A stretch of DNA of 64,000 nt from Larkinella soli (GTDB lineage: Bacteria; Bacteroidota; Bacteroidia; Cytophagales; Spirosomataceae): contig NZ_QTJY01000008.1 in the NCBI RefSeq assembly GCF_003703975.1, positions 1 through 64,000 of the forward strand. Reading direction: 5' to 3'. Both the position numbers and the translations under genes were made by a program. This document shows, piece by piece, positions 1 through 64,000 of the stretch (the first letter of the stretch is position 1; each line of letters begins with the position of its first letter). Under the pieces are notes generated by a model. The model was not told the origin of the DNA and did not search any database. It saw only the letters and a program-made list of their open reading frames with translations.

Positions 1-464
<464 letters not shown>

Positions 465-551
465 TAACCACAATCGGCGGCCCCGGCAGGCGGTCTGCAA
501 AACCGGCGGAGCACTGCCAGCCGGGGCCACCGACTCAAACCCATTTTTCGT

Positions 552-1598
552 TTGGAAACCAGGTTTTTTGATTACAAATACACTTTTCCGCTGGAATCCG
601 GGTCTTCCTTATCGGGCTTCCGGTTATGTTATACCACGCGCGGAGTGCTGAACAGCGATCAGTCGAACGTGGTCTGGGTCTGCCATGCCCTCACCGGAAG
701 CGCCGATCCGGGCGACTGGTGGGACGGCATGGTCGGGCCGGGCAAGTACTACGATCCCGAGCATTACTTTATCGTCTGCGCCAACGTACTGGGTTCCTGT
801 TACGGTACGACCGGCCCGCTGTCGGTGAATCCGAAAACCGGCCGGCCCTACTATCATACTTTTCCGCAGGTAACCATCCGGGATATGGTCGGGGCGATGG
901 ATCTGCTGCGGCAGGAACTGGGCATCGAACAGATTCACACCTGCATCGGAGGTTCGCTGGGTGGTCAGCAGGCACTGGAATGGGGCATTCAGCAGCCGGG
1001 CATCATCCGCAACCTGATCCTGATTGCCGCCAACGCCGTCATGTCGCCCTGGGGAATTGCGTTCAACGAGGCCCAGCGCATGGCAATTCAGGCCGACGCT
1101 TCCTGGACCGAAAGCCGCGACGATGCGGGCAGCGCGGGGATGAAGGCGGCCCGGGCGGTGGCCCTCCTCTCCTACCGGAACTACGACACCTACGGTTTTA
1201 CGCAGGCGCTCGATCATAATGAACAGCTCGATGATTACAAGGCCTCCAGTTACCAGCAATACCAGGGCGAAAAGCTGGTTAAACGATTCAATGCCTTTAC
1301 GTACTGGATTCTGTCGAAAGTAATGGATTCGCACAACGTGGGCCGGAACCGCGGCAGCATCATCCGGGCCCTGGAGCAGATCAAAGCCCGGACCCTGGCG
1401 GTCGGTATCCGGTCCGACATTCTGTTCCCGCCTTCCGAGCAGCAGTTTCTGGCCCGGCACATTCCCGACGCCCGGTACGAGGAGATCGATTCCCTGTACG
1501 GACATGACGGATTTCTGATCGAGACGAAACCGCTGACACAGATCATTCGGCGGTGGATGGAAGAACGGGCGCCCATGCTGACGGCCCGGGCGGAATGA
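552..1598 (+). CDS. metX: Homoserine O-acetyltransferase (MetX), alpha/beta hydrolase fold
   Basis: The 348-residue product transfers an acetyl group from acetyl-CoA to homoserine, the activation step of methionine synthesis. The nucleophile-elbow motif GGSLGGQQALEWG is present, with an acid region (RSDILFPPSEQ) and a catalytic His in YGHDGFLIE near the C-terminus, giving the Ser-Asp-His order of MetX proteins. Length fits the family. The frame offers TTG at 552 as start (METRFFDYKYTF); no ATG precedes the conserved N-terminus, so a TTG start is chosen with moderate certainty. It lies just downstream of metY and probably shares its transcript. Acyl specificity (acetyl rather than succinyl) is inferred from the family and the metY neighbour. 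Confidence 0.93.
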   Translation: METRFFDYKYTFPLESGSSLSGFRLCYTTRGVLNSDQSNVVWVCHALTGSADPGDWWDGMVGPGKYYDPEHYFIVCANVLGSCYGTTGPLSVNPKTGRPYYHTFPQVTIRDMVGAMDLLRQELGIEQIHTCIGGSLGGQQALEWGIQQPGIIRNLILIAANAVMSPWGIAFNEAQRMAIQADASWTESRDDAGSAGMKAARAVALLSYRNYDTYGFTQALDHNEQLDDYKASSYQQYQGEKLVKRFNAFTYWILSKVMDSHNVGRNRGSIIRALEQIKARTLAVGIRSDILFPPSEQQFLARHIPDARYEEIDSLYGHDGFLIETKPLTQIIRRWMEERAPMLTARAE

Positions 1599-1644
1599 AA
1601 GGCGCCGTCTTCCAAAATGGATGGGATCCGTCTTACAAAAAACG

Positions 1645-1673
1645 AATGTGAGAGATAATCTCACATTTTTTAT
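1645..1673 (+). terminator. Hairpin terminator after metX
   Basis: A perfect 9-bp stem (AATGTGAGA / TCTCACATT) with a GATAA loop is followed by a run of T. It lies 46 bp after the metX stop. The 230 bp between metX and the ROK gene are otherwise AT-rich and hold no gene. Confidence 0.75.
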
Positions 1674-1828
1674 TTTGCGTATTCGAATAAGATAAGATAT
1701 TTGTTAATAAATTTTGGCAATTTGTTTCCATTTTTTAAAAAACAGTAATAAAATAGCGTCATTAATAAAATTTTTTAAAATTTCATCGCCCACCTGGTTC
1801 TCCTAAGCCTCAAAATTACAGGTAATTT

Positions 1829-3040
1829 ATGGAAGAAAATTACACTTTGTCCATTGTCGATACCAAGAAAAGCCGGTTGAAACGGGGCATTCTGAAGGAA
1901 ATGTATCGGCATGGGTCCCGTACCCTTGCGCAATTAGCCAAAGTACTCCACACGAGCGTGCCGTCGATTACGATGCTGATCGACGAACTGGCTACGGAGC
2001 AGTGGGTTCAGGAAATCGGAACCGGAACCGCTCAATACGGCCGTAAACCTACCCTTTTCGGCCTGCAGGCCGGTCACCAGACCGTAGTGGTCATCGACAT
2101 CAGTATCCACGATACCAAGCTGGTGGTTTTCGACCTGACCAACACGGTCCTGTATCGCCTGAACGTCAACCTGCGTTTAGAGGATTCCGTTGCTTTTCTC
2201 GAAGCCCTGAAAGGTCCGCTCGAAAATCTGGCCCAGATCATTAAAGAAAACCAGTGGACGGTTATCGGCGTCGGCTGTGCGCTGCCCGGGCTGGTCGACC
2301 CGCATACCGGAACGAACTATACGTATAAGAAACTGAATCGCCCCGGCGAATCCCTGCCTCAGATTCTGGCGGCCCACTTCGACGCGGCCGTGTACCTCAT
2401 CAACGACACGAAAGCCACCATTCTGGGCGAACACCGGTTCGGGCTGGCTCAGGGAAAAAACAACGTTCTCTCAATCAACATCGACTGGGGGGTCGGGTTG
2501 GGCGTCATCAACAACGGCGAGATTCTTCAGGGAGCCGCCGGATTTGCGGGCGAGTTGGGTCACATTCAGCTCCAGGCCGACGGCGAACTCTGCTCCTGTG
2601 GGAAAGTCGGCTGTCTGGACACGCTTACATCCGCGTCTTCCCTGATCCGGCGGGTGAAGGCCGGCCTGCGGGAAGGCCGCGTCTCCAAACTGGCCGAAAC
2701 GGATTTTGAATCCATCGATGTGGAGCTGGTGATCGACACGGCCAAAGCCGGCGACGAACTGTCCATCGACCTGCTGAGCGAACTCGGCAGCGAACTCGGC
2801 AAGGGGCTTTCCATTGCCGTCCACCTCTTCAATCCTGAACTGATCATCATCAACGGGGTGGTGGCCAAGGCGGAAAAGCTCATTACCCGCCCCATCGAAC
2901 AGGCCATCGATAAATACTGTCTGGCCGATTTCCGCAACCGTCTGAACATCGAAATCTCCCGACTGGGCGAAATGGCGAAACTCTACGGCACGCAGGCCTA
3001 TGTCATCCAGTGCCTGCTGGAACACGAAGAAATCCCTTAA
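1829..3040 (+). CDS. ROK family transcriptional regulator (NagC/XylR type)
   Basis: A 403-residue ROK protein with an N-terminal winged helix-turn-helix (about residues 15-75; LAQLAKVLHTSVPSITMLID) and a C-terminal sugar-kinase-like domain. The ROK zinc motif is intact: ELGHIQL followed by CSCGKVGC (C255, C257, C262). The DNA-binding domain marks it as a regulator rather than a plain glucokinase. The next gene, 22 bp downstream, is a GH20 beta-N-acetylhexosaminidase, so an effector such as GlcNAc or GlcNAc-6-P, as for NagC, is a reasonable inference. It could still be a bifunctional kinase. Confidence 0.88.
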   Translation: MEENYTLSIVDTKKSRLKRGILKEMYRHGSRTLAQLAKVLHTSVPSITMLIDELATEQWVQEIGTGTAQYGRKPTLFGLQAGHQTVVVIDISIHDTKLVVFDLTNTVLYRLNVNLRLEDSVAFLEALKGPLENLAQIIKENQWTVIGVGCALPGLVDPHTGTNYTYKKLNRPGESLPQILAAHFDAAVYLINDTKATILGEHRFGLAQGKNNVLSINIDWGVGLGVINNGEILQGAAGFAGELGHIQLQADGELCSCGKVGCLDTLTSASSLIRRVKAGLREGRVSKLAETDFESIDVELVIDTAKAGDELSIDLLSELGSELGKGLSIAVHLFNPELIIINGVVAKAEKLITRPIEQAIDKYCLADFRNRLNIEISRLGEMAKLYGTQAYVIQCLLEHEEIP

Positions 3041-3062
3041 TCAAACCCGTTTACTCTTCTGA

Positions 3063-4709
3063 ATGAAAAAGCTGATTCTTTGCTTAGTATTGCTGGCTCA
3101 GGCGGTCTGGGCTCAGTCGCCTAAATATGCTCTTGTCCCGCAGCCGGTTCGCCTTGAAGAACGGAGCGGAAATTTCAAACTGTCCAATAACCTGACGATC
3201 TCGGTGGACGGCGGCAATGCCGAAGTCCGGAAGATTGCCGACCAGCTGGCGGCCCGCATCGGGAAAGCTACCGGTTTTTCGGTGAGCGTTAAAAACGGCA
3301 AAAGCGGCAGCATCCATTTCACGACCGCCAAAAATCCGAAACTGGGCGCGGAAGGCTATTTTCTGACGATTGCTCCCCGCAAAATTACCGTTACGGCCGA
3401 GCAGCCCAAAGGGTTCTTCTACGGCGTACAGTCGCTGCTCCAGCTGATGCCTCCCCAGATTTTCGGTGATGCGGTAGCGCAGGGGGTCGACTGGTCGGTG
3501 CCGGCCTGCCAGATCGAGGATCAGCCCCGGTTTGCCTACCGGGGAGTGATGCTGGACGTCGGTCGGCATTTTTTTCCGGTTGAATTCATCAAGAAGTACA
3601 TCGATCTGGCGGCCCTTCATAAAATGAACACCCTGCACTGGCACCTGACCGAAGACCAGGGCTGGCGCATCGAGATCAAAAAATACCCCAAACTGACGCA
3701 GATCGGGTCCGTGCGCAAGCAATCGATGGTGGGGCAATACAAAGACAACAAGTTCGACGGAAAGCCGTACGGCGGTTTTTACACCCAGGACGAGGTGCGG
3801 GAAGTGGTTCGGTACGCGCAGGAAAAATACGTGACCGTCGTACCGGAAATCGAGATGCCGGGGCACTCGATGGGTGTGCTTTCCGCCTATCCCGAATTCG
3901 GCAGCAACCCGGATAAGATCGTGGAGGTTGCCACCAAATGGGGGGTTCACGAGGATGTGCTGTTTCCGCGGGAGGAAACGTTCCGGTTTCTGCAGGACGT
4001 CCTGACGGAGGTGATCGACCTCTTTCCGAGCCAGTACATTCACATCGGCGGGGACGAATGCCCCAAAAAGCAGTGGAAGGAAAGCCGGTTCTGCCAGGAC
4101 CTGATCAAAAAGGAGGGTCTGAAAGACGAGCACGAACTGCAAAGCTACTTTATCCGGCGCATCGATCAGTTCATTACCTCCAAAGGCCGGAAAATGATCG
4201 GCTGGGACGAAATTCTGGAAGGCGGACTTTCTCCCAATGCGACGGTGATGAGCTGGCGGGGCACGGAAGGCGGAATTGCAGCCGCCAAACAGGGCCACGA
4301 CGCCATCATGACCCCGACGGGTTTCTGCTACCTTGACTATTATCAGGCCGATCCCAAGACCCAGCCGGTCGCCATCGGGGGCTTCCTGCCGCTGGAAAAA
4401 ACCTACAGCTACGAACCGATTCCGGATACGCTTTCAGCCGAGGTGACCAAACACATTATCGGCGTGCAGGGCAACGTCTGGACGGAATACATGAAAACGC
4501 CCGAGTATGTCGAATACATGGCCTTCCCGCGGATCATTGCGCTGGCCGAAACCGGCTGGACGCCCAAAAGCCGGAAAAACATCGACGATTTCAGGCAGCG
4601 GCTGGAAGTCCACAAAAAACGCTTGGACGCGTTGAACGTCAACTATTTCGGCGCACCGATCAACTCCAGGTTCACGTATCAGTGGCCCTCCGGGACGGCG
4701 GCAAAATAA
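3063..4709 (+). CDS. Beta-N-acetylhexosaminidase, GH20
   Basis: A 548-residue secreted glycosidase that removes terminal GlcNAc/GalNAc from glycans or chitin oligomers. A signal peptide (MKKLILCLVLLAQAVWAQS) leads into a GH20 N-terminal alpha/beta domain (about 25-155) and the TIM-barrel catalytic domain (about 160-500). The catalytic Asp-Glu pair of substrate-assisted GH20 enzymes is seen in HIGGDECPK (D331, E332), and WHLTEDQGWR and MSWRGTEGG are family motifs. It follows the ROK gene by 22 bp, so the pair is probably an operon for amino-sugar scavenging. A second, longer GH20 lies at 61116-63413. Periplasmic or surface location is inferred. Confidence 0.93.
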   Translation: MKKLILCLVLLAQAVWAQSPKYALVPQPVRLEERSGNFKLSNNLTISVDGGNAEVRKIADQLAARIGKATGFSVSVKNGKSGSIHFTTAKNPKLGAEGYFLTIAPRKITVTAEQPKGFFYGVQSLLQLMPPQIFGDAVAQGVDWSVPACQIEDQPRFAYRGVMLDVGRHFFPVEFIKKYIDLAALHKMNTLHWHLTEDQGWRIEIKKYPKLTQIGSVRKQSMVGQYKDNKFDGKPYGGFYTQDEVREVVRYAQEKYVTVVPEIEMPGHSMGVLSAYPEFGSNPDKIVEVATKWGVHEDVLFPREETFRFLQDVLTEVIDLFPSQYIHIGGDECPKKQWKESRFCQDLIKKEGLKDEHELQSYFIRRIDQFITSKGRKMIGWDEILEGGLSPNATVMSWRGTEGGIAAAKQGHDAIMTPTGFCYLDYYQADPKTQPVAIGGFLPLEKTYSYEPIPDTLSAEVTKHIIGVQGNVWTEYMKTPEYVEYMAFPRIIALAETGWTPKSRKNIDDFRQRLEVHKKRLDALNVNYFGAPINSRFTYQWPSGTAAK

Positions 4710-4721
4710 TACCGTTCACTT

Positions 4722-4762
4722 CAAAGCGGCCCGGCTTTGAAAAGCCGGGCCGCTTTGTTTTT
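4722..4762. terminator. Strong bidirectional hairpin between convergent genes
   Basis: A 17-bp perfect stem (4722-4738 with 4741-4757) is followed by TTTTT on the plus strand. It ends the GH20 transcript and touches the stop codon of the convergent SDR gene, so it can serve both directions. Confidence 0.88.
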
Positions 4763-5480
4763 ACCACGGTACCTCCCGCTTATCTTTCCAGAATTTGCCG
4801 GTTTCCTGCAAAGGAGCCTCCGTTGCCAGCCAGATGACGGTTTCGGCCCCTTTTTCGACCGGGCGGTTGGCACTCGGCCCGCCCATCTCGGTCTGTACCC
4901 AACCCGGATTTACACAGTTGACGGCAATGTTCTTCCCGATCAGGGCGGCCGAAAACTGGCGTGTTACCGCATTGACCCCGGTTTTGGAGATACTGTAGGC
5001 CGGATAACCGTCCTGCATATGCGTCAGGGAACCCAGGTCACTGGTCATATTGATGATCCGGGCGCCCTCCGGGCTTTTGGTCAAAAACTGAAGGAAGTCC
5101 TGAATCACCAGAATCGGCCCGACCACATTGGTTTTAAACGTCCGGTCAAGAGACTCGATGTTGAGCTGGGTGATGGAAAGGTGACGGTCGGCCTCTTCCA
5201 GCACGGCCGCGTTATTGATCAGAACGTCGAGGTGGTCCGCTTTCTGCGAGAAGGTTCCACAGGCATTTTTTACACTGACCGGGTCCGTAACGTCCATATG
5301 GAGGAAGATGGCTTCATGTCCCTGCTCGCAGATTTCCCGGACGGCTTCAAGCCCTTTGTGGAGGTCCCGGGCGGCCATGAAGACGGCGTACCCTTTCCGG
5401 CACAGTTCCAGCGAGATCTCCTTCCCGATTCCCCGATTGGCCCCGGTTACCAGAGCAACCTTTTCGTGATTGGTAATCAT
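4761..5480 (-). CDS. SDR family NAD(P)-dependent oxidoreductase (carbonyl-reductase-like)
   Basis: A 239-residue short-chain dehydrogenase. The start is set at the ATG at 5480 (MITNHEKVALVTGANRGIG) because the family N-terminus begins there; the frame stays open upstream but that stretch lies in a palindromic intergenic repeat. Motifs are the cofactor loop TGANRGIG, NNAAV, the active-site YSISK and NPGWVQTEMGG. Spacing and the MDV segment after beta-3 resemble carbonyl reductase-like SDRs that use NADPH; the substrate is unknown. The MarR gene about 150 bp upstream is in the same orientation and may control it. Confidence 0.88.
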   Translation of the reverse strand: MITNHEKVALVTGANRGIGKEISLELCRKGYAVFMAARDLHKGLEAVREICEQGHEAIFLHMDVTDPVSVKNACGTFSQKADHLDVLINNAAVLEEADRHLSITQLNIESLDRTFKTNVVGPILVIQDFLQFLTKSPEGARIINMTSDLGSLTHMQDGYPAYSISKTGVNAVTRQFSAALIGKNIAVNCVNPGWVQTEMGGPSANRPVEKGAETVIWLATEAPLQETGKFWKDKREVPW

Positions 5481-5485
5481 AAAAA

Positions 5486-5547
5486 AATGATTGAATGAAA
5501 GAAGCGTAAAACTGTCGACCAGTTTACTTCTCAATCACTCAACCATT
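5486..5547. repeat. Imperfect intergenic palindrome with an ATTGAATGA word
   Basis: The arms 5486-5514 and 5520-5547 are imperfect reverse complements around a TCGAC centre. The left arm contains ATTGAATGA. Similar ATTGAATGA/TCATTCAAT words recur near 22.7, 48.2 and 56.0 kb, so this may belong to an interspersed repeat family. Confidence 0.55.
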
Positions 5548-5632
5548 GCAATTGTTTAAAAAGCTACCTCACAACCGCCGGAACCTGCGTGTCGTGATTG
5601 TGCAATCAATAGGCATTTACCGAACGCGACCG

Positions 5633-6079
5633 TCAGGCGGCATCTTTGCCCAGGGCCTTAACGGCTCCGTACAGCAAGTCGGTCATTTTGCGGGAATTCT
5701 CGTCACCCAGAATATCGGCGTACCGATGGAAGACGCTGTCCCAGGCTTTTTTAATATCCGGCAACATCGTGATGCCCTTTTCAGTAGCATACACCAGAGT
5801 GTGTTTTCCTTCCATCTTCCGCTCAACCAATTTCTTCAACTCCAGTTTTTCGATGAGCCGGGTGATCGTCGAAGGCGTGAGGTGCAGTTCGCCACTCAGT
5901 TCCTTCGGTTGAATGCCCGGGTTCTCAATGGCTTCCTTCAGAACAAAAGCGTGGGAAGCCGTCAAGCCCAGCCGACCAAATTCCTCATCGGAAATGTTGG
6001 TCATCACCCGTGCCAGTGCATTTGCCGTAAAGTTCAGGCAAGAACTGTACTTTGAAACCCGTTTTTTTTCTGCGATCAT
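5633..6079 (-). CDS. MarR family winged-helix regulator
   Basis: A 148-residue MarR-type protein. The dimerisation helices are at both ends and the winged helix spans about residues 35-110 (GIQPKELSGELHLTPSTITRLIEKLE, then a wing ending in KHTLVYATEKG). ATG at 6079 gives the family length. A well-formed Bacteroidota promoter lies at 6122-6153, with an inverted repeat in its spacer that suggests autoregulation. The SDR gene downstream in the same direction is the likely target or partner. Ligand unknown. Confidence 0.9.
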   Translation of the reverse strand: MIAEKKRVSKYSSCLNFTANALARVMTNISDEEFGRLGLTASHAFVLKEAIENPGIQPKELSGELHLTPSTITRLIEKLELKKLVERKMEGKHTLVYATEKGITMLPDIKKAWDSVFHRYADILGDENSRKMTDLLYGAVKALGKDAA

Positions 6080-6121
6080 GATTGTTAGGGTTATTAAGAA
6101 ACCGTTATTGTTACCGTTTCA

Positions 6122-6153
6122 CAAATATAAAAAACTATAATTAGTTTGTCAAA
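6122..6153 (-). promoter_or_regulatory. Bacteroidota-type promoter with possible MarR operator
   Basis: On the minus strand the order is TTTG (6150-6153), a spacer of exactly 20 bp and TATATTTG (6122-6129), matching the Bacteroidota sigma consensus. An inverted repeat AAACTA-TAAT-TAGTTT (6132-6147) sits inside the spacer, where a bound MarR dimer would block RNA polymerase. The promoter is seen in the sequence; the operator role is inferred. Confidence 0.75.
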
Positions 6154-6232
6154 GCAATCGTCCACGAACTTGCAAACATTTATAAAAATTTTTTAAAACT
6201 CCTTCGTGAGCCGCGTTAGCGAGGGCTAAAAT

Positions 6233-6260
6233 AAAAAAACAAGCGATTTGAATCGCTTGT
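6233..6260 (-). terminator. Terminator of the CtlX gene
   Basis: A 10-bp perfect stem (ACAAGCGATT / AATCGCTTGT, 6239-6260) is followed on the minus strand by a run of seven T. It lies 44 bp after the stop of the minus-strand gene ending at 6304. Confidence 0.85.
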
Positions 6261-6303
6261 ATAAACATTAATTTTTTGTAGAAAAGTAGCTGGAGGGTGA
6301 AAA

Positions 6304-7233
6304 TTACCGCAAAGGAAGATGGACTTCGGCCATCATACAACGGGCTGATCCTCCGCCGTTTCCTTCAATGGCGGATAAATTGAAATGCATGAGGGCCGCA
6401 AAGTCATCGAGCTGGTCGCGCTGGCGTTCGGTGAGCGACTCGAAGGCCCGGGTCGACATGACGAGGATCTTCCGGCCTTTGGCACCCACGACTAACAGCA
6501 TATTCCCGGCGAAGTTCGCCATCTGCTCCGGCGTGATATCGATAATATATTTACCGCTATTTTCCAGTGCCTGCCGCATCATCAGCCGCTCGTCGGGGTC
6601 GGCGATGGCGGCCAGGCAGATGACGGCGAAAACATCGCCGATACACATCACTACGTTGGTGTGGTAGACCGGCATTCCGGAGGCATCCACCGCCGAAAAC
6701 GTCACCACCCGGTAGCCGGTCCGGCGGCTGAACTCCGCCAGCACCTCGGGATGCGTCCGGGGCGACAGGCAGGCGTAGGCCACCCGCTTCATCCGGTCGA
6801 GGACCATGCTGCCGGTTCCTTCGAGGTATTTCCCTTCCGCTTCGAAGTGGGTCAGGTCGAGGACTTTGGCCACGTGGAAATTTTTGCCGAGGTCTTCGAT
6901 AATGTCCATCCGTCGCTCCGGCCGGCGGTTTTCGGCCTGCATCGGATAGAGCACTACCGTTCCGCTGTAGTGGAACGACACCCAGTTGTTGGGAAAGATG
7001 GAATCCGGCGTAAAAGGCTCCGGCGTGTCCTCATACACAATCACATTGACGCCCGCGGCCTGCAACTGCCGGGCCATCTCGTCAAATTCGCGGAGCGCGT
7101 CTTCCTGGGCGACATCCCGGGTCCGGGTCGCCATCTTAATGTCCTGAAAAGCGTTCGTCTCGGCGGTTTGTTCGTTGAAGGCAAACCGGACGGGCCGGAT
7201 CATTAAAATCGTTGAAGTAGCCTGCGATTGCAT
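6304..7233 (-). CDS. ctlX: Citrulline hydrolase of the CtlX type (amidinotransferase/deiminase fold)
   Basis: A 309-residue member of the guanidino-group-modifying superfamily. Visible motifs are DSIFPNNWVSFH, EGTGSMVLDR, PVYHTNVVMC and the C-terminal GGGSARCM with the catalytic Cys at about C299. This pattern matches citrulline-utilisation hydrolases, which release ornithine from citrulline; the older label would be amidinotransferase. The gene follows an arginine deiminase-like gene on the same strand, with a hairpin between them. The two would form an arginine-citrulline-ornithine route that needs neither carbamoyl transfer nor ATP. The activity is inferred from family and neighbour. Confidence 0.82.
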   Translation of the reverse strand: MQSQATSTILMIRPVRFAFNEQTAETNAFQDIKMATRTRDVAQEDALREFDEMARQLQAAGVNVIVYEDTPEPFTPDSIFPNNWVSFHYSGTVVLYPMQAENRRPERRMDIIEDLGKNFHVAKVLDLTHFEAEGKYLEGTGSMVLDRMKRVAYACLSPRTHPEVLAEFSRRTGYRVVTFSAVDASGMPVYHTNVVMCIGDVFAVICLAAIADPDERLMMRQALENSGKYIIDITPEQMANFAGNMLLVVGAKGRKILVMSTRAFESLTERQRDQLDDFAALMHFNLSAIEGNGGGSARCMMAEVHLPLR

Positions 7234-7280
7234 GGATTTGGTAAAAGGTCAGTGTTCGGTTTGGGTGATGAAGGAGTAAT

Positions 7281-7309
7281 CCGCCGAAGCGGTGGCTCCG
7301 CTTCGGCGG
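7281..7309. other. Stem-loop between the arginine deiminase and ctlX genes
   Basis: A 12-bp perfect stem (CCGCCGAAGCGG / CCGCTTCGGCGG) with a TGGCT loop and no T-run. It could be a processing or stability element, or a weak terminator that sets the ratio between the two genes. Confidence 0.5.
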
Positions 7310-7327
7310 CAAATTACCACAATATCT

Positions 7328-8791
7328 TTAAAAATCGTCCCGCAGGAGGGGCAAACTCATACAGTGGGAACCACCCCGGGCGCGCGATAGTTCGGCGGAG
7401 GGCAGCATGATGAACGTATTTTCAAGAGTTTCGGGAGAGGCTTCCCCGCTCTCGAACCGGTGCAGCAGTTCCTCCGCCCGAACGCCCTCGAAACCGGCCC
7501 TCCGGAAGGCTTCCAGGGTCTTGTCGTTCCGGTCGTAGCCGATCACCACCCCGTCTTTCAGGGCCAGCAGATTACAGGAATCGGTCCATTGCTCGCGGGC
7601 GCCGAACGGAAACTCGTTGTTGCCGGAATAGATGAACTTCACCGGTTCGGTGCAGCCCAGATCGTTGCGGCTGATGTCGGTGAGCAGGTCTTCGAGGTTC
7701 TCGATCTCGATGGGTTTATGTTCCAGTCCCTTGAAAAACTGCATAATGCGCAGGTCTTCCGAAACGTCCCTTGGGGCGAAGAAATGGAGCACATCCCGCC
7801 GTTTGGCCTCGTCTCCCAACCGGCCGAGGGACCCCAGCAGCACCCAGACATTCTTTTTCACCTGGGTGAAAATGGTATCGATGTGCATATAATCCCGCTT
7901 TTTCGGAATTTTGATGATCGTCACCGTCTCCACCACATTTTTCTCAAACAGAATCCGCATCACCTGCTGGGCCGCATAGAGCGTGGTCCGTTCGCTGCAG
8001 CCGATCAGGAGATGCCGCCGGGAGACCATCATCACGTCCCCCCCTTCGAGGGTCGAGCGGGTATAGTCACGGCTGACGTCGCCGTCGGGAAGCAGAAAAT
8101 GGTGTTCGTTGTCGGGGATCTCGATGATCCGGTCCCGGTATCCGGCAAACAGGGGGTGGTTGAAAAAGATATACTGGGCCAGCAGAGCCTCCCGGGTGCG
8201 GGCGGGCTTGGCGGGTTTGTTCAGCAGGATATGGTCATTGATGACGATGCCGATGTCCCGCGTGAAGATGAAGTTCGGCAGCGGGGCGAACAGCATCCGG
8301 CGGTCGGGCAGCGAGCCGGAGATCAGGATCTTCGACAGCTCCACGGGATCATACGAATACAGATGATTCTGGGCATTGAAGTTACACCGCTCGACGGCGC
8401 AGATGCCCGAAATCAGCTTCGTCCGGATGACTTCATCTTCCAGAATTTCGGCCAGCAGCCGCTGAATGTCGATGACCGCATCGGAATGGAAATAATCCGG
8501 ATGGTCCGGTTTGAAAAACCCCCGTTCGGCATCGGCGTCGATTTCGGCCAGCCGGCCCCGGATCTTATCGGGATCGAGAAAGTAAAGTAATATTTTAAGG
8601 TAATAGTCGTACTCATCCTTCCGCATCGTCTCCAGATGAACGATGTCCTCGAAGAGCCAGTCCTGGGCTTTGGAAGGCACCACTTTTCCCAGACCCCGGT
8701 CGGGGCTGTGGACCAGCAGACGCCGGAGGGTGCCTATTTCTGACGCTACATTAATTTCCTGCGTGGCTACGGAATCTTTACTTGTGTGCAT
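7328..8791 (-). CDS. Arginine deiminase family protein
   Basis: A 487-residue protein expected to hydrolyse arginine to citrulline and ammonia. The deiminase motifs are in order: FTRDIGIVIND, LEGGDVMMVS, MHIDTIFTQV and the C-terminal GGSHCMS with the catalytic Cys at about C477. It is longer than classical ArcA (about 410 residues) because of an extended N-terminal half, as in the Bacteroidota group. ctlX follows it and sufC diverges from it at 9007. No ornithine carbamoyltransferase, carbamate kinase or antiporter gene is nearby, so a classical ADI fermentation operon is not supported. Confidence 0.85.
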   Translation of the reverse strand: MHTSKDSVATQEINVASEIGTLRRLLVHSPDRGLGKVVPSKAQDWLFEDIVHLETMRKDEYDYYLKILLYFLDPDKIRGRLAEIDADAERGFFKPDHPDYFHSDAVIDIQRLLAEILEDEVIRTKLISGICAVERCNFNAQNHLYSYDPVELSKILISGSLPDRRMLFAPLPNFIFTRDIGIVINDHILLNKPAKPARTREALLAQYIFFNHPLFAGYRDRIIEIPDNEHHFLLPDGDVSRDYTRSTLEGGDVMMVSRRHLLIGCSERTTLYAAQQVMRILFEKNVVETVTIIKIPKKRDYMHIDTIFTQVKKNVWVLLGSLGRLGDEAKRRDVLHFFAPRDVSEDLRIMQFFKGLEHKPIEIENLEDLLTDISRNDLGCTEPVKFIYSGNNEFPFGAREQWTDSCNLLALKDGVVIGYDRNDKTLEAFRRAGFEGVRAEELLHRFESGEASPETLENTFIMLPSAELSRARGGSHCMSLPLLRDDF

Positions 8792-8966
8792 AAAAACAAC
8801 CGGGTGTTTGATTGCAAGGTACGGCTTTGGGGAGTCAAATAAAAACGGGCCGGACCCGCCCGCAGGCCGCCCGGAAGCCGGTCCGAAAACTTATGGAAAC
8901 GCGATGAACGTCAACTTTTAAGGAGTCAAAATTGTTACCTTCCGGTGTAGCTATCGCTTCATGCAT

Positions 8967-8974
8967 TAACTTTG
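8967..8974 (+). promoter_or_regulatory. Probable -7 element for the suf operon
   Basis: TAACTTTG matches the Bacteroidota -7 consensus TAnnTTTG and lies 32 bp before the sufC start. No convincing -33 TTTG is found at the usual distance. Confidence 0.5.
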
Positions 8975-9006
8975 CAAATTGAATCAGTAGAAATCAACCT
9001 TCCATC

Positions 9007-9762
<756 letters not shown>

Positions 9763-9828
9763 TCAGTACCCGGCCGCGGCTTTTCCCGCCCGACACCCGA
9801 AAGCCGCCGGTCGTCAACCCATTTCAAG

Positions 9829-11154
9829 ATGACTCCTTCTAACCAACCATACAACGACCTCAAATCCAAGCTGCTGGCCGACTTCCAGGCCGCTGAGGAG
9901 CGGATGAACGGGGCCAGCAAATCGGCCCTGCACCAGCTCCGGCGCGATGCCCTCAGCCAGTTCGACCGCCTGGGCTTCCCGACGATCAAGAACGAAGAAT
10001 GGAAGTATACCAACGTCGGCAGCCTGATCAAGGAAGTTTTTGAATTCAACGCCCCGGCCCAGGTAACGGCCGAGGATCTGGCATCCCTGGAAACCGCCCG
10101 GCTGGAGGGCAACGTGCTGTATTTCGTCAACGGCCGGTATCAGCCCCAGCTGTCGCAGATCGTCAGCCCGGCCGAGCAGATGACCATCTCGACCTTCTCG
10201 GAAGCCGTTCAGAACCGGCCCGAGGTGATCGGCCAGTATTTTGCCCAGTATGCCGACTACCACGAAAACGCCTTTACGGCCCTGAATACCGCCTTCGCCG
10301 ACGAGGGGGTGGTGATACACGTACCGGCCCGTAAAACCGTCGAAGCGCCGACTATCCTGCGCTTCATCTCCGACGGCCGCCAGATGAATGTGGCTTCGCA
10401 GCCGCGCAATCTGTTTATCGTCGAGGCCAATGCCGACATCAAGGTAGCCGAATCATTCCGGACGCTGGGCGATCAGGCCAGCTTCACCAATGTGGTTACC
10501 GAAATCGTGGTCTGCGAGGACGCCCGGATGGAGTACTACAAAATCCAGAACGAGTCCGACATGGCCTACCACATCGGCACCACGCAGGTGTACCAGAAAG
10601 ACCGCAGTCATTTCTACTCGGCCACCGTCACGCTCGACGGCGGTTTCATCCGAAACAACCTGAACATCGCCCTCGACGGCCAGCACTGCGAATCGCACAT
10701 GTACGGGCTGTATTTTCCGAACGGTCGTCAGCACATCGACAACCACACCCTGGTGGATCACCGGAAACCGAATGCCTACAGCAACGAACTGTATAAGGGT
10801 ATTCTGGAAGACCGGGCGACGGGCGTCTTCAACGGAAAAATCTTCGTGCGCCAGGAAGCCCAGAAAACCAACGCCTACCAGTCGTGCAAGAATGTGGTGC
10901 TTTCCAACGACGCGACGATGAACACCAAGCCGCAGCTCGAAATCTTCGCCGACGACGTGAAGTGTTCGCACGGCACCACGACCGGCAAGCTGAACGAGGA
11001 AGCGGTGTTCTACCTCCGCTCGCGCGGGATTCCGAAAGACGAAGCCCAGATGCTGCTCATGTACGCCTTCGCCGAGGACGTCATCCGGCAGATCAAGATC
11101 GATGCGCTTCGGGAACAGATCGAGCGCCGGATTCAGGCAAAACTGGCCAGATAA
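9829..11154 (+). CDS. sufD: Fe-S cluster assembly protein SufD
   Basis: A 441-residue scaffold subunit that pairs with SufB and SufC. The N-terminal helical part contains FPTIKNEEWKYTNVGSL, typical of SufD, and the C-terminal half has the beta-helix core ending in FADDVKCSHGTTTGKL, which carries the conserved His region, and RGIPKDEAQMLLMYAFAEDV. It lies 66 bp after sufC. SufB is excluded by the N-terminus and shorter length; no sufB is in this window. Confidence 0.95.
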   Translation: MTPSNQPYNDLKSKLLADFQAAEERMNGASKSALHQLRRDALSQFDRLGFPTIKNEEWKYTNVGSLIKEVFEFNAPAQVTAEDLASLETARLEGNVLYFVNGRYQPQLSQIVSPAEQMTISTFSEAVQNRPEVIGQYFAQYADYHENAFTALNTAFADEGVVIHVPARKTVEAPTILRFISDGRQMNVASQPRNLFIVEANADIKVAESFRTLGDQASFTNVVTEIVVCEDARMEYYKIQNESDMAYHIGTTQVYQKDRSHFYSATVTLDGGFIRNNLNIALDGQHCESHMYGLYFPNGRQHIDNHTLVDHRKPNAYSNELYKGILEDRATGVFNGKIFVRQEAQKTNAYQSCKNVVLSNDATMNTKPQLEIFADDVKCSHGTTTGKLNEEAVFYLRSRGIPKDEAQMLLMYAFAEDVIRQIKIDALREQIERRIQAKLAR

Positions 11155-11219
11155 GCGGAATTTACCGCACCATTTCCCGTTCGGGCTTGTTATCCTTTCG
11201 AAGCACTACTTAACTTTTT

Positions 11220-12458
11220 ATGCAGGCTGCGACACACGAAACTCTTGATATTGAAGCCATTCGACGTGATTTTCCGATTCTCGACCAGAATGTGAACGGA
11301 AAACCGCTCGTCTATTTCGACAACGCGGCTACCACCCAGAAACCGCTGCCGGTTCTGAACGCCCTGACCCGGTATTACGAAGGCTACAACGCCAATATTC
11401 ACCGCGGGATTCATCATCTGGCGGAGAAAGCCACCTCGGCGTTCGAAACCTCCCGCCGGACCATCCAGCAGTTTCTGAATGCCGGGGAAGTCGAGGAGAT
11501 CATCTTTACCTACGGCACTACCGACGGCATCAATCTGGTGGCCCAGACGTACGGCCGGCGGTTTCTGAAGGAGGGGGATGAAATTATCATCTCGACGATG
11601 GAACACCACTCCAACATCGTCCCCTGGCAGATGCTCTGTGAAGAAAAGGGATGCGTGCTGAAGGTGATTCCCGTCAACGACGCCGGAGAACTGATCCTGG
11701 AGGAATACGAAAAACTGCTCAGCGAACGGACCAAATTTGTTTCGGTGGTTCACGTTTCCAATGCCCTCGGGACGATCAATCCGGTGCAAACCATCATCGA
11801 AAAAGCCCATGCCGTCGGCGCGAAAGTGCTGATCGACGGCGCCCAGGCCAGTTCTCACATCGACATCGACGTTCAGGCGCTGGACGTGGACTTCTACGTC
11901 TTTTCGGCTCACAAGCTCTACGGCCCGACCGGTATGGGCGTTCTGTACGGCAAACGGGCGCTCCTGGAAGCCATGCCGCCCTACCGCGGAGGGGGCGAGA
12001 TGATCAAGGAAGTAACCTTTGAGAAAACCATCTACAACGACATTCCGTACAAATTCGAAGCCGGAACGCCCAACATCGCCGACGTCATTGCGGTGCAGAG
12101 CGCACTGGAATATATGGAGACGCTGGGCAAGAACAATATTGCCGCCTACGAACACGGCCTGCTCGAATACGCGACGGACGCCCTGAGCAGCATCGAAGGG
12201 CTGCGGCTCGTCGGCACGGCGAAGGAAAAAATCAGCGTGCTGTCGTTCGTCATCGACGGGATTCACCACCAGGATACCGGCGTGATTCTCGACCAGCAGG
12301 GCATTGCCGTCCGGACCGGACACCACTGCGCCCAGCCGCTGATGCGCCGGTTCGGGATTACGGGAACCAGCCGGGCCTCCTTTGCGGTTTACAACACCAG
12401 AGAAGAAATCGATCGTCTGGTGGAGGGCCTGCACCGGGTTCGGAAAATGATGCTGTAA
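11220..12458 (+). CDS. sufS: Cysteine desulfurase SufS (group II)
   Basis: A 412-residue PLP enzyme that takes sulfur from cysteine as a persulfide and passes it to SufE. The PLP lysine is in FSAHKLYGPTG and the catalytic Cys is in RTGHHCAQPLM (about residue 370), in the short active-site loop of group II desulfurases. The N-terminus (IRRDFPILDQ, then YFDNAATTQKP) is also typical. It lies between sufD and sufE in a compact operon. Confidence 0.96.
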   Translation: MQAATHETLDIEAIRRDFPILDQNVNGKPLVYFDNAATTQKPLPVLNALTRYYEGYNANIHRGIHHLAEKATSAFETSRRTIQQFLNAGEVEEIIFTYGTTDGINLVAQTYGRRFLKEGDEIIISTMEHHSNIVPWQMLCEEKGCVLKVIPVNDAGELILEEYEKLLSERTKFVSVVHVSNALGTINPVQTIIEKAHAVGAKVLIDGAQASSHIDIDVQALDVDFYVFSAHKLYGPTGMGVLYGKRALLEAMPPYRGGGEMIKEVTFEKTIYNDIPYKFEAGTPNIADVIAVQSALEYMETLGKNNIAAYEHGLLEYATDALSSIEGLRLVGTAKEKISVLSFVIDGIHHQDTGVILDQQGIAVRTGHHCAQPLMRRFGITGTSRASFAVYNTREEIDRLVEGLHRVRKMML

Positions 12459-12527
12459 GCGCATTTCCGGCAAACCATCCGGACAGGGTCCGGTTTTCTG
12501 AAAAAGTACATTTTACGTCTCCGACGG

Positions 12528-12974
12528 ATGACCATCAACGAGAAACAGGACGAGATTATCGATGAGTTTGATCTCTTTGACGATCAGCTCGATAAGACTC
12601 AGTATATTATCGACCTCGGAAAGAAGCTGCCGCCGATGCCGGGGCAGTACCAGACCGACGACAACCTCATCCGGGGCTGCCAGTCGAAGGTGTGGCTTCA
12701 TTCCGAAAGCCGGGGCGAACGCGTGCATTTCGAAGCCGACAGTGAACCGACCGCCCAGATCAGCAAAGGGCTTGTCAGCCTCCTGATCCGGATACTTTCG
12801 GATGAAAAGGCCGAGGACGTCGCCAGCGCAGACCTCTATTTTATCGACCGCATCGGCCTCGGCAATCTGGTCACCTCCCGGCGGGCCGGGGGGCTGGCTT
12901 CGATGATCCAGCAGATGAAACAGTTTGCCACGGCCCGGATCAACCAGAAATCAAACGTCGAACAAGCGTCATGA
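12528..12974 (+). CDS. sufE: Sulfur acceptor SufE
   Basis: A 148-residue protein that accepts the persulfide from SufS on a conserved Cys (C51 in RGCQSKVW) and hands it to the scaffold. The segment PPMPGQYQTDDNLI and the C-terminal GLGNLVTSRRAGGLASM fit the family. Its stop overlaps the start of the next gene (ATGA at 12971), so translation is probably coupled. Confidence 0.94.
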   Translation: MTINEKQDEIIDEFDLFDDQLDKTQYIIDLGKKLPPMPGQYQTDDNLIRGCQSKVWLHSESRGERVHFEADSEPTAQISKGLVSLLIRILSDEKAEDVASADLYFIDRIGLGNLVTSRRAGGLASMIQQMKQFATARINQKSNVEQAS

Positions 12975-13282
12975 GTGAAGCCGAACTGAAAGAAAAGGTC
13001 GTCGAGGCCCTGAAGAGCGTCTATGATCCGGAAATACCGGTCGACGTCTATGAACTGGGTCTGATCTACGACATCAAGATATTTCCCGTCAACAACGTCT
13101 ATATTCTGATGACGCTGACCTCTCCCTCCTGCCCTTCGGCCGGAACCATTCCGGGTGAGATCGAAGCGAAAGTGCGGGAGATTGAGGGCGTCAACGACGT
13201 CAGCGTCGAACTGACTTTCGATCCGCCGTATACGACGGAGATGATGTCGGAAGTAGCCAAACTTGAATTAGGATTTATGTAA
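12971..13282 (+). CDS. DUF59/MIP18-type Fe-S assembly protein (SufT-like)
   Basis: A 103-residue protein of the DUF59 family, with the N-terminal VYDPEIPVDVYELGLIYDI motif and the conserved Cys in TSPSCPSAGTIP. Members help Fe-S cluster maturation or transfer; in suf operons the gene is often named sufT, but the true SufT has an extra N-terminal region that is missing here. It overlaps sufE by 4 bp and closes the core suf set. Confidence 0.88.
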   Translation: MSEAELKEKVVEALKSVYDPEIPVDVYELGLIYDIKIFPVNNVYILMTLTSPSCPSAGTIPGEIEAKVREIEGVNDVSVELTFDPPYTTEMMSEVAKLELGFM

Positions 13283-13336
13283 CCGGCCGCCGGGCAACCG
13301 GTGGCGTATTGTCAACTCAAAAAATAAAACCGAGAT

Positions 13337-13762
13337 ATGTATCCTCCACATTTGGTGGCGCCGATGAAGGAAGACCTGACCGGCGTCGGGTTTCAGCAAC
13401 TGACCACGGCCGAAGAAGTTGATCAGGCTATGAACAATGCCGAAGGCACGATGCTGGTCGTCGTGAATTCGGTCTGTGGCTGCGCGGCCGGTGCGGCCCG
13501 TCCGGGTATCAAGGCGGCTCTGAATGCCAGCGAAATCAAGCCGGACAAACTGGTGACCGTTTTCGCCGGTGTCGATTATGAAGCGACGGCCCGGATGCGG
13601 GATTACCTGCTTCCCTATCCGCCCTCGTCTCCGTCCATCGGTATTTTCAAGGACGGCGAACTGGTGCATTTTATCGAGCGCCACCACATCGAAGGCCGCT
13701 CGGCCCAGATGATCGCCCAGCACCTGGAAATGGCATTTGAAGAATTTTGTGAGAAGGCCTGA
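13337..13762 (+). CDS. BrxA/BrxB family bacilliredoxin
   Basis: A 141-residue DUF1094 protein with the CGC redox motif at C47-G48-C49 (NSVCGCAAG). The family removes bacillithiol from mixed disulfides in Bacillus. Bacteroidota often have the gene next to suf genes, but whether this organism makes bacillithiol cannot be told from the window. The gene lies 54 bp after the DUF59 gene, with a strong terminator after it, so it is probably the last gene of the suf operon. Confidence 0.88.
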   Translation: MYPPHLVAPMKEDLTGVGFQQLTTAEEVDQAMNNAEGTMLVVVNSVCGCAAGAARPGIKAALNASEIKPDKLVTVFAGVDYEATARMRDYLLPYPPSSPSIGIFKDGELVHFIERHHIEGRSAQMIAQHLEMAFEEFCEKA

Positions 13763-13782
13763 GTAAGCCTGACCGAAAAACG

Positions 13783-13815
13783 AGCCGGAAATGATCTCAT
13801 TTCCGGCTTTTTTTA
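13783..13815 (+). terminator. Terminator of the suf operon
   Basis: A 12-bp perfect stem (AGCCGGAAATGA / TCATTTCCGGCT) with a TC loop is followed by seven T, 21 bp after the bacilliredoxin stop. Confidence 0.92.
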
Positions 13816-13888
13816 TGCCTAAAGGAAAATTTTACCGTTCACTCAACTGTCCGATGCATTGAATAGAAAAATATAGTTTTTTTGCTTT

Positions 13889-15424
13889 ATGGAAAAACTA
13901 TACCTCCTGACTCTACTTTCCATTTTCGTCTTTCTCCCCTCCCGTGCCCAGACTCCCCTTCCCCACCACGCCTATGCTTATGGCGAAGCCGGTTTTCTGG
14001 CAACCCCGGACGAGCGAACGCCCTTCTGGCTGCGAGCCAACCAGTACGGCACCATCCCGCTATCGGGGCCGGCCGGGCTGCTGCGGGCCGGTATCCGGGG
14101 CAGCCTCCTGCTGACCGATACCACCTCCGTCCGGTCGTTTATCCGCCCGGGCCGGGAGTGGACCCTCCACTACGCGGCCGAAGCCGTCGCAGCCTCTCAG
14201 AAAAACCAGACCCTACTTCTGCCCGAGGCCTACGTGCAGCTCACCCACCGACGCATCGAGATCACCGCCGGTCGACGGCGCGAAATCATCGGCGTCATGG
14301 ATTCGACTCTCTCCGTCGGTTCCCATAGCTGGTCGGGCAATGCGCTCCCGATTCCGAAAGTTCAGATCGGGACCCGGGGATTTATCCCGGTCGGCCGGCG
14401 GGGCCGGCTGGCCGTCAACGCCTTCATGGCGCACGGCTGGTTCGGCAATACGTGGTATGTGAAACAATCCTATCTGCATCAGAAATCGGTCATCTGGCGC
14501 ATTGGACGGCCCACGGCCTTCTTCCGGTTTTATTTCGGCATGAACCACAGCGTCCAGTGGGCCGGGCGTACCGATTACCTCAATACCGGAAGCGGGATCG
14601 TCGTGAACGGCTATATGCCCAACCGCCTGAGCGACTTTCCCAACATTCTGTTCGGTATCCGGTTCAACGGCCGCAACAACCCCCGAATCACCCAGTTCGA
14701 CTGGGAAAACATGTACGGCAATACGGTCGGCAGCTTCGATTTTGCGGGAGAACTTCGATTTAAAGCGGTCAATATCCTGGCCTATCACCAGCACGCCGTG
14801 GAAGACGGCGGCACCTTCCTGATGCAGAACTTCCCCGACGGCCTGACCGGCATCCGGCTGCGGTCGAACCGGCCCGCCCGGTCTTTCTTCCACCTGAACG
14901 GTCTGGCCCTTGAATTTTACTCGACGATGTACCAGAGCGGCCCTCCCTCGAAAAAAATTCAGGGAAGAGGCTGGGGTGGTGACAACTATTTCAACCATGC
15001 CCAGTATCAGGAAGGCTGGATTTACCGGAGCCGGGTGATCGGGTCGCCGTTTCTGTCCCGGCAGGTCGATGTGTCACCGGAAAACCGGATCGGATACATC
15101 ATCAACAACAACCGGGTTCAGGCGGGCCATCTGGGCATGCAGGCAACAATTGCCCGAAAATATGACCTGCTGGCCAAAGTCTCCTACAGTGAAAACCGGG
15201 GCACCTACAATTTTCCGTTCCCCCGAAACCTGAAGCAGTGGTCGACGGTCGTACAGATCGGCGCTCCGCTCCCGGTGCTGGGCGGCTGCTTCCTCACGGC
15301 AGCCGTGGCGGTGGATGCCGGCCGGCTGCTGACACCGGCCGCGGGCGGTTACCTCGCCTTACGAAAAACCGTCTGGAAGACCGCCGGAACCCGGGAAAGC
15401 CGCAAACCGGCCGGCCGGCTGTAA
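13889..15424 (+). CDS. Capsule assembly Wzi family protein (outer-membrane barrel)
   Basis: A 511-residue protein with a signal peptide (MEKLYLLTLLSIFVFLPSRAQ) and alternating aromatic/polar strands typical of an outer-membrane barrel. The segments TPFWLRANQYGTIP, GVMDSTLSVGSHSWSGNA and PIPKVQIGTRG match the Bacteroidota branch of Wzi-like proteins, which in E. coli help attach group 1 capsule to the surface. No other capsule gene is nearby, so a capsule role is inferred from family only. Confidence 0.82.
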   Translation: MEKLYLLTLLSIFVFLPSRAQTPLPHHAYAYGEAGFLATPDERTPFWLRANQYGTIPLSGPAGLLRAGIRGSLLLTDTTSVRSFIRPGREWTLHYAAEAVAASQKNQTLLLPEAYVQLTHRRIEITAGRRREIIGVMDSTLSVGSHSWSGNALPIPKVQIGTRGFIPVGRRGRLAVNAFMAHGWFGNTWYVKQSYLHQKSVIWRIGRPTAFFRFYFGMNHSVQWAGRTDYLNTGSGIVVNGYMPNRLSDFPNILFGIRFNGRNNPRITQFDWENMYGNTVGSFDFAGELRFKAVNILAYHQHAVEDGGTFLMQNFPDGLTGIRLRSNRPARSFFHLNGLALEFYSTMYQSGPPSKKIQGRGWGGDNYFNHAQYQEGWIYRSRVIGSPFLSRQVDVSPENRIGYIINNNRVQAGHLGMQATIARKYDLLAKVSYSENRGTYNFPFPRNLKQWSTVVQIGAPLPVLGGCFLTAAVAVDAGRLLTPAAGGYLALRKTVWKTAGTRESRKPAGRL

Positions 15425-15473
15425 CGAGAATGTCCGGGACATCGGCCGCTCAACGGCCCGAAAACGGAAAGGG

Positions 15474-16529
15474 TCAGGCCTGAGCCCCTGCCTCACCCGC
15501 GTAATACTCGTAATTATTCGCACTCTGTACGGCCTGGTCCGGTTTGGTTCGGGCAAGAGTTCGCGCTCCGTCCGGATCGTCCGCCCCCTCCACATCCGAC
15601 GTGCCGGCCGAAGTATGCGAGTGCTCATGCACGATGGTTCCGGCCTGCGAATCAAGGCCGGTTCTGGGAAGCTGAAAGAATGGGTTACAAATCCAGATGG
15701 TCGAGCTGCCCGGAAAAGTATGGGCGATGGTGGACGCCGGACACCGGGATCGGGTAAGGTCGTAGATAAAAGAAGTCTGCTCCATACCGGCTTTAATAAA
15801 CCCAAAATTGTCCCGGACCGCCTGCAGACGCCCCGGTGAAGGCGCTCCGAACCACTCCCGGAACAGGTCGTCCCGGTCGATTCGGCTGATGGCATTCTGC
15901 ACCAGAACAAACCCGGTTTGATGGGCATCGCCGACGATGTCCCGCTCTCCCGCCGATCCGCCCAAAAATCGTATTTCCACGGCCTCTTCAAACGGCGCTG
16001 CGGCTGCTTCGGCCTGCCGAACCTGCTCCCCGATGGTGAACAGGCGGTTCTGGAGGGGTAGGGCGTCTACCCTGAATTCGACCAGGGTACTGATGAGCTC
16101 GGAAAGCATACCCGGTTTTCCGGCCTCAAGCAGCTCGGCCAGTTCTTCCCGCGAACCGGCCATAAACACCGGAATGGCGCGGAGCCGGGCCGAGACGCGA
16201 TACATCCCGGGATTCGTAACCGGATAGGTTTTATCCAGATTGATCACCAACCCGCCCGCCCGCCCGGCCGGAAGAAACAGGAAATCCTCCACCCGGGGCC
16301 TGCCTCGCTTTGGCAGCGGGCCGTCATACGGCACGGCCTTTCCGCCCTCGGTAACCTGAAAGCAGTCGCTCCAGAGCCCTTCTTCCTGCGTATAATCGAA
16401 TGGGGTATTCCAGGTCAGAACGTAAAGATCGGTATCGCCGGGGTTGGCCAGCACAAAGGTCAGCCGAACGGGCTCGGAGGACTGGTATTTTGCGTTTCCG
16501 AATAACAGCGCTTCCAGATGGACGGTCAT
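15474..16529 (-). CDS. M35-type (aspzincin) metallopeptidase, Lys-MEP-like
   Basis: A 351-residue protein in two parts. Residues about 1-125 form a beta-rich region like the prodomain of fungal M35 enzymes (VRLTFVLANPGDTDLYVL). The C-terminal part has HEHSH (301-305) and GTSD (309-312), giving two zinc-binding His, the general-base Glu and the Asp ligand of aspzincins. The tail DPDGARTLARTKPDQAVQSA then NNYEYYA resembles peptidyl-Lys metalloendopeptidases. No signal peptide is visible from the ATG at 16529, unlike the secreted fungal enzymes. It is the last of three reverse-strand genes, 35 bp after the lipoprotein gene. Zinc-peptidase assignment is fairly firm; target and location are unknown. 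Confidence 0.78.
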   Translation of the reverse strand: MTVHLEALLFGNAKYQSSEPVRLTFVLANPGDTDLYVLTWNTPFDYTQEEGLWSDCFQVTEGGKAVPYDGPLPKRGRPRVEDFLFLPAGRAGGLVINLDKTYPVTNPGMYRVSARLRAIPVFMAGSREELAELLEAGKPGMLSELISTLVEFRVDALPLQNRLFTIGEQVRQAEAAAAPFEEAVEIRFLGGSAGERDIVGDAHQTGFVLVQNAISRIDRDDLFREWFGAPSPGRLQAVRDNFGFIKAGMEQTSFIYDLTRSRCPASTIAHTFPGSSTIWICNPFFQLPRTGLDSQAGTIVHEHSHTSAGTSDVEGADDPDGARTLARTKPDQAVQSANNYEYYAGEAGAQA

Positions 16530-16564
16530 AAGGCTTTCAGGGTTTTCGGGTCGAAAGATTGGGG

Positions 16565-17626
16565 TTATTTAACCGTGATGTTGATCGGAAAGGTCGTGTT
16601 CGATTGCAATTGGATGGTTTGTTTCCCGGTGAGCCTGACCTTGAATAACGAGTCGGTCGCCAGCACGTAGTAATTGACATTGGGCCGAAGGCCCCGAACC
16701 AGGTCGCGCCCCTGCCGGTTGGTTTTGCCGCTGATGAGGCTTCCTTCGCAGGTGGTGGCGACGTTCCAGGTCTGTTTATTCGTGAAAATACAATAGGAAA
16801 AGCTGGCCTGGGGGGTACTGTCTCCATCGATGACCGACAGCACAAGATCACCGGTGGCCGGAGCAAACGACAGGAGGGCGTCCTTTTGAAGGGCCGTCTG
16901 CGTACCTTTCATTAGGTTGGCATCCTCTTTTTTTGTGTAGAGGAGCGTTTGCCCGGACGCCGTACCGGAATATTGGTAGGAAAGATAATACTTGCCCTCC
17001 GCCAGGTTATTGAAGCGATAATAGCCACTCGCATCGGATTCCTGTGAATACAGATACGGGCTTTGCCGGCTTGAATCGGTGGTCAGCCGGACCGTTACCT
17101 TAGGCTGAACAACCTTACTTCCCGTAAGGATGTCATCAATCTTGGTTACTCCAAAAATGAAGAATCCATCCTTGGCGGCCGAGTCGCGCTGTAAGGTCAG
17201 ATTTTTGGTCACGCGGGATTTCCGGGTGTCTAGCTTATTTGGAATATCGACGGAATCCCGGGCAACGTATCGGACTCTTCCGAAACGGGTAGTCAGCGAA
17301 TAGGTGCAGGAGAGATAATAATACCCGCTTTTTACCCCCGACTTCTTACCGGTCAGGTTGGCAAAGCGGTAGTAGCCGTCGGCATCGGTCGTATCGGTAT
17401 AATCGAAGGCCTCAGGATCGCCGGGTTTGAATCGGATCCGAACGACCGCTTTGGGAAGCGGCAAGGGGGCATTGGTGAGCGTATCGGGCAGAAAAACCCG
17501 GCCTTCAATGATAGTATTACCGCCAAATCCCGGTTCGGCACTTTCTACATTACAGGCCGCCACAATCGCTGCCGTCAGCCCGACGACAAGGGCCCCGGCC
17601 ACCTTTGGATTCAGAAAATGAGACAT
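16565..17626 (-). CDS. Lipoprotein with carboxypeptidase-regulatory/Cna-B-like repeats
   Basis: A 353-residue lipoprotein: the lipobox IVAAC ends a signal peptide at about residue 25. At least two beta-sandwich modules of the regulatory or Cna-B kind follow, each with a DADGYYRF or DASGYYRF strand and an Asn-Leu turn (TTDADGYYRFANLTG near 85; ESDASGYYRFNNLAEG near 210). Such domains act as spacers or binding modules in surface proteins. It lies between the 782-residue exported protein and the aspzincin peptidase (gaps of 15 and 35 bp), so the three are probably one transcript. No function is recognised. Confidence 0.72.
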   Translation of the reverse strand: MSHFLNPKVAGALVVGLTAAIVAACNVESAEPGFGGNTIIEGRVFLPDTLTNAPLPLPKAVVRIRFKPGDPEAFDYTDTTDADGYYRFANLTGKKSGVKSGYYYLSCTYSLTTRFGRVRYVARDSVDIPNKLDTRKSRVTKNLTLQRDSAAKDGFFIFGVTKIDDILTGSKVVQPKVTVRLTTDSSRQSPYLYSQESDASGYYRFNNLAEGKYYLSYQYSGTASGQTLLYTKKEDANLMKGTQTALQKDALLSFAPATGDLVLSVIDGDSTPQASFSYCIFTNKQTWNVATTCEGSLISGKTNRQGRDLVRGLRPNVNYYVLATDSLFKVRLTGKQTIQLQSNTTFPINITVK

Positions 17627-17641
17627 ATGAAAGGGAATTTC

Positions 17642-19990
17642 CTATTTGAAAAGATTGATCAGTTGAATCACGACGGCCGGATCGATCGAAATGCCGGTGT
17701 ACAGCGCATTTTTCAGCAGATTCCGGCTACCGGCCGGTTGTCCCCCATCGAACAGAGGCTGCTGGGCCCGCACCCAATGCAGGCCCGTTTGCAGGGAAAT
17801 ACCGCTCCACAGGTCCAGGCCGACGCCGGTAACGAAACTCCGGGTCGGTTTGGCCACATCGGCACCCAGTAACAGGTGAAATTTTCGATAATCGAACGCA
17901 GGGCCGAATTCCTTAAGCCGTTTGCGACTATAGACAAAATAGGGGTCGCGGAGGTAGGTAGGGAAGGGGTAAATCTTCAGCCCGACCACCGTACGAAGGC
18001 CGCCCAGACTGGCCGTATTCAGCCCGCCCTTCGCGCCGGCCGTGACGTCCGGCTCGTCATACCCGCTATAGAAGACACCGGCGGCCGGCAGAAACCGATA
18101 CAGTTTATTGATCGTAAACTGGCTTTTAAAGGAAGCCCCCTTGGGTTGTTTCGGGTTGGAAATGGTGTAGGTGACCCGACGAGGGGGAAGCGTATCGAGC
18201 AGCGTCGTTTCCACCTGGGTGAAAAATACCGGGGTCGTGTCCTTTTCGGCCACCGGCAGCGGTGCGATGGGATGGAACTCGCGGCCAAAGAAATCCAGCA
18301 GCTGATCGGCGTTGTCTACATAAGCCTTTTCCGTAAGGAACCTGTCGACCGCGGCCTGGGTGGAGGTATCTGCTCCGGGAAGCGTTTTCGCATTGATAAA
18401 CTGAGAAAAGTCGATTCCGCTCAGTTGGGCCAGCACCGGATTGATGACTTCGGCCAGAGGAGTAGCCTCCGTCGCGGGCTTAAAGGCAATATCGAACTTT
18501 ACGGAATCCCGGGCGTTGTACACCATCAGGTTGACCTGCTGATTCTCTGTATACTCCTGCCGGATGGGAAGATTCATCGGCAGGTAGCCGCGCCGGGCAT
18601 CGTGGTTCCGCATAAAACTCAGATGGTCAGCGTCAGAGACAAAGAATGTCCCCTCATACACCAGAAAATCCTTTGTCTTCAGGGCGGCATCCAATTCGGA
18701 CCGGCGGGCCACCAGGGATTTCAGTCGATCCCGCTTCTGCTTCAGGCCGGCTTCTTCCTTCTGAACCGCCACCGTCAGGCGGGCCAGCTGCCCGGAAGCG
18801 GTAGACAGGGAGTCGAGCGCCTTTTGGAAGGCCGGGCCGACCACTCCCTCCTTTTCAACCTGTTTTTCGAAAGCTGCCTTTCGGGCGGTTGGACCCACCA
18901 ATTGCAATCGAAGGCTTTCGACCTTCGACTCGCCGGCCGAAATCTGCCCGTTCAGGATGGGAACCTGGAACGCTTCGGCCAGTTCAAAAGGATGAAGCGT
19001 CAAACGCCCGCCCGTCCACCAGAGCCACCTCAGGGCGTAATTCTGTTTGTCGGAGAGGAACTTGACAAAAGGATCGAACCCCGCTTTTACCCCGGTGTAA
19101 TGCTTCCGGAGCGGTGCGGACAGACCACCGATCAGGGTTGCAAGGTTGGTGTAATCTTGATTCGAAAGCGTCCCGCCCTTCGCTTCGAGGTCATCCAGAA
19201 TCTTCTGTATATTTTTTAGCGACGGCAGGTCCGGAGGAAAAGTTTTGGGCTTGTAGTTCGCTGCGTATTCTTTCTCCCAGGCGTCAAATAGGCGACCCAT
19301 CTGCCGAAGTTCGCCTTCCGTCGGAACCATTATCGCCAGTTTAAGTAAAGTATCCTGCTGCATTTTTGCCATCAGAACCGACGGATTTTCCAGGCGGAGG
19401 GCGTAATTCAGCCGGCTCGTTTCCGGTCGAATCGCAATGGCGTTTCCAAACTTCTCCTTAGCGGGAGAAGTTTGCAGAAAGAGCGGTACTCGTTCCCGAA
19501 CTGCCTGGCCCGACCGGGGCAGCTGGCTCACCTCCAGCTGATAGAGTTTTTGAAGAAAATCGTTCGCTTTCCGCACGTATTGTACGTTTGGATTCGGACA
19601 AACCAACACTTCAATATCAGGATGCAATGAAATCGGCAAGACCCCTGAGACTCCTTTCAGGAAACAGCCGATATCTCTACGAACCACCGGCAGAAGGGTT
19701 GGGCTTATCCCCATTAACCGGTAGGTTTCCAGCGTTTTTTCATTTTGCAGGGAAAGGAAAGCGTCCGTCATCCGGCTGACCAGATCCCGGTAATAAACGG
19801 CTCCTTCCCCCTCGTTCAGGGAAAGGCCCACCTCCAGTTTGGAACCGGCATGAAGCACTTCGGGCGGACTCCCCGTGATCTCCCCGGCGCCGTTGAACGT
19901 AAGGGCCGGGGTCTGGCAGTAGGCAGGAAAAACTGTCAGCAGAATACCGGTCAGGAAGCCGATGGCTCGAAAATGGGTTACGTTTTGCAT
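17642..19990 (-). CDS. Large exported protein of unknown function
   Basis: A 782-residue protein with a signal peptide (MQNVTHFRAIGFLTGILLTVFPAYCQ). Nothing in it was recognised. Residues about 365-445 are charged and Leu/Lys-rich, consistent with a coiled coil (LKQKRDRLKSLVARRSELDA). The last 150 residues have barrel-like alternation and a C-terminal hydrophobic tail, suggesting an outer-membrane or surface location. It is first in the operon with the repeat lipoprotein and the aspzincin. A leader hairpin lies 52 bp upstream. Confidence 0.6.
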   Translation of the reverse strand: MQNVTHFRAIGFLTGILLTVFPAYCQTPALTFNGAGEITGSPPEVLHAGSKLEVGLSLNEGEGAVYYRDLVSRMTDAFLSLQNEKTLETYRLMGISPTLLPVVRRDIGCFLKGVSGVLPISLHPDIEVLVCPNPNVQYVRKANDFLQKLYQLEVSQLPRSGQAVRERVPLFLQTSPAKEKFGNAIAIRPETSRLNYALRLENPSVLMAKMQQDTLLKLAIMVPTEGELRQMGRLFDAWEKEYAANYKPKTFPPDLPSLKNIQKILDDLEAKGGTLSNQDYTNLATLIGGLSAPLRKHYTGVKAGFDPFVKFLSDKQNYALRWLWWTGGRLTLHPFELAEAFQVPILNGQISAGESKVESLRLQLVGPTARKAAFEKQVEKEGVVGPAFQKALDSLSTASGQLARLTVAVQKEEAGLKQKRDRLKSLVARRSELDAALKTKDFLVYEGTFFVSDADHLSFMRNHDARRGYLPMNLPIRQEYTENQQVNLMVYNARDSVKFDIAFKPATEATPLAEVINPVLAQLSGIDFSQFINAKTLPGADTSTQAAVDRFLTEKAYVDNADQLLDFFGREFHPIAPLPVAEKDTTPVFFTQVETTLLDTLPPRRVTYTISNPKQPKGASFKSQFTINKLYRFLPAAGVFYSGYDEPDVTAGAKGGLNTASLGGLRTVVGLKIYPFPTYLRDPYFVYSRKRLKEFGPAFDYRKFHLLLGADVAKPTRSFVTGVGLDLWSGISLQTGLHWVRAQQPLFDGGQPAGSRNLLKNALYTGISIDPAVVIQLINLFK

Positions 19991-20041
19991 AATGGTGTAA
20001 GCTGAGAATCAAAGGAAGAACATATCAATGCGAGTTTCAAC

Positions 20042-20075
20042 GGGACATTTCCCGTATTCTGGGTGGAAATGTCCC
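20042..20075. promoter_or_regulatory. Leader hairpin upstream of the 782-residue gene
   Basis: An 11-bp perfect stem (GGGACATTTCC / GGAAATGTCCC) with a 12-nt loop. It is 52 bp before the minus-strand start at 19990 and no plus-strand gene precedes it, so it may be a 5' leader element, an operator, or a transcription barrier. Confidence 0.45.
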
Positions 20076-20142
20076 TTTTCATTCCGTCTTTTTGCCGAAT
20101 GAGGCAAAATGGTTATTTTAATTATTGAATCGAAACCAACTC

Positions 20143-21310
20143 ATGACACCCGAAACCCAACCACCCAAGTTTCCTGATTCCCCCGAACCCTTCCGGATTC
20201 AGCTGCCCGAGGCCGTCCTGAATGACTTTCGGGACCGACTGGCCCGTACGCGCTGGCCCGATACCGTGGCCGGAGCAGGCTGGGAGTACGGCACCGACCT
20301 CGACTACCTGCAACGCCTTGTCGACTTCTGGCAGCATCAGTTCGACTGGCGGAAACAGGAAGCCGAACTCAACCGCCTGACGCATTACCGGGCCACCGTC
20401 GACGGCATCGGGCTTCACTTCATCCACGAACGCGGTAAGGGCCCCGACCCGCTGCCGCTGGTTCTCTTCCACGGCTGGCCGAGTTCGTTCCTTCAGATGA
20501 TAAAAATCATTCCGCTGCTGACCGATCCGCTTCGGAGGCCATGCCGACGACGCATTCGACGTGATCGTTCCTTCCCTGCCCGGTTTCGGGTTCTCCGACC
20601 GGCCTGCCGAAAAGGGCATGACGGTGTTCCGAATGGCGGACCTGTTCTACCAGCTGCTCCGAAACCGGCTCGGGTACGAGCGGTTTGCCGTCCGGGGCAG
20701 CGACATCGGGGCCGGGGTCGGTAAGGAACTGGCCCGGAGCTACCCGGAAGCGGTGATCGGGCTTCACCTCAGCGGATCGAACCCCTACATTTACCAACTG
20801 CCCGGCGACCTGAGCGAAGCCGAAGCCCGGTTTGCGGAAGATGCCCAAACCTTCATGCAGCAGGAAGGAGCTTACGCCCTGCTCCAGTCGACCAAACCCC
20901 AGACACCCGCTGTCGGGCTCAACGACTCGCCGGCGGGTCTGGCCGCCTGGATCGTGGAGAAGTTCAGGCGGTGGAGCGACTGCGGAGGGGAAGTGGAAAG
21001 CCGGTTTACGAAAGAGGAACTGCTTACGAACCTGACCCTTTACTGGGCTACCGAAACCATTCATTCCTCGATGCGGGTGTATTACGAATCGGCACACGGA
21101 TGGTCGCCGAATGCAGGCCGACGCGTTGAGGTTCCGACCGGCATGGCGATGCTGCCGAAAGACATTGCCGTGGCCCCCCGCGAGTGGGAAGCGCGCGAAT
21201 ACAACCTGACCCACTATACCGTTCTGCCGCGGGGCGGTCATTTTGCCGAATGGGAGGAACCCGAACGGCTGGCGGAGGACATTCGCAGCTTTTTCAGAAC
21301 TTTCCGGTGA
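20143..21310 (+). pseudogene. Epoxide hydrolase gene with a frameshift
   Basis: Two overlapping frames together encode an alpha/beta-hydrolase epoxide hydrolase of about 388 residues. The first frame (from ATG 20143) has the EHN domain (FRIQLPEAVLNDFRDRLA, then TRWPD) and the oxyanion motif LVLFHGWPSSF. Homology then moves to the +2 frame at about 20530, where FGGHADDAFDVIVPSLPGFGFS begins and the nucleophile motif RGSDIGAGVG follows. The net change is a loss of two bases (or gain of one). The catalytic His region (RGGHFAEWEEP) is intact, so the gene was lost recently, or the base is a sequencing error. The 3' frame alone would lack the oxyanion hole. Confidence 0.85.
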
Positions 21311-21323
21311 AAACTGCCTACGG

Positions 21324-21872
21324 ATGGAAATTACGAAAACGTTTTACGCCCGAAACCGCGCCGAATGGCGGCAGTGGCTTCAGGAAAATTACGATAAAGA
21401 ACCGGAAATCTGGCTGGTCTATTACCTGAAAGCCTCCGGCAAACCACGCGTTGCCTATGACGACGCGGTGGAGGAAGCCCTCTGCTTCGGCTGGATCGAC
21501 AGCACGGCCAAGAAACTCGACGAGGAAAGCACGGTTCAGAAATTTTCGCCCCGGAAACCGAAAAGCTTTTGGTCGGAACTGAACAAGGAACGGGCCCGGA
21601 AGCTGATCGCGAACGGCCTCATGACCGAAGCAGGTCTTCGGAAGCTGGGAAGCGTCCTCGAAGAAGGATTCGAGTTCCCGGCCGATATTCTGGAAGCCCT
21701 GAAAGCCGACCCGCAGACCTGGGAGAATTTCAGCCGGTTTCCCGAAAGCTACCGGCGCATCCGCGTCGCCTTCGTCGCCGACGCCCGGAAACGGCCCGAC
21801 GTGTTCGCCCAGCGGCTGGCCTATCTCCTTAAAATGACGGCCCTGAATAAGCAGTACGGAACAAAGGTATAA
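21324..21872 (+). CDS. YdeI/OmpD-associated family protein
   Basis: A 182-residue soluble protein of the YdeI family, starting at ATG 21324 (MEITKTFYARNRAEWRQWL), 13 bp after the epoxide hydrolase frame. Typical segments are EIWLVYYLKASGKPRVAYDD, CFGWIDSTAKKLD and KFSPRKPKSFWSELNKERA. Biochemical function is unknown; E. coli YdeI is linked to stress and peptide resistance. The open frame upstream of 21324 overlaps the epoxide hydrolase and is not part of the gene. Confidence 0.85.
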   Translation: MEITKTFYARNRAEWRQWLQENYDKEPEIWLVYYLKASGKPRVAYDDAVEEALCFGWIDSTAKKLDEESTVQKFSPRKPKSFWSELNKERARKLIANGLMTEAGLRKLGSVLEEGFEFPADILEALKADPQTWENFSRFPESYRRIRVAFVADARKRPDVFAQRLAYLLKMTALNKQYGTKV

Positions 21873-21904
21873 GGCCGGAACATGGCAGGCATGCCGGTAT
21901 TGCT

Positions 21905-21912
21905 TACCTTTG
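21905..21912 (+). promoter_or_regulatory. Probable -7 element for the SDR at 21968
   Basis: TACCTTTG fits TAnnTTTG and lies 55 bp before the start codon. No clear -33 element is seen. Confidence 0.4.
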
Positions 21913-21967
21913 GGCCAGGACGGAAGGTCTTCCGGACTCAAAGAACCTTATTGAAAAATTTAAGTCT

Positions 21968-22720
21968 ATGTCCCGTATTGCGCTGATTACCGGTGCCACC
22001 TCCGGCATCGGACACGCCATTGCCGAAGCTTTCGCGGCTCTTGAATACCCACTCATCCTCTGCGGTCGCCGGCCGGACCGGCTGGAAGAGGTCCGGCAGA
22101 CGCTCGGCCGCCGGACACGGGTCCATACGCTCCAGTTCGATGTGCGCGACCGGGCTGCGGTGGAACAGGCCCTTGCCGGCCTGCCCGACGACCTGAAAGC
22201 CGTCGATATTCTGGTCAACAATGCCGGGAATGCCCACGGGCTGGCCCCCATTCAGGAAGGCGACGTGGACGACTGGGATGCCATGTTGGACGGCAACGTA
22301 AAAGGGCTTCTCTACGTCACGAAAGCGATAAGCCCGGGCATGGTGGAAAAGGGAAGCGGCCACATCGTCAACATCAGTTCGATTGCCGGGAAACAGACCT
22401 ATGCCAACGGAACGGTCTACTGTGCGTCCAAAGCCGCCGTCGAAGCTCTGAGCGAAGGCATGCGGCTGGACCTGACCCCATACGGTATCAAGGTCTCCAA
22501 TGTAGCCCCCGGTGCGGTGGAAACCGAATTTTCGATGGTCCGCTTCAAGGGCGACGAAAGCCGGGCCGCTAAGGTCTATGAAGGCTTTACTCCCCTAACC
22601 GCCAAAGACATTGCCGACGCGGTGGTCTACATCGTCACGGCCCCTCCGCACGTCACCATCTCCGACATCACCCTCCTCGCCGGCGCCCAGGCCTCAGCAA
22701 CTTCGATAAATCGAAAATAA
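21968..22720 (+). CDS. SDR family oxidoreductase (YdfG/3-hydroxy acid dehydrogenase-like)
   Basis: A 250-residue classical SDR with the cofactor loop TGATSGIG, then CGRRPDRLEEV (an Arg pair that suggests NADP), NNAGNAHGLAP, the catalytic Ser in NISSIAG and YCASK. The pattern is closest to YdfG-type enzymes that oxidise serine or other 3-hydroxy acids. It has its own probable promoter. The gene end is followed by a large palindromic repeat. Confidence 0.88.
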   Translation: MSRIALITGATSGIGHAIAEAFAALEYPLILCGRRPDRLEEVRQTLGRRTRVHTLQFDVRDRAAVEQALAGLPDDLKAVDILVNNAGNAHGLAPIQEGDVDDWDAMLDGNVKGLLYVTKAISPGMVEKGSGHIVNISSIAGKQTYANGTVYCASKAAVEALSEGMRLDLTPYGIKVSNVAPGAVETEFSMVRFKGDESRAAKVYEGFTPLTAKDIADAVVYIVTAPPHVTISDITLLAGAQASATSINRK

Positions 22721-22723
22721 ATG

Positions 22724-22850
22724 AGTGATTGAAATGTTGAATGACGGTTCGCCGATGCGATTGAATGTGCGCTGCCAGTTTTAGCACCGCGGAGCCCATT
22801 CAATCGCAACGGCGAACCGTCATTCAACAATTCATTTATTCAATCATTGA
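22724..22850. repeat. Large intergenic palindrome with ATTGAATG words
   Basis: The inner arms 22737-22767 and 22797-22827 are reverse complements over 30 of 31 bases, separated by 29 nt. Outer parts (TGATTGAAATG on the left, CATTTATTCAATCATT on the right) extend the pairing imperfectly. It runs into the stop codon of the convergent thioesterase gene. This could be a mobile palindrome or a bidirectional terminator. Confidence 0.7.
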
Positions 22851-23332
22851 AATATCATGCACGTGGTGGTGCCGTGGGCGTAGAGTTTGCCCTGTTCGTC
22901 TTCGACGCGGGCTTCGGCGGTGGCGACGCTGCGGCCGACGTGAATCACGACGCCGGTGCAGATCAGCCGGCCGGTTTTGGCCGTAATCGGGCGTACCATG
23001 TTCACCTTTAGTTCTAGGGTCGTGTAGCCCACCCCTTCCGCCAGTTGGGTATGGATGGCGCAGCCCATGGCCGAATCGCAGAGCGTACAGACCAGCCCGC
23101 CGTGTACGACGCCGATGGGGTTATAATGGAATTCGGCGGGCGTCACCGCAAAAACTGCCTTTCCTTCTTCCATCGAAACCGGCTCAAAATCGAGGGTTCT
23201 GGCGATGGGCGGAGGAGGATTCTGCCCATCCAGGATACTCTGTAAGTACGCCATGCCCGACATCTTCTTGGCGGCCTGGGCGCCTTTCATCGGGTCTTCC
23301 CAGTTGTAGTTTCTTTCTCTTTTCTCTGCCAT
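22844..23332 (-). CDS. PaaI family hotdog thioesterase
   Basis: A 162-residue hotdog-fold protein, starting at ATG 23332 (MAEKRERNYNWEDPMKG). The PaaI signature HYNPIGVVHGGLVCTL and AMGCAIHT are present, with Asp/Glu-rich active-site strands, consistent with hydrolysis of acyl-CoA thioesters. It is the last of three reverse-strand genes (marR, dinB, paaI-like). The open frame upstream of 23332 falls in the dinB overlap and is not credible. Substrate unknown. Confidence 0.86.
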   Translation of the reverse strand: MAEKRERNYNWEDPMKGAQAAKKMSGMAYLQSILDGQNPPPPIARTLDFEPVSMEEGKAVFAVTPAEFHYNPIGVVHGGLVCTLCDSAMGCAIHTQLAEGVGYTTLELKVNMVRPITAKTGRLICTGVVIHVGRSVATAEARVEDEQGKLYAHGTTTCMIFQ

Positions 23333-23399
23333 GCGATTGGTTGGAGTGATGAAGGGCTTAGAGGTCGGAGGATGTTTGGACTTCACCCCCATTTGCTTT

Positions 23400-23855
23400 C
23401 TAAACCTCATTCTTCATCTCTCCTTTTTTTAACGCCTGGGCCATCTGGCCGATATGATACGAATTGTGATGCATGATAAAAACCAGCCCCTGAAGGCGGG
23501 TGACCGAGCCGACCTGGCTGCTGACGACTTCCTGCCACTGATCGTCCGGCATTTGTCCGATGGCGGTGGTCATGGCCTCCAGTGCCTGCCGCAGCAGGGC
23601 CTGAACGGCATCCGGAGAGAGTTCTTCGCCCGGATCGGACGCCCGCAGGGTCCGGGGTTCGAACGGGATCTCGAAGCCGAAAAACGGCTTTCCGAAATCC
23701 AGTATCGATTCGGCGATGTGCAGGGCGATGAATCCGGCCGAAGCCGTCTCCGGCCGGAGCCGGTTCCGGAAATTGTCCGGGGTCAGTTTTTTCAGCGGTC
23801 CGGCGAGTGATTGCCGGTGGGCATTCCAGATTTCGGTGAGCAGTTCGGTTTTCAT
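23400..23855 (-). CDS. DinB family protein
   Basis: A 151-residue four-helix-bundle protein of the DinB/YfiT type. The metal-binding His pattern is seen in ALHIAES and HHNSYHIGQ. Such proteins include thiol-dependent transferases, but the substrate here is unknown. The start overlaps the stop of the upstream MarR gene (ATGA), so the two are coupled. Confidence 0.86.
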   Translation of the reverse strand: MKTELLTEIWNAHRQSLAGPLKKLTPDNFRNRLRPETASAGFIALHIAESILDFGKPFFGFEIPFEPRTLRASDPGEELSPDAVQALLRQALEAMTTAIGQMPDDQWQEVVSSQVGSVTRLQGLVFIMHHNSYHIGQMAQALKKGEMKNEV

Positions 23856-24337
23856 GGGAATGATTCGTGGTTCCGGCCGGCCTTTACGGAAAAAAGCTGG
23901 TCGGAAAACTGCGCCAGCGCTTGGAGGGAATCTTCCCCCAGTTTGTCGCGCACCTGTTCATGGACTTCCTTCCAGATTGTATGACACCGTTTGGCGACCC
24001 GGTTGCCTTCCTCAGTCAGATACAGCCCGTTCCGGACATTTTCTCCGATCCAGCCGTGCCGCAGCAACCCCTGCACATCCCGACTGAGCGCCGATTTCTC
24101 GATCTGGAGCCGACGCGACAGCATGACCTGACGGACGCCCGGCTGCGCGAAGATGCTCATCAGCAGGCTGGCCTGGGCATACGTTACCCCGACCGGTGCA
24201 AAAGCCTCATTGTATAGCGAGGTGATGATGCGCGAAAGCATCCGCAGACGCCCGGCTACGCAGAAATTGGTGTCGGTCGCTCCGGCCCTGTCTTCTTCCT
24301 GTGCCAATTTTCCGGTTTTTGGCGAAAGATAGACCAA
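23852..24337 (-). CDS. MarR family regulator
   Basis: A 161-residue MarR protein with a winged helix at about residues 55-125 (VRQVMLSRRLQIEKSALSRD). No ATG lies before the first conserved helix, so the TTG at 24337 is taken as the start; this is uncertain. It leads an operon with dinB and the thioesterase. A near-palindromic TTGT-GTAT-ACAA site lies just upstream, which fits autoregulation. Confidence 0.82.
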   Translation of the reverse strand: MVYLSPKTGKLAQEEDRAGATDTNFCVAGRLRMLSRIITSLYNEAFAPVGVTYAQASLLMSIFAQPGVRQVMLSRRLQIEKSALSRDVQGLLRHGWIGENVRNGLYLTEEGNRVAKRCHTIWKEVHEQVRDKLGEDSLQALAQFSDQLFSVKAGRNHESFP

Positions 24338-24341
24338 AAGT

Positions 24342-24355
24342 GTTGTGTATACAAC
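24342..24355. promoter_or_regulatory. Possible MarR operator
   Basis: GTTGT-GTAT-ACAAC, arms of 5 bp around 4 bp, starts 4 bp before the marR start codon. MarR-family proteins often bind TTG...CAA palindromes of this size. The role is inferred. Confidence 0.45.
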
Positions 24356-24380
24356 CGGCCTTACTGAACGGTAATCCGGT

Positions 24381-25394
24381 CTATTCCTGCACCTTTTTTA
24401 CCCGATTAGTACGCAATTCCGTCGGTTCTGGCCCGCTCAGGGCAGCCTTCGGCGGGCGCTGGCTCCAGTAGGTGGCCAGCAGCGAACCGGTCGTGTTCAT
24501 GATCGGCCCGAAAAGGGCAGGTGCCAGACCGACGGTGGCTACTTTCCCCATCTGAAGGGCAATGCCCGAGGCCAGCCCGCCGTTCTGCAACCCGACCTCG
24601 ATGGCGACGGTCCGGCAGCTCTGCTCGTCGAGTCGGAACAGACGGCCGCTCCAGTAGCCGAGCAGAAAACCGCTCAGGTTGTGGATCAGCACACACAGGG
24701 CCAGCGTCCAGCCGACCGTCAGCAGGCTGTCACGGCCGGCCGCCGTGATGATCCCCACGATCAGGACGATCCCGCCCATGGACACGAGCGGCATAATGCG
24801 GTTCAGCACCACCGCCGACTTATGGAAAACCCGGTTCAGAATCAGGCCGAGTGCTACGGGGGCGATGATGATCTGCATGATTTCCACCATCATCTTCCAG
24901 AACTCGATCTCGATGAACTGACCGGCCAGCAGCTTCATCAGGGCAGGCGTCATAAAGGGCGCGAGCAGGGTCGAAATGGAGGTAACGGTGATGGAAAGCG
25001 GTACGTCGGCTTTGGCGATGAAACACATTACGTTGGACGCCAGACCGCTGGGCGAGCAGCCGATCAGAATTACCCCGGCCGCAATTTCGGGCGGAAAGTT
25101 GAAAACGTTGGCCAGGGTATAACCCAGCCCCGGCATGATGATGAAGTGACAGATGACCCCGATCAGCACCGCTTTCGGCGTCTTGACCACCCCTTCGAAG
25201 TCCCGGATGGACATGGTGGTACCCATGCCGAGCATAATGATCTGAAGCAGGGGGAGAATCAGTTTTTTGAGAGGAAAGCCGCCGATCTGGGTAAAGGGCT
25301 GCGGGAAGGTCATCGCCAGAACCACCACCAGAACGATCAGGACGGTGTAGACAAGGTTGCGCCAGGGCGACTGCGCATTGGTTTCAGTTTTCAT
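24381..25394 (-). CDS. Bile acid:sodium symporter family transporter
   Basis: A 337-residue membrane protein with about nine or ten hydrophobic segments and the SBF-family motifs GCSPSGLASNVMCFIAKAD and EVGLQNGGLASGIAL. Bacterial members move bile acids, pantoate or other organic anions with sodium, so the substrate is open. It is on the same strand as the MarR operon but upstream of it, with a gap of 44 bp. Confidence 0.88.
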   Translation of the reverse strand: MKTETNAQSPWRNLVYTVLIVLVVVLAMTFPQPFTQIGGFPLKKLILPLLQIIMLGMGTTMSIRDFEGVVKTPKAVLIGVICHFIIMPGLGYTLANVFNFPPEIAAGVILIGCSPSGLASNVMCFIAKADVPLSITVTSISTLLAPFMTPALMKLLAGQFIEIEFWKMMVEIMQIIIAPVALGLILNRVFHKSAVVLNRIMPLVSMGGIVLIVGIITAAGRDSLLTVGWTLALCVLIHNLSGFLLGYWSGRLFRLDEQSCRTVAIEVGLQNGGLASGIALQMGKVATVGLAPALFGPIMNTTGSLLATYWSQRPPKAALSGPEPTELRTNRVKKVQE

Positions 25395-25472
25395 CAGGGT
25401 TCAGGAAAATAGGAATAAGGAGGAAATATAAGGCGAAATCAGGTTAATTCAGCAGGATTTCCTTTTCATTTT

Positions 25473-26402
25473 TCAGGATTTGAAATCAGGATTGTTCATG
25501 GTCGCCAGCACGCCCTCCTTCAGCGCGTAGGTCGACACCCGAATCCGGCGGATCGCGAAGGCCCGCAGCACGTAATCGATCAGGCAGGACGCCACCACGA
25601 TCATATCGACCCGCAGTTCGATCATCCCCGGAAGTTCCATCCGGGCGGCATGGTCCCGGGTCAGAAACAGTTCATAGGAACGGTAAAACTCGGCCACGGG
25701 CAGGTCGAAGGCGGTTTCGTCCGGCGCCGGAAGATGCCCTTTCTCCTTCATATACTGCATATCGACCAGCGTATCGAACGTTCCCGAAGACCCCACCAGC
25801 ACCTCCGGCGCATACTGGTGAACGGCATTGGCGAGGGGAAGCAGCCGTTCCTGAAAAAAATTTCCCAGCCGCCGGACGGCCCCCGGGCTGATGGGGTCGG
25901 TATCCAGAAACCGCTCCAGCAGCCGTTGCCCGCCGATTTCGAAGCTTTGTTTCCAGAAGATGCGTTCCTGATTACAAAGAATGAATTCGACGCTGCCGCC
26001 CCCGATGTCCATGACCATGGCCGCCCGGTCGTCGAGCGCCCCGGCCGACCGGACCCCGAAATAGATGTATTCGGCCTCCTGGTCGCCCGAGATGATACGG
26101 ATGGGAATACCGGTTTCGGCCCGGACGATTTCGACGAATTCCTGCTGATTGCCGGCGTTTCGGATGGCGCTGGTTCCGGTAGCGACGACCTCTTCGGGCC
26201 GGACGCCGTGCCGGTCGAGCACTTCGCGAAAATACCGCAGCACGCCCAGGGCCCGCCCAACGGCCTCTTCAGCAATAATGCCCTGATTGATACCGGCCTT
26301 TCCGATTTTGGCGGGGCGGCTTTCCCGAAACAGGGTCCGGCCGGACTCCGTGATCATTAAGTGAAACGTATTCGTTCCGAGGTCGATGACTGCCTGTTTC
26401 AT
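25473..26402 (-). CDS. Ppx/GppA family phosphatase (exopolyphosphatase-like)
   Basis: A 309-residue actin/Hsp70-fold phosphatase, starting at ATG 26402 ([17 protein letters not shown]). The two phosphate-binding loops are DLGTNTFHL and [11 protein letters not shown], and the [12 protein letters not shown] segment is typical. Members split polyphosphate or pppGpp. The length (about 310) matches the short single-domain form without the C-terminal HD domain. It is divergent from rpsU. Confidence 0.88.
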
Positions 26403-26499
26403 GCCCGCAGGATACGCAGTTTCAGGCAAAATCTGAAATGAATCTGAGGAAAAAGCCCGAATTCACCCCAACGTACCGGAAATTAGACGGCAACAACAC

Positions 26500-26530
26500 T
26501 TGCTTTTATAGTTCGGTAAACTTACCTTTG
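26500..26530 (+). promoter_or_regulatory. Promoter of rpsU
   Basis: TTG (26500-26502), a 20-bp spacer and TACCTTTG (26523-26530) match the Bacteroidota promoter consensus. The -7 box lies 39 bp before the rpsU start codon. Confidence 0.8.
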
Positions 26531-26569
26531 CAATCCGTTTGGCCTCAAGAAATTAAGTATTATTCGGAT

Positions 26570-26764
26570 ATGATTATCGTAAACGTCAAAGAAAACGAGT
26601 CGATTGACAAAGCACTGAAACGCTTCAAGAAGAAATTTGAAAAGACCGGTGTACTGCGCGAACTGCGTTCCCGGACTGCCTTCGAGAAACCGTCGGTAAA
26701 GCGTCGTCAGGAGATTCTGAAAGCCGTCTATCGCGAGAGAATGTACGGCAACAAAGATCTGTAA
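26570..26764 (+). CDS. rpsU: 30S ribosomal protein S21
   Basis: A 64-residue S21: [20 protein letters not shown], then [21 protein letters not shown] and a basic tail. The start at ATG 26570 is set by homology and by the promoter that ends 39 bp upstream; the open frame further upstream runs through the promoter. S21 binds near the anti-Shine-Dalgarno end of 16S rRNA; in Bacteroidota it is part of the site that hides that sequence. xerC follows after a terminator. Confidence 0.96.
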
Positions 26765-26797
26765 TCGACTGTTCCTCAGGGGCAGCCAACGTCACCG

Positions 26798-26833
26798 GCA
26801 GTAGACAGGAGTGTTTACTGCTTTTCTTTTTTT
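26798..26833 (+). terminator. Terminator of rpsU
   Basis: A 10-bp stem with one G-T pair (GCAGTAGACA / TGTTTACTGC) and a GGAG loop, followed by TTTTC and seven T. Confidence 0.88.
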
Positions 26834-26884
26834 ATCCCCTTTCGTAGTTTTGGTACCGACGGTTTTCTCCCCGCCCGGCGAATC

Positions 26885-27772
26885 ATGCTTGCGCACTTCC
26901 TGGAACACATCCGCTACGAAAAACGCCTGAGCCACCATACGCTCACGGCCTACCGCAACGACCTGGAACAGTTTCAGGCCTTCCTGAACAATCGGTTCGA
27001 GCTGGAAGGAGCCGAAAAGGCCGACTTTCACCAGATCCGTTCCTGGATCGTGGAACTGGTCGAGAACGGGCTGGACAAAACCTCCGTCAACCGCAAGATT
27101 GCCACCCTGCGCAGCTTTTACGGTTTTCTGCTCCGCCGGAAAGCGATTACCGCCGACCCGATGCTGAAAATTCAGGCGCTGAAAACCAGCCGGAAAATTC
27201 CGGTGTTCGTGGAGGAAAAGCCGATGGAAACGCTGCTGGACGAATGCGACTTCCCGGACGACTTCAGCGGCCTGCGCGACAAACTCGTTCTGGAACTGCT
27301 CTACGGCACCGGCATCCGGCTTTCAGAACTGATCGGGCTGAAAACCACCGACATCAACCTCTACGAAAAAACCATCACGGTACTCGGGAAGCGCAATAAA
27401 CACCGGATCATTCCGGTTCCCGAAACGCTCTTTTCGCTGCTTCAGCAATACCGGGAGGAAAAAGAAAACCGCTTTCCGCAGTCGCCGGACGGGCTGTATC
27501 TGATTCTGAGCGACCAGGGCATCAAAGCCTACCCGGTGCTGATCCAGCGGATCGTGAAGCGGTATCTGGGGCTGGTTACCACCCTGAAAAAAAAGAGCCC
27601 GCATGTGCTGCGGCATACCTACGCTACCCATCTGCTCAACCACGGCGCCGACCTGAACGCCATCAAGGATCTGCTCGGCCACAGCAGCCTGGCGGCCACC
27701 CAGGTGTATACGCACACCACCATCGAAAAATTGAAGAAAACCTACGAGCAGGCCCATCCAAAAGCAAAATGA
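26885..27772 (+). CDS. xerC: Tyrosine recombinase XerC/XerD type
   Basis: A 295-residue site-specific recombinase with the SAM-like N-terminal domain (about 1-85) and the catalytic domain. Catalytic residues are visible: R145 (GTGIRLSEL), H240 and R243 (HVLRHT), H266 (LLGHSS) and the nucleophile Y275 (VYTHTT). Length and context next to rpsU match the chromosomal Xer of Bacteroidota that resolves chromosome dimers, not a phage integrase. C or D assignment is tentative. Confidence 0.9.
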   Translation: MLAHFLEHIRYEKRLSHHTLTAYRNDLEQFQAFLNNRFELEGAEKADFHQIRSWIVELVENGLDKTSVNRKIATLRSFYGFLLRRKAITADPMLKIQALKTSRKIPVFVEEKPMETLLDECDFPDDFSGLRDKLVLELLYGTGIRLSELIGLKTTDINLYEKTITVLGKRNKHRIIPVPETLFSLLQQYREEKENRFPQSPDGLYLILSDQGIKAYPVLIQRIVKRYLGLVTTLKKKSPHVLRHTYATHLLNHGADLNAIKDLLGHSSLAATQVYTHTTIEKLKKTYEQAHPKAK

Positions 27773-27775
27773 GTT

Positions 27776-27783
27776 TACATTTG
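27776..27783 (+). promoter_or_regulatory. Possible -7 element immediately before eboA
   Basis: TACATTTG matches TAnnTTTG but ends only 4 bp before the eboA ATG, so a transcript from it would have almost no leader. No -33 element is seen at the right distance. Confidence 0.35.
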
Positions 27784-27787
27784 CTTC

Positions 27788-28516
27788 ATGAACATCCCTG
27801 CCCTTTCCGATACCCTTTTTGATCTGATCCGGCAACAACCCAACGCCGGCCCCGGAACGGCCTACCTCAGCCGGGAGGTGGAAGCCTACCGCAGCGAACC
27901 CAACACCGCCCTGTTTTACCGCGTTTTCACGGCCATCCCCCGTTTTGTCGGGAAACAGACGCTCACCGTCGACAAGGAGTCGGCGCAGCGCCTGAATGCT
28001 CTGCGCTCCGGCTTTTCGGTCGAAGGCTGGTCCGTCGACCGGCTGGCCCGTGTCTGGTGGCTGCTTCAGCTTCCGGCCGACGACCCGACCGCCTATTTCA
28101 GTACCGTCGAGAACCTGTTCCGGGCCGCCGAGATGAATGAACTGGTGGCTCTGTATTCGGCCCTGCCGGTCCTGGCCTATCCCGAACACTGGCGCTTTCT
28201 GGCGACCGAAGCCGTCCGGAGCAACATCGGCCCCGTTCAGGAAGCCATCATGCTGCATAACCCCTACCCGGCCGAACAACTCGACGAACCGGCCTGGAAC
28301 CAGTTCATTATGAAGGCGTTCTTTACGGACAAACCCGTCGAACACATTCTGGGCTTTCACGAACGCGCCAACGAACACCTCGCCCGTATCGTGACGGATT
28401 ACGCCCGGGAACGCCGGGCCGCCGGCCGCACCGTACACCCCCAGTTGTGGCCCCTCGTGAAACCGTTCGCTTCCGAAGCCGACCGCACGGAACTCGAACA
28501 CCTCTTTAACGCCTAA
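27788..28516 (+). CDS. eboA: EboA domain protein, first gene of the ebo cluster
   Basis: A 242-residue, mostly helical protein without a signal peptide or recognised catalytic motif. It is assigned to EboA by its general pattern (WWLLQLPADDP, AYPEHWRFLATEAVRSNIGPV, AIMLHNPYPAEQL, FITDKPVE-like FFTDKPVEHILG) and because the other five ebo genes follow within 1.6-7 kb. Ebo proteins are needed for export of a scytonemin precursor in Nostoc and act in repellent traits in Pseudomonas, but EboA's own reaction is unknown. It is separated from eboB by two reverse-strand genes. Confidence 0.85.
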   Translation: MNIPALSDTLFDLIRQQPNAGPGTAYLSREVEAYRSEPNTALFYRVFTAIPRFVGKQTLTVDKESAQRLNALRSGFSVEGWSVDRLARVWWLLQLPADDPTAYFSTVENLFRAAEMNELVALYSALPVLAYPEHWRFLATEAVRSNIGPVQEAIMLHNPYPAEQLDEPAWNQFIMKAFFTDKPVEHILGFHERANEHLARIVTDYARERRAAGRTVHPQLWPLVKPFASEADRTELEHLFNA

Positions 28517-28542
28517 TCCCGGGCCCTGGTCCGGGATTAGGC
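28511..28542. terminator. Hairpin between eboA and the convergent barrel gene
   Basis: A 12-bp perfect stem (GCCTAATCCCGG / CCGGGATTAGGC, 8-nt loop) overlaps the eboA stop codon. There is no T-run on either side, so it may be a bidirectional stop or an RNA 3' end stabiliser. Confidence 0.6.
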
Positions 28543-28569
28543 GATTCAATCGGTTCTGAGAAACCCGGC

Positions 28570-29247
28570 TTACCACCAGTGGTAGGAAAGCCCGACCGAA
28601 ACCAGCACATTACCGCTGTTTTTCAACTCGTTGTAATTAAAAAAGACGTGCTGATACTGGGCCTGAATCTCAGCCCCTAGGTTGCTGTTCCGGCCGAACA
28701 GGAACTTAGCCCCCACCGCCGGAGCCACGGCGGCCCGCACGCCCGTCTTCTGATCGGCCAGCGACCCGTAGTAGGTGGTATAATCGACGTAAGCGCCCCC
28801 GGCTCCCAACTGCACATACGGCCGGAAGGGTGCGTTCCGCTCGGTCAGATGATAAGACCCGATTGCCATTAGCGGAACCAGCGTGAGCGTGCGGGTCTGT
28901 ACGGCCGAAACATCCGATCCGTCACCGAGTGAAATGACCTGACGCGGAAGCCGGTCCGACGTATACTGGTGGCCGATGCGGCCGCCAAGGGATAAATGCC
29001 CCGGGAAATCGGCTTCGATCGCCAGCGCGAAGTTGCGCGTCCCCATTTTATCGATATAGCTCTGCTGGGAGGAAGTCGGGAAGCCGACCCCGTAAAAAAC
29101 CGTAGCCGAGCCGGAGGAATACCGGCTGTTGTTGGGAACCCGGCCTCGGGCGCGCGGCCGCTCTTCCGGGTCGGCACCGATCTGGGCATAGGCGGAAAAG
29201 CCCCACGCCAGCCCGATCAGGGTGAAAATGAGTTGGATCCGTTTCAT
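28570..29247 (-). CDS. Outer-membrane beta-barrel protein
   Basis: A 225-residue protein with a signal peptide (MKRIQLIFTLIGLAWGFSAYAQ) and eight or so amphipathic strands; the last strand ends in an aromatic residue (SVGLSYHWW), the usual outer-membrane barrel C-terminus. It resembles small OmpW/OmpA-type barrels. It forms a pair with the DUF4136 lipoprotein gene (7-bp gap), both inserted in reverse between eboA and eboB. A link with ebo function is only a guess. Confidence 0.78.
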   Translation of the reverse strand: MKRIQLIFTLIGLAWGFSAYAQIGADPEERPRARGRVPNNSRYSSGSATVFYGVGFPTSSQQSYIDKMGTRNFALAIEADFPGHLSLGGRIGHQYTSDRLPRQVISLGDGSDVSAVQTRTLTLVPLMAIGSYHLTERNAPFRPYVQLGAGGAYVDYTTYYGSLADQKTGVRAAVAPAVGAKFLFGRNSNLGAEIQAQYQHVFFNYNELKNSGNVLVSVGLSYHWW

Positions 29248-29253
29248 GGTCGT

Positions 29254-29895
29254 TTACTGGTTCGCCCGCAGATAGGTTGACTGACTGAATACACTGGAGA
29301 GCAGGTTGTCCAGGGAAGCATCGTCGAAGATGCCGCTGCCCCGGATTTCGGCCTGCCAGATCACGTTGAGCTGACAGTCGCTGGTGTTGCGGTTCCGGAG
29401 GTCTACCATCTGGATCATCCAATAGTCGTCACTTACCTGGTAGAACGAATAATAGTTGGGGTAAGACGGATAATAATTGAACCCATACCCTCCGAAGCCC
29501 CAGTAGTCCAGGTAGTAAGGAGAAAAAGGCGAGGTAGTCACCCCGACGTACTGGTTGCTGATCCGGATGACGGCCACCCCGATATCCGGGTTCGTGGACC
29601 GCGCTACCCGCTGATAGCCCCGGCTGGTCAGCGTCTGCGCCAGACGGTCCAGAAACCGCAGTTCCAGCGCCGAAGCCGATGTACCTTCCTGATTATTGGA
29701 AACGACCACCACCGAATCCGGCAGGCTGAAGGTCCGGTAGTTGGCGAAGTTGACCGAGCGGTCATAGTTGGTAATAAAGACCTGACTATCTTCGGCGGTC
29801 AGGTCAGCGAGCGGGTCGGGCCGGCAGGAAGAAATTCCACTTCCCATTCCTGCACTGACCACCACCCACAGCAGAATCTTGCACAATCGTTCCAT
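29254..29895 (-). CDS. DUF4136 lipoprotein
   Basis: A 213-residue lipoprotein, starting at ATG 29895 (MERLCKILLWVVVSAGM), with the lipobox ISSC. The DUF4136 domain covers most of the rest: NFANYRTFSLP near the start, NPDIGVAVIRISN in the middle and QLNVIWQAEIRG near the end. The Tyr/Gly/Pro-rich middle is typical of the family. A paralogue lies at 53954. Function unknown; envelope location is clear from the lipobox. Confidence 0.85.
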   Translation of the reverse strand: MERLCKILLWVVVSAGMGSGISSCRPDPLADLTAEDSQVFITNYDRSVNFANYRTFSLPDSVVVVSNNQEGTSASALELRFLDRLAQTLTSRGYQRVARSTNPDIGVAVIRISNQYVGVTTSPFSPYYLDYWGFGGYGFNYYPSYPNYYSFYQVSDDYWMIQMVDLRNRNTSDCQLNVIWQAEIRGSGIFDDASLDNLLSSVFSQSTYLRANQ

Positions 29896-30083
29896 GATAA
29901 ATACTGACAATTAAGTTGTAACCGACTATTTAACTATGGGTTTCGGTTAAAGTTTGAACGAGTGAGAAAGTGATAAATATCATCGGAAACGGGAAAGAAA
30001 ACTTTCTTTAGTCATTGAACCGGAACGTTGAATCTTGCAATTTGCAACCCAATCCAAACGGTTTCCGATACCCATTCAATCGT

Positions 30084-31016
30084 ATGAGCTTTTTAGAAAC
30101 GATACGCGGGATGAAGTTTTTCGACATGCACGTCCACATGACGTCCCGCACGACCGACGACTACCAGGCGATGGCCGACGCCGGTATCGTCGCCCTCATC
30201 GAGCCGGCTTTCTGGCTCGGTCAGCCCCGAACGGGGGTGGACTCGTTCCGGGACTATTTCGCCAGCCTCGTGGGTTGGGAGCGGTTCCGGGCGTTGCAGT
30301 TCGGAATCCGCCATTACTGCACCATTGGTCTGAACTCGAAAGAAGCCAACAACGAGGCCCTGGCCGAACAGGTGATGGAGATTCTGCCCCTGTTTCTTTA
30401 TAAGGAAGGCGTTGTCGGTGTGGGCGAAATCGGCTTCGACGACCAGACTCCGGCCGAGGAGAAATACTACCGCGCCCAGCTCGACCTGGCCCGGGAAGCT
30501 AATCTGCCCGTGCAGATCCATACCCCGCACCGCGACAAGAAGCAGGGTACGAGCCGCAGCATGGACATCGCTCTCGAACATGGCCTCGCCCCCGGCATGG
30601 TGATCGTCGACCATAACAACGAGGAGACCGTAAAGGAAGTCCTGGACCGGGGCTTCTGGGCCGGTTTTACGATCTACCCGTTCACGAAAATGGGCAACGA
30701 GCGGATGGTGGAAGTGGTGAGGCAGTACGGACCGGAGCGTATCATGGTCAATTCGGCCGCCGACTGGGGCATCAGCGATCCGCTGGCCGTACCGAAAACG
30801 GCCGCCCTGATGAAGGAACGCGGTATCTCGGAGGAAGCCATCCGACTGGTGACCTTTCAGAACGCTCTGACGGCCTTCGGGCAGAGCGGCCAGGTCAGCG
30901 CCGAAGACCTCGAACAACCCATCGACATCGACCAGAGCCAGCGCTACAACGGCAGTTCGGTGCTGCGCGGGGGCCAGGCGCCGAGGGTCGATAAGGCATC
31001 GACGATCATTAAGTAA
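30084..31016 (+). CDS. eboB: TatD-like metal-dependent hydrolase EboB
   Basis: A 310-residue TIM-barrel hydrolase starting at ATG 30084 (MSFLETIRGMKFFDMHVHM). The metal site begins with HVH, and GVGEIGFDDQTPAEE, LPVQIHTPHRD and MVIVDHNNEE supply the further His/Glu/Asp ligands of TatD/amidohydrolase enzymes. EboB proteins form their own branch in this family; the substrate is unknown. It starts the block eboB-eboC-eboD-eboE-eboF on the plus strand, with a 117-bp gap to eboC. Confidence 0.88.
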   Translation: MSFLETIRGMKFFDMHVHMTSRTTDDYQAMADAGIVALIEPAFWLGQPRTGVDSFRDYFASLVGWERFRALQFGIRHYCTIGLNSKEANNEALAEQVMEILPLFLYKEGVVGVGEIGFDDQTPAEEKYYRAQLDLAREANLPVQIHTPHRDKKQGTSRSMDIALEHGLAPGMVIVDHNNEETVKEVLDRGFWAGFTIYPFTKMGNERMVEVVRQYGPERIMVNSAADWGISDPLAVPKTAALMKERGISEEAIRLVTFQNALTAFGQSGQVSAEDLEQPIDIDQSQRYNGSSVLRGGQAPRVDKASTIIK

Positions 31017-31032
31017 ACTAATCCTGAATAGC

Positions 31033-31116
31033 GAATAATGAATATCGAATAAGGCAGGGTTAATACCCGGTACGGCTTTCCGGCGGAGCTTCTTCGTTAT
31101 TCGATATTCATTATTC
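31033..31116. repeat. Perfect 20-bp inverted repeat between eboB and eboC
   Basis: The arms 31033-31052 and 31097-31116 (GAATAATGAATATCGAATAA and its exact complement) flank 44 nt with a small GGGT/ACCC stem. It fills most of the eboB-eboC gap and could fold as a hairpin in the mRNA, or be a small interspersed palindrome. Confidence 0.75.
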
Positions 31117-31132
31117 CTCATTCGATAGTCCC

Positions 31133-32014
31133 TTGGCGAAGCTCCTCCCTCTGCTGCGTTTAACCCGCCCGGCCAACCTCGTTACCGCCGTTGCCGACGT
31201 CCTGGCCGGGATGGCCATTGCCGGGTATTTTCTGATTCCGGATGCCGACCCCGTTCCGGTGGGCTGGCTCTGCCTGTCGACCGTCGGCCTGTACGGGGGA
31301 GGGGTGGTGTTCAACGACGTGTTCGATGCCGAACTGGACGCCGTCGAACGCCCTGAGCGGCCGATCCCGAGCGGACAGGTCAGCCTCCGGCAGGCCACGC
31401 TGCTGGCCGTCGGGCTGCTGCTGATCGGCATCGGAGCGGCTTTCCGGGTCAATACGACGGCCGGTCTGCTGGCGGTCGCCATTGCGGTGGCATCGGTCAT
31501 TTATGATCGTTACGGAAAACACCACGCCTTTTTCGGTCCGCTGAACATGGGTTTGTGCCGGGGGCTGAATCTGCTGCTCGGCGTCGGCATTCTGCCGGAC
31601 CAGGTGCAGCCGTGGGCCTGGGTCGGCCTCATTCCGATCATTTACATTGCCGCCATCACGATGATCAGCCGGGGCGAAGTCCACGGCGGCAATGTCGGAG
31701 CGCTGCGGCTGGCCGGTATGCTCTACGGGCTGGTCATCGCCGGCATTGCGGCCATCGCGCAGTACCGCAACCAGCTCGGGACCGCCTTCCCGTTTCTTCT
31801 CATTTTCGGATATTTCATCTTCCCTCCGCTCTGGCGGGCCGTCCGCGAACCGGCGGGCCGGAATATCGGAATGGCCGTAAAAGCCGGAGTGCTTTCCCTC
31901 ATCGTCATGAATGCCGCCTGGGTGGCCGCGTTCGCGTCGTTTCCCCTGGCGATGCTGGTGGTCTGTTTATTGCCGCTTTCGCGATTACTGGCAAAAGCAT
32001 TCGCGGTTACCTGA
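31133..32014 (+). CDS. eboC: UbiA-family prenyltransferase-like protein EboC
   Basis: A 293-residue membrane protein with about eight or nine hydrophobic segments. The first Asp-rich motif of UbiA enzymes is present (NDVFDAELDAVERPERPIPSG). The second motif, usually DxxxD, is replaced by MISRGEVHGGN, so its catalysis may differ. The start is TTG 31133; no ATG precedes the conserved N-terminus. Family members attach prenyl chains to aromatic or polar acceptors in the membrane. It is the membrane enzyme of the ebo set. Confidence 0.86.
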   Translation: MAKLLPLLRLTRPANLVTAVADVLAGMAIAGYFLIPDADPVPVGWLCLSTVGLYGGGVVFNDVFDAELDAVERPERPIPSGQVSLRQATLLAVGLLLIGIGAAFRVNTTAGLLAVAIAVASVIYDRYGKHHAFFGPLNMGLCRGLNLLLGVGILPDQVQPWAWVGLIPIIYIAAITMISRGEVHGGNVGALRLAGMLYGLVIAGIAAIAQYRNQLGTAFPFLLIFGYFIFPPLWRAVREPAGRNIGMAVKAGVLSLIVMNAAWVAAFASFPLAMLVVCLLPLSRLLAKAFAVT

Positions 32015-32048
32015 ACCGGAAGGGGTAGTATTCCGTTTCATTTTTAGG

Positions 32049-32056
32049 TAACTTTG
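32049..32056 (+). promoter_or_regulatory. Probable -7 element before eboD
   Basis: TAACTTTG matches TAnnTTTG, 29 bp before the eboD ATG. It would give eboD-E-F a second start of transcription downstream of eboC. No clear -33 element is found. Confidence 0.5.
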
Positions 32057-32085
32057 AGTTTTTATAGCCATTAGCGTCACCTGTT

Positions 32086-33234
32086 ATGAATACCCTGCAT
32101 CAGTCGTTCAGCGTCCGGTTTACGTATGACGTATACTTTACCGAAAACCTGTTCGACACCCTGAATCCTGCCCTACTCGATTTTTTCAAGAAACACCATA
32201 CGGAAGGCTACCGCAAGAAACTCCTGTTCATTCTCGACCAGGGGGTGGTGGCCGGCCACCCGGATTTACCGGAACGGATCAATACCTACTTTGCCTCCCA
32301 ATCCGTCGTCGACCTGGTTCCGGACCTGATCGTGATCCCGGGCGGGGAGGGCGCCAAGAACGACCCGACGCTGGTGGACCGGCTGGTCGATGCGGTAGAC
32401 CGCTACGGGATCGACCGCCATTCCTACGTGCTGGCCGTCGGCGGGGGCTCGGTGCTGGATCTGGTCGGTTATGTGGCCGCCATCTCTCACCGGGGCATCC
32501 GGCACGTCCGCATCCCGACGACGGTATTGTCACAGAACGATTCCGGAGTAGGGGTCAAAAACGGCATCAACTACCACAGCAAGAAGAACTTTCTCGGCTC
32601 CTTTGCTCCGCCGGTGGCGGTTTTCAACGATTCCACTTTCCTGACGACCCTCGACGACCGCGACTGGCGGTCCGGCATCTCGGAGGCCGTCAAGGTGGCC
32701 CTGATCAAGGACCAGGTCTTCTTCGGGTGGCTGGAGGAAAACGCCGGGAAGCTGGCCGCCCGCGACAAGGCCGCCATGGAATACCTCGTGCATCGCTGCG
32801 CCGAACTGCACCTCAACCACATTGCCAGCGGGGACCCGTTCGAGATGGGCTCGTCGCGACCCCTTGATTTCGGCCACTGGAGCGCCCACAAACTGGAGCA
32901 GCTGACCGGTTTTGAAGTCCGGCACGGGGAAGCGGTCGCCATCGGCATTGCCATGGACAGCCTGTACTCCTACCGGCTCGGCTGGCTCACCCAGGCGGAA
33001 GTCAACCGCATCCTGAATCTCGAACGGGCGCTTGGTTTCGACCTCTACCATCCGGCGCTCGAAGGCGACAGTGTTCTGAAAGGACTGGGCGAATTTCGCG
33101 AACACCTCGGCGGACTGCTGACCATTATGCTCCTGCGGTCCATCGGAACCGGAGAAGAAGTCCACGAAATGGATGAGAACCTGATCCGCGAAGTCATCAC
33201 CACCCTCAAAGAGACTGAAGCGCAGCCCGTATGA
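32086..33234 (+). CDS. eboD: 3-dehydroquinate synthase-like EboD
   Basis: A 382-residue member of the sugar-phosphate cyclase superfamily. NAD-binding motifs are GGEGAKND and [15 protein letters not shown]; the metal ligands fit [22 protein letters not shown] and [33 protein letters not shown] is typical of the EboD branch. Sugar phosphate cyclases make carbocycles from sedoheptulose-7-phosphate or DAHP; which one EboD uses is unknown. A housekeeping aroB elsewhere is expected. The stop overlaps the eboE start by 4 bp. Confidence 0.9.
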
Positions 33235-34445
33235 AGACCCCGCTGGGACACCTAAGTTACTGCACCAACATACACCCCGGGGAAGACTGGAACAGCCATT
33301 TTCAGGCAATCCAGCAGGCCGTTCCGGGCATCAAACGCGAGCTTTCACCCGACCGTCTCTTCGGGATCGGCCTCCGCCTTTCCAACGTGGCCGCCGTGGA
33401 GCTGTCCCGGCCCGAACAGGTGGCCGAATTCAAATCCTGGCTCGAAGCCAACGGCTGCTACGTCTTCACGATGAACGGATTTCCGTTCGGCGGCTTTCAC
33501 CGGACCCGCGTCAAAGACCAGGTCCACGCCCCCGACTGGCGGACTGAAGCGCGGGCCGACTACACCATCCGGATGTTCCGGATTCTGGCTGACCTGCAAT
33601 CCGGCGACATAACCACCCAACCCGGTATTTCGACCTCGCCCCTCTCCTACCGGCACTGGTTCCGGTGGGACGACCGCGACGAGCGCGACCGGATTTTCGA
33701 AGCGACTACCCAGCGTCTGGCGACGGTCGTGGAAGAACTCGTCCGGATCAAGCGCGGGCGGGGGCTGAGCATGCACCTCGACATCGAACCCGAACCCGAC
33801 GGCCTGCTGGAAACCGGCACCGAGTTCATCGACTGGTTCAATCTGTACCTCCTGCCCATCGGCATCGAGCGGCTGAACGAAACTTTCGGGATGTCGGCGG
33901 CCGAAGCGGAAGCGGCTTTGAAGGAACACGTCCAGCTTTGCTTCGACGTATGTCACTTTGCGGTCGGTTTCGAGCAGACCGACGAGGTGTTGCAGCAACT
34001 GAGGAAAAACGGCCTGAAGGTCGGCAAGATTCAAATCAGCGCGGCCCTGAAAGCCACTTTCCCGCAGGAGCCCAACGGGCGGGTGATGGTGCGCGACCAG
34101 TTCCGGCATTTTAACGAACCGACCTATCTTCATCAGGTGGTGGCCCTCGACGACGAGGGGCAGCTGCTCCGGTTCCCGGATTTACCCGAAGCACTCGAAG
34201 CCTTCGACGACGGCCATGCCGAATGGCGGGCACACTTCCACGTACCGATTTTCATCGAAGATTACGGGCTGCTGCGGTCCACCCAGGACGAGATTCTGAA
34301 CGTGCTCCGGCTTCAGCAGGAAACCCCCTTTACGGACCAGCTGGAGGTGGAAACCTATACCTGGGAGGTGCTGCCCGAAGAACTGAAACTTCCCCTGAAC
34401 GAATCGATCACGCGGGAGCTGGAATGGGTGTTAACCAATATCTGA
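33231..34445 (+). CDS. eboE: Metabolite traffic protein EboE (xylose isomerase-like TIM barrel)
   Basis: A 404-residue protein with a sugar isomerase/epimerase-like barrel and no signal peptide. Conserved acidic and His positions are seen in SMHLDIEPEPDGLLE, LCFDVCHFAVGFE, KVGKIQISAALKA and RAHFHVPIFIEDYG, consistent with a divalent metal site. The name follows the ebo cluster; the reaction is unknown. It overlaps eboD (ATGA) and is 7 bp from eboF, so the three genes are translated from one message. Confidence 0.88.
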   Translation: MKTPLGHLSYCTNIHPGEDWNSHFQAIQQAVPGIKRELSPDRLFGIGLRLSNVAAVELSRPEQVAEFKSWLEANGCYVFTMNGFPFGGFHRTRVKDQVHAPDWRTEARADYTIRMFRILADLQSGDITTQPGISTSPLSYRHWFRWDDRDERDRIFEATTQRLATVVEELVRIKRGRGLSMHLDIEPEPDGLLETGTEFIDWFNLYLLPIGIERLNETFGMSAAEAEAALKEHVQLCFDVCHFAVGFEQTDEVLQQLRKNGLKVGKIQISAALKATFPQEPNGRVMVRDQFRHFNEPTYLHQVVALDDEGQLLRFPDLPEALEAFDDGHAEWRAHFHVPIFIEDYGLLRSTQDEILNVLRLQQETPFTDQLEVETYTWEVLPEELKLPLNESITRELEWVLTNI

Positions 34446-34452
34446 AAAGGAG

Positions 34453-35835
34453 ATGAACAAGACCATCGTACTCGACGTGGTGGGGCTTTCGTCGTCGCTG
34501 ATCGGCGAGCATACCCCCTTTCTGAAACAATGGCTGAGCAATAAAAAACTGTCGACCATCGATCCGATGCTGCCGGCGGTTACTACCTCCGTCCAGTCGA
34601 CCTACGTCACAGGCCAGTGGCCCACCGAACACGGCATCGTGGGCAACGGCTGGTATGACCGCATCGACTGCGAAGTAAAGTTCTGGAAACAGGCGAACAA
34701 GCTCGTGGCCGGGGAGAAAATTTGGGAGAAAGCCCGGCGGCTGGACCCCTCCTTCACGGTTTCCAAGATGTTCTGGTGGTACAATATGTACTCCTCGGCC
34801 GACTTTTCGGTGACCCCCCGCCCGCAATACCACGCCGACGGCGTCAAGGCGCCCGACTGCTACAGCCACCCCGCCGACCTCCGCGACCGCCTTCAGGATG
34901 CCCTCGGCACCTTTCCCCTGTTCAACTTCTGGGGGCCGAACGCCAACATCAAATCGTCGCGCTGGATTGCCGATGCCTCGATGCTCGTCGACCGCTGGCA
35001 CAACCCGACGCTGACGCTGATCTACCTGCCCCACCTCGACTACGGTCTGCAGAAGTTCGGGCAGGATTTCGGCAAAATCGGCAAAGACCTCGGCGAAATC
35101 GACCACGTCTGCCGCGACCTGATCCAGTTTTATGAGAAGCAGGGCGCTCATGTCATCCTGCTGTCGGAATACGGTATTACGAATGTCAACCGCCCGATTC
35201 ACCTGAACCGCAGTCTCCGGGAGGCCGGGCTGATTCAGGTGCGGGTCGAGCAGGGCCTGGAACTGCTGGACCCCGGCGCTTCCCGGGCGTTTGTCGTCGC
35301 CGACCACCAGGTGGCCCATGTCTACGTCAACGACCCTTCCTGCACGGCCCAGGTACGCGCCCTTCTCGAAAAAACACCCGGCGTCGAGCTGGTTCTCGAT
35401 GATGCCGGGAAGAAACAATACCACATCGATCATGAACGCTCCGGCGATTTCGTGGTCATGGCCGACGCCGACAGCTGGTTTACCTACTATTACTGGCAGG
35501 ACGACGCCAAAGCTCCGGATTACGCCCGGCTGGTGGATATTCACCGGAAACCCGGGTACGACCCCGTGGAGATGTTCATGGACCCGGCCAACCCGATGGT
35601 CAAGCTGAAGGCCGGCTATAAACTCATTCGTAAAAAGCTGGGGTTCCGTTACCTGATGAACGTCATTCCGCTGGATGCCACCCTGGTGAAAGGCTCGCAC
35701 GGACGGGTCGGCACGCGGCCTGAATTCCATCCGGTCTTCGCCGACAGCCGCTCCGACGGCAAACCGCTTCAGGCAACCGACGTCTTCAGCCGGGTTTGGG
35801 AAACCCTGACGGCCGGGATTTATCAGACAAGCTGA
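34453..35835 (+). CDS. eboF: Alkaline phosphatase/nucleotide pyrophosphatase-like EboF
   Basis: A 460-residue member of the type I phosphodiesterase/nucleotide pyrophosphatase group. Metal-site features are VLDVVGLSSSLI (Asp), the Thr nucleophile region PAVTTSVQSTYVTG, LPHLDYGLQKFG, LLSEYGITNV and KGSHGRVG (His). No signal peptide is seen, so it should act in the cytoplasm unless exported by another way. A GGAG sits directly before the ATG. It closes the ebo operon and is followed by a strong terminator. Confidence 0.88.
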   Translation: MNKTIVLDVVGLSSSLIGEHTPFLKQWLSNKKLSTIDPMLPAVTTSVQSTYVTGQWPTEHGIVGNGWYDRIDCEVKFWKQANKLVAGEKIWEKARRLDPSFTVSKMFWWYNMYSSADFSVTPRPQYHADGVKAPDCYSHPADLRDRLQDALGTFPLFNFWGPNANIKSSRWIADASMLVDRWHNPTLTLIYLPHLDYGLQKFGQDFGKIGKDLGEIDHVCRDLIQFYEKQGAHVILLSEYGITNVNRPIHLNRSLREAGLIQVRVEQGLELLDPGASRAFVVADHQVAHVYVNDPSCTAQVRALLEKTPGVELVLDDAGKKQYHIDHERSGDFVVMADADSWFTYYYWQDDAKAPDYARLVDIHRKPGYDPVEMFMDPANPMVKLKAGYKLIRKKLGFRYLMNVIPLDATLVKGSHGRVGTRPEFHPVFADSRSDGKPLQATDVFSRVWETLTAGIYQTS

Positions 35836-35866
35836 ACGGCCGGCCGGGGACTTTTCCAACGCCCTG

Positions 35867-35905
35867 ACCCCGTCGAGGACCGAATCCTCGACGGGGTTTT
35901 TCTTT
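35867..35905 (+). terminator. Terminator of the ebo operon
   Basis: A 12-bp perfect stem (CCCCGTCGAGGA / TCCTCGACGGGG) with a CCGAA loop, followed by TTTTTCTTTTT. Confidence 0.93.
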
Positions 35906-36007
35906 TTGGACCATTGGGTAAGAGAATCCTATCATTCAAAAGGAAATTGAGTTAAACCGAAACAGTTCTTTCTGATTTACTCAACGACGGAAGGATTTCA
36001 TTACGTT

Positions 36008-36862
36008 ATGGAAAACAAAATCCCACCCCAGCATCAGGACGTTCAGCCCGGTCTGGAAAGCGAGCTGGACCCGCAGCCGAAAGTAATCCGGTATGCGTAT
36101 GTCGGCTCCGGCAAACTGAAGGGCAAGGTCGCCCTGATTACGGGGGGCGACAGCGGCATCGGTCGGGCGGTGGCGGTTCATTACGCCCGCGAGGGCGCCG
36201 ACGTATCCATCGTGTATACGCCCCGTGAGGAAGAAGACGCGCAGAAAACCAAAACGCTGGTGCAGGCCGAGGGGCGCGAATGCCTGCTGCTCCCCGGCGA
36301 CCTGAAAGACCCGGCTTTCTGCGAAAAAGTGGTGGAAGACACGGTCCGGCGGTTCGGTAAACTGAACATTCTGGTCAACAATGCGGCCGTTCAGTATCAG
36401 CACAAGACCTTCGAGGAATTGACGGACGAGGATCTGGTCGAAACCTTCGAGACGAATATTTACGCCATATTCCGGGTTTCCCGGGCGGCTCTGCGTCATC
36501 TCAACAAAGGGGACACCATCATCAATACAACCTCCGTCACTGCCTACCAGGGCCGCGCCGACCTGCCGGAATATTCCTCTACCAAAGGCGCGATCATGGC
36601 TTTTACCCGGGCGCTTTCGTCCAATCTGGCTAAGAAAAAAATCCGGGTCAACGGCGTGGCGCCCGGTCCCATCTGGACCCCGCTGAACCCGGCTTCGGTC
36701 GGTGCGAAAGAGGTAGCCCAGTTTGGGAAAGACGTGCCGATGAAACGCCCCGGCCAGCCCTGCGAAGTGGCCCCGGCTTATGTCTATCTGGCTTCCGAGG
36801 ACTCCAGTTACGTCAGCGGTCAGGTGATCCACCCCAACGGGGGCACCATCATCAACGCCTGA
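36008..36862 (+). CDS. SDR family oxidoreductase (YghA/GSP39-like), copy 1
   Basis: A 284-residue SDR with a 40-residue N-terminal arm (PPQHQDVQPGLESELDPQP) typical of the YghA/general-stress-protein-39 group. Motifs are TGGDSGIGRAVA, NNAAVQYQHK, YSSTK and GQVIHPNGGTIIN. Such enzymes reduce aldehydes or act in stress; substrate unknown. A close paralogue follows 48 bp downstream. A 71-bp stretch (36131-36201) is identical to the paralogue. Confidence 0.9.
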   Translation: MENKIPPQHQDVQPGLESELDPQPKVIRYAYVGSGKLKGKVALITGGDSGIGRAVAVHYAREGADVSIVYTPREEEDAQKTKTLVQAEGRECLLLPGDLKDPAFCEKVVEDTVRRFGKLNILVNNAAVQYQHKTFEELTDEDLVETFETNIYAIFRVSRAALRHLNKGDTIINTTSVTAYQGRADLPEYSSTKGAIMAFTRALSSNLAKKKIRVNGVAPGPIWTPLNPASVGAKEVAQFGKDVPMKRPGQPCEVAPAYVYLASEDSSYVSGQVIHPNGGTIINA

Positions 36863-36910
36863 CTTATCGCCTTTCAGCCCCAACAGCCTCACGGCCCAAA
36901 AGAATTTTCT

Positions 36911-37771
36911 ATGAATTACGACATCGGAACCCCGCCCCAGCACCAGAACGCACAGCCGGGGCTGGAATATGAAATGAATCCGCAGCCCATCTACATCCGG
37001 GATTCCTACGTCGGAACCGGCAAGCTACAGGATAAAATTGCCCTGATTACGGGGGGCGACAGCGGCATCGGTCGGGCGGTGGCGGTTCATTACGCCCGCG
37101 AGGGCGCCGATCTGGCCATTATTTACCATCCGCGGGAGGAACAGGACGCTCAGGAAACCGGACGGCTGGTGGCGGCCGAGGGCCGGCGCTGTCTGCTCCT
37201 GCCCGGCGACCTCCGCAATCCCTCGTTCATCCGGCAGGCGGTCGACCGGGTGAAAAGTGAATACCGACACGTCAACATTCTGGTCAATAATGCCGCCAAC
37301 CACGTCGAGCAGCAGGAATTCACCGACATCTCCGACCAGCAGATGATCGAAACCTTCGAGCTGAACATTCTGGCGATCTTCCGGCTGACCAAACTGGTGC
37401 TGCCGCTGATGAACCAGTACGACAGCATCATCAACACGACTTCGGTCGTCTCGTACCGCGGCAGCACCGCCCTGGTCGATTATTCTTCGACCAAAGGAGC
37501 GGTTACGGCCTTTACGCGCTCGCTTTCCCAGCATCTGGTGGAACGCAACATCCGGGTCAATGCGGTGGCTCCGGGTCCGATCTGGACTCCGCTGATCGTC
37601 TCGACACGGACGGAGGAAGAGGTGGCGGAGTTCGGAAAGAAAACGCCGATGGAACGTCCCGGACAGCCCGCGGAAGTAGCACCGGCCTACGTGTTCCTGG
37701 CTTCGGAAGACGCTTCGTACATTACCGGGCAGGTCATGCACATCAACGGCGGGGAGGTCATCAACGGCTGA
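36911..37771 (+). CDS. SDR family oxidoreductase (YghA/GSP39-like), copy 2
   Basis: A 286-residue paralogue of the previous gene, with the same arm (PPQHQNAQPGLEYEMNPQP) and the motifs TGGDSGIGRAVA, NNAANHVEQQ, YSSTK and GQVMHINGGEVING. The two proteins clearly derive from a tandem duplication. Outside the shared 71-bp block the DNA has diverged, so the block suggests gene conversion. The hpf gene follows after 266 bp. Confidence 0.9.
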   Translation: MNYDIGTPPQHQNAQPGLEYEMNPQPIYIRDSYVGTGKLQDKIALITGGDSGIGRAVAVHYAREGADLAIIYHPREEQDAQETGRLVAAEGRRCLLLPGDLRNPSFIRQAVDRVKSEYRHVNILVNNAANHVEQQEFTDISDQQMIETFELNILAIFRLTKLVLPLMNQYDSIINTTSVVSYRGSTALVDYSSTKGAVTAFTRSLSQHLVERNIRVNAVAPGPIWTPLIVSTRTEEEVAEFGKKTPMERPGQPAEVAPAYVFLASEDASYITGQVMHINGGEVING

Positions 37772-37919
37772 TGCTTCCGGGCCGAAACCGACATTGGAGA
37801 AGGAGAAATAGCCGGTTTTCAGACAAAAAGTTTAGAACTTTACAAGGAATCTTTCGATACGTTACGGCGGGCAGAGCCGCCTAAACTATGCTTGGGAAGT
37901 CCAGGAGAAACATTAGGGG

Positions 37920-37999
37920 GGACTAAGTAAGTTGGTGGAGTTGGATATTTCTTCAAGGGCCTTGACACTGTCAAAAGCTTTTCCAACCTTAGTTAGTCC
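37920..37999 (+). other. Structured leader or small RNA candidate before hpf
   Basis: Arms of 16-17 nt (37920-37935, GGACTAAGTAAGTTGG; 37983-37999, CCAACCTTAGTTAGTCC) pair with one mismatch and one bulge. The loop holds an inner TTGACA/TGTCAA hairpin. The structure ends 38 nt before the hpf start. The rest of the 266-bp gap (37772-37919) has a GGCGG/CCGCC hairpin at about 37866 and no gene. It could be a 5' regulatory leader or a separate RNA; it was not matched to a known family. Confidence 0.5.
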
Positions 38000-38037
38000 G
38001 TGGGTTCTATGTTTAACTTTAAAACCATGTGACACGT

Positions 38038-38406
38038 ATGAGAATCCAAGTTCATTCCGTTCATTTTACGGCGGATCAGAAGTTGCTGGACTTTATTCAG
38101 AAGAAGCTCGACAAACTGCACACGTTCTACGACCGCATTACGAGCGCTGAGGTTTATCTGAGGTTGGAGGGAAACGACAGCAACAAGATTAAACAGAAGA
38201 TTTTCGAGGTCAAACTGTTTTTACCCGGCGACTCGGTGTTCGTTCGTGAGCATGGCCGCACTTTCGAGGAAGCCGTAGACATGGTTATCGACACCATGAA
38301 AACCAAACTTACCAGACTGAAAGACAAACAACGCAATATATCGGTGCGGGAAATCAAGGAATCCCGTCAACTGGTCGAACTGGTGAATGAAGACACCGAA
38401 CTTTGA
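38038..38406 (+). CDS. hpf: Ribosome hibernation-promoting factor (short HPF/RaiA type)
   Basis: A 122-residue HPF-fold protein (MRIQVHSVHFTADQKLLDFI; basic patch MKTKLTRLKDKQR), the short form without the C-terminal dimerisation domain. It binds the 30S decoding region and silences ribosomes in stationary phase. The start ATG 38038 is chosen over the upstream in-frame ATG 38029 on homology. In many Bacteroidota this gene lies next to rpsU-xerC; here it is 10 kb away. A structured region lies upstream. Confidence 0.9.
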   Translation: MRIQVHSVHFTADQKLLDFIQKKLDKLHTFYDRITSAEVYLRLEGNDSNKIKQKIFEVKLFLPGDSVFVREHGRTFEEAVDMVIDTMKTKLTRLKDKQRNISVREIKESRQLVELVNEDTEL

Positions 38407-38420
38407 CCGAATCCGTATCA

Positions 38421-38457
38421 AACGAAAAAGCCGCCGGAATGGGCGGCTTTTTCGTTT
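38421..38457. terminator. Bidirectional terminator between hpf and metK
   Basis: A 15-bp perfect stem (38421-38435 with 38442-38456) with an A-run on one side and a T-run on the other serves both convergent genes. Confidence 0.92.
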
Positions 38458-38473
38458 CAGGGTCTGAACCGGC

Positions 38474-39727
<1,254 letters not shown>

Positions 39728-39756
39728 TGTTTCGTAGTTTTTGATAAAAGCAGCTG

Positions 39757-39788
39757 CAAATCTACGGGAATAAAACCATCCGGTCAAA
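39757..39788 (-). promoter_or_regulatory. Promoter of metK
   Basis: On the minus strand: TTTG (39785-39788), a 20-bp spacer and TAGATTTG (39757-39764). The -7 box lies 29 bp before the metK start. It fits the Bacteroidota consensus exactly. Confidence 0.85.
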
Positions 39789-39804
39789 TGGCAACCCGTT
39801 GGTG

Positions 39805-40962
39805 TTACCCGGCAATTCGTTTACGGACAACGTCCAGGGCGCCGACCGTGAAGGCACCCAGCGGTACGGTCGACATGATTTTCAGGTCTTCGGCGAAGGT
39901 GGTGTCCTCGTCGAGAAAGCGGAAGATGCGGGAGGGCGGGTTCAGCCGGTACAGGCGGGTGAAAATGTCGTCGGCCGGATGCCGGCGGTTCTGAAGTACG
40001 TTGAGCAGAACGCTGTCCAGATAGCCTTTGAAGAATTTACGGAGCCGGGGCTGCCGGCGGTCCGGCGTACCGTCGGCGGCCAGATTCCGGACGATCTCCC
40101 TCAGATACCGCTGCGTCCGCTGAAAGGTATAGCCGGTCGAGGCTTTGGTATAACCGCCCGCCGTTCCGATCCGGACGATATGCTCCCCCGGCCGTTCGTT
40201 GACCGGCTCGTCCGACATGGGAATAATCCCGAATTCGGTTTCCTTGATGGTATAACCGCCCGTGTCCAGATACCGGTCGATGTACGTCCGAAGCGGCTTT
40301 TCGTACTGTTCGTCCGTCAGGAGTTTGTCGTTGAAGATGGTGTATTCCACGAGGGCCGTCCGTTCGTCGAAGGGCAGCACGTACAGAAACCGGCAATCTC
40401 CCTCCTGCTCGACCCGGAAGTCCATCATCCGGGGCCGGTTCTGATCGAAACACGGCTTTTCGGTCTGGATGACCCAGCCTTTGAAATGCTGCCAGAGGTT
40501 GTGATTCTGGGGTTCGTTCAGTTTGAGGGCGTGGGTGCTGTCGAACACATAATCGGCCATGTAGGGTTGATCGTCGGCAATGACGAAACCGCCCTGCGGA
40601 GTATCCTTGACGCGGTTGATGGTGGCCTGCCGGAACTCGATGTGGGAGAATTTGGCCAGGTGCTCCTTCGTGAAGGCGTAGAAATCGCTGCCCCGCAGCA
40701 TCTTGTACTGATATTGCCCGATATCGAGCGGTCCGCCGAACTCCGGCCCATACAGTTCGACGGTATTCCATTTCCGAAAAACGATCGGCTCGAACGGCCC
40801 CTCCTCGGTCTCCCAGTAACACCAGGTCCGATCATTCCGGCTTTTCACTTCCTTGTCCAGAATCAGAATCGAACGGTCGCTTAGCGAAGACCGGCTGAGG
40901 TAATAGGCCAGACTTAATCCGGCCATTCCGCCCCCGGCGATAATAAAGTCGTATCGTTTCAT
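39805..40962 (-). CDS. crtY: Lycopene cyclase CrtY-like
   Basis: A 385-residue FAD/NAD-fold enzyme, starting at ATG 40962 ([22 protein letters not shown]). The cofactor loop GGGMAG is followed by NDRTWCYWE, the typical CrtY motif, and by [15 protein letters not shown]. CrtY closes the ends of lycopene to beta-carotene, the base of flexixanthin-type pigments in Cytophagales. No other carotenoid gene is nearby. It is followed by metK on the same strand and preceded by a terminator. Confidence 0.9.
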
Positions 40963-40967
40963 GCAGG

Positions 40968-41002
40968 AAAAACAAAAGCCCGGGCGGTTGATCCGGGCTT
41001 TT
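40968..41002 (-). terminator. Terminator between lipA and crtY
   Basis: A 10-bp stem (AAAAGCCCGG / CCGGGCTTTT) followed on the minus strand by TTTTGTTTTT. It ends the lipA transcript. Confidence 0.85.
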
Positions 41003-41070
41003 GAAAGAGCACGGGTCAAAGCCCGTACCGGGCGTATTGTACACTCGTTGGAACGGAGCGGGGTCGGTCC

Positions 41071-41949
41071 TTACACGTTGACGTGCCGCTCGGCATGGTA
41101 GGACGAGCGCACCAGCGGGCCGGATTCGACATATTTCAGCCCTCGCTTCAAACCTTCTTCCCGATACAGGTCAAAGGTGTCGGGATGAATCCATTCAATC
41201 ACCTCATGGTGCATTTTGGTCGGCTGGAGGTATTGGCCCAGCGTCAGGATGTCCAGGCCGTTTTCGACCAGGTCGTCCATGGCCCTGAACACTTCCTCCC
41301 GGGTTTCACCCAGCCCGAGCATAATCCCGGATTTGGTCCGCTGGCCGTATTCCTTCGTGCGCCGGATCTGCTCGAGGCTGCGTTCGTAGCGGGCCTGCGG
41401 GCGTACCCGCCGGTATAGCCGCTCGACGGTTTCCATATTGTGGGAAACCACTTCCTGACCGGCCGAGATCATCCGGATCAGAGCCTCCCAGTTTCCTTTC
41501 GTATCCGGGATCAGGGTTTCGATGGTGGTCGAGGGCGACACTTCCTTGACGGCCCGCACGGTCTGGTACCAGATTTCGGCGCCCCGGTCTTTCAGTTCAT
41601 CCCGGTTCACGGAGGTGATCACGGCGTGTTTGACCTTCATCAGCAGGATGGCTTCGGCTACCCGCCGGGGCTCGTCGGTATCGTATTCGTTCGGGCGACC
41701 GGTCGCCACGGCGCAGAACGTACAGCTCCGGGTACAGACATTGCCCAGAATCATGAACGTGGCCGTTCCGGCCCCCCAGCATTCGCCCATATTCGGGCAG
41801 TTGCCGCTCTCGCAGATGGTATGCAGTTTATACGTATCGACCAGTTTCCGGACTTTGGCGTACTCCGGTCCGATCGGCAGTTTGACACGAAGCCAGTCAG
41901 GACGTTTCCTGCGTTGTGTTTCGGAGGGTATTACGGGAAGTTCAATCAT
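41071..41949 (-). CDS. lipA: Lipoyl synthase
   Basis: A 292-residue radical-SAM enzyme that inserts two sulfur atoms into octanoyl groups on lipoyl domains. The auxiliary cluster Cys motif is [12 protein letters not shown] and the radical-SAM motif is [37 protein letters not shown] and the C-terminal Arg-Ser-Ser-Tyr segment complete the family pattern. The ATG at 41949 gives the standard length. Confidence 0.96.
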
Positions 41950-42076
41950 GACAACCTCAATCCTGTTTTTCTACACAATGGATTTTCGGGGTGTAAAGTT
42001 CGCACGGCGGGCCGGATTTCCAACCGACCGGCCGGCGGCTGAAGCCGTTTGTCGTCAGGCGTTCACCCCGGAAGTC

Positions 42077-42820
42077 TTACCGCTTGTTACCAAAAAACAG
42101 GGTGATAAAGCCGGAAGTAAAGACGCTGCGGTTGTTGGCGTCGTTCATGATCACGACCTCTTTCGGGAAGACTTCGGCCAGAAACCCGATTTCCAGGCCC
42201 GTCATGTTGTTGCGGAAGGCGCTGAGTTCGAAGGCCACGGCCGCCTTGAAGTTCAGACCGGCCGTCAGCTTCGATTTGTCGAAACCCTGAAAGAAGCTTC
42301 CGGCTCCGACGATCATCTCCGGCTGAAGGGTCGGGCTGAAGGGAACCGTCTGCACCTGACCGGGACGCAGCTGATACTGAACGAAGTACGGCTTGATGAT
42401 CCCGATGGAAGGGCCGATGGCCAGAATCCCGTTGATGGCGACGCCTTCATCGGCGGATCGGGTGAAGATGGAAATCTCCCGGCCGTACTGCGGCCGGATG
42501 ACGAAGAGGTAGTTCTGCTTGTTATAGACGAATCGGGCGCCGGAATAGGGCGTCTGCGACTGGACTTCCTTCGGGTGCTTGACGTTCACCAGTTCGACGG
42601 CCAGGTAACGGAACTGCCGTTTGCCCCGGAACAGGCCGGGCAGAGCCTTCGAATGCCGGAATACAAAACCGCCCAATATACCGGAATTGGTATTGGTCGT
42701 CACCCCGTAGGTAGTTACGGAATTATACCGGTCTTCATCGGTATCGGTGGTCTGGGCCCACACGCTGCCCGCCGTCAGGATCAGGCCGGCGAAGGCGATT
42801 ATACGTAATGTTGACAACAC
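42077..42820 (-). CDS. Exported, probable outer-membrane protein of unknown function
   Basis: A 247-residue protein with a signal peptide (MLSTLRIIAFAGLILTAGSVWAQ) and many short amphipathic strands ending in SGFITLFFGNKR, like a small outer-membrane barrel. RHSKALPGLFRGKRQFRYLAV and LVNVKHPKEV are conserved-looking, but no family was recognised. It lies upstream of lipA on the same strand with a 127-bp gap. Confidence 0.7.
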   Translation of the reverse strand: MLSTLRIIAFAGLILTAGSVWAQTTDTDEDRYNSVTTYGVTTNTNSGILGGFVFRHSKALPGLFRGKRQFRYLAVELVNVKHPKEVQSQTPYSGARFVYNKQNYLFVIRPQYGREISIFTRSADEGVAINGILAIGPSIGIIKPYFVQYQLRPGQVQTVPFSPTLQPEMIVGAGSFFQGFDKSKLTAGLNFKAAVAFELSAFRNNMTGLEIGFLAEVFPKEVVIMNDANNRSVFTSGFITLFFGNKR

Positions 42821-42871
42821 AGTCGGTCGAATAAACTTTTGTAAGGATAAAAATAACAGTTTACTTTGATA

Positions 42872-42892
42872 CTACGAAATTATGTTTCGTAG
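42872..42892. other. Small hairpin in a 200-bp intergenic region
   Basis: CTACGAAA-TTATG-TTTCGTAG, a perfect 8-bp stem in the divergent region between 42820 and 43022. It could be an operator. Nothing else is recognised there. Confidence 0.35.
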
Positions 42893-43021
42893 CCACCACA
42901 CGGCCCGGATCTTCTCTATTCGTAACGAAGTAACTCACTGATTCATTGGAAGGTTGTATAAAATCAACATAAATTCTACAATTTCTTAAATTAATCGAAC
43001 GCCATTTTAGTATTCGGTCTC

Positions 43022-43453
43022 ATGCCAACCGTTTTCACGACCTACCAGGGCGATCTCCGTACGGAAGCCACCCATCTCCAATCCGGTACCCGAATCATCA
43101 CCGATGCCCCGACCGACAATACCGGAAAGGGCGAAGCCTTCTCCCCTACCGACCTGGTAGCCACTGCCCTGGGAAGCTGCATTGCCACCACGATGGGAAT
43201 TGTGGCCCGGCGCGACGGGATCGAACTGCCGGAGAGTGAGATGACCATCACGAAGGTCATGTCGAAGGATGCGCCCCGGCGCATCGTCCGGATCGAGGTA
43301 GATATCACGATGCCCCCTTCCGAGGTATTTACGGAAGAATACCGGGCCAAAATGGAACATACCGCCCACACCTGCCCCGTGGCCCTGAGCCTGCACCCCG
43401 ACATTGAACAGGCCATCCGGTTCGACTGGAAAACCGTCGGGGTAGGCAGTTAA
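43022..43453 (+). CDS. OsmC family peroxiredoxin-like protein
   Basis: A 143-residue OsmC-like protein. Both redox Cys are present: LGSCIATTMGI and HTCPVALSL, with the SPTDLVATAL segment before the first. OsmC/Ohr proteins reduce organic peroxides with thiols. It is followed 3 bp downstream by a 2'-5' RNA ligase-type gene, so the two are co-transcribed. Confidence 0.9.
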   Translation: MPTVFTTYQGDLRTEATHLQSGTRIITDAPTDNTGKGEAFSPTDLVATALGSCIATTMGIVARRDGIELPESEMTITKVMSKDAPRRIVRIEVDITMPPSEVFTEEYRAKMEHTAHTCPVALSLHPDIEQAIRFDWKTVGVGS

Positions 43454-43456
43454 GAA

Positions 43457-43993
43457 ATGAAACTGTATTTCGTGGCTCTGCTGCCTGACGAAACCATCCG
43501 CAGTGAAGTAACGGCTTTCAAACAGACCGCCCTGGAACGCTTCGGGTCCGGCCACGCGCTTAAGTCTCCTCCGCACATTACGCTGGTGCCGCCCTTCCGA
43601 ATGGAAGATCCGGCCTGGAACGGTGCTGAAACACTTCAGCAGGCGGTTTCGGGGCTGGTCCCTTTTCCGGTAACGCTCAGGAACTTCGATCACTTCGGGC
43701 AGCGGGTCATCTTCGTCGATGTAGTGATGGACGAGGCCCTGGCCGGTTGTCAGCGCCAGGTCGCCGACGGGTTTGCGCGGCTGGCCGGCATAGCCCCCGA
43801 CTCCCGGCCTTTTCATGCCCATATGACGGTGGCTTTCAAAGACCTGCAACGCTCGGTTTTCCGGGACGCCTGGCAGCACTTCTCCGGAATTCCCTACGAA
43901 CGGACGTTTCAGGCCGACGCGGTGACGCTCCTGCGGCACGACGGGAGCAGATGGATCATCGAGGCCGGGACCCCGCTTGGAAGCCCGGCCTGA
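43457..43993 (+). CDS. 2'-5' RNA ligase/phosphoesterase family protein
   Basis: A 178-residue two-H phosphoesterase with both HxT motifs (PHITLVPPF and HAHMTVAF). Family members act on 2'-5' or cyclic phosphate bonds of RNA or nucleotides. It starts 3 bp after the OsmC gene and ends next to a convergent aminotransferase gene. The physiological substrate is unknown. Confidence 0.88.
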   Translation: MKLYFVALLPDETIRSEVTAFKQTALERFGSGHALKSPPHITLVPPFRMEDPAWNGAETLQQAVSGLVPFPVTLRNFDHFGQRVIFVDVVMDEALAGCQRQVADGFARLAGIAPDSRPFHAHMTVAFKDLQRSVFRDAWQHFSGIPYERTFQADAVTLLRHDGSRWIIEAGTPLGSPA

Positions 43994-43999
43994 GTTTCC

Positions 44000-45295
44000 T
44001 TAGCTTTTCTTCTGTTTTCCGGCCAGTTCGGTGATTGCCGCCACCAGGCGGTCGAGGTCTTTGGGCGTGGTATACACGTGGGGGGTTACCCGCACCCCGC
44101 TGATGGACCCGGTCACGATCGGCGTCGTATGGATTTTGTACGTGTTCAGCAACTGGCTTTCCAGGTCGCCCCCTTTCAGGCCGTCGATGGAAACCACGGC
44201 CAGGGCACCGGCGAACTCGGGTTTAAGCGAGGTATGAAGCTTCACACCCGAAACGTCCCTTACTTTTTCCGCCCAATAGTTCTTAAGGTAATGCAGCCGG
44301 GCAAACTTGCGGGCCGGCCCGATCGCCAGATGAAAATCGACGGCCGTGCCGATGGCCATTTCCGAGGCAAAAGAACGCGTTCCCAGCGACTCGAACTTCC
44401 GGATGTCGGGGCCGTCGGGTTCGTTATTGGAGAGCAGTGCCCAGATATTTTTGATTTTTTCCTTCCGGATGTACATCATGCCGCTGCCGAAGGGTGCGCA
44501 GAGCCACTTATGCAGGCTGGTTGCGTAGTAGTCGCAGCCGAGATCCGGCACTTTATAGTCGAGGTGGGCAAAGCTGTGAGCGCCGTCGCAGATCACCTCG
44601 ATGCCCTGCTTCCGGGCGATGTCGGCTATCTTCCGTACCGGAATGATCTGGCCGGTCCAGTTGATAAGGTGGGTGACGTGAACCACGCGCGTACGGCCGG
44701 TGAAGGCACTGACGTATTTCCGCACCAGTTCTTCCTCATTTTCGGAGGGCAGGTTCAGGTCGAGCCAGACCAGTTTGATGCCGTCCCGTTTTTCGCGCTG
44801 TTTCCAGGCGTTCATCATATTGGGATAATCCTGCTTCGTCAGGACGACTTCATCGCCCGCTTTCAGGTCCAGGCCGAAAATGATGGTATTCAGCCCTTCG
44901 GTCGCGTTCCGGTTGATGGCGACCTCCTCCGGTGAGCATCCGGCCAGATCGGCGAGTTTAGCCCGAAGTGCTTCCCGGCCCTGATCCAGTATCCGCCACA
45001 TATAATAGGAAGGCGCTTCATTGGAGTACTGGTAAAACCGGATGTGGGCGTCCTGTACGGTTTTAGGCTGGGGGCTCACCCCACCGTTATTAAGGTTGAG
45101 CAGGTTGGGAGAAACCGTAAAATCTGCCTTCACCCACGACCAGAAGTCCTCGTCCTGCGCAAGCTGCTGCGGAGACAGCGAAGTCCGGAGCCGGTTATAC
45201 AGATCGAAAGAGGCCGGAGAGGAAAAATCGGGCAGGGCGAACGGCAGGGCGGCTGCCGCACTCAGCTGGCGAAAGAAGGTACGACGGTTCGGCAT
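44000..45295 (-). CDS. Tat-exported aminotransferase class V (isopenicillin N epimerase-like)
   Basis: A 431-residue PLP enzyme. The N-terminus (MPNRRTFFRQLSAAAALPFALP) is a twin-arginine signal, so it is probably exported folded with its cofactor. The core has INRNATEGLNTIIFGL, CDGAHSFAHLDY and the PLP lysine in SLHKWLCAPFG (about K263). Members include isopenicillin N epimerase and other desulfurase-fold enzymes; the reaction here is unknown. It is not close to a catalytic-Cys desulfurase. Confidence 0.83.
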   Translation of the reverse strand: MPNRRTFFRQLSAAAALPFALPDFSSPASFDLYNRLRTSLSPQQLAQDEDFWSWVKADFTVSPNLLNLNNGGVSPQPKTVQDAHIRFYQYSNEAPSYYMWRILDQGREALRAKLADLAGCSPEEVAINRNATEGLNTIIFGLDLKAGDEVVLTKQDYPNMMNAWKQREKRDGIKLVWLDLNLPSENEEELVRKYVSAFTGRTRVVHVTHLINWTGQIIPVRKIADIARKQGIEVICDGAHSFAHLDYKVPDLGCDYYATSLHKWLCAPFGSGMMYIRKEKIKNIWALLSNNEPDGPDIRKFESLGTRSFASEMAIGTAVDFHLAIGPARKFARLHYLKNYWAEKVRDVSGVKLHTSLKPEFAGALAVVSIDGLKGGDLESQLLNTYKIHTTPIVTGSISGVRVTPHVYTTPKDLDRLVAAITELAGKQKKS

Positions 45296-45609
45296 GGTTC
45301 AGGAGAAAAGCAGGTGTGGCTACAAGGTAATAAAAATTACAAATCGGACCGCAGAAGCCAAACAAAACATTATAAAACACAAGAAACGCCTATTATTATT
45401 CTGATTTATACCTCATTTCTTCCGGGTACGTAGTTCAAACGTATGGGCAGGTAAAACTACGCAAAATGCAAATCGGGTACTTGTGCGCTAAAACCGCCGG
45501 GCCGGCGTCTATACTTTTGTAACGTCGATTCCGACATATCCACACCATACTTTTTTAAAGAGTACGCTTTTGAATACCACCACACCATTCAAACCAACAA
45601 CAAATAGTA
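45296..45609. other. 314-bp intergenic region
   Basis: No gene is visible. A perfect CGCCGG-G-CCGGCG palindrome (45495-45507) lies just before TACTTTTG (45512-45519), which fits the TAnnTTTG -7 consensus for the gene at 45610. No -33 element at the usual distance. Confidence 0.4.
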
Positions 45610-45957
45610 ATGAAGACGTTAATGATTTTCTGTACACTTTGTCTGACACTGGCTATGTCCCTGCGGGCGTCCAATCCTAAAAAGATTACGTTAAAACAAA
45701 CCCTGGAGCAGCAGATTGCTTCGTACATCTCCTACCCGGAGGTGCTGCTCCAGGCCGAAAGCGAAGGCGTAGTCGTCATCCGGTTCCGTATCGACGCCAA
45801 TAACCGCCTGACGGACCTGCAGGTGTATGACGGCGAAGACGGAAAACTGAATGCCACGCTGATCAAGCAGCTTAACGGCAAGAAGGTGTTCCTGACCGAA
45901 CCGAATCATGTCGAAAAACAGGAGTACCAGGCCAGATTACACTTCCGGCTGAAATAA
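45610..45957 (+). CDS. Small exported protein with a TonB-C-terminal-like domain
   Basis: A 115-residue protein with a signal peptide (MKTLMIFCTLCLTLAMSLRAS). The remainder (YISYPEVLLQAESEGVVVIR, then FRIDANNRLTDLQVYDGEDG) has the beta-alpha-beta pattern of the periplasmic TonB C-terminus, without a transmembrane anchor or Pro-rich linker. It is probably a soluble periplasmic relative; function unknown. Confidence 0.7.
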   Translation: MKTLMIFCTLCLTLAMSLRASNPKKITLKQTLEQQIASYISYPEVLLQAESEGVVVIRFRIDANNRLTDLQVYDGEDGKLNATLIKQLNGKKVFLTEPNHVEKQEYQARLHFRLK

Positions 45958-45984
45958 TCAGCCTACCTTCCTCAGACCAGAAAC

Positions 45985-46015
45985 GAAAACGGCCCCGGAG
46001 AAATCCGGGGCCGTT
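45985..46015 (-). terminator. Terminator of the Prc-like protease gene
   Basis: An 11-bp perfect stem (AACGGCCCCGG / CCGGGGCCGTT) with a 6-nt loop and, on the minus strand, TTTTCGTTTC after it. It may also end the small gene at 45610-45957. Confidence 0.75.
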
Positions 46016-46035
46016 GGCATTCAGTGAAGAACCGA

Positions 46036-48114
46036 TTACTGCGGGTTCTTCGTAAAGGCGATGTAATCGGCCAGGATCCGGCCTGCTTCATTCAGATACA
46101 GGTCTTTCTTTCCTTTGGTATCCTTATCGGAAGGCGGAATGGAGGAGTCGGTAGACGCCACCGGCTCGCCGGCCGCAGCGTTGATCGACTTCCGGCGTTT
46201 CTCGGCTTCGTCACGCTCCTTTTTCCGTTTGGTTTCCTGGAGCGATACCACCGTTTTCTCCTTGGCGCGTTTCAGTTCGGCGAAATCGGCCATCAGTTGC
46301 TTCAGGTCGGTATCCGTTTTCAGCCGCTGTTCGTATTTATCCCGGAGTTTCGACAGAACCTTGTCGTCCAGATTCTTGGTCATCTCGAACCGGGCGGAGG
46401 CAATCTGGTCCCAGGGCAGGGCGCTCGGCTGTGAGCTTTCCCCGAACTCCTCCGCACTGAAGGCAGACGGCAGTTCGATATCGGGCGTCACCCCTTTGTG
46501 CTGGGTGCTGCTGCCGTTGATGCGGTAGAACTTGGCGATGGTCATTTTCACCTGACCCACCTTCTCCGGCTCCTTGGTCAGCCACTGATTCAGGTCGACC
46601 ATCGTCTGGACGGTTCCTTTTCCATAGGTCTGGCTGCCGATGATCAGTCCACGTTTGTAGTCCTGAATGGCGGCCGCAAAAATTTCCGAAGCGGAAGCAC
46701 TGAACCGGTTGACCAGAACGGCCAGCGGGCCGTCGTAGTTCACCGACGGATCGGGGTCGGTCTGCACCTCGATGTCGCCCATGGCTTCTTTCACCTGAAC
46801 CACCGGACCGCGGGAAATGAACAGACCCGTCAGGCTGATGGCTTCCGTCAGGGATCCACCGCCATTGTCCCGAAGGTCGATCACGACGCCGTCCACCTTC
46901 TCGGTTTTCAGTTCACCCAGGAACTTCTGTACGTCGCCGGTCGTGCTGGCGAAGCCTTCCTCCCGTTTGCGGGCGCCTTCGAAGTCCCGATAGAAGACCG
47001 GAATCGTGATAACACCGACCTTGTATTTCTTCTGATTCTGGGTGATTTCGATGACCTCCTTCTTGGCCCGGCCTTCCTCCAGTTTGATTTTCTCCCGCAC
47101 CAGCTTGATTTCTTTCGGAGGAGCGCCGGCGATGGCGTCGTTCGGCACGATCTGCAAACGGACCGTCGTTCCTTTAGGACCTTTGATCAGTTTCACGGCA
47201 TCATCGACCTGATAGCCGACGATACTCGTCATATGGCCGCTCTCGCCCTGGGCAACGCCGACGATTTTGTCGCCTTTGTTTAGCAGCTTGCTTTTGAAAA
47301 CCGGCCCACCGGGAACGATGTCCGTTACTTTGATATAATCACCGTCTTCCCCCAGCAGGGCGCCGATCCCTTCCAGAGAGGCACTCATCTCCTGGTTGAA
47401 GCGGTCGGCCGAGCGGGGCGACATATAGTTCGTATGGGGGTCGAGGGCCTCGGCAAACGAGTTCATGTAAATCTGGAACACATCCTCGGCCTTGATGCGG
47501 TTCATGTAGCGGTCGAGGTTTTTATACCGCGACTTCATGCTGTTGACCACCGAAGAGTCGGCCTTTCCGGTCAGTTTCAGTTCCAGGGCCTGGTTTTTCA
47601 GAAGTTTCCGCCACAGGTCGTTCTGCTCCTCGACGGTTTTCGGCCAGCCGGCTTTTTCGCGGTCCGTGTTGAAGGTCTCATCGGCCGAGAAGTCGAACGG
47701 TTTGATAAAGTTCTCCTGGACGAACTTATTCCGCTCCTGGTAGCGCTTCCGGAACACGTTGTAGATGTCGTAAGCGGCCGCCAGTTCCCCGTTGATCAGC
47801 TGATCGTCAATATTCGTCCGGTATTTCTCAAACGAGTTGACGTCGGATGCGAGAAAATACGCCTTGTTATTGTCCAGCTCTTTCAGATAATTATCGAAGA
47901 CGACGGACGAAAGCGAGTCGTTGAGCCTTACTTTCCGGTAGTGGTAAGTCGTCAGCAATTTGGCGACCAGGGCTTCTACCTTCTCCTGGGACACGCTCGG
48001 TTTCAGATCGTCTGCACTGGGGCCCGGCACCGGCACGGCCGACATCCCTGCTTGTGGTCCCGGCTGCAGGCTAAGCATCAGCACCGGAACTAACGTAATG
48101 AGGTACTTTCTCAT
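46036..48114 (-). CDS. prc: Carboxy-terminal processing peptidase (Prc/Tsp-like, S41)
   Basis: A 692-residue periplasmic serine protease, starting at ATG 48114 (MRKYLITLVPVLMLSLQPG, a signal peptide). An N-terminal helical domain (about 45-250) precedes a PDZ domain (about 255-345), the S41 core and a basic C-terminal domain. The Ser-Lys dyad fits SASASEIF (about S474) and YGKGTVQ (about K499), 25 residues apart as in E. coli Prc. It degrades misfolded or tagged envelope proteins. A peptidyl-prolyl isomerase gene lies upstream on the same strand, suggesting a shared folding role. Confidence 0.93.
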   Translation of the reverse strand: MRKYLITLVPVLMLSLQPGPQAGMSAVPVPGPSADDLKPSVSQEKVEALVAKLLTTYHYRKVRLNDSLSSVVFDNYLKELDNNKAYFLASDVNSFEKYRTNIDDQLINGELAAAYDIYNVFRKRYQERNKFVQENFIKPFDFSADETFNTDREKAGWPKTVEEQNDLWRKLLKNQALELKLTGKADSSVVNSMKSRYKNLDRYMNRIKAEDVFQIYMNSFAEALDPHTNYMSPRSADRFNQEMSASLEGIGALLGEDGDYIKVTDIVPGGPVFKSKLLNKGDKIVGVAQGESGHMTSIVGYQVDDAVKLIKGPKGTTVRLQIVPNDAIAGAPPKEIKLVREKIKLEEGRAKKEVIEITQNQKKYKVGVITIPVFYRDFEGARKREEGFASTTGDVQKFLGELKTEKVDGVVIDLRDNGGGSLTEAISLTGLFISRGPVVQVKEAMGDIEVQTDPDPSVNYDGPLAVLVNRFSASASEIFAAAIQDYKRGLIIGSQTYGKGTVQTMVDLNQWLTKEPEKVGQVKMTIAKFYRINGSSTQHKGVTPDIELPSAFSAEEFGESSQPSALPWDQIASARFEMTKNLDDKVLSKLRDKYEQRLKTDTDLKQLMADFAELKRAKEKTVVSLQETKRKKERDEAEKRRKSINAAAGEPVASTDSSIPPSDKDTKGKKDLYLNEAGRILADYIAFTKNPQ

Positions 48115-48153
48115 ATTCCCCTCGTTGTGATTAAGTATTGAGTTGTCGAGTCG

Positions 48154-48232
48154 GAGAATGATTGAATGATGCGTTGCCACTTGTCGCGTCGGGAAGTAGC
48201 CCTTATTCATTCAACCATTCAATCAATCATTT
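48154..48232. repeat. ATTGAATGA-type inverted words between the isomerase and protease genes
   Basis: GAATGATTGAATGA at about 48156-48169 faces TCATTCAACCATTCAATCAA at about 48207-48226. The pattern (several ATTGAATG words in opposite directions) recurs at 5.5 and 22.8 kb. Confidence 0.5.
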
Positions 48233-48973
48233 ATTCTTTACTATTTCAATTAACTCGATATCGAAAACAAGTGTTGAGTTGGGTCCGATCTGGGGGCCCG
48301 CACCCCGCTCTCCGTAGGCCAGGGCGGCCGGAATAAACAGCTTCCACTTGGAACCGACGGTCATGAGCTGCAGGGCTTCGCTCCAGCCCTGAATGACCTG
48401 ATTGACCGGAATCTCCAGCGGTTGTCCCCGCTCCACGGAACTGTCGAAAACCGTGCCGTCGATCAGGCGCCCGGTATAATGGGCCTTAACGGTATCGCCG
48501 GCGGCCGGCTTCGGCCCGGTACCGGCCTTGACGACTTCATACTGTAACCCGCTTGCCGTGGTGACGATACCCGGTTTTTTCCGGTTTTCGGTCAGAAACT
48601 GTTCGCCTACTTTTCGGTTGGACTCCGCCTTAACGGTCCGCTCCCGCTGAAAGAAGGCTCCGATGATCTGATTGGCTTCCTCGGGCGAAATCTGCGTCTG
48701 CTGATCCTTCATGGCCGCCTGCAGGCCTTTCATCAACGCACTGATATTGGCATTGGAAAGGTTCTGCTGCTTCAGGCCAAGCCCAACGTTCACACCGATG
48801 CTGTAACTGACTGAGTCAACGGAGTTGGTCAACGGTACCGTGGAAGCCGCCGAAGCGGTGGCCGGAGCCTTGGATTGAGGCTTTGCAGCCGGTTTCTTCG
48901 TCTGAGCCACTACCTGACCCGTTGCAAAAACAGCCGACAATACGCCGGCTACAGTCCACTGTTTAATCGTCAT
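48227..48973 (-). CDS. FKBP-type peptidyl-prolyl isomerase
   Basis: A 248-residue FkpA/Mip-like protein with a signal peptide (MTIKQWTVAGVLSAVFATGQVVAQ), a low-complexity Lys/Ala/Pro linker, a helical dimerisation region (about 60-145) and a C-terminal FKBP domain (VKAHYTGRLIDGTVFDSS, GWSEALQLM, LAYGERGAGP). It speeds proline isomerisation of exported proteins. The protease gene follows it, so the two may be co-expressed. Confidence 0.93.
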   Translation of the reverse strand: MTIKQWTVAGVLSAVFATGQVVAQTKKPAAKPQSKAPATASAASTVPLTNSVDSVSYSIGVNVGLGLKQQNLSNANISALMKGLQAAMKDQQTQISPEEANQIIGAFFQRERTVKAESNRKVGEQFLTENRKKPGIVTTASGLQYEVVKAGTGPKPAAGDTVKAHYTGRLIDGTVFDSSVERGQPLEIPVNQVIQGWSEALQLMTVGSKWKLFIPAALAYGERGAGPQIGPNSTLVFDIELIEIVKNK

Positions 48974-49471
48974 GTGAAAGATACTAAAAAGAAAACGAAA
49001 ACTGTCTTAAGGTGAAAACGTAAAGTTGTGAGTCAAAAGTTTGGCAAAAGCAGGATTTTGTGGAACAAATTATTGATGGAAGGTGAGGAACGAAAGTCAG
49101 CGGTGGTTTCTTCCGGACGAAAACCGGTAATTTCCATGAAACCCGTACCGGGCAGACGATGCGTCAACTCCCTAAATTAGGAATCAGCCTTCAGTAACTC
49201 AAAACCGAAGGACTTAATTTTTGTTAAAATTTTCAGGACAAATGATTTCCTGCGCACCACAGCCCCGTGATGTGCCGAAACGGAGACGGGAACCGGGGAC
49301 CGGACCGCTCCGGACATGAAAAATCCGACGTCTGCCCGCCGGATTCACCGTTTTCTTAGAAAAGTATAAATTACTTGGAGGATTTTCGCGCTAACCGCTG
49401 TTTTAGTGAAATTTATAACGTAACTTTGCACCCGAATTCTCAGATCCATCATAAACGATCCTTCCACTTAT
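48974..49471. other. 498-bp intergenic region before atpA
   Basis: No gene is seen. It holds the atpA promoter element at 49421. The middle part (49251-49350) is GC-rich with short inverted words, while the outer parts are AT-rich. No RNA family was recognised. Confidence 0.4.
49421..49428 (+). promoter_or_regulatory. Probable -7 element for atpA
   Basis: TAACTTTG matches TAnnTTTG, 43 bp before the atpA start. CTG ends exactly 20 bp upstream and is a weak -33 candidate. A promoter here means atpA starts its own transcript. Confidence 0.55.
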
Positions 49472-51049
<1,578 letters not shown>

Positions 51050-51143
51050 AGTCAAGGAGTTTAGGAATTTAGGGGTCTGGGGGTGTAAGAGTTTGAGGAT
51101 CGACTCCTTAACTTCCAAACCCCAAACCCCCAAACTATAAGTC
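51050..51143. repeat. G-rich/C-rich imperfect palindrome between atpA and atpG
   Basis: TTTAGGGGTCTGGGGGT (about 51074-51090) faces its near complement in AACCCCAAACCCCC (51117-51133 region). AGGAGTTTAGG words occur in the same gap. It is a likely mRNA hairpin; its role in the ratio of subunits is only a guess. Confidence 0.55.
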
Positions 51144-52031
51144 ATGCCCAGCTTAAAAGAAGTACGAAGCCGGATTGCCTCGATCAACTCCACGCAGCAG
51201 ATTACCAAGGCCATGAAAATGGTGGCCGCGGCCAAGCTGCGTCGCGCGCAGGACCGTATCATTCAGATGCGTCCCTATGCCCGGAAGCTCTCCGAAATGC
51301 TCAGCACCGTTTCGGCGGGCGCTGAACTGGCGGCTGAAAGTGCCTACAACCAGACCCGTCCGGTTGAACGGGTTCTGCTGGTCGTCGTCACGGCGGATCG
51401 GGGCTTGTGCGGGGCCTTTAATACCAACGTCGTCAAGGCGACGCTCGCGCTGGTGGCCGAACGCTACGCCGACCAGAACCGGAGAGGCAATGTGCATATT
51501 CTGGCCCTGGGTAAAAAAGGGGGTGAAGCACTCGCCCGCCGGGGTTTCAACGTCGACACGACCTACGTCAACGTCTTTTCTTCGCTGAACTTCGATACGG
51601 TCCGGGTGGCCGCCGAAGGCATCATGGATTCGTTCGTGGCCGGCCGGTATGACCGCGTCGACATCATCTTCAACGAGTTCAAGAACGTGGCGACCCAGAT
51701 CATCCGGACGGAGCAGTTCCTGCCGATCGTTCCGGCTTCGGCCCAGGCCAACACCAAAACGACCAGCGTCAATTATATCTTCGAACCGTCGGAAGAGGAG
51801 ATTATTACCGAACTGATTCCGAAGACGCTGAAAATTCAGCTGTACAAGGCCGTTCTGGAATCCAATGCCTCGTTCAACGGTGCCCAGATGACCGCAATGG
51901 ACAAAGCGACCGAAAACGCCGGTGAACTGCTGAAGGAACTACGGCTGGTGTACAACCGGACCCGGCAGGCCGCCATTACGAAGGAAATCCTTGAAATTGT
52001 GGGCGGTGCGGAAGCACTTGCCGCCGAATGA
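51144..52031 (+). CDS. atpG: F1F0 ATP synthase subunit gamma
   Basis: A 295-residue gamma subunit, the central rotor shaft of F1. The N-terminal helix MPSLKEVRSRIASINSTQQI, then TKAMKMVAAAKLRRAQ, and the C-terminal helix MTAMDKATENAGELLKELRL plus RTRQAAITKEILEIVGGAEA are both family signatures. VVTADRGLCGAFN is also conserved. A terminator follows. Confidence 0.97.
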   Translation: MPSLKEVRSRIASINSTQQITKAMKMVAAAKLRRAQDRIIQMRPYARKLSEMLSTVSAGAELAAESAYNQTRPVERVLLVVVTADRGLCGAFNTNVVKATLALVAERYADQNRRGNVHILALGKKGGEALARRGFNVDTTYVNVFSSLNFDTVRVAAEGIMDSFVAGRYDRVDIIFNEFKNVATQIIRTEQFLPIVPASAQANTKTTSVNYIFEPSEEEIITELIPKTLKIQLYKAVLESNASFNGAQMTAMDKATENAGELLKELRLVYNRTRQAAITKEILEIVGGAEALAAE

Positions 52032-52054
52032 TACGACCGGCCCAACCGGAACCG

Positions 52055-52087
52055 AAAAGCCGCTCTTTTACCAGGAGCGGCTTTTTT
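52055..52087 (+). terminator. Terminator of atpA-atpG
   Basis: An 11-bp stem (AAAAGCCGCTC / GAGCGGCTTTT) with a 9-nt loop and a T-run. Confidence 0.9.
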
Positions 52088-52167
52088 ATTTCCATCCTCC
52101 CTACCGGCCGTTCGGCTTTTATATCATGCCTTTTGCCAAATTTCTGGATATAGTTTCATTTATCCCT

Positions 52168-52175
52168 TATTTTTG
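52168..52175 (+). promoter_or_regulatory. Probable -7 element for the LolA-like gene
   Basis: TATTTTTG fits TAnnTTTG, 33 bp before the chosen start at 52209. Confidence 0.45.
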
Positions 52176-52208
52176 GCATAGTTGTTTAAAGAACAAACCT
52201 CCAATCTA

Positions 52209-52946
52209 ATGAAAAAGAAACTGTTGATGGTGTCCGCTGCACTGGTGTGGCTGAGTGGAAGTATGGCAGTCGCGCAGACGGTCGACGAGGTGGTGGAAAA
52301 ACACGTACAGGCCATGGGCGGTGCCGATAAACTCAATAGCCTCAAGTCCGTCCGGATCAGCTCGAAGATGCAGGTCATGGGGACGGAAGTAACCCAGACC
52401 GCCACCGCCGTCCACCAGAAAGCGCTTCGCCAGGACATCAACGCCGGCGGAATGACCATGACGCAGGTGGTAGAAGGTGACAAGGGCTGGGGGATCAACC
52501 CCATGATGGGTCAGAATGAACCGACCCCTACCCCCGACGAGCAGGTCAAACTGATGGCCGATCAGATGGATCTTACCGGCTCCCTTTTCAACTTCAAGAA
52601 TAAGGGCAATACCGTCGAGCTGGTCGGAAAAGAAGCCCTGGGCACGGCGGACACCTATAAGCTGAAAGTGACCAAAAAGAACGGCGGGGTGGAGATGGTG
52701 AATCTCGATGCCAAGTCCTTCCTCCCGTTGAGAGTGGTGGTGACGGCCAAAGTACAGGGCCAGGATTTCAGGCAGGAAATGACCAATTCCAATTTTCAAC
52801 AGGTCGACGGAATTACCTTTCCGTTCGCCATGGAGGTGAAGAACGACGCCATCCCGGGGGGCGGCCCGATTATGGTAACCGTCAGCAAAGTGGAGGTGAA
52901 CCCCACCATCGACGAAACCATCTTTAAAATGCCGGCCAAAAAGTAA
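52209..52946 (+). CDS. Exported LolA/outer-membrane-lipoprotein-sorting-like protein
   Basis: A 245-residue protein, starting at ATG 52209 with a signal peptide (MKKKLLMVSAALVWLSGSMAVAQ). The mature part begins with VDEVVEKHVQAMGGADKLNS and continues as a half-barrel of antiparallel strands ending in NPTIDETIFKMPAKK, the pattern of LolA-like or DUF4292-like proteins often found in Bacteroidota. A true lipoprotein carrier function is not implied. It has its own terminator. Confidence 0.8.
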   Translation: MKKKLLMVSAALVWLSGSMAVAQTVDEVVEKHVQAMGGADKLNSLKSVRISSKMQVMGTEVTQTATAVHQKALRQDINAGGMTMTQVVEGDKGWGINPMMGQNEPTPTPDEQVKLMADQMDLTGSLFNFKNKGNTVELVGKEALGTADTYKLKVTKKNGGVEMVNLDAKSFLPLRVVVTAKVQGQDFRQEMTNSNFQQVDGITFPFAMEVKNDAIPGGGPIMVTVSKVEVNPTIDETIFKMPAKK

Positions 52947-52983
52947 TCCTGATCCGGTTTTCACCGGCATAATACGCATTCTT

Positions 52984-53016
52984 AAAAAGCCCGCTGAACA
53001 GTGGGCTTTTTGTTTT
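52984..53016 (+). terminator. Terminator after the LolA-like gene
   Basis: An 11-bp stem with one G-T pair (AAAAAGCCCGC / GTGGGCTTTTT) and TTGTTTT after it. Confidence 0.85.
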
Positions 53017-53068
53017 GTTATCAGAATTAAAAAAATTTCGAAACCCGGGAACAAATCCAAAGTATTAA

Positions 53069-53080
53069 ATGTATATACAT
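53069..53080. promoter_or_regulatory. 12-bp palindrome upstream of the YceI gene
   Basis: ATGTATATACAT is a perfect palindrome 38 bp before the yceI-like start and just before a weak TACATTG box. It is a possible operator; no regulator is nearby. Confidence 0.35.
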
Positions 53081-53118
53081 TGAATGTCATTACACTATTA
53101 ATCCAATAACCAGAAGCC

Positions 53119-53676
53119 ATGGAAACTTCAGCTCCCGCAACCACTACTACCGTCTGGACCATTGATCCTTCCCACTCAGAGATTCTCTTCAAGGTCCGCC
53201 ACCTGATGGTGTCGAACGTAACCGGCCGTTTCGGTACTTTCGACGGCAAACTCGAAACCGCCGGAGAAAACTTCGAATCGGCAAAGGCCTCGTTCTGGGC
53301 CGACATCGACAGCATCAGTACCGGAACCGACCAGCGTGACGCTCACCTGAAATCACCGGACTTTTTCGATGCCGCCAACCACCCCAAACTGACCTTCGAA
53401 TCGACTGCCATCCGGAAAACCGGCGAGGATACCTTTGAAATGACCGGTAATCTGACGATCCGGGAAACGACCAAACAGGTCACGCTGAAGGTTGAACATG
53501 GCGGCACGATGACCGACCCTTGGGGCAACACGAAAGCCGGTTTTGAGATTACCGGCAGCATCAAACGGAAAGAATACGGCCTGACCTGGGACGTCGTTAC
53601 CGAAGCCGGTGGCGTCGTAGCCGGCGACGAAGTGAAGCTCGTTCTGAACGTTCAGGTCGTTAAACAGCAGGGCTAA
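53119..53676 (+). CDS. YceI family lipocalin-like protein
   Basis: A 185-residue YceI protein: WTIDPSHSEILFKVRHLMVS, VTGRFGTFDG, DQRDAHLKSPDFFDAANHPK and GLTWDVVTEAGG are typical. The fold binds isoprenoids such as polyprenyl chains. No signal peptide is present, so unlike E. coli YceI this copy seems cytoplasmic. It lies between two terminators and is monocistronic. Confidence 0.92.
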   Translation: METSAPATTTTVWTIDPSHSEILFKVRHLMVSNVTGRFGTFDGKLETAGENFESAKASFWADIDSISTGTDQRDAHLKSPDFFDAANHPKLTFESTAIRKTGEDTFEMTGNLTIRETTKQVTLKVEHGGTMTDPWGNTKAGFEITGSIKRKEYGLTWDVVTEAGGVVAGDEVKLVLNVQVVKQQG

Positions 53677-53692
53677 GCTTTTAACATTTTTT

Positions 53693-53727
53693 AACCGTCG
53701 GCTCACTCCCGGGCCGGCGGTTTTTTT
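53693..53727 (+). terminator. Terminator of the YceI gene
   Basis: A 10-bp stem with one G-T pair (AACCGTCGGC / GCCGGCGGTT), a 10-nt loop and a T-run. Confidence 0.85.
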
Positions 53728-53953
53728 ATGGCCTCCCTACCAGAAACAAGGGCCATAACCGGTTAATAAACAGCCGTTTAATAAAACAGGAAAAATTGAT
53801 GTGATCCCTGATTCTTCTCTTCCGCGAAAGAACTATATTCGCCCGGATTCGGTTATTTCAATGACGCGATACTAAGAACAAAAAGAGCAGCGTTAACAAG
53901 TAGTTCAAGTTAATTCTGGACCTGTTTTCAAGAACCTTTAAAGGCAACAACCT

Positions 53954-54523
53954 ATGAATCTCAAGAGCATAATTGCCAGTCTTTTCATGGTGGGTCTGTT
54001 AGCGAGTTGTGCACCGTCCGTTAACGTCAAATACGATTACGACCCGAAAGTGAACGTTCGTCAGTTCAGTACGTATCGTATCGAAGCTGACCAACGCCGT
54101 AATGCCGACCCGATTGCGGGCAGCAACCTGAACCAGCGCCGTATCGCCGATGAAATCGACAAAGCGATGCGTGCCAAGGGATATAAGCCGGTAGTGGGCG
54201 GTGAGGCCGATCTGGTCATCCGTTTCTTCTCCGACGCCAAGGACCGTCAGCAAATCCAGTCGAACAACACCTGGTCTCCGTACTGGATGTGGTATGGCCC
54301 CGGTTACAACAACGTCTATTCCCGTCAGTATGAAGAAAACCGGGTGGTCGTCAATGTGTATGACGCCCGTTCGAACGACATCATCTGGCAGGGTTGGGCT
54401 ACGGGCCAGCTGAACCAGAGCAAGAAGGAAAGCAGCCGTGATGTGGCTTACCGGACTACGGTACAGAGCATCATGAACCAGCTTCCGGAAAGCGCCGGAT
54501 CCGACTACAGCTCGGCGAAATAA
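53954..54523 (+). CDS. DUF4136 lipoprotein
   Basis: A 189-residue lipoprotein with the lipobox LLASC (about C19). The DUF4136 domain is complete: PKVNVRQFSTYRIE near the N-terminus, LVIRFFSDAKDRQQ in the middle and NDIIWQGWATGQLNQ near the end. A distant paralogue lies in the ebo region (29254-29895). Function unknown; envelope anchored. Confidence 0.88.
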   Translation: MNLKSIIASLFMVGLLASCAPSVNVKYDYDPKVNVRQFSTYRIEADQRRNADPIAGSNLNQRRIADEIDKAMRAKGYKPVVGGEADLVIRFFSDAKDRQQIQSNNTWSPYWMWYGPGYNNVYSRQYEENRVVVNVYDARSNDIIWQGWATGQLNQSKKESSRDVAYRTTVQSIMNQLPESAGSDYSSAK

Positions 54524-54548
54524 TCCGACCGGATTTCAATAGAATCAG

Positions 54549-54586
54549 GCCACCCGCTTCCGACGAAGCGGGTGGCTTTTGTTTTT
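54549..54586 (+). terminator. Terminator of the DUF4136 gene
   Basis: A 12-bp perfect stem (GCCACCCGCTTC / GAAGCGGGTGGC) with a CGAC loop and TTTTGTTTTT. It reaches the stop of the convergent M23 gene. Confidence 0.92.
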
Positions 54587-55956
54587 CAGGGAGTCCGGGC
54601 AACCCAGCCCGTCAGGCGGTCGAAGCGAACCAGCTGGAAGGAACCGTAGCTCCCCAGCACATCGACGGCGGCCCCTGCGGGCAGGGTTTCGATCACGGCC
54701 GCCTGCGCATCGGCTTCGTCGAGCAGGTCGGTGGCCGCCGGCAGCGCATACCGGCGCAGGGACCGCCGGGCCGGTTCGGCCACCGTGTTGGAAACGTAGC
54801 CGACCACGGCGTCCGGCAGTTCGACCCGCAGCCAGTTGGCCGTTCCGCCCGTAATGGTGAAAGCGGACGAACGGGGCAGTTCACGCAGAACGGGCGCATC
54901 CCCGTTGGGTGACTGCCGCACCACGGCCCGGGTGACCGAAACCCGAACGGAATCGCCGAGACTTTCATACGGGATCAGGGTCTGCCGCGCCGGACCGGTT
55001 CCCCGCCGGACAAACGGCAGCGGATCGACGGCTCCGGCATTGAAGCTGTAAATCCCGAAATGCAGGTGCGGTCCGGTGGTCCGGGCATTGCCTGTATTGC
55101 CGACGAACCCGAGCGTATCGCCGATGGAAACCCGCTGCCCCTGCTGCACGGCCTGGGAGTCCAGATGGGCATAGTACAGGGTCTGGTTGCGTTTGGAATC
55201 CGAGAGATAGACGACGTTGCCGCCCAGATTGTTCGTTCCGACACCGGATATATAGCCTTCCGACGCGGCCACGACGGGCGTTCCCCGGGGGGCGAAAATG
55301 TCGATTCCTTCGTGCCGGCGCCGGCCCGCATCCCGGGGAACGCCGAAATAGCTGCTGATCTGACGGCTATCACGGCCGGATACCGGGAAGCTTAACACCG
55401 GCTCCCGGGTAATCGAGATCGTATAGCGGCCGCTGCGCAGCAGTTCGGGCTGCACCCGGATCAGGTGCGCCCGGGTCTGACGGACCTCCAGTTCCAGCTG
55501 ATTGGTATCCGCCCGCGCCGAGACGATGCGGCCGGAGGGAGACGCGCCCTTCCGCCGGTCGCCGGAGCGGCCCTCCGAGGCTGTTTCGTCGAGTTCGAAG
55601 ATGTCGATGAACACCTGCACCGGCTGCTGCCCCTGCACCTCCACCCGGATAATGAATTTGTCCCCCCGCTGGCCGTTCAGCCGATAGCCGACGGCGAAGG
55701 GGCGATTGGCGGCAAAATAGCCGCTTTCCCGGTAGGGGGCGGTCACCAGGATAGAATCCTGAAGCGCCCGGTCGGCGGCCGCCAGCCAGTCGGTCCCGAG
55801 GGCCGTACTTTCCAGTTTGGCATCCTTCAGAGACTGAGCATATTGCTCATGGGGAGAGGGCGACCGAAACAGTTTTCCCGGCCCGACACTCGTACAGGCT
55901 CCCAGGAGTGCACTCATTCCAAACAGTAACAGGCGATTGATCAATATACGGTTCAT
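54586..55956 (-). CDS. M23 family metallopeptidase lipoprotein with SH3-like C-terminus
   Basis: A 456-residue lipoprotein starting at ATG 55956, with a clear Shine-Dalgarno (GGAGGTG) 5 nt upstream, which decides against the longer frame. The lipobox is LLGAC (about C20). A Cys-less middle part is followed by the M23/LytM domain: HEGIDIFAPRGTPVVAAS (His and Asp zinc ligands) and GPHLHFGIYS. Two SH3-like stretches end the protein. It is expected to cut cell-wall peptide cross-links or bind peptidoglycan. An intact zinc site suggests an active enzyme. Confidence 0.9.
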   Translation of the reverse strand: MNRILINRLLLFGMSALLGACTSVGPGKLFRSPSPHEQYAQSLKDAKLESTALGTDWLAAADRALQDSILVTAPYRESGYFAANRPFAVGYRLNGQRGDKFIIRVEVQGQQPVQVFIDIFELDETASEGRSGDRRKGASPSGRIVSARADTNQLELEVRQTRAHLIRVQPELLRSGRYTISITREPVLSFPVSGRDSRQISSYFGVPRDAGRRRHEGIDIFAPRGTPVVAASEGYISGVGTNNLGGNVVYLSDSKRNQTLYYAHLDSQAVQQGQRVSIGDTLGFVGNTGNARTTGPHLHFGIYSFNAGAVDPLPFVRRGTGPARQTLIPYESLGDSVRVSVTRAVVRQSPNGDAPVLRELPRSSAFTITGGTANWLRVELPDAVVGYVSNTVAEPARRSLRRYALPAATDLLDEADAQAAVIETLPAGAAVDVLGSYGSFQLVRFDRLTGWVARTP

Positions 55957-55977
55957 GGGTACACCTCCACCTTTTAT

Positions 55978-56050
55978 TATTGAATCAACGAATGAACCGG
56001 CCCGAATCGTTTCTACGAGTTGCGCTGATAAAAGCCCATTCAATCATTTG
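55978..56050. repeat. Degenerate ATTGAAT-type inverted words in the M23/DUF2231 intergenic region
   Basis: TTATTATTGAATCAACGAATGA faces CCCATTCAATCATTTGAAGA as a weak inverted pair. It resembles the elements at 5.5, 22.8 and 48.2 kb but is more degenerate. Confidence 0.35.
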
Positions 56051-56132
56051 AAGAATAAACCGTTGCCTGATCGTCAAGGTTTGAAAACTTTAGCCTGTCC
56101 GGGCCGGTTAAATAGCAAAAACCTGTGTTGAT

Positions 56133-56633
56133 ATGGAAAGCAGAGCAAAACTGGCCGGTCATCCCGCTCACCCCATTCTGGTGGTGTTTCCCCTGGGACT
56201 CCTGGCAACATCCGTCATTTTCGACATCATTTACCTCATCAACGACAACCCGACGATGGCCGTGGTTGCCTACTGGATGATGGCAGCCGGCATAATTGGA
56301 GGTCTGATTGCCGCGCCGGTCGGCTGGATCGACTGGTTTGCCATCCCGTCCGGAACGCGGGCCAAAAGCGTCGGCCTGATGCACGGCCTGGGCAATGTGG
56401 TGGTCCTGATTCTGTTTGCGGTAAGTTGGCTTTTTCGTCGCGACGAAACCGATTACATCCCCTCTACGGCGGCCCTGATCTGTTCGTTCCTGGCCTTTGG
56501 GCTGGCGGCCTTCACGGGCTGGCTGGGCGGAGAGCTGGTGGACCGGCTGGGCGTCGGTGTGGATAACGGAGCTCACCTGAACGCGCCCAATTCCCTGTCG
56601 GGCCGTCCGGCCGTCGAAGGGCACCCGATGTAA
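56133..56633 (+). CDS. DUF2231 membrane protein
   Basis: A 166-residue protein with four hydrophobic segments. It starts with KLAGHPAHPILVVFPLGLLAT, the DUF2231 signature with HPxHP-like His, and has MHGLGNVVVLILFAVSWLFR and FTGWLGGELVDRLGVGV later. The His pair suggests metal or heme binding, but no function is known. It is monocistronic and divergent from the M23 gene. Confidence 0.9.
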   Translation: MESRAKLAGHPAHPILVVFPLGLLATSVIFDIIYLINDNPTMAVVAYWMMAAGIIGGLIAAPVGWIDWFAIPSGTRAKSVGLMHGLGNVVVLILFAVSWLFRRDETDYIPSTAALICSFLAFGLAAFTGWLGGELVDRLGVGVDNGAHLNAPNSLSGRPAVEGHPM

Positions 56634-56645
56634 AAATATACTCGT

Positions 56646-56680
56646 AAAAAAGCCCTGCCGATGATCGGCAGGGCTTTTTT
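56646..56680. terminator. Strong bidirectional terminator
   Basis: A 16-bp perfect stem (56646-56661 with 56665-56680), with A and T runs at its ends, between the DUF2231 gene and the convergent response regulator. Confidence 0.94.
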
Positions 56681-57461
56681 ATTTGCCCATCCACACCTTG
56701 AAGTCGCTGACCTTTTCGCGGCTGACGAGAGCCTCCTTCTCAAAAGCCGGTTTCAGAGCCAGTGACAGTCGGTTGCCGAAATAAGGCTGGATCTGCTCGA
56801 CGGCGCTGTGGGTGACGATCACACCGCGGTTGATCCGGAAAAAAGCCGACGGGTCGAGGGCCTCCTCCAGTTCGTCCAGGGTGTAGTCGACGAGGTATTT
56901 CTGATTGCTCCAGGTTTTGAAGAAGCTTAGCCGCTCGTCGGTATAGAAAAACGCGATTTCCTGCACTTCCACCGACACCAGCCGCTGCCCCTGGCGGACC
57001 AGAAACCGTTTGCGGTACTCTTTCGTTTGCCGGACCTGAAGTTCCTGCAGCAACTTGTTCAGATTCAGACCGCCGGCATTTTCCTCTTCGGGCCGACTCC
57101 GGCGCTGGCTCAGGTCGCGGAATTTCTTCAGACTGCGCAGCAGGTCCTCCTTCTGGATGGGTTTGAGCAGGTAGTCGATGCTGTTGACCTTGAAGGCCTG
57201 AAGGGCGTATTCGTCGTAAGAAGTCGTGAAGATGACCGTGCTGGTTACCTCGACCTGGTCGAATATTTCAAAGCTCTGCCCGTCGGCCAGTTCGATGTCC
57301 ATGAAAATGAGGTCGGGGGCGGGATGGTTGTTCAGCCAGTCCACCGTGTCCTCGATACTGGCCGTAACGCCCGTCACCTCCAGGCTCGGGTCCACTTCCT
57401 GCACCAGTTTTTTCAATTTCCGGACGGCCAGGTCCTCATCTTCCACTATTAAAACATTCAT
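56679..57461 (-). CDS. LytTR family response regulator
   Basis: A 260-residue regulator with a receiver domain (about 1-120; phosphorylation site D55 in LIFMDIELADG; TTSYDEYALQAFKVNSIDYL) and a LytTR DNA-binding domain (about 150-255; QRLVSVEVQEIAFFYTDERL). The usual partner, a His-kinase of the YpdA/LytS type, is not next to it; upstream on the same strand is an amino-acid permease. It is therefore an orphan in this window. Confidence 0.92.
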   Translation of the reverse strand: MNVLIVEDEDLAVRKLKKLVQEVDPSLEVTGVTASIEDTVDWLNNHPAPDLIFMDIELADGQSFEIFDQVEVTSTVIFTTSYDEYALQAFKVNSIDYLLKPIQKEDLLRSLKKFRDLSQRRSRPEEENAGGLNLNKLLQELQVRQTKEYRKRFLVRQGQRLVSVEVQEIAFFYTDERLSFFKTWSNQKYLVDYTLDELEEALDPSAFFRINRGVIVTHSAVEQIQPYFGNRLSLALKPAFEKEALVSREKVSDFKVWMGK

Positions 57462-57601
57462 GGGTTATTCGTATGAAGCAAGGGGAGTATAGAGATGGAA
57501 AGTAACGCAGAACCTGCGGTTTTTTCACCCCGGGCCTGACCGAAATGGGCAATAAGCCGCCTGTACTGCGCAAATGAACGACGAATTGGGGCGGCCGTGC
57601 C

Positions 57602-59068
57602 CTACGCCTTCTTCCGACCCCGGTTGGTCAGAAAGTAAATGGGCACGCCCAGGCCCGCGATCAGCAGCCCCATGCCGGTATTGAACGTCTTCTCTTTCAG
57701 CAGAATCAGGCAGATGACCACCCCGACGAAAATGTACAGGGCCGGAACGACCGGATAACCGAAGGCTTTGTAGGGCCGCTCCGCATCCGGCTCCTTTCGG
57801 CGGAGAATGAACACCCCGCCGATGGTGATGATATAGAACACCAGGGAGGTAAAGGTGCAGTAGTCGAGCAGGTCGCCGTAAGTGCCCGAAAGGCAGAGGA
57901 CGCTGGTCCAGGCACACTGAAGCCAGAGGGCCGTGGCCGGAACGGCATTGGCGTTGAGCCGGGCCGTGGATTTCAGGAAAAGGCCGTCTTTCGCCATGGC
58001 ATAATACAGCCGCGCCCCCGACAGAATCAGGCCGTTATTGCAGCCGAAGGTCGAAATCATGATCAGAACGGCCATGATTCCGGCGGCCACATTCCCGAAG
58101 ACCAGCGAGGAGGCCGCCGTCGCCACCCGGTCGTACTCGGCAAACTGAATCCCGCGCCCCAGCACGTCGGTAGCCGTCGGGGAGCCTTTCAGCGGCAGCA
58201 GCGACAGGTAGGAGACGTTCGCCAGCACATACAGGCCGGTCACGATCAGCGTACCGAAAAACAGGCTCAGGGGGATGTTCCGCCGGGGTTCCTGAATCTC
58301 TCCGGCAATAAAGGTTACATTGTTCCAGGCGTCGGCCGAAAACAGCGAACCGATCATGGCGACGCCGGAGGCCAGCAGCAGCGCCATCCCGGCAATCGGC
58401 ACCACCGAGCCGTCGGCGGAAGCCTGCGACGCGCTCCAGGCGTTCTCGAAATTGGCCGAAAGCATGCCCGTTCCCAACCCGACCGCCAGACCGATCAGGA
58501 TCAGCCCCAGCAGCGATACCAGTTTGGCCGACGTGAACACGTTCTGGATCAGCTTGCCGCTCTGAATACCCCGACTGTTGATCCAGGTGAGCAGCACTAC
58601 GCTGGCGATGGCAAACAGAGACGCGCCTTTGATGGGAAAGGAGCCGATGCTGAACAGCACGTTCTCCGGGTTCAATGCCGGTATGAAAACCGCCGAATAC
58701 TTGGTGAAGGCCACCGCCACGGCGGCAATCGTCCCGGTCTGAATGACCGCAAATACCGTCCACCCATACACGAAACCAAGCAGGGAGCCGTAAGCCCGCT
58801 GGATGTACACGAACTGACCGCCCGCTTTGGGCATCATGCCGGCCAGCTCGCCGTAGCTGAGGGCGGCCGTCACCGTAATCACGCCCGTCAGCACCCACAG
58901 CAGCAGCAGCCAGCCCGCCGAGCCGACATTGCGGGACATATCGGCGCTGACAATAAAAATTCCGGACCCGATCATGGACCCGGACACCAGCAGCGTGGCG
59001 TCTATCGGCCCCAGAGAGCGCTTCAATTCGGTTTTTTCTTCGGTTAAGAGGTTGGAGGGTTCAGCCAT
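57602..59068 (-). CDS. APC family amino acid permease
   Basis: A 488-residue membrane protein with about twelve hydrophobic helices. The start of the domain (GPIDATLLVSGSMIGSGIFI) contains the GSGIF unwound-helix motif of APC transporters, and GGQFVYIQRAYGSLLGFVYG and DAWNNVTFIAGEIQEPRRN are typical of the LAT-like branch. It should move amino acids or relatives; substrate unknown. It lies upstream of the LytTR gene and divergent from the SDR-like gene. Confidence 0.92.
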   Translation of the reverse strand: MAEPSNLLTEEKTELKRSLGPIDATLLVSGSMIGSGIFIVSADMSRNVGSAGWLLLLWVLTGVITVTAALSYGELAGMMPKAGGQFVYIQRAYGSLLGFVYGWTVFAVIQTGTIAAVAVAFTKYSAVFIPALNPENVLFSIGSFPIKGASLFAIASVVLLTWINSRGIQSGKLIQNVFTSAKLVSLLGLILIGLAVGLGTGMLSANFENAWSASQASADGSVVPIAGMALLLASGVAMIGSLFSADAWNNVTFIAGEIQEPRRNIPLSLFFGTLIVTGLYVLANVSYLSLLPLKGSPTATDVLGRGIQFAEYDRVATAASSLVFGNVAAGIMAVLIMISTFGCNNGLILSGARLYYAMAKDGLFLKSTARLNANAVPATALWLQCAWTSVLCLSGTYGDLLDYCTFTSLVFYIITIGGVFILRRKEPDAERPYKAFGYPVVPALYIFVGVVICLILLKEKTFNTGMGLLIAGLGVPIYFLTNRGRKKA

Positions 59069-59199
59069 AAGAGGGTCGATCAGGAAATACGTGGAAAGTC
59101 GGAAGATACTAAAAAAAAATCCGGCGCGGCAAATCCACCCTCAAATTCCCGGTGTACGTATTTCCGAATCGATCCTCCTTTTTATCCTTCTTTCCAGCC

Positions 59200-59886
59200 A
59201 TGAAAACGGTATTCATTACCGGCGGTACCGGCTACCTCGGCCGGCGCCTGATCCGCGGGCTTCTTTCCCGCGGGCATCGGGTTTGCGCCCTGGTCCGGCC
59301 CGGCTCCGAATCCAAAGTCCCTGATGGTGCCGAGGTCATTTCAGGAAATCCCTTCGATGCCGGAGACTTCGCCGACCGGATTCCGTTCGGGTGCGTGTTC
59401 GTTCAGTTGCTGGGCGTTCCGCACCCCTCCCCCGCCAAAGCCGCCGAATTCCGGCGCATCGACCTGGTTTCGGTTCAGGAGTCGGTGAAGGCCGCCGGCC
59501 GGGCCGGGGTCTCTCACTTCATCTACGTCAGCGTTTCTACGGAACCGACCCGCGTCATGAAGGCGTACCAGGAGGTTCGTCAGGCCGGAGAGAGGGCCGC
59601 CCTTGAAGCCGGTCTGAACAGCACCTTTCTCCGCCCCTGGTACATCCTCGGCCCCGGCCACTGGTGGCCGGTTCTGCTCCTTCCCCTTTACGCCCTGGCC
59701 GAGTTGACGCCGTCGGTCCGGCAAAAGGCCCGGGCGCTGAGTCCGGTGCTGCTGCCGCAGATGCTCGCATCCCTCATCGAATCCGTCGAAGCGGCTCCGA
59801 AACCGCTGCGGATCCTCGAAATCCCCGATATCCGCACGACGAAACCCGACCCCGTCGGCCCGCCATCGTACCATTTTCCCGGTTGA
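59200..59886 (+). CDS. NAD(P)-binding, atypical SDR/epimerase-like protein
   Basis: A 228-residue protein starting at ATG 59200 (MKTVFITGGTGYLGRRLI). The GGTGYLG cofactor loop and VSHFIYVSVSTEPTRVM, YQEVRQAGERAALEAGL and LRPWYILGPGHWWP match the atypical SDR group (NmrA/NDUFA9-like). The strict YxxxK is replaced by YQEVR, so it may bind rather than reduce. Substrate unknown. No clear partner lies nearby. Confidence 0.85.
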   Translation: MKTVFITGGTGYLGRRLIRGLLSRGHRVCALVRPGSESKVPDGAEVISGNPFDAGDFADRIPFGCVFVQLLGVPHPSPAKAAEFRRIDLVSVQESVKAAGRAGVSHFIYVSVSTEPTRVMKAYQEVRQAGERAALEAGLNSTFLRPWYILGPGHWWPVLLLPLYALAELTPSVRQKARALSPVLLPQMLASLIESVEAAPKPLRILEIPDIRTTKPDPVGPPSYHFPG

Positions 59887-60079
59887 GGGGCAAACCGGCC
59901 CAATCGGCGGGAAGCGGGCCCCTACCGGCGCCCTTTAGCAAACGGTCGTTCTCTGGCGGAAAATGCGGCTTTTTTGACGTATTCCGACACGGTCCGGCAG
60001 AGCGATAAGCGCTTAATTTGCAAGTAGTAAACACTTAAACAATGAACACCGTCGCCCCCCGGCGACATCCTCTGCTATC

Positions 60080-61063
60080 ATGAAAAAAGCATTCAGAATC
60101 GTTCTCATCCTCATCGGGCTGGTGGTGGTGGGAGTTCTCGGTTTCATCGGTTTCGTCGCCATTCGGGGCGTCCCGACCTATGACCCGCCGGTTGTTCAGG
60201 AAATTAAAATCGAGGCTACGCCGGCCCGGCTGGCACGGGGCGAAAAAATTGCCCAAATGCACTGCATTGCCTGCCATGCCGACAATGAAAACCGCCTGAC
60301 GGGCAGAAAGCTCGAAGATCTGCCCCCACTGTTCGGTACCATCTATTCGGTCAATATTACCCAGGATAAGGAAGTCGGGATCGGCAAGTACAGCAACGCC
60401 GAGCTGATGTATTTCCTCCGGACCGGGATTCGCCGGGACGGTTCCTTTGCCGGTATCATGCCCAAATTCCCGCTGATGGCCGACGAAGACCTCAAATCGG
60501 TGGTGGCATGGCTGCGCTCCGACGCCTTCCCCGTCCAGCCGTCGAAGAAAGAGGCCCCGGCATCGGAATACAGTCTGTTCGCCAAAATCCTGGGCAACAC
60601 GGTCATCAAGCCGCTGCCTTATCCGGAAACCGAGAAATTCATCCCGGACAGCACCAACGAGGTTGCCTTCGGCCGGTATGTAGCCGATGAACTGGGGTCC
60701 TGTTATATGTGCCACTCGGCCGACTTTACAAAACAAAACCCGCTGGAACCGGGCAAATCCCTGGGTTATTACGGGGGCGGCAATGAATTTACCACCCTGG
60801 AAAAGACGCCCATCTTCTCGGCGAACCTGACCTTCGACGAGGAAACCGGCATCGGCAAAAAATACACGAAGGAGCAGTTTGTTAAAGTCGTTCGGGCCGG
60901 TGTTCGCCCCGACGGAAGCCTGCTGCGCTACCCCATGGGACCGCATCCGATGCTGACCGAGTATGAAGTGGGATCGATTTACGAGTACCTGAAGACGGTG
61001 CCGAAGATCAAAAACAATATCCAGAACAAAGAGCGGGAAGCGCTCGCCAGCTTAGGCAAGTAA
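60080..61063 (+). CDS. Membrane-anchored diheme cytochrome c
   Basis: A 327-residue protein with an N-terminal membrane helix (KAFRIVLILIGLVVVGVLGF) that anchors it in the inner membrane. Two heme c motifs, CIACH (about residue 67) and CYMCH (about 210), mark two cytochrome c domains, each with a later Met ligand (GIMPKF, YPMGPHPM). It resembles cytochrome subunits of alcohol or sorbosone-type dehydrogenases, but no dehydrogenase gene is next to it. It probably passes electrons in the periplasm. Confidence 0.88.
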   Translation: MKKAFRIVLILIGLVVVGVLGFIGFVAIRGVPTYDPPVVQEIKIEATPARLARGEKIAQMHCIACHADNENRLTGRKLEDLPPLFGTIYSVNITQDKEVGIGKYSNAELMYFLRTGIRRDGSFAGIMPKFPLMADEDLKSVVAWLRSDAFPVQPSKKEAPASEYSLFAKILGNTVIKPLPYPETEKFIPDSTNEVAFGRYVADELGSCYMCHSADFTKQNPLEPGKSLGYYGGGNEFTTLEKTPIFSANLTFDEETGIGKKYTKEQFVKVVRAGVRPDGSLLRYPMGPHPMLTEYEVGSIYEYLKTVPKIKNNIQNKEREALASLGK

Positions 61064-61068
61064 TCGTC

Positions 61069-61113
61069 ACCACCCCCAACCCCCTCCTTGCCAAGGAGGG
61101 GGTTGGGGGTGGT
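61069..61113. repeat. 45-bp perfect palindrome after the cytochrome gene
   Basis: Two 22-nt arms are exact complements around a single C (ACCACCCCCAACCCCCTCCT and its complement). It lies 5 bp after the cytochrome stop and ends 2 bp before the convergent GH20 stop. CCCCCTCCTT-type palindromes are common interspersed elements in bacteria; it may also act as a two-way terminator. Confidence 0.88.
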
Positions 61114-61115
61114 CC

Positions 61116-63413
61116 TCAGTTCACTTCGATCTCGTCGGCAGCCACCCAACCCCCGGCTCCTGCATTGCGGGCGGTCACCCGAACGAACCGGGCCGGGGTC
61201 GGTTCGAAGTTCAGGGTCGGACGGACGATCTCCTTCCGTCCCCGTTCTTCCGGGTTCATTGACACCGTTTTCAGAGTCCGGAAGATCCGGCCGTCCCCGG
61301 AAACCGCCACCTCGACCTGCCGGGGCAGCCGGACGTTCCCGGCGGTAGCCCGCACCAGCCCGATCCGCACCGACCGGACGGTATCCACCCTCGCCAGATC
61401 GATGGTGGCTTCCAGGTCGGCGGTTCGTACCTGAGCGATGCCCCGCATATCGGCCAGATAGCCTGTCGTATAGCCGTACCGGCCGTCGGTCAGCAGACCC
61501 GGATCGACCCCGGCGGGTTTGATGGCGGGGGTCGTCAGCCGGACCGGTTTTCCGGTACCTTTCGACCCCGCAAACCACCAGGATTGCACTTCACCGACCA
61601 CCGTTCCGTTCCGGACCGCCACCGCCTTCAGCGGTCCGGTCCGGTTCTGGTGTATCAGGCCGGCGTATAGGAGCGAAAGCGCCGTCGGCTCGCTGCCGTC
61701 CAGCGTATACCGGATTTCCGTCTCCGGGTCTTTGGCCGTCAGCCGGACCCGGACGGTGCCGTCGGTCGCGGCCGTCGATTCGGCGACGACGTCGAAAAAC
61801 GCCCGCGAAAACCGGACGCCCATCGCTTCGAGCCGACGGAAATGCGGCCGCATCCGCCGGCTGAAATCCTCCCAGCTTTTCCCTTCGCGGGGTGTCCAGA
61901 CTACCTCGGCCAGAGCGGCTGCCCGGGGCCAGACCATGTATTCCACCTTTTCGGGGGTCGGGATGTATTCGGTCCAGACGTTGGCCTGCGCCCCGATGAT
62001 CCGGCGGGCCACGGCGGCCGGGAGGTCCTCCGGAACCGGCTCGAACGAATAGGTTTTCCCGATGGGCGTAAAGCCGCCGAACGCCAGGGGTTCCTGCGTC
62101 GGGTCGGACTGGTAATAATCGAAATAGACGAACTCACCCGGCGTCATGATCGCGTCGTGCCCCTGCCGGGCCGCCGTAATACCGCCTTTGGTCCCGCGCC
62201 AGCTCATGACGGTAGCGCCGGCCGAGAGGCCGCCCTCCAGAATTTCGTCCCACCCAATGATCTTCCGTCCTTTCGACTGCACCCAGCGGTCGATGCGGCC
62301 GATGAAGTAACTCTGTAGCTGCTGCTCGTTCTTCAGTTTCAACCGGCGCATCAGGGCCTGACAATAGGGGCTGGCCTTCCAGCTCGCTTTCGGGCATTCG
62401 TCTCCGCCGATATGGATGTAGGGGCCGGGAAACAGGTCCATCACCTCCGTCAGCACCTCCTGCAAAAAGGTGAACGTCTTCTCGTAGGGGCAGAATACGT
62501 CGCTGAAGATGCCCCATTTGGTCGCGACTTCATACGGGCCGCCGGAGCAGCCGAGTTCGGGATAAGCCGCCAGGGCCGCCACCGCATGACCCGGCATCTC
62601 GATTTCCGGAACGACGGTGATGTACCGTTCCCGGGCATACCGGACCACCTCCCGGATTTCCTCCTGCGTATAAAAGCCGCCGTAAGGCCGGCCGTCGAAC
62701 TGCTGCGGGTCGGATTCGTAATAGTGACCGATGATCGTTTCCTTCCGTCGGGAACCGATTTCGGTTAATTTCGGATACCTTTTTATCTCGATCCGCCAGC
62801 CCTGGTCGTCGGTCAGGTGCCAGTGGAAGGTGTTCAGCTTATGAAACGCCATCAGGTCGAGATATTTTTTTACGAACGATACCGAAAAAAAATGCCGGCT
62901 GACGTCCAGATGCAGACCCCGGTAGGCAAAGCGGGGCCGGTCCTCGATCCGGCAGGCCGGAACCGCCCAGGAAGAAACCGCAGAAGGCTGATTACCAAAG
63001 ATTTCCGGCGGCATTAACTGATACAAAGTCTGAAGGGCATAAAAAAAACCGGCGGGTCGGGCGGCTTCGATCGTTATAGAATCGGGTTGCACATCCAGCC
63101 GGTAACCCTCTGCTCCCAGGGCGGGATCGGATACAAGAACGAACGTGATCGTATGGGCGGGCGTCAGGGTCTGGTTCCTGTTTTGTACTTTCAGGGCCGG
63201 TCCGCCCGCGGCCCGCAGGCGGTCGGCCAGCGTGCCGGCGAGGGCGATCACCTCTTCCGAACCCGACGGCACCCGGAGGATCGTGTTCGGACGCAGGACG
63301 AACTGTCCGGGCCGGACCTGAAAGGAGGCTGGTTTCGGAATCAGGTTTCCGGTGTTCTGACCGAAACCGGTTCCGGCAAGCAGGACCAGGAGGAAACAAA
63401 AAAACCGCTTCAT
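61116..63413 (-). CDS. GH20 beta-N-acetylhexosaminidase with C-terminal chitobiase and F5/8-type domains
   Basis: A 765-residue secreted enzyme starting at ATG 63413 (MKRFFCFLLVLLAGTGFGQ, signal peptide). Order: GH20 N-terminal domain (about 25-150), TIM barrel with the catalytic pair in HIGGDECPK (D338, E339), a chitobiase-type C-terminal domain (IRYTLDGSEPTALSLLY, about 545-610) and an F5/8 or CBM32-like domain (about 635-765). It differs from the 548-residue GH20 at 3063 by these extra modules, which suggest binding to polymeric or host glycans. The longer open frame upstream is not used. Confidence 0.93.
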   Translation of the reverse strand: MKRFFCFLLVLLAGTGFGQNTGNLIPKPASFQVRPGQFVLRPNTILRVPSGSEEVIALAGTLADRLRAAGGPALKVQNRNQTLTPAHTITFVLVSDPALGAEGYRLDVQPDSITIEAARPAGFFYALQTLYQLMPPEIFGNQPSAVSSWAVPACRIEDRPRFAYRGLHLDVSRHFFSVSFVKKYLDLMAFHKLNTFHWHLTDDQGWRIEIKRYPKLTEIGSRRKETIIGHYYESDPQQFDGRPYGGFYTQEEIREVVRYARERYITVVPEIEMPGHAVAALAAYPELGCSGGPYEVATKWGIFSDVFCPYEKTFTFLQEVLTEVMDLFPGPYIHIGGDECPKASWKASPYCQALMRRLKLKNEQQLQSYFIGRIDRWVQSKGRKIIGWDEILEGGLSAGATVMSWRGTKGGITAARQGHDAIMTPGEFVYFDYYQSDPTQEPLAFGGFTPIGKTYSFEPVPEDLPAAVARRIIGAQANVWTEYIPTPEKVEYMVWPRAAALAEVVWTPREGKSWEDFSRRMRPHFRRLEAMGVRFSRAFFDVVAESTAATDGTVRVRLTAKDPETEIRYTLDGSEPTALSLLYAGLIHQNRTGPLKAVAVRNGTVVGEVQSWWFAGSKGTGKPVRLTTPAIKPAGVDPGLLTDGRYGYTTGYLADMRGIAQVRTADLEATIDLARVDTVRSVRIGLVRATAGNVRLPRQVEVAVSGDGRIFRTLKTVSMNPEERGRKEIVRPTLNFEPTPARFVRVTARNAGAGGWVAADEIEVN

Positions 63414-63442
63414 GAATGGGGGTAGCACCGGATTCAATTGTC

Positions 63443-63450
63443 CAAATGTA
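63443..63450 (-). promoter_or_regulatory. Probable -7 element for the GH20 gene
   Basis: On the minus strand TACATTTG matches TAnnTTTG, 29 bp before the start at 63413. No -33 element is seen. Confidence 0.5.
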
Positions 63451-63468
63451 GAAAAAACAGTAACGACC

Positions 63469-64000
63469 TTGTTTCGATTCATCACCACCGCCCTTCTGTC
63501 CGGCTGCCTGGCTCTGAATGCCCCGGCCCAGACGCCCGGTCCGGCCACCACGGTTAAACACGCCATCGAGATTGCCGGCCTTCGGATCGGCACGCAGGTG
63601 TCCACCCACACCGTCAGCGGAGCGACCCATCATTACACCCAAACCAGCAACGTCGAGTTCTGGTTTTTCGGAAAAATCCGGATCAATTACAAAACGTCGA
63701 CCCGCACCGACGCCCGGCAGCTGCTTCGGTCCGAGGTGGAGGCTCACACCAATCGGGGCGACTTCCTGACCACCACCGCCTGGCAGGACGACCACTACGA
63801 CATCCGGGCCGACCAGTATAAATACACCTACAAATCCACGGAAACGCAGCCCATCGATTTCTCGCTGACCCGGATGTATTTTGAAGAGCCGGTCGGGCGG
63901 AAGCGGGTCTACGCAGAATATTTCGGAAAGTTCGCAACCATCGAGCCGACCAGAAAGGGCAGTTACATCGTCCGGATCGAAGACCGGGAAGATGAGTATT
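63469..64000 (+). CDS. DUF6134 family exported protein, cut by the right window edge
   Basis: The first 177 residues of an exported protein. It has a signal peptide-like start (FRFITTALLSGCLALNAPAQ) and a DUF6134-like body (KHAIEIAGLRIGTQVSTHTV, HTNRGDFLTTTAWQDDHYDI, RMYFEEPVGRKRVYAEYFGK, IEDREDEY). The start is uncertain: TTG 63469 gives a clean signal peptide, ATG 63412 gives 19 more residues but overlaps the start of the divergent GH20 gene. Function unknown. Confidence 0.75.
   Translation, partial: MFRFITTALLSGCLALNAPAQTPGPATTVKHAIEIAGLRIGTQVSTHTVSGATHHYTQTSNVEFWFFGKIRINYKTSTRTDARQLLRSEVEAHTNRGDFLTTTAWQDDHYDIRADQYKYTYKSTETQPIDFSLTRMYFEEPVGRKRVYAEYFGKFATIEPTRKGSYIVRIEDREDEY

Follow-up and report, generated by a model that had tools for sequence, protein, structure and literature searches.

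What does the ebo gene set make, and what can the copy in one genome tell us about it? The cluster received its name in 2016 without a known product (PMC5133447), and no structure of one was found in the later literature. In Nostoc, the scytonemin monomer stays in the cytoplasm on loss of any tested ebo gene (PMC6282210, section 6 part 1), and in Pseudomonas fluorescens insertions in the eboA, eboD or eboE homologues lead to an edible phenotype (reported second-hand in PMC6282210, section 8). Eustigmatophyte plastids also contain the set (PMC5133447). All three points had been given in an initial annotation of the DNA analysed here, a window of 64,000 nucleotides from Larkinella soli, and agree with the cited sources. 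We lean, by a small margin over even odds, towards the reading that the eboD-type set of the window makes a membrane lipid in which an isoprenoid chain is joined to a cyclitol, a ring derived from sugar. EboD would cyclise a sugar phosphate and the ring would be its product, EboE and EboB would modify the ring in an order that is presumed, EboC would join an isoprenoid to it in the inner membrane, EboF would cleave a phosphate ester, and EboA may be a helical scaffold. As a carrier or cofactor, the resulting lipid might enable other metabolites to get to the periplasm. In other lineages myo-inositol-phosphate synthase (MIPS) takes the place of EboD, usually with a second xylose-isomerase-like enzyme (SPI). 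Family membership, conservation and the eboD/MIPS exchange were established in the present analysis, whereas the export defect of Nostoc ebo mutants and the in vitro prenyltransferase activity of EboC orthologues come from published work. The ebo cluster and the idea of a prenylated cyclitol are already published (PMC5133447, PMC6282210, PMC9235831), and the prenylated or carbocyclic compound of the initial annotation is not new either, as it matches the published isoprenoid-cyclitol and lipid-carrier proposal.

All six ebo proteins are encoded on the + strand between 27788 and 35835, as first annotated, and fall into the corresponding Pfam or NCBIfam families. The eboA open reading frame (27788-28516, +, 242 aa) matches the NCBIfam EboA domain (176 bits, cut-off 50). 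It starts 15 bp downstream of a phage-integrase-family gene (26885-27772; PF00589, named xerC by eye), with which it may be cotranscribed. Two non-ebo genes of the - strand split eboA from eboB: an outer-membrane beta-barrel-like gene (28570-29247; PF13505, 25 bits, under the cut-off of 28.7) and a DUF4136 gene (29254-29910; PF13590, 74 bits). From there the + strand row is unbroken, with eboB (30084-31016; 310 aa, TatD-like metallo-hydrolase, PF01026), eboC (31133-32014; 293 aa, TTG start, UbiA-superfamily membrane prenyltransferase, PF01040), eboD (32086-33234; 382 aa, sugar-phosphate-cyclase superfamily and not AroB, PF01761/PF24621), eboE (33231-34445; 404 aa, xylose-isomerase-like TIM barrel, NCBIfam EboE equivalog) and eboF (34453-35835; PF01663, 203 bits). 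The eboD stop and the eboE start overlap by 4 bp. The description as a complete ebo cluster holds for the six genes, but not in the sense of one uninterrupted, single-strand row. Compared with the ABCDEF-type operon of eustigmatophyte plastids and bacteria (PMC5133447), the window has the same six families, EboA (by its domain match) rather than EboG, and the order A-B-C-D-E-F, but differs in the short EboA and in the two opposite-strand genes, a split common to 8/8 same-genus genomes. The Nostoc punctiforme cluster (PMC6282210), whose loss causes the export defect in Nostoc, has the same families, but eboD is located just beyond its border, and it forms part of the scytonemin operon.

Matches to ebo profiles above cut-off were obtained for the EboA domain and for the EboC (412 bits, cut-off 250) and EboE (484 bits, cut-off 250) equivalogs, but EboA stays under the cut-off of the EboA_family subfamily model (221.6 against 320 bits). 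EboB, EboD and EboF are placed by general family and position, with no ebo-specific model above cut-off. A Pfam search gave no match for EboA, and EboE falls slightly short of PF01261 (30.3 bits, cut-off 31.1). The HxH, E, H, H and D positions of EboB, which we take to be metal-binding, are invariant or almost so in alignment A1. EboC carries the motif DxxDxxxD, and its next-best models, SCO3242, PRK12884 and PRK12882 (a geranylgeranylglycerol-phosphate geranylgeranyltransferase model), are all under their cut-offs. The same motif is found in the Ubi-297 prenyltransferases, EboC-type proteins of ebo clusters that were assayed on aromatic acceptors only (PMC9235831). These orthologues farnesylate quinoline acids in vitro, and all 14 acceptors tried were aromatic (PMC9235831). 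Among relatives, EboE is present in 107/121 genomes of the family and in 24/296 of a phylum sample. All six genes occur in 53/58 ebo stretches from other genomes of the phylum, presumably Bacteroidota, so the six-gene set is no chance resemblance; a 59th stretch fetched (L078) is not an ebo locus and stands outside the 58. The window holds an ordinary copy of the known ebo set, which is near-universal in the family.

The scaffold role suggested for EboA draws on its predicted structure, which has a mean pLDDT of 90.7 and is all-helical save for two single strand residues. The model showed no significant resemblance to solved structures (best E 0.5), and the weak look-alikes were mostly helical-repeat proteins. 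The C-terminal end is shorter than in several relatives. The EboA profile also hit a synthetic fusion protein (E 2.7e-5), but this hit was set aside; it covers profile positions 213-274, near a C-terminal end that is partly missing from the EboA of the window. EboG had no match among solved structures, and distant kinship between EboA and EboG was rejected (profile comparison probability 0.4%); published work likewise reports none.

The ring itself is a matter of what EboD is. EboD exceeds NF004852, the NCBIfam model labelled '3-dehydroquinate synthase' (569 against 333 bits). The genome holds a separate aroB on contig 14 (340 bits), and EboD reaches 221.5 bits with TIGR01357 (AroB), under the cut-off of 305, which makes a housekeeping dehydroquinate synthase unlikely. 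At 15 columns all 21 AroB sequences, 20 of them from one genus and one from the window's genome, share one residue where at least 101/108 EboD have another, and the candidate identity as AroB was rejected on these grounds. Over these diagnostic columns, one sedoheptulose-7-phosphate cyclase agrees with EboD at 6/15 and with AroB at 2. A published tree places EboD in its own clade near the sedoheptulose-7-phosphate cyclases (PMC5133447, section 14). Among solved structures EboD is closest to 4p53, which bears the label 'Cyclase' (170.8 bits over residues 12-380); the dehydroquinate synthase 5eks is about level over a shorter span (82-372, 170.4 bits). We take 4p53 to be ValA. An alternative is that the end product is a prenylated aromatic, for example a quinoline derivative, with EboD feeding an aromatic, shikimate-like branch. 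The database label and the in vitro farnesylation of 8-hydroxyquinoline-2-carboxylic acid by EboC orthologues (PMC9235831) would fit, but the separate aroB, the 15 near-fixed columns and the use in place of eboD of MIPS, which is known to give a non-aromatic product, make this improbable. The exchange also argues against the label of EboD.

That exchange is most apparent in plasmid records. EboB-like matches were found in 59 of them, 8 of which were dropped as TatD paralogues (≤27.5% identity). Among the 51 records with an ebo-type EboB, MIPS is nearby in 32, and eboD in 16, both genes in 0 and neither in 3 when eboD is taken from the best 40 of 115 matching records. EboD was counted there at ≥44.7% identity; the other 24/40 are at ≤36.0%, and the remaining 75 records are of lower rank. 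The 51 stretches are not all whole clusters, and that of Gloeothece (L127) has only B and D. The MIPS near eboB consists of PF07994 and PF01658, and its best solved relative is 1u1i, a MIPS (229 bits). Clusters of this type span Actinomycetota, Halobacteria and Gemmatimonadota. The two genes occur together in none of 154 profiled stretches, and 5 changes between eboD and MIPS types are needed on an EboB tree of 60 selected rows, of which 4 are unlabelled and 10 are labelled MIPS for a gene at another genomic location. The genome of the window (99.98% complete) has no PF01658 match, and MIPS does not take the place of eboD there. No published report of the exchange was found.

The exchange across genomes suggests that the ebo product may contain a sugar-derived ring. 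It strengthens the carbocyclic half of the first annotated product; the prenylated half is based on family membership and the published in vitro farnesylation. The exchange supports a cyclitol product and is compatible with the two types making one molecule or different ones. Since MIPS works on a C6 sugar while cyclases of C7 sugars are among the kin of EboD, the rings of the two types may differ. The MIPS-type clusters of Streptomyces, haloarchaea and Gemmatirosa plasmids share EboB, EboF and a UbiA-family protein with the window, and that of Streptomyces also EboA and EboE, but in place of eboD they carry inositol-3-phosphate synthase together with an additional TIM-barrel enzyme. No EboA was found in the haloarchaeal stretches, and Gemmatirosa has EboG. 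A switch of type could be a change of product, with a C7-ring lipid made by eboD-type clusters and an inositol lipid by MIPS-type ones. The extra TIM-barrel enzyme, the separate SCO3242 prenyltransferase subfamily of the Streptomyces clusters, the 6/15 residues shared with a C7-sugar cyclase and the match to 4p53 point that way. Against this, A or G, B, C, E and F are retained in bacterial MIPS-type clusters, and one genus has both ABCEF without eboD and ABCDEF with it, though in different cluster lineages. We consider different end products possible but unlikely; they are compatible with the cyclitol-lipid part of our preferred reading, and the two are not exclusive. It is more doubtful still that the set makes a widespread lipid of prenylated-inositol type, with EboD as a second, unrelated route to the ring of MIPS and SPI. 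If true, this would be a non-homologous replacement within a membrane-lipid pathway common to bacteria, archaea and algal plastids. The exchange turns the idea of some carbocycle into specific tests.

At the level of genomes the picture is mixed, and the 17 phylum genomes, the 60 EboB-tree rows, the 30 rows of the MIPS grouping and the 32 genomes (out of 80 loci) checked for MIPS are all hand-picked. MIPS occurs in one of the 17 ebo-containing phylum genomes, the sole one without eboD. Among the 80 loci, three have C, E and F without D (L142, L200, L213), and the MIPS predicted for their genomes was found in one of the three, a weak agreement. MIPS is present elsewhere in 5/28 selected eboD genomes, one of the 28 having only an eboD fragment, which counts against the exchange; with a profile of ebo-type MIPS, four of these five score 69-83 bits and one 290. 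In the genus of G298, 10/11 ebo-containing genomes lack eboD and carry MIPS at another genomic site, the remaining one carries eboD but not MIPS, and 10 genomes without ebo have neither. Completeness is 55% for G437 and 88% for G436; an aroB-like match is absent from G435, and in G428 there is a second cyclase match (31% identical). On the EboB tree, the eboD-type cluster of G434 falls with those from other genera, so there is no clean swap inside one lineage.

In that genus, MIPS and SPI could belong to an unrelated YcaO pathway, eboD being merely lost, with a true exchange confined to plasmid-type clusters. This reading comes near to even odds while falling short of them. Genes for YcaO, an oxidoreductase and a methyltransferase lie between MIPS and SPI in at least one genome of the genus (G426) and in Roseomonas, and the MIPS of the genus groups with that of Roseomonas and not with cis-linked ones (30 rows). 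The other lineage of the G434 cluster also fits, as does the finding that the co-occurrence pattern within the genus reduces to 2 independent pairs and is not significant after kinship (sign test p 0.5). On the other side, MIPS and SPI are adjacent in 5 genomes, and the sole ebo-containing genome without MIPS is the sole one with eboD.

As to signals around the genes, TANNTTTG, presumably the Bacteroidota-type promoter word, is no commoner than chance (21 against 18.5). A terminator-like stem-loop (35866-35898, +) with 14 pairs and a T-rich tail lies 30 bp past eboF and has the most pairs among 21 terminator-like sites in a consensus scan (14.7 in shuffles). The gap between eboB and eboC holds an imperfect inverted repeat (31026-31123, no strand assigned; 32-nt arms, 84% complementary), which has partial matches elsewhere in the genome.

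All six ebo families are represented on the plus strand of the window (27788-35835), one gene for each according to Pfam and NCBIfam profile searches, and the gene order is the published ABCDEF. The initial annotation regarded all six proteins as recognisable, and the search against ebo profiles that it proposed bore this out: family profiles were matched for each, with EboA, EboC, and EboE recognised by ebo-named models. EboC (412 bits) and EboE (484 bits) both exceeded the cut-off of 250 of their own NCBIfam equivalog models, and EboA scored 176 bits against a cut-off of 50 for the EboA domain model, but missed a stricter NCBIfam subfamily model (221.6 bits against 320). No ebo-specific model in the NCBIfam library scored above cut-off for EboB, EboD, and EboF, which were assigned by family (PF01026, PF01761, and PF01663, respectively) and position. 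The description of the cluster as complete stands for gene content and order, but two opposite-strand genes split eboA from eboB.

These two minus-strand genes encode a weak match to outer-membrane beta-barrels and a DUF4136 protein. The full row comprises ribosomal protein S21, a phage-integrase-family protein, eboA, the barrel gene, the DUF4136 gene, eboBCDEF, two short-chain dehydrogenases, and an S30AE protein (flanking families by Pfam), and it was conserved from S21 through the S30AE gene in all 8 same-genus genomes. The insertion was also present in both stretches of a second genus (L074 and L075), but undetected by tblastn (E up to 1e-5) in the 25 other stretches of the family with both eboA and eboB in view. 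The eboD and eboE reading frames share 4 bp, the eboE-eboF gap is 7 bp, and a strong terminator-like site lies downstream of eboF. Together with the insertion, this arrangement suggests that eboBCDEF likely forms its own transcript and that eboA is likely a partner of the integrase gene. The eboB-eboC gap contains an imperfect inverted repeat (31026-31123), probably a member of a small repeat family, since seven more partial matches (70-96% identity) occur in the genome. Elsewhere in the phylum, in five loci of a single family, f23 (L110, L111, L112, L114, and L117), eboABC is divergent from eboDEF, so that the set acts there as two modules.

EboD exceeds the cut-off of NCBIfam model NF004852, which bears the name '3-dehydroquinate synthase' (569 bits, cut-off 333). 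Identity with housekeeping AroB was rejected, as EboD reached 221.5 bits against an AroB cut-off of 305; a true aroB is located on contig 14 of the same genome (340 bits). Aligning 108 EboD with 21 AroB sequences (20 AroB of one genus plus that of the window's genome) gave 15 columns in which all 21 AroB share a residue and at least 101 of the 108 EboD share a different one. At these positions an annotated sedoheptulose 7-phosphate cyclase of Streptomyces clavuligerus agrees with EboD at 6 and with AroB at 2. Among solved structures, EboD is closest to 4p53 (residues 12-380, 170.8 bits), nearly equalled over a shorter stretch by the dehydroquinate synthase 5eks (170.4 bits). EboD was placed in its own clade by Yurchenko et al. 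2016 (PMC5133447). In Gloeothece (L127, 10981-14262) eboD is adjoined by a ferritin-like protein (PF12902) and a protein of ~660 aa lacking a Pfam match, and in Mycetohabitans (L129, 38-3120) by an annotated ferritin-like protein and a hypothetical protein of similar size (~660 aa).

In the window's family, 107 of 121 genomes, the window's own among them, contain EboE; in a sample spread evenly over the phylum the count is 24 of 296, and 3 of those 24 belong to the family. Within the family EboE is thus close to a core gene, and a housekeeping lipid or cofactor would be a better fit for the product than an occasional secondary metabolite. In one compared genome, G299, EboE is split across two reading frames (L118, 6762-7942).

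Some ebo clusters carry myo-inositol-phosphate synthase (MIPS) in place of eboD. All four annotated Streptomyces plasmids examined have a row of inositol-3-phosphate synthase, SCO3242 prenyltransferase, an extra xylose-isomerase-like sugar phosphate isomerase/epimerase (SPI), EboA, EboB, EboE, and EboF, with no eboD. In 3 of 4 haloarchaeal plasmids examined, the region that holds EboB, a UbiA protein, and EboF also carries MIPS, and tblastn and profile searches revealed further sets of this type in unannotated records of Nonomuraea, Embleya, and Gemmatirosa. Both MIPS domains were present in the two proteins tested with Pfam, and the closest solved structure to the Streptomyces protein is a MIPS (1u1i, 229 bits). 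Ebo-type EboB was found in 51 of 59 plasmid records (at least 43.4% identity; the 8 excluded had at most 27.5%). Of these 51, eboD lay within ~4.5 kb of EboB in 16 and MIPS within ~3.5 kb in 32; none had both near EboB and three had neither (L314, L315, and Haladaptatus L134). The clusters of L314 and L315, both Streptomyces plasmids, are cut off inside eboA, and no MIPS, prenyltransferase, or SPI was found upstream. The count includes 27 Streptomyces records, many of them near-copies of one another; by genus, 8 carry eboD and 7 MIPS. eboD and MIPS did not occur together in any of 154 profiled stretches.

Among 17 chosen ebo-positive genomes of the window's phylum, PF01658 was found only in G298, the single one with an eboD-less cluster; an EboD search of this genome returned an aroB-like match only. 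Across 21 genomes of its genus, EboE was found in 11, MIPS in 10, and eboD in 1 (G434), at a completeness of 55% for G437 and 88% for G436, and with no aroB-like match in G435 and a second cyclase match (31% identity) in G428. All ten MIPS genomes are ebo-positive, lack eboD, and have clusters of make-up ABCEF; G434 has ABCDEF and lacks MIPS, and eboD and MIPS are both absent from the ten ebo-negative genomes. In nine of the ten, no more than 6 kb separates SPI from a MIPS, and in five the two are adjacent; around the MIPS of G433 no SPI was found.

A quick-method EboB tree (60 rows, 56 labelled) implied 5 changes between eboD and MIPS types, with MIPS cis-linked in three places (haloarchaea, Actinomycetota, and Gemmatirosa) and elsewhere in the genome for the other MIPS labels. 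The clusters of G421 (MIPS) and G434 (eboD) group with other genera, away from their own, so what this genus shows is clusters of separate descent in hosts that have or lack MIPS, not a gene swap within one lineage. For the genus-level association, well-supported branches yield just 2 independent pairs, too few for significance (sign test, p 0.5). The place of G434 also counts for another explanation, that MIPS and SPI in this genus belong to an unrelated YcaO pathway and eboD was simply lost, which we rate as quite possible if somewhat short of probable. The MIPS of the genus groups with that of Roseomonas, which sits in a YcaO cluster with no ebo genes in the stretch examined. Genes for YcaO, a Gfo/Idh/MocA oxidoreductase, and a methyltransferase lie between MIPS and SPI in Roseomonas (L317, 7977-16564) and in G426 (L307, 751-9244), the locus of the genus examined for such neighbours by Pfam; these loci appear to be a separate cyclitol-looking cluster.

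In a set of 80 loci, many cut short by contig ends, we found eboD in 47, EboG in 72, EboA in 3, and MIPS in none. MIPS was present in 6 of 32 genomes chosen from these. Five are among the 28 whose locus has eboD (in one of the 28, L214, only a fragment), and one is among the 4 whose locus lacks it. Four of the five have a distant MIPS (69-83 bits, ebo-type MIPS profile) and one a close MIPS (G449, 290 bits). The sixth, G442, has a second, distant MIPS and a close one (475 bits) ~11 kb from its cluster, on a contig of 97,578 bases, equal in size to that of the ebo cluster. With MIPS elsewhere in 5 of 28 eboD genomes, the exclusion holds for clusters in the examined records, not for whole genomes.

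Earlier papers already describe the cluster, its families, the alternative of EboA and EboG, their non-homology, and the proposals of an isoprenoid cyclitol and a carrier. Searches of the open literature found no report of the eboD-for-MIPS exchange; the main texts of PMC5133447, PMC6282210, and PMC9235831 do not contain the word 'inositol'. The legend of figure 3 in PMC9235831 names Saccharomonospora clusters, and the figure may show a MIPS gene. The exchange is a comparative clue that makes the nature of the ebo product testable.

In vitro, proteins of the EboC type act as prenyltransferases (PMC9235831), and scytonemin monomer is stranded in the cytoplasm upon ebo loss (PMC6282210). EboD would convert a sugar phosphate to a ring, because its superfamily does so and MIPS, a maker of inositol phosphate, replaces it; EboE and SPI may rearrange this ring, and EboF would remove phosphate. 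EboC would add an isoprenoid, perhaps onto a hydroxyl as geranylgeranylglycerol-phosphate enzymes do; a lower-scoring model for these enzymes was among its NCBIfam-search matches. The predicted EboA structure is a stack of helices (pLDDT 90.7, 4 input sequences) with weak likeness to solved structures, mostly helical-repeat proteins (none with E <0.5); this fits a scaffold and is consistent with an earlier published guess of a TPR-like fold. Two of the four Streptomyces clusters of the MIPS type are immediately preceded by a gene annotated as a ScyD/ScyE family protein (L119, 2817-4016; L121, 3779-4981), and a multicopper oxidase is close by; this may connect them to periplasmic steps like those of scytonemin in organisms other than cyanobacteria.
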